Positions 1 through 24,517 of a stretch of 24,517 nucleotides of DNA are shown here, piece after piece. Location: positions 1-24,517 of the forward strand of contig JAFGJS010000157.1 in NCBI GenBank assembly GCA_016928995.1, given 5' to 3'. Position numbers and translations under genes: made by a program. Position 1 is the first letter of the stretch. Each line of letters begins with the position of its first letter. This DNA is from Candidatus Sumerlaeota bacterium. GTDB lineage: Bacteria > Sumerlaeota > Sumerlaeia > JAFGJS01. A model generated the notes under the pieces. It was given only the letters and a program-made list of their open reading frames with translations, ran no database searches and was not told where the DNA came from.

Positions 1-1
1 C

Positions 2-2704
2 TATGACTTCAACGAAACTACTGGCGTCACGTTGGAAGATAAGGCTCCGGAGGGCACGCGTAATGACGCGTCCGTGATCGGAGATACTTTGACTTCGCGC
101 ACAGTGACGGGTTTGATCGGTCAAGCCTATAGCAAACCGGCGAATTTGACCAGTTATGTCACAGCGGACACGACGGCGGACAATATCGATCAATTATACA
201 CCCACCCCGATATACAATTCGGTGATAATGCCACCGGGACGGATTTCACCATCAATAGCTGGATCAAGGTTTATGGACCGAGCAGCGGTGGGAAACGCAC
301 CATGGGGAGTGTCAACTTCAATGAGAGCAGCAGCGCTCTTCGAAATGGCGTATCGATTTTAAGCGACGGCAACACCAGCTTCCGCTGGCGTTTGCACACC
401 ACATCATCGTCAAGTTTGGATACGAGTGAACGCACGACGATGTCATCGACGAATTATCGCATGATGTCCTATGTGATGACTCGAGGCAATGGCGCCAACG
501 GAGCTGGTCAAGTCAAGATTTATGTCGATGGCGTTTTGGCTAGCACGAATAATCCAGCTGCCGCGATGACCGGCGCAATCACTGGAAACGATGGGCATAT
601 GGCTTGGCGCTTTGGACAGGATTTAGCCACCTATACACAAGCCGACTTTGATGAATTCGGCGTATGGAAGCGGGCATTGAGCGCCAGTGAACTTCAGCAG
701 ATTTATTCCATGGGCAATGCTGGGCAATGTTTATTGGACATCGTGCCATCTCCCACCATCACCATATCAGATGATCGCGATGCGGAATACTACACCGATA
801 ATGTATCGACGCCGACCTATACTGTGATCGTGACCGTGACGAATAACGGCGTGCTGCCGTTGACCATCGAACCGCAATCGTTTACGGGATCGGATTCCGG
901 CGAATTCGCTTTCGCCGGTTCGTATGATGAAACGACCAGCAAAACGATTCTTCCCGGCTATTCGTTGGATATTCCCATCGTGTGGACATGGGCCACGCCG
1001 GAAGAAACCAAAGATGCGTTCCTGAGCTTTGATCACAACGATGCGCTGAACGGTTCGCATTCGGATTACGCGTTGGATCTGGTTCTGACGCATATCGAAC
1101 CCAGTTTGACTGTCACGGATAACGCTGAAACGCTTTATTATCGCGACGATGCCACGACGTTCGGCATCACCGTGACGGTGACCAATGACAGTCCGGGACA
1201 GCTGAACATCGGAGCACGCTCCCTGTCGAGCCCGGATGCCGCGCAGTTTGCTTTCGCCAATGACGAGAGCTCACCGGTTACGCTGAATTCCGCGGATCCC
1301 GATGAGACGTATGACATTGACGTCGTGTGGACGTGGGATGGAACCGCTGATTACACCACCAGCTTCACGGTGACGTTCGATAATAACGTCGAGCCGGATT
1401 ATGCCACAACCTACACGGTGACTGTGGAACTGGGCACCCGTCCGGCCGTGATCAGTGTCACAGACGACGCTGAATCGATCTATTACGCCGATCAGCCTGG
1501 ACCGTATTATTTCAACGTGATCGTGTCCAATCCCAGCCTGGGAACATTGGTTATCGAGCCCCAGTCCTTTGGCGGTGCGGACGCTGCTCAGTTCGATTTC
1601 GCCAGCAGTTGGGACGAATCGACGAGCCGCAGCATCGCTCCGTCTGGATCGTTGAATATTCCGGTCGTCTGGACGCCCGAAAGTGTCGGCGTCGTGACCA
1701 GCGCCACGCTGAGCTTCGATCACAACGATGCGACGAACGGCTCGCATACGGATTACGGGCTGGAACTGGTTCAGCAGAGCCGCGATTCGCAGTACCTGAC
1801 GCTGCAGAATGACCTGGTGATTTACTACCACTTCAATGAAACCAGCGGCAATGTGATCAGCGACTATGCCTTGACCGATGGCGCCCAGGATGCTTCCGTG
1901 ATCGGACGCGCGATGGACCTGGCGACCACCACGGGCATTGTTTATCAGGACAAATACAGCGTCAATGGAGCGTTCCATGACACCACGGGTACGTTGAACT
2001 TCGCGGCGATCGACAATGTGGCGGATGACTCATACACGACCACTGGGTTTGTTTCGCAGCTGCAGTTCGGCGACCAAGCCAGCGGCACGGACTTCTCCAT
2101 CAGCACCTGGATCAAGCCGGTCAATCTGTTTGACGGCAACCTTCGTCTGATGGGCGACATTGACTTCACGATTTCTTACAGTGTCGCAGGCCGCGCGGGC
2201 ATCGCCATCCTTTGCGATGGTGACAACGGTGTCGGCAACGCATATAGTTCGTCGCGTTTCCGGATCCAAAACCTGGCAAACACGACTCGCTATGACCTCT
2301 ACGGCGGCGTCTTTGACGATTTCGCCAATGTCACCTATGGAGAGACTCCGGAGTGGCGCATGTTGACGCTGACCATGGATCGAAGCGGCGGTGAAAACGG
2401 AACCGGACTGGCGACTGTTTATTGCGACGGCCTGGTTGTCAACGAAACCAGCGTGGCGGCTGACTTCACCGGCTCCATGGACGGCAACATCGCCTGGATG
2501 TTCGGTCGAGATATCAATACTGGCGATGCCATCGTGGCCTTTGACGAATTCGCCGTCTGGCATCGTGCGATCGCGGACTCTGAGGTCAAGTACATCTATA
2601 GCGCGGGTATCAGAGGCTATGAATTCACCGATCCGGCTTCGTATGTTCCGCCAAAGCCAGATCCATCGGCGACTCAACGCAACCTTTGGGAGGTTCTTCA
2701 GTAA
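2..2704 (+). CDS. LamG / choice-of-anchor D exported protein, 5' partial
   Basis: The reading frame is open from the first base of the window. The residues before the first possible start (YDFNETTG) match YYHFNETSG at the head of the second LamG module, so the gene begins upstream and the TTG at 32 is not a true start. Visible architecture: LamG-like concanavalin fold (about codons 1-240), three ASH/choice-of-anchor-D-type beta modules (about 250-365, 370-480 and 485-600), then a second LamG-like module (about 610-865). The first and third ASH modules share almost the same stretch around FDHND and GSH. Each LamG module has the LamG_3-type pattern MGxxxF, RxGxxILxDG and AxxDEFxVWxRAL. LamG folds usually bind glycans or act in adhesion, so the protein is probably exported, but the signal peptide lies outside the window. 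There is no PEP-CTERM or LPXTG; the end is a Pro-rich linker plus RNLWEVLQ. Exact function unknown. Confidence 0.85.
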   Translation, partial: YDFNETTGVTLEDKAPEGTRNDASVIGDTLTSRTVTGLIGQAYSKPANLTSYVTADTTADNIDQLYTHPDIQFGDNATGTDFTINSWIKVYGPSSGGKRTMGSVNFNESSSALRNGVSILSDGNTSFRWRLHTTSSSSLDTSERTTMSSTNYRMMSYVMTRGNGANGAGQVKIYVDGVLASTNNPAAAMTGAITGNDGHMAWRFGQDLATYTQADFDEFGVWKRALSASELQQIYSMGNAGQCLLDIVPSPTITISDDRDAEYYTDNVSTPTYTVIVTVTNNGVLPLTIEPQSFTGSDSGEFAFAGSYDETTSKTILPGYSLDIPIVWTWATPEETKDAFLSFDHNDALNGSHSDYALDLVLTHIEPSLTVTDNAETLYYRDDATTFGITVTVTNDSPGQLNIGARSLSSPDAAQFAFANDESSPVTLNSADPDETYDIDVVWTWDGTADYTTSFTVTFDNNVEPDYATTYTVTVELGTRPAVISVTDDAESIYYADQPGPYYFNVIVSNPSLGTLVIEPQSFGGADAAQFDFASSWDESTSRSIAPSGSLNIPVVWTPESVGVVTSATLSFDHNDATNGSHTDYGLELVQQSRDSQYLTLQNDLVIYYHFNETSGNVISDYALTDGAQDASVIGRAMDLATTTGIVYQDKYSVNGAFHDTTGTLNFAAIDNVADDSYTTTGFVSQLQFGDQASGTDFSISTWIKPVNLFDGNLRLMGDIDFTISYSVAGRAGIAILCDGDNGVGNAYSSSRFRIQNLANTTRYDLYGGVFDDFANVTYGETPEWRMLTLTMDRSGGENGTGLATVYCDGLVVNETSVAADFTGSMDGNIAWMFGRDINTGDAIVAFDEFAVWHRAIADSEVKYIYSAGIRGYEFTDPASYVPPKPDPSATQRNLWEVLQ

Positions 2705-2749
2705 GAATCTCTGAAGCGAGTATCGATGAAAGGTATGTTTGAAAATATA

Positions 2750-2788
2750 GCCGGGAAGGCGGTCGTAAAAAAGCCTTCCCGGCTTTTT
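2750..2788 (+). terminator. Rho-independent terminator of the LamG gene
   Basis: A perfect 11-bp stem, GCCGGGAAGGC (2750-2760) with GCCTTCCCGGC (2773-2783), has a 12-nt loop and is followed by five T. It starts 46 bases after the stop codon and separates the LamG gene from the next one on the same strand. Confidence 0.9.
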
Positions 2789-2858
2789 CATGAACATTGA
2801 TGGGAATTATGTTGGAAAGGAGAAATCTGCCGGTCAATAATGACATAAGGATAAGGTG

Positions 2859-4256
2859 ATGAATTGCCCCTCAGTACGACTCTCTGTCTCGCTCGCGCTG
2901 GCTGCATTAAGCCTGTTGTCTGCCGTCGGCTTGCCCGCCGCTGACGATGTGGCGGGAGATTTGATCACTTTCTCGACGAACGGCGGATGGTGCTGGTACC
3001 AGGACGAGCGCGTCATCGTGGACAACGGACGTCTGCTCATCGGCTCCGTGCCGGCCAATCCCGCGATTGACCAAGAGAACGGCGACATCGAAGTCGTCGT
3101 CTACGATTTCGCCACTAGCGCGGCTGCGCGGATCGAACTGCACGGTCAATTGCAAAACGACGATCATGCCGCCCCGGCCTTCCTCGTCCGGCCCGACGGA
3201 CGCTACCTTGCAATGTATAGCAAACACGGTTCGGATTATTATGCGCGTTGGCGCATCTCCGTCAATCCGGGCGATCCATATACCTGGCAGGATGAACAGG
3301 CGATTTACATGTGGGCCGGTGTGACGTATTCCAATCTGTTTCGACTCGGTGAAGAAAACAGCGGCGCCGGCCGAACCTACGATTTTCACCGCAGCCTCGG
3401 CTGGCATCCGAACTATCTTTATTCCGACGACGACGGCAGTTCGTGGACCTATGGAGCGAGAATGCTGTATTTCAATCGCGAACGCCCATACGTCAAGTAT
3501 TGCTCGAACAATACGGACAGGATTCACTTCACCACGACGGAGGCCCATCCGCGCGATTACGGCTGCGGCATCTATCACGGTTATTTCATGGACGGCAAAG
3601 TATACGCCTCGGACGGGACGTTGTTGTCCGATTTATCCACCTCCGGCGCGGTTTGGGTTCCTGATCTGACGACTGTTTTTAACGGCGATTGGGAGCATAA
3701 CGCCTGGACCACGGACATGCAGCTGGACGAAAACGGCGATCCCTATGCCGCTTTCACGGTGCAGATCAACGAGACTGGATCGGACAACCGCTATCACTAC
3801 GCGCGCTGGGATGGCGGCCAGTGGCATGTGCATGAAATGGCTTATGCGGGAAGTTGCTTGTACGACGCCGAGGATAATTACACCGGACTGGCCGCGCTGA
3901 ATCCGCATGATCCGAACGAGGTTTACATCTCCACGGACGCGAATCCCGCCACTGGCGATCCCCTGATCAGCGCGGGAGACGGACTGCGGCACTGGGAGAT
4001 CTTTCGCGGCGTCACGGATGACGGCGGCGCTTCATGGACCTGGCATCCGGTGACCTGGAACTCAACCGAAGACAACTTGCGGCCCATCATCCCGATTTGG
4101 GATGCGGATCATACCATGCTGCTGTGGCTGCGTGGAACATACTCCACCTACACCAGTTACAAGCAATCCATTGTGGGGCTGTTTCAACCGCAACGAGCTT
4201 TTCCGGCCGCCTTGGCGGACGTTGTCACTACGCCCACTTTGACCATCCGCAAATAG
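2859..4256 (+). CDS. Secreted BNR_4 beta-propeller protein, possible polysaccharide lyase
   Basis: This is a 465-residue secreted protein. A hydrophobic signal peptide occupies residues 1 to about 28 (SLALAALSLLSAVGLPAA). The start chosen is ATG 2859, 7 bases after AAGGA (2847-2851); GTG 2856 lies too close. The mature part has hallmarks of the BNR_4 (BNR repeat-containing) family: FSTNGGWCWYQDERV near the N-terminus, NDDHAAPA, then MYSKH, TYSN, YLYSDDDGSSW and RPYVKY. The two histidines H103 and H123 are 20 residues apart. This family includes the PL24/PL25 ulvan lyases, in which a similarly placed pair of histidines, a tyrosine and an arginine form the active site. A carbohydrate lyase or hydrolase role outside the cytoplasm is therefore plausible, but the substrate cannot be read from sequence. 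It follows the LamG gene after a terminator, so it is probably transcribed separately. Confidence 0.85.
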   Translation: MNCPSVRLSVSLALAALSLLSAVGLPAADDVAGDLITFSTNGGWCWYQDERVIVDNGRLLIGSVPANPAIDQENGDIEVVVYDFATSAAARIELHGQLQNDDHAAPAFLVRPDGRYLAMYSKHGSDYYARWRISVNPGDPYTWQDEQAIYMWAGVTYSNLFRLGEENSGAGRTYDFHRSLGWHPNYLYSDDDGSSWTYGARMLYFNRERPYVKYCSNNTDRIHFTTTEAHPRDYGCGIYHGYFMDGKVYASDGTLLSDLSTSGAVWVPDLTTVFNGDWEHNAWTTDMQLDENGDPYAAFTVQINETGSDNRYHYARWDGGQWHVHEMAYAGSCLYDAEDNYTGLAALNPHDPNEVYISTDANPATGDPLISAGDGLRHWEIFRGVTDDGGASWTWHPVTWNSTEDNLRPIIPIWDADHTMLLWLRGTYSTYTSYKQSIVGLFQPQRAFPAALADVVTTPTLTIRK

Positions 4257-4289
4257 ACGGTTGTCGAAAGTTATTGCGCAATCTTCGTC

Positions 4290-4311
4290 AGGTGAACACT
4301 TTTGTTCGCCT
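4290..4311. terminator. Possible bidirectional hairpin between convergent genes
   Basis: AGGTGAAC (4290-4297) and GTTCGCCT (4304-4311) can pair with one G-T wobble around a 6-nt loop. It sits in the 88-bp gap between the convergent BNR_4 and GGDEF genes. There is no good T-run on either side, so terminator activity is uncertain. Confidence 0.3.
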
Positions 4312-4344
4312 TCATTATCTCATTGACGCTGCAAGCAAGGTTGA

Positions 4345-5328
4345 TCAGCCCAGGTCGGACCGGTTGATGACTTCGATGTCGAGGTCTTCATCGAGGGTAT
4401 GCATGCGCGCGGTGTCTTCGCCGAAGACGGTGACCTTGTTGCGGCCGGTTTTCTTGGATTGATACAGGGCCTGATCGGCGATTTCGATGAGCGACTCGAC
4501 GGACTTGGTTTGATCCGGGAATGTGGCGACGCCAAAACTGGCCGTGACTCGTCCGCCGGGCTGCCGGTCGCCGTATTCAAAGTTATATTCAAAGATTTTC
4601 TTGCGCAGCCGTTCGGCCAGATTTTTAGCGCGCTCGGAGGACGATTTCGGCAGGATGAGGATGAACTCCTCGCCGCCGTAGCGGATGCACACGTCCAAAT
4701 CGCGTACGCTGCGCATCAGCAGGTCCGCGACTTCGATCAGCACGCGGTCGCCGGCGCGATGTCCGTTGGTGTCGTTGTAATGCTTAAAGTGATCGATATC
4801 GATCATCAGCAGCGACAGTTTGTCATGGAGCGTCTGCGAACGCTGCAGTTCATCGGGGAGGTAGTTGAATAGGAACGCCTTGTTGTACAGGCCGGTCATC
4901 GCGTCGCGCTCGGCGCGCTGGGCCTTCTGCCGAATCGCCTGATTGATCATCGAGGCCATGGAGGTTTGCTTTTCCGCCCAGGCGAGCAGATCGTGCATCG
5001 TCTTGATTGAGGCCTTGAAGTCGGGGTGCGCTTCGATGTCGAGCGCGCGCACTTCATGGCGGTCGTGCATTGTCACGAGTTTCTGCTCGAAGTTGCGAAT
5101 CGGCCGCATGACAAACGGGATGAAGATCAAATTGATTAAAATGCCCAGAAAGACTGTCAGGAATAAGGTCAGCGCGAGGTTGGTCAGTGATTCATCGCTA
5201 TGCAGCAGGCCGAAGTGCTCGAAAAAATGCACGGCGCCCATGGACAGCACCAGCGCCAGCGCCATCGTGATAAACGGCGCGATGCGCAGTCTGGATTCAA
5301 TCGAGCGAAAACAATTAAGCAGCCGCAT
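4345..5328 (-). CDS. Membrane diguanylate cyclase (GGDEF)
   Basis: A 327-residue protein predicted to make cyclic di-GMP from two GTP. Two transmembrane helices lie at about residues 17-37 and 52-74, followed by a short HAMP-like or linker helix with RPIRNFEQ. A cytoplasmic GGDEF domain follows from about residue 140. The domain opens with DAMTGLYNK and carries an active-site GGEEF at 218-222, a variant usual in active enzymes. R209-x-x-D212 is placed correctly for the c-di-GMP inhibitory I-site, so product feedback is expected. The region between the helices is only about 15 residues, so there is no large periplasmic sensor domain. The gene has its own near-consensus promoter (5391-5419) and is the last of a minus-strand run. 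Cyclic di-GMP usually controls surface attachment or exopolysaccharide; the target here is unknown. Confidence 0.95.
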   Translation of the reverse strand: MRLLNCFRSIESRLRIAPFITMALALVLSMGAVHFFEHFGLLHSDESLTNLALTLFLTVFLGILINLIFIPFVMRPIRNFEQKLVTMHDRHEVRALDIEAHPDFKASIKTMHDLLAWAEKQTSMASMINQAIRQKAQRAERDAMTGLYNKAFLFNYLPDELQRSQTLHDKLSLLMIDIDHFKHYNDTNGHRAGDRVLIEVADLLMRSVRDLDVCIRYGGEEFILILPKSSSERAKNLAERLRKKIFEYNFEYGDRQPGGRVTASFGVATFPDQTKSVESLIEIADQALYQSKKTGRNKVTVFGEDTARMHTLDEDLDIEVINRSDLG

Positions 5329-5390
5329 GGCGGATCCATCCCAATGATAATTTATCTTAAGCTAAAAGCTTGATTCACAATTTTTAATTC

Positions 5391-5419
5391 ATTTTAAACC
5401 AATGCGCCGTCCCTGTCAA
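5391..5419 (-). promoter_or_regulatory. Near-consensus sigma70-type promoter for the diguanylate cyclase
   Basis: On the minus strand TTGACA (5419-5414) is separated by exactly 17 bases from TAAAAT (5396-5391). This matches the housekeeping consensus at 11 of 12 positions. The predicted transcription start is near 5384, giving a leader of about 55 bases before the ATG at 5328. It lies just past the stop of the PAP2 gene, so the cyclase can be transcribed independently. Confidence 0.75.
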
Positions 5420-5446
5420 ACAATGTTCAGCCAATCACGTCCCGAA

Positions 5447-6262
5447 TTATCCCAATCTGCCAGGACATTGACGCAGCAGACGTTGCGGGATTTTATCCAG
5501 AATCCATCCGCTGAGTTTTTCGCTTTTCCGCGCCAGATAGCTTTGCAGCGGAGTGCAATACATCAATGTCAGGCTCATCGCGGCGATAGGCGCTCCTCCC
5601 ACGATGATGTCGCTGAGCCAATGCGCTCCGCCGGCCAGACGCGGCAGAATGAAAAACAGCATCCCTCCGCCTGCCAGTATTTTGTTTAATGGATTAGTAT
5701 GAAACATCAACATGCCTCCAACGACGAGCAGGACTGTTGAATGATCGCCGGGAAAACTATACCGGGAGCTGTCCTTCACCGGCCAGAATACCAGGGGATG
5801 CGTGGAGAGCCGCACAGCTTGTTCTGATAGGTCGGGAACTCGCGTCGGAGAAAAACGTTCGAAATGAAACAGCGCCCAGTCGGAGTGGAATAACATTCTG
5901 GAAATGCAAAAGGCCAACACGACCGTGTAAACAATCATTAATCCATAAAGGATCAGTTGCGTCCGCTCCAGCCGGTTCTTGCGCCGGTTGAGTTCGATCA
6001 GAAAAATGCCGCTCATCCACATCAACGGCGCCAAGTCGGACAGCCTGCAGTTCATCACACCCCATAAAATCACAAGCGGCGTGCTGTGTTTCATCGGATT
6101 ATTCAAGGCGTGAAAAACGCTATAATCCAGCGCCTTCCAGCAGGAGTTCTCCGCCTTATATTCTAACCGGATCTTCTTTTGAGACGGTCGTATGATTTGC
6201 TGAGAGGAAGCCCATGTCGTCACAATAAACAGGCAAACCAAAATCACCAGAGTAAAAAACAA
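5447..6262 (-). CDS. PAP2-family membrane phosphatase (LpxT/LpxE-like)
   Basis: An integral membrane protein of about 271 residues with the three PAP2 signature blocks: K163 and R167 in KDSSR, SFPGDHS (169-175, H174) and R208-x5-H214-x3-D218 in RLAGGAHWLSD. These residues form the phosphatase site in acid phosphatases, undecaprenyl-pyrophosphatases and lipid A phosphatases. The SFPGDH form is common in LpxT/LpxE-like enzymes, so a lipid-linked phosphate substrate at the outer face of the inner membrane is likely. About six hydrophobic segments are visible. The start is uncertain. The frame opens at TTG 6262 with no clear ribosome binding site. An ATG at 6275 in another frame would give MKNILVF and could join this frame by a one-base change in a T6 run. 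Substrate not determined. Confidence 0.85.
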   Translation of the reverse strand: MFFTLVILVCLFIVTTWASSQQIIRPSQKKIRLEYKAENSCWKALDYSVFHALNNPMKHSTPLVILWGVMNCRLSDLAPLMWMSGIFLIELNRRKNRLERTQLILYGLMIVYTVVLAFCISRMLFHSDWALFHFERFSPTRVPDLSEQAVRLSTHPLVFWPVKDSSRYSFPGDHSTVLLVVGGMLMFHTNPLNKILAGGGMLFFILPRLAGGAHWLSDIIVGGAPIAAMSLTLMYCTPLQSYLARKSEKLSGWILDKIPQRLLRQCPGRLG

Positions 6263-6358
6263 GGATGTTTTTCATGGATCTACACCGAAGAATATTCCGT
6301 TGGAAAAGCAGTTTTTCCTAATCTGACGGTTTGGGGTAAATCAAATATAAAATGTAAA

Positions 6359-8194
<1,836 letters not shown>

Positions 8195-8200
8195 TCAAAA

Positions 8201-9121
8201 TTATTGTGCGGGTGATTTGTCTTTGTTTTGGTTGGCTTTGACCTGCTGCAAGCCGGAGATCACATCGCATGGATCGTAATCCGCGACGCGGCGGGCGGCG
8301 GAGCAATCAAGGGTGACATCCGGCGCACGATCGGCGCCGAACGGCACATCGGTCAGCTTCGTCGGCGTGATCTTCGTCGGCGAATAGCCGAACGCCTGGC
8401 AGAAATTCAGGCCAAACTCGTAGCGCGAGATGCGTTCGGCGCCTCCGGCGTGCAAGGTGCCGCAGAAATCGCCTTCGGCCATCCGCAGGATCAACTCGCA
8501 TAAATCGCCCACGTAAACCGGCGTGCGGTATTCATCGGTGAACAGCGTCAATCCGTCTTCCTGGCAGCCCTGATGCATCCAGCCCAGGAAGCAATCGCGC
8601 GAAGCCTGCGGCGGTTTCTCGCCGTAAATCAGCGCCGTCCGGATAATGGCGAAATTCCTGCTGTATACGCGCGTCTGCCGCTCCCCGGCGAATTTGGTTT
8701 CACCGTACCAGCCGCGCGGATTCGGCGCGTCATCCTCAACGTACGGCGCGTCGAAGCCGTCAAACACCAGGTCCGTGGAAAGATAAATGAAACGCGCTTC
8801 CGGAGCGGCCAGCAGAAGATTCTCCGTGGACGTCACGTTGGCCTCCCACGTCGCGTCGCGTTCCTTTTCGTTTGTGCATGATGCTGTTCGCGCGGCGCAG
8901 TGGATGATGATTTGCGGTTTCAGCGCTTCAAGCAACGCCTGCGCCGCGTCATTGTCCGTCAGATCCACGGCGTGCGTCTCGCACTCGGCATATCCCGGAT
9001 CGGCGCCATGCATCGTCAAATGCGGAATAACGCGCCGGTCCAGCATGCGCCGGGTCAGGTTCGAGCCGAGAAAGCCCGACGCGCCCGTGAGCAGGATGAT
9101 TTTCGAAGCCAATGGATCCAT
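8201..9121 (-). CDS. RmlD-like NAD(P)-dependent sugar-nucleotide reductase
   Basis: A 306-residue extended short-chain dehydrogenase of the RmlD_sub_bind/epimerase group. The Rossmann loop TGASGFLG is at 12-19, STDLVFDG at about 115-122 and the catalytic Y139-x3-K143 (YGETK) follows. RmlD proteins reduce dTDP-4-keto-rhamnose; relatives act on other nucleotide sugars or serve as MAT2B-like subunits. There are no rmlABC neighbours here, so the dTDP-rhamnose role is not supported by context. The ATG (9121-9119) shares its A with the TGA stop of the recombinase gene upstream, which points to translational coupling. The last 20 residues or so are charged and look like an unstructured tail. Confidence 0.85.
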   Translation of the reverse strand: MDPLASKIILLTGASGFLGSNLTRRMLDRRVIPHLTMHGADPGYAECETHAVDLTDNDAAQALLEALKPQIIIHCAARTASCTNEKERDATWEANVTSTENLLLAAPEARFIYLSTDLVFDGFDAPYVEDDAPNPRGWYGETKFAGERQTRVYSRNFAIIRTALIYGEKPPQASRDCFLGWMHQGCQEDGLTLFTDEYRTPVYVGDLCELILRMAEGDFCGTLHAGGAERISRYEFGLNFCQAFGYSPTKITPTKLTDVPFGADRAPDVTLDCSAARRVADYDPCDVISGLQQVKANQNKDKSPAQ

Positions 9122-10017
9122 CAGATGCTGTCCAGTTTCGCCACCGCGCTGCGTTTTTTCTCCGCGTTGGTGTGGGTGTAGATTTGCGTGCTGGAGATAT
9201 CCGCATGTCCCATCAGGGCCTTGATCTCGATGATATCGACTTCCTTCAGATGCAGCAGCGTGGCGAAGGTATGCCGCAGCTTATGCGGGCTGATCTTGAT
9301 GTGCGTCAGCCCCGTGGCCTGCACATGCTTCTTCACGATGTTCTCCATGCCGCGTCCGCTGATCTTGTTCCCGAAGCGATTGAGGAAAATTTCCTGATCC
9401 TCGCTGGGCGGGCGGATGTCCAGCCATTCGCGGACGGCGTTCGCCGCCATCTCGTTGAGCGGAATCATCCGCTCCTTGGCGCCCTTGCCGTAAACGCGGA
9501 TGAACGGTTCGCCGCTGAAGTTGATGTCCTTGATTTTCAGGCCGGCTAATTCGCTCAGGCGGCAGCCGGTGAAGGCGAACACGACCATCATCGCATAATC
9601 GCGTTTTCCGTCCAGCGTCGAGCGGTCGGGCGACTCCAGCAGACTCTTGAGCTCGGCGGCCGTGAGAAACACCGGCAGTTTTTTCGGGATTTTGGGATTG
9701 TGCAGGTACTGCGCCGGGTTTCCCTCGATGATTTTCTCGATTGCGCAGAATTCAAAGAAGACGCGGATGCTGGCGATCAGGCGGGAGAGGGTTGTGCTTT
9801 TATAGTTTTTTTCCTGCTGGATGCTTTCGAGAAATTGGATCAGGTCTTCGCGATTGATCTTCGAGGGATGCGGCATGCGACCCTGACGGCCGATGATGAA
9901 ATTGGAGAAACGCTCCAGGTCGTACACGTAGGCGCTTTGCGTGCGCGGCGAGAGATTCTTCTGCACTTCCAGATAGGCCGCAAAGTCGTATAAAATTTTG
10001 GAGAAACGATCCGCCAT
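9121..10017 (-). CDS. Xer-type tyrosine recombinase
   Basis: A 298-residue site-specific recombinase of XerC/XerD size. The N-terminal SAM-like core-binding domain (FAAYLEVQKNLSPRTQ) covers about residues 8-95, then the catalytic domain. In the chosen numbering the catalytic set is R153 (TGCRLSEL), K178 (GKGAKER), H245-x2-R248 (HKLRHTFAT), H271 (GHADISSTQ) and nucleophile Y280 (IYTHT), so it is complete. The start chosen is ATG 10017 (MADRFSK), with GGAAG 9 bases upstream; ATG 10056 would lie in a 7-bp hairpin and add 13 unconserved residues. A chromosome-dimer-resolution role is likely for this size class, but XerC and XerD cannot be told apart here and no dif site was found. The stop overlaps the next gene by one base. 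Confidence 0.92.
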   Translation of the reverse strand: MADRFSKILYDFAAYLEVQKNLSPRTQSAYVYDLERFSNFIIGRQGRMPHPSKINREDLIQFLESIQQEKNYKSTTLSRLIASIRVFFEFCAIEKIIEGNPAQYLHNPKIPKKLPVFLTAAELKSLLESPDRSTLDGKRDYAMMVVFAFTGCRLSELAGLKIKDINFSGEPFIRVYGKGAKERMIPLNEMAANAVREWLDIRPPSEDQEIFLNRFGNKISGRGMENIVKKHVQATGLTHIKISPHKLRHTFATLLHLKEVDIIEIKALMGHADISSTQIYTHTNAEKKRSAVAKLDSI

Positions 10018-10035
10018 CGCGCCGAGCTTCCGTTT

Positions 10036-10054
10036 GCCTGGACAGGTTCCAGGC
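10036..10054. repeat. Perfect 7-bp inverted repeat upstream of the recombinase
   Basis: GCCTGGA (10036-10042), five bases, then TCCAGGC (10048-10054). It overlaps the upstream ATG of the recombinase frame and favours the downstream start at 10017. It could be a translation-control hairpin or an operator; nothing else shows its role. Confidence 0.45.
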
Positions 10055-10069
10055 ATTCTGAATAAACCG

Positions 10070-10098
10070 AGTCTATCAGACTGATTAGATATTGCCAG
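10070..10098 (-). promoter_or_regulatory. Weak candidate promoter for the recombinase operon
   Basis: On the minus strand CTGGCA (10098-10093), a 17-base spacer and TAGACT (10075-10070) match the sigma70 consensus at 8 of 12 positions. The -10 box overlaps an inverted repeat AGTCT-ATC-AGACT (10070-10082), which might be an operator. Spacing and position fit, but the boxes are poor. Confidence 0.25.
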
Positions 10099-10162
10099 TG
10101 AATTATTGAGACGCGGATCGTGAAGGAGGGTGAATCTGATGTTTGTCTGGATTTTTACACTT

Positions 10163-10332
10163 CTTGCTCCCGCACTTGCTCTTGCTCTCGCTCTTGCTCC
10201 GACTCTCCACCTTGCAGCCGGAAATCTATCTTCAACGTAGTATCGCGATTTGAATTCGAATCTCGAATCCGGACGACGGAATCAGATTGCGAGCAAGAGC
10301 ATGAGCATGAGCAAGAGCAAGAGCAAGAGCAA
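10163..10332. repeat. Two inverted arms of a GAGCAA-type hexanucleotide repeat
   Basis: The left arm (10163-10198) has six hexamers on the plus strand, mostly CTTGCT with variants CCCGCA and CTCGCT. The right arm (10291-10332) has seven hexamers of GAGCAA/GAGCAT. The arms are reverse complements and face each other across a spacer of about 90 bases, so either strand can fold into a long imperfect hairpin. The period of six gives alternating Cys-Ser or Glu-Gln dipeptides in translation, which explains the spurious open frames. Flanking words recur on both sides: GGAGGGTGAAT at 10125 and 10373, and GCGGATCG at 10113 and 10393. Confidence 0.9.
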
Positions 10333-10410
10333 GATAAGGCGCGGGATTTGTCAAGATGCACCACGGCCGGGTGGAGGGTGAATTAATGAGGTGCGGATCG
10401 GGTGTTGTTG

Positions 10411-10440
10411 AAAAAAAATGCCCGCTCCTTGCGAGCGGGC
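10411..10440 (-). terminator. Strong terminator of the sigma/anti-sigma transcript
   Basis: On the minus strand GCCCGCTC (10440-10433), a 5-nt loop and GAGCGGGC (10427-10420) form an 8-bp GC-rich stem followed by A and eight T. It lies about 200 bases after the anti-sigma stop codon, so it leaves a long 3' untranslated region. Confidence 0.85.
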
Positions 10441-10462
10441 TTAAGAAGGGTTTGTTGGAAAG

Positions 10463-10490
10463 GGAAATGCCTGTTACTGGCATCGTTTCC
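10463..10490. repeat. Bulged hairpin in the 3' region of the anti-sigma gene
   Basis: GGAAATGCC (10463-10471) can pair with GGCA plus TTTCC (10479-10490) across a 7-nt loop, with a small bulge. It lies between the anti-sigma stop and the terminator and would be part of that transcript. Confidence 0.45.
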
Positions 10491-10643
10491 TACTTAGACT
10501 ATCGGCGAAATAAAAAGTTTGATTAATTTTTTTTGCCGGTTTTTTTCGTAAAAAAAGTTAAAATGAAATAATTCAGTAATATACGGGATTTTTTGGCCTA
10601 AAAAATATTTTTTTAAAGCCGTTTTAATTCGAAAATATTGAGC

Positions 10644-12545
10644 CTATTCGTGGCTTTTGCGTCTAATGATGAAAACGATGGAAATAACGAGCGCTGCACC
10701 AAAAAGGAGCAGAATTCCAATAGCGGCAATGAAAAACCATGGCATCCGATGACTAAGAACGACATCGGTATTTTCCTTTGTGCGTGAATAGATATCAATT
10801 TCCTCTTGATATCGCTTTTCATATTCCGACATTAACTTCGCGGTTTCCGCTTTCTTGACCGGATCGTCGATGAGTTCAATATACTGTCTTATACTAGCAA
10901 TCGCATTGTGATAATCCCCAAATTTCGCAGCTTGATCTGCTATTGTAAGCAAAAATTTTGCAGTATCCGCTTTCTTGACTGGATCGTCGGTGAGTTCAAT
11001 ATACTGTTTTATAAGGGCAATCGATTCATCATAATCCCTATCCTTCGCAGCTTGATCAGCCATTGTAAGCAGATTCGCCAGTTGCGCCTTGAGCGCTTTC
11101 TCTCGAGTCGAGAGATCATTCTCAGTTTCAATCCCAGTGGTTATCCCGATGCTTTTTGCGGATCCCGGTCTGCCTACAGCTTCCAACGTTGGAGCAATCG
11201 TTGAGCCGTCGACCGCTGTTTCACCGGCTTGGATCTGCTTGTCTGTAATGACGGCTTCGAGCTCTGTCACGACATTGTCCTGCTGTTCGGCGATTTCTGC
11301 TTCTCCCAACTCCAGCGCCGATTCAACGTTCTGCTTCAGTTTTGCATCCACCGCTTGGAGATTGTCTCCGGCATTTTGGCGTTCCGAATAGTCCGCGCGA
11401 TCCTGCGTTGCTGATTCAGTCGACGGCATGTTCCAATTCCGGTTTCGCCGAGTTTCTTCGGCTTGCGGCGGTTCGGTCTCTGCTTCCGCCAGAAAACCAA
11501 GGGCTGGTTTTTCATCGCTGGGCCTTTCATTTTTCACGGCGAAATCGCCCATGGTTCGAGGGGCTGACGGCTTTTCAGCGATGATTGTTCCAGCGGCTCT
11601 TTCGGATTGTGCCATATCGCCGAAACCAATGGTTCCTTCCGCTTTCATCCCGTCAGAATCGGTGTCCGCTCCGTTTTTTGACTGTATTTTCATTGGGCCG
11701 TTTTGAACTGCCGGCGCATCTTCCGTTCCTAAATCTTCCGATATTTTTTTGCCGTTCCGTGCATCCGAAATGAAATAATCATCGGTATTGTCACGAGCCG
11801 GCGCCAAGCCGCCCGTGATTTCATGCTGAATCATTGACGAGAAATCGCCTGTATCAGCATTTCCATCTTTTTCCGCTTCGAACCATGTTCCCGCGCTGAT
11901 GGCGTCGGCATTGCGTGCGCCTTTGAGCGGTCCCGTGGCCATGGATTGTTGGGGCGCTTGATCGAACTCAACCACTTGCATCGGCTGGCCATCCGCGCCC
12001 AAGGACCGGATGACTGTAAAACGTTCAGGTGTTTTTTGCTCACCAAGCGCATCCGTCTCGGCGATCGGAGCGGAGTCCGAAAAACTGAGATAGAACTTTT
12101 CACTCGTCGGAGGAGGCGCCTTGGGCGTCTGGCTTTCTTCCAGAGAGCGCAAAGCCTGTTCTACTTCATCGCCGGCATCGCCTTCGCCAACCGCGCTCTT
12201 CTCATTCGCCACGTAGCCCGATATCCTCGTCTGAAGCGCCGAAGTATCCCGTTGCACCGCCGGGGATTCCGGGCGCAACGCGCCTTCCGGCATCTTAAGG
12301 TAAGCGATCACGCCGATCGCCGCAACCAGCAGCGTCGCCATCGCGCCGATCGGCGGCAGCCCCCAGCGCCGCGCCCAACTTTCACGCCTCCGGGTTTTGC
12401 TTTCGGTTTCATCCGCCTCAGCCGGACTGTATTGCTCCAGCAACTGCGCGCGCAGCACGCGTTGATGCTCCTCGTTTTCAAATTCCGGCGCCGGAGTTTC
12501 GCGCAGCAACCGGTCTATATCCTTTGCTTGTAGATTCTTCTTCAT
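10644..12545 (-). CDS. Putative membrane anti-sigma partner with TPR-like repeats
   Basis: A 633-residue protein, not assigned to a named family. The start chosen is ATG 12545 (MKKNLQAKD), which overlaps the sigma-factor stop as ATGA. Visible parts: a charged N-terminal segment (1 to about 60, probably cytoplasmic); a transmembrane helix at about 64-84; a long Ala/Glu/Pro-rich, probably disordered segment; two 40-residue TPR-like helical repeats at about 490-575 (MADQAAKxxDY, QYIELxDDPVKKA); and a C-terminal transmembrane helix at about 603-628 with a basic tail RRKSHE. Both ends would be cytoplasmic with about 515 residues outside. Position next to an ECF sigma gene plus an N-terminal cytoplasmic domain before a helix is the usual anti-sigma layout, but no zinc-binding ZAS motif is seen, so the role is inferred. 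The 120-bp DNA repeat behind the TPRs looks recently duplicated. Confidence 0.7.
   Translation of the reverse strand: MKKNLQAKDIDRLLRETPAPEFENEEHQRVLRAQLLEQYSPAEADETESKTRRRESWARRWGLPPIGAMATLLVAAIGVIAYLKMPEGALRPESPAVQRDTSALQTRISGYVANEKSAVGEGDAGDEVEQALRSLEESQTPKAPPPTSEKFYLSFSDSAPIAETDALGEQKTPERFTVIRSLGADGQPMQVVEFDQAPQQSMATGPLKGARNADAISAGTWFEAEKDGNADTGDFSSMIQHEITGGLAPARDNTDDYFISDARNGKKISEDLGTEDAPAVQNGPMKIQSKNGADTDSDGMKAEGTIGFGDMAQSERAAGTIIAEKPSAPRTMGDFAVKNERPSDEKPALGFLAEAETEPPQAEETRRNRNWNMPSTESATQDRADYSERQNAGDNLQAVDAKLKQNVESALELGEAEIAEQQDNVVTELEAVITDKQIQAGETAVDGSTIAPTLEAVGRPGSAKSIGITTGIETENDLSTREKALKAQLANLLTMADQAAKDRDYDESIALIKQYIELTDDPVKKADTAKFLLTIADQAAKFGDYHNAIASIRQYIELIDDPVKKAETAKLMSEYEKRYQEEIDIYSRTKENTDVVLSHRMPWFFIAAIGILLLFGAALVISIVFIIRRKSHE
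10841..11080 (-). repeat. Tandem 120-bp duplication inside the anti-sigma gene
   Basis: Two copies with a period of exactly 120 bases: for example CCGCTTTCTTGAC at 10847 and at 10967, and GAGTTCAATATACTGT in both. The period is 40 codons and encodes the two TPR-like repeats. Identity is high by eye and differences are scattered. Confidence 0.8.
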
Positions 12546-13171
12546 CGTTCGCTGTCCTTTTGCTCGGAATTGAGCAACATGGCCAATTGACGCCGCGCCT
12601 GGAACATGCGCCACTTCAACGTCGTCATCGTGCAGCGGAGGATGCCTGTGATCTCCTTATACGGCTTTTCCTCGAAATAATGCAGCACAATCGGCAGGCG
12701 GAACTCCGGCTTCAGCTGGCTGATGGCCTGATGCAGCGCCTGATGTTCGCGCAGCGCATCCAGCCGGCGCCGGGCGTCCACCGGATCGCTCCCCAGCGTC
12801 CCGCGCTCCAGCAGCCGGTCGAAATTCTCGTTTTCGTCCGGCACGAGCACCTCCCGCGAATGCTTGCGGAAGTGATCGGTCATCGTGTTCGATGCGATGC
12901 GGTACAGCCAGCTGCTGAAATGGCCGCTGACCGCGTCGAACGTCTTGAGCGAGCGCATTGCTTTCATGAATGTCTCGCTGGTCAGGTCCTCGGCCAGGTC
13001 CACGTTCATCACGGTCCGCATGACGAAGCGGAAAATCCTCGGATAATACTCGTCATACAACGCCGCGAACGCATCCGGATCGCTCAGCGCCATGGCCACG
13101 CGCTGACAATCGTCCATCGCCTCCGCAGGGGCTGGTTCCGCGTAAGACAGCATAGGCTCGTTTGCTTTCAT
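12542..13171 (-). CDS. ECF-family RNA polymerase sigma factor
   Basis: A 209-residue sigma70-family factor of ECF type, directing RNA polymerase to a dedicated promoter set. Region 2 covers about residues 33-103, with DAFAALYDEYYPRIFRF, AEDLTSETFMKA and FSSWLYRIASNTMTDHFRKH. A Glu/Asp-rich linker follows. Region 4 covers about 146-198, with LPIVLHYFEEKPYKEI and the helix-turn-helix TMTTLKWRMFQARRQL. There is no fused C-terminal domain. The stop overlaps the ATG of the membrane partner (ATGA), the usual arrangement of a sigma/anti-sigma pair. An N-terminal extension of about 25 residues before region 2 is longer than in many ECFs. The target regulon is not visible. Confidence 0.93.
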   Translation of the reverse strand: MKANEPMLSYAEPAPAEAMDDCQRVAMALSDPDAFAALYDEYYPRIFRFVMRTVMNVDLAEDLTSETFMKAMRSLKTFDAVSGHFSSWLYRIASNTMTDHFRKHSREVLVPDENENFDRLLERGTLGSDPVDARRRLDALREHQALHQAISQLKPEFRLPIVLHYFEEKPYKEITGILRCTMTTLKWRMFQARRQLAMLLNSEQKDSER

Positions 13172-13270
13172 ATTCCGCGATGCTCATCGCCGCAGCACAT
13201 GGCGCCGGTTGAGCGACTGATCGCAACCTTCGCCTGATACTACGAGCATGAAGATGGGTGGTTAGGCGAA

Positions 13271-13299
13271 ATCATAAAAAAAACCGACATCCGGCGCAA
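13271..13299 (-). promoter_or_regulatory. Candidate promoter of the sigma/anti-sigma pair
   Basis: On the minus strand TTGCGC (13299-13294), a 17-base spacer and TATGAT (13276-13271). The -10 box is good (5 of 6), the -35 box poor (3 of 6). It lies in the 141-bp gap after the ankyrin gene. The spacer also contains a short CCGG/TCGG hairpin followed by a T-run, which could serve as a weak terminator for the ankyrin gene. Confidence 0.3.
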
Positions 13300-13312
13300 C
13301 AGCAGAAAATGA

Positions 13313-15631
13313 TTATTGGACTGACGGCTTGGCGGTTTGTTGCTTGAGAGCTTCCTCGATGACCTGCGCTTCTTCATCATACTCCCACAACTTGGCTGCT
13401 TCCAGCAGTGTCATCCCGTCGTATTCCACACAAACATCCGCTCCATGTTGGATTAACAACTCTAAGATTCTCACGTCACAATTTTCCAACGCGTAAAAGA
13501 CCAGGGGCTGTTTTTTCGGTGTCTGCTGATCGGGATCGGCGCCATGTTCCAGTAAAACCTTCATGACCTCCGGGTCTTCAATATTCGCAGCCCAATAAAG
13601 GGCCGTATGTCCCCAGGGATCGGCCAGATCAACCGCCGCGCCTCGTTCGATCAGATATTCAGCGATCACTGGATGCCCGTTGCATGCGGCCATACTCAAC
13701 GGAGGGCACTGATAGTCATCCTGCATATTCAGTTCCGCTCCATGAGACAGCAGGAACTCAATCGCTTCGACGGATCCCGATTGAGCGGCCGCCATATGAA
13801 TCGGGTATAGGCATTTATCGTTTTCGGTTCGCCATTTTTGTGTGAGTGACGCTCCGTGATCGATTAATTGCTGCATTACGGCGATGTCTCCGTTGGCGGC
13901 GGCCTCAAGGATTGCCGTCGGATCATATTCATCGCGGCGGAAGTTGGGATCGGCGCCATGCTCCAGCAGCCACTCAATCCAATCGTGGTTCTGGTGAATG
14001 ATAGCCATTTCCAAGGGAGTCAGGCTGGCAACGCCGCTGGAAACAAGGTCGATGTTTGCTCCGATGTTCAACAATTTTTCGGCTGTTCGGGCATAACGTT
14101 TACTTTGCATCGTCGCCAGGCGATGCAGCCAGCCGTAACCGGATCCATCGAGTTGATTAGGTCCGCCGAGATAGGGAATGAGCTGGAATAATACATCCTG
14201 ATCCCACGGATTAGGCAAGCCTTTGACAACACGTGAAAAATCGATGACGCTGATGTCTATGGGGGCGCCGGCCTTCAACAAGGCGAGGGCCATCTTTTCG
14301 GCGCGGGGAATGCTCATATGCAGAGCATAGTGGAGCGGATTGACAGCTTTACGAAAGGGCTGATCCAGGCGCGCGCCATGCTGCAAGAGAATTTGCAGGA
14401 TTTTGCTGGTGTCCTCATCGTCTTGGCCAACGTATGTCAAGAGATATATATGCGGCAAGCGCACACGGTTTGTCCAGTTTATATCATATCCCCAGTCGAA
14501 CAGGCTTCGCACCATCTCCGGCGAATGCGACAGGATCGCTTCGCTCATGGCATCCGCGTCATCCACGATGCTGTTTAGGTTCGCGCCATGATCAAGAAAG
14601 AGTTTCGCCGCGTCAGCGTTGCCAAGGGCCACGGCCTGATGAAACCATTTATCGAATTCACGATCGGCGCGCGATGTGTTTTTCCAACGATTGACATATT
14701 CCTCGACGCGCTCAACATTGCCGTTTTCAATCGCCTCGCTGATCAATGGGTGCTGTTTTTGATAATGCTGAAAAAAACCAAAAAGGGGTCCAAAAAAAAT
14801 ACAATGCGCCAGGAAAAGCAGCAAATATCCCCAGGTAATGGCGGGCAGATGTTTGAAGCGGCAAACTTCCTTTGCATTGTGTATAAGTTCGCGCCAGCCA
14901 ACCTTAAAACGGGTTTTCTCCGTAAAGCTGAAATCATAATATTTACGGTCGAGCAAACGCCATTCATGCCGGATGTAAATCAATAAGAATGCCATCCAAA
15001 CCAGTGCGGCGATAAGCGCGATAAGAAGATTTTCGATGGCCACGTCAGATACATGTTGATCGATTATACTACTATATACGAGGCACAGCACGTTCACCCA
15101 CACGCAAACAAATGGGAATATGAGCAGAATCAGAATCACAGGCCATGCCAGAAAGGCGATGAATGAAGCAATGAGAAGGCGGTTGTATGGCGAGTCACTG
15201 TCGATTTGTTGACGGAGATTTCGTATCGTTGCGTATGAAACGAAAAAAAGATTAAACACATTTAGGATTATCAAAAAGAAATACTGATGATCGCGAGGCA
15301 TGTCTTGAAAGTCTTCGAAGATCCAGGCTGCGCACAACAATGGCGTATAGTTGAGCGCAATGCCCAGGAATGGACGCTGCAATAAGGGATCGATCCACTC
15401 CCGGGGCGTGAGGAAGGTCAGCGCCATGGTTTCGCGCGTTTCTTGCTTGCAGAGCGTTTGGAGAAGCAGCGAATACCGGATGAGGATCAAACCCGATATC
15501 AGCCAGCTGTGGATCAGTGCGAATCCGAAAATAGCCTCGGCGGTCGATGGTTTGAAAAAAATCCAATAAATCCAGCCTGCCGTCGCGCTGAGCAGGTCGA
15601 GCCAATGGATGCGAGGGATTTTAATTTTCAT
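13313..15631 (-). CDS. Polytopic membrane protein with C-terminal ankyrin repeats
   Basis: A 772-residue protein. The N-terminal third has about six hydrophobic helices (about 34-58, 88-106, 117-136, 152-187, 200-221 and 264-288). From about residue 293 to the end there is a solenoid of roughly 11 to 13 ankyrin repeats, with repeated cores such as LLxHGADP, LFLDHGANLN, LLEHGADPN and TALYWAAN. The ankyrin part should face one side of the membrane as a protein-binding platform. The segment 58-90 (RETMALTFLTPREWIDPLL) resembles the LTPLSPREIxxGK stretch of ABC-2 type permease domains in PVC bacteria, so the membrane part may derive from such a permease; this is a resemblance by eye. Start ATG 15631 has only a weak GAG-like ribosome binding site. 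It lies upstream of the ECF gene on the same strand. Function unknown. Confidence 0.85.
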   Translation of the reverse strand: MKIKIPRIHWLDLLSATAGWIYWIFFKPSTAEAIFGFALIHSWLISGLILIRYSLLLQTLCKQETRETMALTFLTPREWIDPLLQRPFLGIALNYTPLLCAAWIFEDFQDMPRDHQYFFLIILNVFNLFFVSYATIRNLRQQIDSDSPYNRLLIASFIAFLAWPVILILLIFPFVCVWVNVLCLVYSSIIDQHVSDVAIENLLIALIAALVWMAFLLIYIRHEWRLLDRKYYDFSFTEKTRFKVGWRELIHNAKEVCRFKHLPAITWGYLLLFLAHCIFFGPLFGFFQHYQKQHPLISEAIENGNVERVEEYVNRWKNTSRADREFDKWFHQAVALGNADAAKLFLDHGANLNSIVDDADAMSEAILSHSPEMVRSLFDWGYDINWTNRVRLPHIYLLTYVGQDDEDTSKILQILLQHGARLDQPFRKAVNPLHYALHMSIPRAEKMALALLKAGAPIDISVIDFSRVVKGLPNPWDQDVLFQLIPYLGGPNQLDGSGYGWLHRLATMQSKRYARTAEKLLNIGANIDLVSSGVASLTPLEMAIIHQNHDWIEWLLEHGADPNFRRDEYDPTAILEAAANGDIAVMQQLIDHGASLTQKWRTENDKCLYPIHMAAAQSGSVEAIEFLLSHGAELNMQDDYQCPPLSMAACNGHPVIAEYLIERGAAVDLADPWGHTALYWAANIEDPEVMKVLLEHGADPDQQTPKKQPLVFYALENCDVRILELLIQHGADVCVEYDGMTLLEAAKLWEYDEEAQVIEEALKQQTAKPSVQ

Positions 15632-15813
15632 GCAACAAGCTCTGGATCAATGCCGGTTAACGCCGGATTTTTTTTTATAGGGCGCGATGATTATTGATGT
15701 ATTGATCTTTACAACTCTGCGCTTTGGATGCAAGATGATAACTGATTTTGCCGGGGTGGATTGCGGCGATCATGCCACGTTCCTTCGCGCATGAAATAAC
15801 AGGAGGAGAAAGT

Positions 15814-16554
15814 ATGAAAATATATACTCAAGCGCTTGCTGTCATGCTGATGCTGATTACTGGATCGGCCATGGCGCAGCAGGTGAATATTGGAGGCGAT
15901 ACGATGTTGACGCCCATTGAACACGCCAGCCTGATGATTCAGGCCGGAGAAAAAACGATCTATATCGATCCCGTCGGCGATGCGGCGCGCTACGCGGCTT
16001 TTCCGCGGCCGGAGCTCATCCTGATCACGCATATTCACGGGGATCATTTTAACGCGGAGACCATCGCCGCCGTAAAAACGACGGATACGGTGGTCATTGG
16101 ACCGGAAAACGTGATCGCCCAACTGGGCTATGGGCAGGTGATCAAAAACGATGAGAGCACAACGGCGCTGGGAGTGCGCATCGAAGCGATTCCAGCGTAC
16201 AACCTGTCGCCCGAGCGGATGAAGTTCCACCCCAGGGGCCGCGACAACGGATATGTGCTGAATCTGGATGGTCAACGGATTTATCTGTCCGGCGACACCG
16301 AGGATATTCCGGAAATGCGGAGCCTGCAGGACATCGACTTCGCCGTGATCTGCATGAATCTGCCGTATACCATGACCGTCGAGCAGGCCGCTTCCGCAGT
16401 GCTGGAGCTGAAACCCAAGGCGGTTTCGCCCTACCACTATCGCGGACCGAACGGCATGAGCGATTTGCAGGAATTCCAGCGGCTGGTCGGAGAAAATCCG
16501 GAGATCGAGGTGCGCCTGCTGGACTGGTACGCCCAGCAGCCTGCGGCGGAATAA
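15814..16554 (+). CDS. Exported metallo-beta-lactamase-fold hydrolase (UlaG-like)
   Basis: A 246-residue protein. The start chosen is ATG 15814, 7 bases after AGGAGG (15801-15806); a longer frame from TTG 15748 has no such site. A signal peptide (1 to about 21, ending SAMA-QQ) sends it across the membrane. The mature domain has the zinc motif THIHGDHF (H73, H75, D77, H78), SGDTED at about 155, and a late histidine in PYHYRGPNG. This compact form, without a second long insert, resembles the UlaG/UPF0173 branch of the superfamily. The substrate cannot be told from the sequence. Secretion is less usual for this branch. It is divergent from the ankyrin gene. Confidence 0.88.
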   Translation: MKIYTQALAVMLMLITGSAMAQQVNIGGDTMLTPIEHASLMIQAGEKTIYIDPVGDAARYAAFPRPELILITHIHGDHFNAETIAAVKTTDTVVIGPENVIAQLGYGQVIKNDESTTALGVRIEAIPAYNLSPERMKFHPRGRDNGYVLNLDGQRIYLSGDTEDIPEMRSLQDIDFAVICMNLPYTMTVEQAASAVLELKPKAVSPYHYRGPNGMSDLQEFQRLVGENPEIEVRLLDWYAQQPAAE

Positions 16555-16566
16555 AAAAAAGCACTC

Positions 16567-16583
16567 ACCACAGCTGGTTTTTT
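16567..16583 (+). terminator. Weak terminator after the metallo-hydrolase gene
   Basis: ACCA-CAGC-TGGT followed by TTTTT, just after the stop codon and an A8 run. The stem is only 4 bp, so this is a marginal call. Confidence 0.3.
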
Positions 16584-16612
16584 CAGACTGTCCGCCATTG
16601 GACATGGCGCGC

Positions 16613-16930
16613 TTAATGCGAGTTATGATGCCGCGGCTGCTTGATGATCCAGTTTCCCACGGCATGATGATGCCAATCCATGTCACGCAAATGATGCGGG
16701 GCATGCGATTCCAAAAAATGATGCGGCAGTTGGACTTGCAGACGTTTGAGCTGCAGGGGTTGCATGGCCGTGGCGACGCCTGCGGCATGGTCGCGCAACG
16801 CTTCCTCAATACTGTGGAAGCGGACATTGCGGATCAGCCGCAACAACAGACGCCAGGAAACCAGACAGGAAAGCAACGTCAAACCCGCGAGACAAATCGC
16901 ATAGAGGATAATGACTCCAATGGAATACAT
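16613..16930 (-). CDS. Small His-rich single-pass membrane protein
   Basis: A 105-residue hypothetical protein. The start ATG 16930 is well supported: AAGGAGC lies 7 bases upstream (16944-16938) and a near-consensus promoter sits at 16977-17005. The N-terminus is a transmembrane helix (about 4-26, MYSIGVIILYAICLAGLTLL) followed by a basic stretch (RLLLRLIRNVR), which suggests the rest is cytoplasmic. The C-terminal 37 residues contain 11 histidines in clusters HH, HH, HHH and HH, a possible metal-binding tail. No family recognised. The longer frame reaching 17050 runs through the promoter and is not the gene. It converges with the metallo-hydrolase gene. Confidence 0.65.
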   Translation of the reverse strand: MYSIGVIILYAICLAGLTLLSCLVSWRLLLRLIRNVRFHSIEEALRDHAAGVATAMQPLQLKRLQVQLPHHFLESHAPHHLRDMDWHHHAVGNWIIKQPRHHNSH

Positions 16931-16976
16931 CGGTGGAGCTCCTTGTACATAGTATCCAGGCTTTCGCCTTGATTGT

Positions 16977-17005
16977 ATTATCGAAAAAAAGCGTCTCAAT
17001 GTCAA
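16977..17005 (-). promoter_or_regulatory. Near-consensus sigma70-type promoter of the His-rich membrane gene
   Basis: On the minus strand TTGACA (17005-17000), a 17-base spacer with a T7 run, and GATAAT (16982-16977), matching consensus at 11 of 12 positions. The predicted start near 16970 gives a 40-base leader that contains the AAGGAGC ribosome binding site. Confidence 0.75.
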
Positions 17006-17136
17006 GACTTCCCGGTTTTTTTCATAAAAGGATTCCGCACTCCATGTCATTCTTCGTACGTTTTCTCCTATTGTTCAAAAAGATGTAAAAATTAGCATAA
17101 TTTCCATGATTTTCCGCGTCATATATTATAGAAGTG

Positions 17137-17234
17137 TTAGAGCGTGTTTAAAAAGTCTATTCCGGGGTGAACCTTCCACCAAAATGTGGCACAGCCGAGG
17201 GCGGTTGCGCCACACCTTTTAAACACACTCTTAG
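17137..17234. mobile_element. MITE-like inverted-repeat element, 98 bp
   Basis: The ends TTAGAGCGTGTTTAAAAAG (17137-17155) and its reverse complement at 17215-17233 match at 16 of 19 positions. TTAG occurs at both outer edges (17137-17140 and 17231-17234), consistent with a short target duplication. The middle holds an imperfect hairpin, GTGGCACAGCC with GGTTGCGCCAC. There is no coding capacity. It lies in the 365-bp gap upstream of the CotH gene, just before that gene's candidate promoter. Confidence 0.65.
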
Positions 17235-17237
17235 GCT

Positions 17238-17267
17238 TTGTTAACGCTGGAATTGAAAGGTTAAGAT
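17238..17267 (+). promoter_or_regulatory. Candidate promoter of the CotH/lamin-tail gene
   Basis: TTGTTA (17238-17243), an 18-base spacer and TAAGAT (17262-17267), 28 bases before the start codon. Box quality is moderate. It begins 4 bases after the MITE-like element, so the element could influence it. Confidence 0.35.
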
Positions 17268-17295
17268 AATTTTCTGGAAGATAGGGGAGAGGAAT

Positions 17296-20200
17296 TTGAA
17301 TTTTCGAATCATTTTTCAAGCGGCATGTGTGACGATTTTTTTTGTTTCCATGCCGGCGCCTGCGCTCGCACAACTGACAATCAATGAATTCATGGCCTCG
17401 AACAACGCCAGTAATCAGGACTCGCAGGGAGATTTTGATGACTGGATCGAGATTTACAACGCCGGCGCCGAGGCGGTCGATCTCGCGGGGATGTATCTGA
17501 CCGACGACCTTGACGAGCTCAATAAGCATCAAATTCCCACGGGTTACTCCGCGCAGACCACCGTGCCGGCGGGGGGATGGCTGATTTTATGGGCCGACGA
17601 AGACACCGCGGATGGTCCTGAGCATTTGGGCTTTAAGTTAAGCGCGGACGGTGAGGATCTGGCTCTGGTCAGTTCCGATGGCGTCACGGTGGTGGACAGC
17701 ATCACCTTTGGCGAACAGGAAACGGACATTTCATCCGGCCGCTATCCTGATGGCGGCACGGTATGGTTCTTATTTACGACACCAACTCCGATGGCGACCA
17801 ACGCCGGGGGATTCGAGGGAGAGGTCGCCGACACGAAATTCAGTCAGGATCGTGGTTTTTACGACGCGCCTATCAGTCTTGAGATCACTACGGAAACGTC
17901 TGGCGCGACGATTCGCTATACGACGGACGGCTCGCTTCCGACTGAAACCACCGGCACAATCTACACCGGTCCGATCTCGATCAGCCAAACAACATGCGTC
18001 CGGGCGATCGCGTATAAACTGAACTACATCCCCACGAATGTGGACACGCACACCTATATTTTTCCCGCCGATGTTTTGCAGCAGACCGGCGCCGGTTTGC
18101 CGGCCTCCTGGGTTCCCGACACTCTCCTCTGGGGAAACACCGACGCCGATTATGAAATGGATCCCGATATCGTCACCGATCCTGTTTACGCGGATCGGAT
18201 GACATCCAGCCTGCTGGCTCTTCCGAGCGTGTCATTGGTCTTGCCCGTTGACGACATGTTTGGCGCCAGCGGTATTTATCCGAACGGCGAAGGCGATCCC
18301 CGCGCCACGTCGGTTGAGTTGATCGATCCGTCGGGCGCATTGGATGATTTTCAGTCGGATTGCACGGTTGAGGTTTTCGGCGGCACTTCGGTTGAACGGT
18401 TTAAAATCAAAAAGCTGCAATTTCGTCTGCGCTTCAAGCCTCCCGAAGGTCCCACCAAACTCAACGCGGACATCTTCGGAGAATACTCGACGGATGAATT
18501 CGATAATTTGATTCTGAACGCCCGGCTGGGCAACACCTGGGCGTACAACGGCGGGGTCGAACCGGATGTTCAGCGCTCGCGGGCGCAGTTCGTGCGCGAC
18601 CAATTTGCGGCGAATGTGCAAAACGAACTTTCCGGCTTCGGCGCGCCGCACGGCATTCATGTGCATCTGTATATCGACGGATTGTATTGGGGCATCTATG
18701 GATTGCACGAACGGCCGGATGAATCGTTCGCCGAAGCATACTATGGCGGCGACAAGGACGACTATGACGTGCTGAAGCACAACTGGTACACGGCCGCCAA
18801 CGGAACGGTCGATAATTATCAGGCTATGGTCGCGCTCGCTCGATCCGGGCTGTCCAGCAACCAGCAATATCTGGATTTTCAGGAGCAGCTGGAGATTGCG
18901 CCGTTTATCGACTACATTCTGACGTATTTTTACATCGGCGTGATTGTGGACTGGGCGCAGCAAAACTGGTATGCGTCGCGCAATATTCAGGATCCAGACG
19001 CCACATGGCATTATCATGTGTGGGACGCCGAGCATTGTCTGGAATATGTGACGGACAACGCCACTGGCAAAAACAACACCGGCGCGCCGACGGAGGTGCA
19101 TCAGCTCCTGACCGCCAATGCGGAATACCGTCTGCAATTTGCCGACCATGTGCACCGCCATTGTTTCAACGACGGCGCGTTGACCACGCAGGGGGCGCAG
19201 AATATTTTCCTCGATTTGCTCGACCGCGTCGATCCGGCGATTCCCGCGGAGTCCGCGCGTTGGGGCGACAATGTCTATCCCGACGATCCCTACACCCGCG
19301 ACGACGATTGGATGGCGGAGCGCACCCGGCTGCTGACGACATGGTTTCCCCTACGCACCGGCATCCTGCTGGACCAGCTGCGCTCCTGCGGCCTTTATCC
19401 GGACGTCGATGCGCCGGTGTTCAACATCAACGGCTCATATCAGCATGGCGGTGAAATCTCCAGCGGCGATCTGCTGACAATGGATAATCTCAACGCCGGC
19501 GGCACGATCTATTACACACTCGACGGTACGGACCCGCGAAGTTTGCCGTCAGGAAATGTCGACGCTACCGTATTGGTTGCTGATGATGCGGAGATTCATG
19601 CATTGACGCCAGCCAGCGCGAGCGACGGCGCCGGCTCCATCACTGGCGCTCCTTTATTGATCGATTTCGGCCAACCAGCGACGCCAGTGGAATCCGGCTA
19701 TGCTGCCTATATTGCGACTCATGAAAACTTAGCGACGTTCACATCGCAAACTTTTTCCGCTTTCGATACAACTATTACGGTGACTCCCACATGGGCGCCC
19801 GGTGTTGTGAACGCCGCAGCTCAGATGATTGATCGCGGCGGCTTCGGAAGCGACTCACCCGATCTGCTCCGCGATTGGATCGGCACAGATACTCGTGAGT
19901 TGGGCAATCCGTTGACAATCACGCTCAGCGGCGTTCCGGCAGGCGTTTACAGCTGGCGTTCATATCATCATGATGCTAACGATCAGACAGGCACATTCGA
20001 AGCCACGATTAACGATGCACTGGGTTCCCGTACCACAAACGACATTGACATTACAAATGGCGCCATCCTTCTGGCCGACGCCGGGAAGTTGATGACGATG
20101 ATCGTCTCCGACGGATCGGACATTTCGATCGTCTTCAACGTAACCAGCGGCGGAGGCAATGTGAGTTATGCATTCTTCGTCATGAACGGGTTTGAATTGA

Positions 20201-22680
20201 CGGCCGGCGACGATTGGAAAGCATCGCCAGCCTACAACGACGCAACATGGGCTACGGGCAATGCCGGCGTGGGTTACGAAACCAGTTCCGGCTACGAGTC
20301 GTATTTCGACATCGACACACAGTCCGCCATGTTCGGCGGCAACAATAGTTGCTATGTTCGCATCCCGTTCACCGTCGATGGCGCCAGTTTGGATGACTTC
20401 ACCAACCTGACGTTGGGCGTCCGCTACGACGACGGCTTCATCGCTTATCTGAACGGAATCCTGGTGGCGCAGGCGAACGCGCCCGCGTCGCCAGCCTGGA
20501 ATTCCAGCGCGACCGCCGACCATTCCGACAGCGCCGCTGTTGTGCTGCAAAACTACGACATCACGGCGTACTTGAGCGCTTTAGTCGCTGGAGACAATAT
20601 TCTGGCGATTCACGGGCTCAACACCAGCAACACCAGCAGCGATTTTCTGATCGACGCGGAGCTGACCGCGCTCAGCGGAGATGTCGCCGGCACTGCGTCG
20701 TTGACGGCGCTGCCCTATTCCGGCGCAGTGGCGTTGACCGACACGGTGAATGTCAAGGCACGCGTCCTGGTCAACAGCGAATGGAGCGCGTTGAATGACG
20801 CGGTCTATACGATTGATACGATGAACCTGCTCGATTCACTGCGCATCACGGAAGTGATGTACAATCCGGCGCCCCCGCCCGTGGGGAGCACATACAATAA
20901 TGATGATTTTGAATTCATTGAATTCAAAAACACCGGCCCCGTGACGCTCGATGCGGCCGGCGCCTGTTTTAGCGACGGCATTGATTTCGGGCTGGGCATG
21001 ACGGGGCAACGCACGGATTCCTTGCTGCTCGCGCCCGGCGAGTACGGCGTTATAGTGAAAAATCGGAAGGCCTTTGTGTCACGCTATGGCTCCGACATCC
21101 GGATTCTGGGCGAATATCGCGGCTCGCTGGACAATAACGGCGAACGAGTGCGCATCAGCGACTCCGGCACGACTTCGTTGATTACATTCGAATACGATAA
21201 TGCGCGCGGCTGGCCCCAATCTCCCGACGGCGCGGGGCATTCGCTTGTGCCGCGAGAGGAATATCTGGCCGCCGCGCCGGATGGCTCGCTGTATTACGGC
21301 GGAAACTGGCGCGCGTCGAGCTACATACATGGCTCGCCGGGCGAGGAGGATCCCGATCCGCCCGCAGGCGTCGTGCTGAATGAATTCGCCGCGCATACGG
21401 ACTATACGCCCGCTCCGCCGGATTCGAACGACTGGATCGAACTGTATAATCCCGGCGCCGCTGTCACGCTGAATGATTACTACCTCAGCGACGACATCTC
21501 GGATTTGACCAAATGGGCGATTCCGAACGGCACGCAAATTCCCGTAGGCGGCTTTTTGAGTTTCGACGAGATCAACGACTTTCATGTGTCCGATGGCTTC
21601 GGTCTGGCCAAGGACGGCGAGCGCGTCGTGCTGTCGTATCTGCCTGGCACGGCGGCGGATCGCGTAGTGGATGAAATTCGTTTTAAGGGCCAGGAAAACG
21701 GAGTGTCGCTGGGGCGCTATGAGGACGGTCTGCTTCCGTCTGACGGACCTGACCTGGGCGCATGGCATACCATGACGCTGTCACGCGGAACGCCCAATGC
21801 GGCGCCAGTGGCGGATTTAATCATTTCACAGCTCATGTATCATCCGGCGGACGATGATGACGCCCATGAGTATGTGGAAATCTACAATCCGACCGATCAG
21901 GCGGTTGAGATGTGGAACACCGAAGGCGCCTGGCGCCTGAGCGGCGGCATCGAATACGAGTTCACCGGCAATGTCACGGTTCCCGCCAAGGGTCGGTTGC
22001 TTGTTGTTAATTTCGATCCAGCCAATGCGACAGATTTGGCCGACTTTCAGGCGGCCTATGGCGTTTCCGCGATCACAGCCGCACTGACCGGACCATCTAC
22101 CGGTGTTCTATCCAACCGCATGGAGCGCATCGCGCTGGAGCGTCCGCAGGCGCCTGATGCGGTCGGCGATGAAACATCCTGGGTGATCGTCGATGAGGTC
22201 ATTTATTTCGAACAGGCGCCGTTTCCGGAAAGCGCGGACGGCGCGGGCGACGCGTTGCATCGCGTTCTGTTGAATCGTTCCGGCGACGCGCCTCAATCCT
22301 GGAGCGCAGCTCCGCCGTATTTGGATCGCAGCCAGATTGCGGCTCCGTTCATCGGCATTCTTCCGGCGTCGAATCTCACGGCGACTTCCGCCATGTTAAG
22401 GGGCGAACTGGTGGACACTGGAGGCGAGGAGCCAGCGGTTTATGTGTATTGGGGGACAGTCGACGGCGGCGAGACGGCGCTCGGTTGGCAATACTCACAG
22501 TCGCTGGGGACGTATTCGACGGGAGGCATCGCGCATAGCGTTTACGGGCTTGCACCCAGCGCGAAGTACTATTGCCGATTGCATGCGCAAAATTCCGCCG
22601 GAGAAATGTGGACCAGTCCCGTGGAATTCACGACGCCATCCGCCGGACCATCACGAGTCAATGTTTGGCAATTTTATTAA
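17296..22680 (+). CDS. Giant exported CotH-kinase / lamin-tail-domain protein
   Basis: A 1794-residue exported protein. It starts at TTG 17296, 6 bases after AGGGGAG. Signal peptide 1-25 (PALA-Q). Domains in order: lamin-tail (LTD) 26-170; chitobiase C-terminal-like 181-255 (TIRYTTDGSLPTE); CotH fold about 305-705, with GLHERPDE and VWDAEH; a split chitobiase-like module (YYTLDGTDPR at about 740, resumed by VNVKARVLVNSEWSALN at about 1155). The split module is interrupted by a beta-sandwich of the type GVGYETSSGYE (about 972-1129), itself preceded by a malectin-like insert (about 777-971, LLIDFGQ, WIGTDTR, SYHHD). Three further LTDs follow (about 1179-1322, 1357-1492 and 1505-1669) and a fibronectin-III-like domain (1680-1785). 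CotH-like domains can phosphorylate proteins. The remaining modules suggest surface binding. The protein ends in RVNVWQFY without PEP-CTERM. Confidence 0.9.
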   Translation: MNFRIIFQAACVTIFFVSMPAPALAQLTINEFMASNNASNQDSQGDFDDWIEIYNAGAEAVDLAGMYLTDDLDELNKHQIPTGYSAQTTVPAGGWLILWADEDTADGPEHLGFKLSADGEDLALVSSDGVTVVDSITFGEQETDISSGRYPDGGTVWFLFTTPTPMATNAGGFEGEVADTKFSQDRGFYDAPISLEITTETSGATIRYTTDGSLPTETTGTIYTGPISISQTTCVRAIAYKLNYIPTNVDTHTYIFPADVLQQTGAGLPASWVPDTLLWGNTDADYEMDPDIVTDPVYADRMTSSLLALPSVSLVLPVDDMFGASGIYPNGEGDPRATSVELIDPSGALDDFQSDCTVEVFGGTSVERFKIKKLQFRLRFKPPEGPTKLNADIFGEYSTDEFDNLILNARLGNTWAYNGGVEPDVQRSRAQFVRDQFAANVQNELSGFGAPHGIHVHLYIDGLYWGIYGLHERPDESFAEAYYGGDKDDYDVLKHNWYTAANGTVDNYQAMVALARSGLSSNQQYLDFQEQLEIAPFIDYILTYFYIGVIVDWAQQNWYASRNIQDPDATWHYHVWDAEHCLEYVTDNATGKNNTGAPTEVHQLLTANAEYRLQFADHVHRHCFNDGALTTQGAQNIFLDLLDRVDPAIPAESARWGDNVYPDDPYTRDDDWMAERTRLLTTWFPLRTGILLDQLRSCGLYPDVDAPVFNINGSYQHGGEISSGDLLTMDNLNAGGTIYYTLDGTDPRSLPSGNVDATVLVADDAEIHALTPASASDGAGSITGAPLLIDFGQPATPVESGYAAYIATHENLATFTSQTFSAFDTTITVTPTWAPGVVNAAAQMIDRGGFGSDSPDLLRDWIGTDTRELGNPLTITLSGVPAGVYSWRSYHHDANDQTGTFEATINDALGSRTTNDIDITNGAILLADAGKLMTMIVSDGSDISIVFNVTSGGGNVSYAFFVMNGFELTAGDDWKASPAYNDATWATGNAGVGYETSSGYESYFDIDTQSAMFGGNNSCYVRIPFTVDGASLDDFTNLTLGVRYDDGFIAYLNGILVAQANAPASPAWNSSATADHSDSAAVVLQNYDITAYLSALVAGDNILAIHGLNTSNTSSDFLIDAELTALSGDVAGTASLTALPYSGAVALTDTVNVKARVLVNSEWSALNDAVYTIDTMNLLDSLRITEVMYNPAPPPVGSTYNNDDFEFIEFKNTGPVTLDAAGACFSDGIDFGLGMTGQRTDSLLLAPGEYGVIVKNRKAFVSRYGSDIRILGEYRGSLDNNGERVRISDSGTTSLITFEYDNARGWPQSPDGAGHSLVPREEYLAAAPDGSLYYGGNWRASSYIHGSPGEEDPDPPAGVVLNEFAAHTDYTPAPPDSNDWIELYNPGAAVTLNDYYLSDDISDLTKWAIPNGTQIPVGGFLSFDEINDFHVSDGFGLAKDGERVVLSYLPGTAADRVVDEIRFKGQENGVSLGRYEDGLLPSDGPDLGAWHTMTLSRGTPNAAPVADLIISQLMYHPADDDDAHEYVEIYNPTDQAVEMWNTEGAWRLSGGIEYEFTGNVTVPAKGRLLVVNFDPANATDLADFQAAYGVSAITAALTGPSTGVLSNRMERIALERPQAPDAVGDETSWVIVDEVIYFEQAPFPESADGAGDALHRVLLNRSGDAPQSWSAAPPYLDRSQIAAPFIGILPASNLTATSAMLRGELVDTGGEEPAVYVYWGTVDGGETALGWQYSQSLGTYSTGGIAHSVYGLAPSAKYYCRLHAQNSAGEMWTSPVEFTTPSAGPSRVNVWQFY

Positions 22681-22707
22681 GCTATTCCGCAAGATAAAAT
22701 ACTCTAT

Positions 22708-22779
22708 TGTAAGGTGGGCTTTGGCCCACCTTTTTTTTCAGGATGCCGGGTGCAATGGTGGGCCAAGGCCCACCCTACA
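22708..22779. repeat. Mirror pair of GGTGGGCC palindromes, MITE-like, 72 bp
   Basis: The left half (22708-22730) and the reverse complement of the right half (22757-22779) match at 21 of 23 positions. Each half is itself a palindrome (GGTGGGC...GCCCACC), so the element can form two short hairpins or one long one. The GGTGGGCCAAGGCCCACC word is a common dispersed palindrome in several bacterial phyla. The left half doubles as the terminator. Confidence 0.7.
22711..22738 (+). terminator. Terminator of the CotH/lamin-tail gene
   Basis: A perfect 9-bp stem, AAGGTGGGC (22711-22719) with GCCCACCTT (22724-22732), has a TTTG loop and continues into a run of eight T. It begins 31 bases after the stop codon. 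Confidence 0.88.
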
Positions 22780-22951
22780 GCATGGCTGGAATTCGAGCGT
22801 CAGCCCGCCGTCATATCCATTGAACGCATCCCGCCTGGCGCGGATTTTCGCCAAAAATAGTGCTTGATGATTGCCTGCGCGGCCGGAATGATTCGTGCTT
22901 CAACGCATCGAATGAACGCGGATGACCGAATCCGCGGAAGGAGCAAGGCGC

Positions 22952-24124
22952 ATGAGTTTCCAGGAGCTTGAAGCGCGCTACACCAGCGGCTTTTACAACA
23001 AAAAAGACATCACGATCACGTACGGCGAAGGATGCTATCTCTACGATGAGCAGGAGAATCGATACCTCGATTTGATCGCGGGCATCGCCGTCTGTTCGCT
23101 GGGCCACGCCCATCCGCACCTGGCCGGGGTCATCGCCGAACAGGCCAAACGCCTGATCAGTTGCTCGGAGATTTTCTACAACGACCAGCGCGCGCAGTTG
23201 CTGGAGGAGCTGAATTCAATCACCGCGCCTTCGCTCAACCGCTTTTTCCTGTGCAACTCCGGCACCGAGGCGATGGAGGCGTGCCTGAAGATCGCCCGCC
23301 TGTCCACGAAAAAAACGGATTTCGTGGCGTGCAACATGTGCTTTCATGGACGCTCGATGGGCGCGCTGAGCGCCACGCATAAAAAAGATTACCGCGACCC
23401 GTTCCTCCCGCTTGTGCCTGGTTTCACGCACGTGCCGATGAACAACGCGGAAAAACTTGAGGAGGCCGTGACCGGTCAGACCGCGGCGATCCTGATCGAG
23501 CCGATTCAGGGCGAGGGCGGCATGCGTCTGGCGGACGCGGAATTCCTGCAGGCCGCGCGCCGCATTGCGGACGAAAAGGGCTGCCTGCTGATCTTCGACG
23601 AGGTTCAATGCGGCATGGGCCGCACCGGCCGCTGGTGGGCGCAGGAATGGAGCGGCGTCACGCCCGACCTGATGGCGATGGCCAAGGGTCTGGGCAGCGG
23701 CTTCCCCGTCGGCGCCGTGGCCATCGGCGAGAAGGCGGGAGAGATGACCAAGGGCGCGCACGGCACGACCTTCGGCGGCAATCCGCTGGCCTGCGCCGTG
23801 GCGACTACGGTGATCCGCACGATCAAGCACAGAGGATTAGTGCAGCAAGCCGAGGAAAACGGCGAGTACCTGATGGAGCGTCTGCGCGCGATCGACTCGC
23901 CGCTGATCCGCGAAGTGCGCGGCAAAGGTCTGATGATCGGCGTTGAGCTCAAACAGAAAGTCGGCCCGTACATCCAGAAGATGTTCGAAGAGCACAGGAT
24001 CCTGATGCTCAACGCCGGCGCCACGGTGATCCGCATCGTTCCACCGCTGATCATCAAACGCGAGCAACTCGACTACGCCGTCGAGGCGCTGGGGCAGGTT
24101 TTGTCGCAGCCTGTTGAAGCGTAA
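22952..24124 (+). CDS. argD: Acetylornithine aminotransferase-type class III enzyme
   Basis: A 390-residue PLP enzyme, probably converting N-acetylglutamate semialdehyde and glutamate to N-acetylornithine in arginine synthesis. The start chosen is ATG 22952 (MSFQELE), 8 bases after GGAAGGAG (22936-22943); ATG 22922 would place that site inside the gene. Visible residues: SGTEAMEACLK for phosphate binding, FHGRSMGALS with the ring-stacking aromatic, EPIQGEGG, D216 in FDEVQCGMGRTG and Schiff-base K245 in MAMAKGLGSG, then GTTFGGNPLACA. Length and the GMGRTG block fit ArgD, but class III relatives (ornithine, LysW-lysine, succinylornithine aminotransferases) cannot be fully excluded, and no other arginine gene is in view. 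A GNAT gene follows after 15 bases. Confidence 0.88.
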   Translation: MSFQELEARYTSGFYNKKDITITYGEGCYLYDEQENRYLDLIAGIAVCSLGHAHPHLAGVIAEQAKRLISCSEIFYNDQRAQLLEELNSITAPSLNRFFLCNSGTEAMEACLKIARLSTKKTDFVACNMCFHGRSMGALSATHKKDYRDPFLPLVPGFTHVPMNNAEKLEEAVTGQTAAILIEPIQGEGGMRLADAEFLQAARRIADEKGCLLIFDEVQCGMGRTGRWWAQEWSGVTPDLMAMAKGLGSGFPVGAVAIGEKAGEMTKGAHGTTFGGNPLACAVATTVIRTIKHRGLVQQAEENGEYLMERLRAIDSPLIREVRGKGLMIGVELKQKVGPYIQKMFEEHRILMLNAGATVIRIVPPLIIKREQLDYAVEALGQVLSQPVEA

Positions 24125-24139
24125 TAGCGATCTTTAATC

Positions 24140-24445
24140 ATGAGTTCTGCTGAAACAATTAATGTCCGCCCCATCATCGCCGCGGATCATGCTGCGATTG
24201 TGAAATTGGTTGCTGAGTTGCCGGAGTGGTTTTCCGAGCGCACGCGGAATCACGCGATTCCCGTGGACCTGAAGCATCAGATCGGTTTTGTGGCCGAGGA
24301 GGCTGGCGCGATTCTGGGCTTCATCACGCTATTTGTCTATGAAGCGCGCCTCAATATCGGCTGGATGGCCGTGGCGAAAAACTGCCATCGTCGCGGCGCC
24401 GGCGGACTGCTGCTCGCGCGCGCCGAACAGACGGGCGCATCTTGA
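24140..24445 (+). CDS. Short, probably truncated GNAT acetyltransferase
   Basis: A 101-residue protein starting 15 bases after the aminotransferase stop, without a clear ribosome binding site, so probably co-transcribed and coupled. It has the first half of a GNAT fold: INVRPIIAADHAAIVKLV (beta1-alpha1), GFVAEEAGAILGFITLF (beta2-beta3), IGWMAVAKNCHRRGAGGLLL (motif A, acetyl-CoA pyrophosphate loop). It stops directly after the alpha3 helix (ARAEQTGAS), where usual GNATs (about 140-170 residues) continue with beta5 to beta7. None of the three downstream frames restores the missing part by eye. It may be a remnant or an unusual short form. Substrate unknown. The stop TGA abuts the stop of a convergent gene. 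Confidence 0.6.
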   Translation: MSSAETINVRPIIAADHAAIVKLVAELPEWFSERTRNHAIPVDLKHQIGFVAEEAGAILGFITLFVYEARLNIGWMAVAKNCHRRGAGGLLLARAEQTGAS

Positions 24446-24517
24446 TCAAGCTACCAAGCGTTCGCTCCAGATTTCGTCCCAGTCGTCGTTTCTTCGCGCG
24501 AGTTCGAGCAGCAACAG
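24446..24517 (-). CDS. C-terminal end of an unidentified gene, partial
   Basis: On the minus strand an open frame enters from the window edge and ends in TGA (24448-24446). It encodes 23 residues, LLLLELARRNDDWDEIWSER then LVA. The mix of a Leu-rich helix with acidic/Trp residues and the exact abutment with the GNAT stop suggest a real gene end, but the fragment is too short to assign. Confidence 0.4.
   Translation of the reverse strand: MLLLELARRNDDWDEIWSERLVA

Follow-up and report, generated by a model that had tools for sequence, protein, structure and literature searches.

The window, that is, the whole stretch of 24,517 nucleotides analyzed here, includes a repeat-rich spacer that adjoins, on one side, a gene for a XerC/XerD-like tyrosine recombinase (positions 9121 to 10056, minus strand; Pfam PF00589; 247 bits against TIGR02224, under the model cut-off) and, on the other, an ORF without a family match (10644 to 12614, minus strand). 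Within this ORF lies a 120-bp direct repeat (1.9 copies, 10846 to 11071). A hairpin resembling an intrinsic terminator is located downstream of the same ORF (10420 to 10440, minus strand), outside the element described below, in a scan that found 1 such hairpin against 1.1 expected by chance, and no promoter-like site beside the element passed the scan.

The spacer itself holds two opposed arrays of hexamers. The left arm, of the (TTGCTC)n type (10162 to 10200, plus strand), was delimited by TRF and an inverted-repeat search, with TRF giving 6.3 units of TCTTGC and 75% matches at 10162 to 10199; the right arm, of the (GAGCAA)n type, has 7 units (10291 to 10334, plus strand; 7.3 units and 94% matches by TRF). 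As an inverted repeat, the arms extend over 51 nt with 76% complementarity and 71 nt between them, and the single-strand folding of positions 10128 to 10363 gave z scores of -5.05 (DNA) and -5.28 (RNA) against dinucleotide shuffles. Two words are repeated exactly around them, GGAGGGTGAAT at 10125 to 10135 and 10373 to 10383 and GCGGATCG at 10113 to 10120 and 10393 to 10400. The initial annotation had described the arms, their spacing and the flanking words correctly, and its gene-free region with paired arms also holds, the window copy being intergenic and arm-paired. Its view that the repeated words frame the feature did not survive comparison with 27 other copies, none of which had GGAGGGTGAAT and one of which had GCGGATCG (once); the words are peculiar to the window copy. 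We also rejected GGAGGGTGAAT as a target duplication, since its first occurrence overlaps the left tip yet the second lies ca. 10 bp outside the right tip.

Sister clusters, which the initial annotation had proposed looking for, do exist in the genome and are mostly intergenic and arm-paired. Searching the assembly to which the window belongs (4.55 Mb, 161 contigs) with positions 10080 to 10430 as the query gave 89 matching pieces and at least 25 further copies of one family (about 26 on reading the loci), referred to here as family A. Most copies are 195 to 240 bp long, and the better-matching ones are 72 to 81% identical to the window copy. Their layout consists of a tip (GGGCGCATCTTGACTTTATCC), (TTGCTC)2-7, a core of ca. 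90 bp, (GAGCAA)2-7 and a second tip, with terminal inverted repeats whose consensus is GGGCGCATCTTGACTTT at the left end and, as the reverse complement, GGGCGTATCTCAAGTTTGTCC at the right end. In an alignment with 20 or more sister copies, the window copy is 236 bp long (10128 to 10363, with the family consensus orientation on the plus strand) and degenerate, and its terminal inverted repeats are weak. The left one, together with the spacer (10128 to 10161, plus strand), is divergent and has an insertion of ca. 10 nt relative to GGGCGCATCTTGACTTTATCC, the right one (10343 to 10363) reads GGTGCATCTTGACAAATCC on the minus strand, and the core between the arms (10201 to 10290, plus strand) is conserved among copies.

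Family A encodes no transposase and was therefore classed as a MITE. It also has the other features of such elements, being short, multicopy and non-coding (copies differ by indels of 1, 2 and 5 nt), with terminal inverted repeats and a duplication of fixed length. The stretch in the window is evidently one old, degenerate MITE copy with no apparent coding role. Among 24 copies with a classified gene context, 15 lie between co-directional genes and none between convergent genes, and 5 of 28 overlap an ORF call, counting ORFs that run into the element. The copies found in 60 relatives amounted to two weak partial matches only, and a search of genome contigs for an exact family-A junction gave none.

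The flanks of the copies provide the evidence for mobility. When the flanks on the two sides of each of 26 copies were compared, 115 of 234 positions were identical at a length of 9 bp versus 61.5 expected from shuffled left/right partners (z = 7.5), and the z score at any other length was 1.8 at most. The 9-bp duplication is perfect in two copies (TTCTCGATT and AATACAATG); at the window copy, with its damaged left tip, no 9-bp duplication was recognizable. These flanks indicate that family A transposes, or formerly did so.

A likely partner was found at the ends of contigs. In 17 contigs, the MITE tip also lies 67 to 87 bp from the contig end and is always followed by one sequence or a close variant of it. 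Another 17 contig ends are of a second type, including the right end of the window (24433 to 24517, minus strand), where the contig breaks inside the element and the C terminus of a transposase (LLLLELARRNDDWDEIWSERLVA) is encoded. These two types are the 17 left and the 17 right ends of one high-copy IS left unresolved by the assembler. The flanking bases that paired IS ends have in common number exactly 9 in ten pairs and exactly 8 in four, indicating duplications of 8 to 9 bp, and a 9-bp duplication, GTCTGTTCG, is common to the right end of the window and contig C30. The MITE and the resident IS, an autonomous element, have tips and target choice in common, with 13 to 14 identical tip bases, duplications of 8 to 9 bp and the -35 distance described below. 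In two cases (C141/L030 and C104/L031, the MITE end of the latter set by eye), moreover, an IS copy is located exactly 9 bp from a family-A end, where 0.0002 such cases would be expected.

The interior of this IS is absent from the assembly, and its family was deduced from a relative found through the 20 to 23 C-terminal residues of the transposase. With the 23-residue C terminus, Pfam and NCBIfam gave no match, and a class-wide search led to a full-length relative in genome G037 (L316, 1477 to 2878). This relative is complete, with 1,402 bp, a 9-bp duplication (GGAAGGCGG) and terminal inverted repeats (GGGCGCATCTTGACTTTGTATCC and GGGCGCATCTCAGGTTTGTATCC) of which the left resembles the left tip of the MITE and the right resembles its right tip. 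The best model for its transposase was ISKra4 NF033572 (E value of 3e-49; 168 bits, below the curated cut-off of 205), and the match to UPF0236 was above the model cut-off. DDE_Tnp_1 transposases of this genome were considered as partners, and MITE tips were not seen in the two loci that were read (L079 and L080). At the right end of the window, a GNAT-like acetyltransferase ORF (24140 to 24517), which follows an argD-like gene, runs into the IS end at 24433; given that the other flank (the start of C30, L066) shares GTCTGTTCG and that the frame continues there by eye, the IS seems to interrupt the GNAT-like gene.

Part of the ISKra4 group inserts upstream of sigma-A promoters (PMC3942029). 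Along these lines, a TTGACA-like hexamer (five of six matches or better) begins at a distance of exactly 27 nt in 8 of the 34 IS ends and in 5 of the 43 MITE ends, with a background of about 0.25 per position elsewhere. From those rates, we estimated a Poisson P near 1e-10 for the IS peak and near 1e-5 for the MITE peak at the distance set by the IS. Insertion upstream of a promoter is thus seen for the IS and the MITE alike, with the -35-like box 27 nt from the tip, i.e., 18 nt beyond the duplication, compared with 13 to 17 bp in the ISKra4 elements described previously (PMC3942029). This fixed distance to -35 boxes is a measurable targeting rule shared by the MITE and the IS. Given the common tips, the duplication length and the position relative to the -35 box, we read the resident IS as the partner of the MITE, which is very probably moved by an ISKra4-type IS transposase.

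Taken as a whole, the feature is in all likelihood an old copy of a MITE that is a non-autonomous derivative of an ISKra4-type IS; as a kind, a MITE of probable ISKra4 type is well supported. Under the mechanism that we propose, the IS transposase would bind the common tip GGGCGCATCTTGA and would act in trans on the MITE, inserting it immediately upstream of promoters. The hexamer arms, placed just inside the tips, would slip independently of each other and so acquire variable lengths, and any six-base register would still allow them to pair. Our guess is that the arms are repeats prone to hairpin formation that are simply tolerated, and that they may serve a protein of the host or of an element as subterminal sites. 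As for the window copy, we infer that it most likely landed upstream of the Xer-type recombinase gene and then decayed. A repeat without apparent meaning could in this manner be read as a mobile element that has a probable partner.

Several known systems resemble family A in part. REP and BIME palindromes are also dispersed intergenic hairpins in bacteria. REP palindromes are not known to have target duplications or IS tips, whereas both are present here. Prokaryotic MITEs (PMC10969869) are likewise shorter than 500 bp, non-coding, intergenic, provided with terminal inverted repeats and related to a resident IS, with target duplications in younger copies, but family A differs in the six-base tandem-repeat arms inside its tips, the strings "tandem" and "hexa" being absent from the text of PMC10969869. 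BrickBuilt of Porphyromonas gingivalis (PMC4596501) is a MITE with an internal tandem array, intergenic and in tens of copies; however, it has one array of 23-nt units and duplications of differing length, in contrast to the two opposed arrays of 6-nt units and the 9-bp duplication of family A, which does not have the 23-nt unit with leader and tail. The IS of the ISKra4 family (p-MULT 4, PMC3942029) agree in the probable transposase family of L316, the tips, the 9-bp duplication and the insertion upstream of promoters, although the MITE encodes nothing. Foldback and Galileo elements also have long inverted arms of tandem repeats (PMC3573991), but they are eukaryotic, with long arms and other transposases, and the likeness is a resemblance only. 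The inverted hexamer arms are an unusual feature that sets family A apart as a new form of MITE.

The same arm arrangement, with units GAGCAA/GAGCAC or GAGTAC/GAGAAC, recurs in two further families of this genome whose tips are unrelated to those of family A, bringing to three the tip families with arms. Family B has eight copies of ca. 200 bp with tips YTARCCCGSATTTCTCACCAC (L115 to L119, L124, L126 and L054), all with hexamer arms, and no fixed target duplication was found among the eight. Family C has at least four copies of ca. 150 bp with tips CTTTGTTGAAAA, GAGTAC/GAGAAC units and the insert TCAGCGTAGCGG (L156, 5132 to 5282; L157, 15975 to 16138; L158, 18030 to 18181; L053, 2238 to 2374; and L332); flanking duplications of 7 to 9 bp were noted by eye.

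Arms of this kind are found well beyond this genome. An exact scan with TTACGAGCACGAGCACGAGCACGA had, among the matches listed, Planctomycetota, Riflebacteria, Acidobacteriota, Hydrogenedentota, Desulfobulbaceae and others, and many of the listed matches have an opposed arm. With up to one mismatch allowed, the insert TCAGCG(A/T)AGCGG appeared within arms 21 times in the window's own genome; the counts were 52 for a MAG labeled Akkermansia, 46 for Roseimaritima, 22 for Rifleibacterium and 24 for a Pirellulaceae MAG, in genomes chosen for holding such arrays and with counts that say nothing about overall prevalence. The reversed pattern gave zero matches in all 14 genomes. A Riflebacteria copy (L327) has inverted tips around its arms. 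CGAGNA-type arms with TCAGCGNAGCGG were seen in several phyla (L198, L207, L226/L327, L237, L331, L330, L326 and others) and also in 17 IMG/VR contigs, and in Roseimaritima and the Pirellulaceae MAG the insert is itself repeated with a period of 21 nt. The genome containing L198 (G061) has 6.5 Mb under the public label Akkermansia muciniphila, a size that points to mislabeling or to a mixed bin. A literature search for the hexamer insert strings returned no paper. Among other arrays, those of G008 (L147 to L154), a Sumerlaeota MAG through which we take the class of the window to be that of the Sumerlaeota, are opposed (CTCGTG)n/(CGAGCA)n arms around a loop of ca. 30 nt with conserved GGTNGTT..AACNACC at the inner ends, and no common tips were seen by eye. 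G001 (L135 to L146) has some 100 arrays of the one-sided form (GATTAC)n(GAGCAC)n. Several of them share a flank resembling AGAGCGCTTGMCGAAAGTT, which may be the tip of another element.

An alternative that is compatible with a MITE derived from an ISKra4-type IS is that the hexamer hairpin is not a by-product of slippage but a mobile or spreading module in its own right, captured by several MITE families, which we consider rather unlikely. The three tip families with arms in this genome, the arms with TCAGCGNAGCGG in other phyla and the arm-only hairpins of G008 speak for it, as does the motif TCAACGCAGCG in the family-A core, identical to TCAGCGNAGCGG at 10 of 11 positions (shuffle P of 0.004), even if this is a weak match that we looked for post hoc; however, we found neither boundaries of such a module nor target duplications belonging to it, and the one-sided arrays of G001 have shared flanks. 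It is similarly doubtful, though conceivable, that CGAGNA-type arms with TCAGCGNAGCGG constitute one conserved module with a common purpose in unrelated MITEs of several phyla, family A being a diverged member. If so, the module might, for example, bind a widespread host or element protein, or the arms might be copied by hairpin templating. The recurrence of one architecture with unrelated tips and in distant phyla is not obviously predicted by a slippage accident.

Returning to family A as a MITE, we consider it improbable that the arms are instead the structured RNA named as one option in the initial annotation, whether a non-coding RNA or a long hairpin in transcripts, acting as a regulator, terminator or stability element, dispersed in the genome and kept by selection for pairing. 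Such an RNA would agree with the folding z scores of about -5 on both DNA and RNA, with arms that can pair in any six-base register and with the predominance of co-directional contexts (15 of 24). However, the arms of one copy match each other no better than shuffled arm pairs from different copies (P of 0.59 and 0.09), left and right arm lengths do not correlate (rho, -0.28), a double change affects only 1 of 14 consensus pairs, with an unfavorable covariation term (+0.43), and the sharp 9-bp duplications point to transposition. Covarying pairs and a known RNA family are both missing (no match in Rfam), and, given the lack of covariation, a maintained RNA structure of the arms is unsupported. 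Two arrays that slip independently and can pair in any register are explanation enough, and the variation in arm length between copies, from 2 to 7 hexamers, fits slippage, for which that annotation had considered a hot spot.

The chance of a neutral microsatellite, generated by period-6 slippage in spacers with arms paired by coincidence, is very small. Unit number does vary between arms, and other period-6 runs, some of them one-sided, are present in the genome (16 in 470 kb of unselected sequence versus 1 in shuffles), but 6 of these 16 have an inverted partner versus 1 of 48 controls, and for family A this origin is refuted by homologous copies that are scattered through the genome and share tips, core and 9-bp duplications. 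A sole copy whose arm order and flanks vary at random in close relatives had been named beforehand as the sign of such a microsatellite, and for both copy number and arm order we found the opposite. Solitary arrays such as L134 (7357 to 7391) may be neutral microsatellites.

Least credible of all is an invertible or dif-like site for the neighboring Xer-type recombinase, for although its gene adjoins and the arms lie between direct repeats of 11 bp and of 8 bp, the other copies lack these words with the exception of one 8-mer, and no tyrosine-recombinase signature was found near any of the 27, leaving neither an association with recombinases nor conserved flank repeats. The proposal of a recombination substrate stands in the sense of transposition and is unsupported as regards Xer, with no such motif near other copies.

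Finally, two ORFs of the ORF list overlap the element (10120 to 10386, plus strand, and 10232 to 10483, minus strand). As the copies differ by indels of 1, 2 and 5 nt, we argue that these ORFs are not genes, in agreement with the misleading small proteins suspected by the initial annotation, and annotators should be aware that hexamer arrays of this type produce spurious small proteins.
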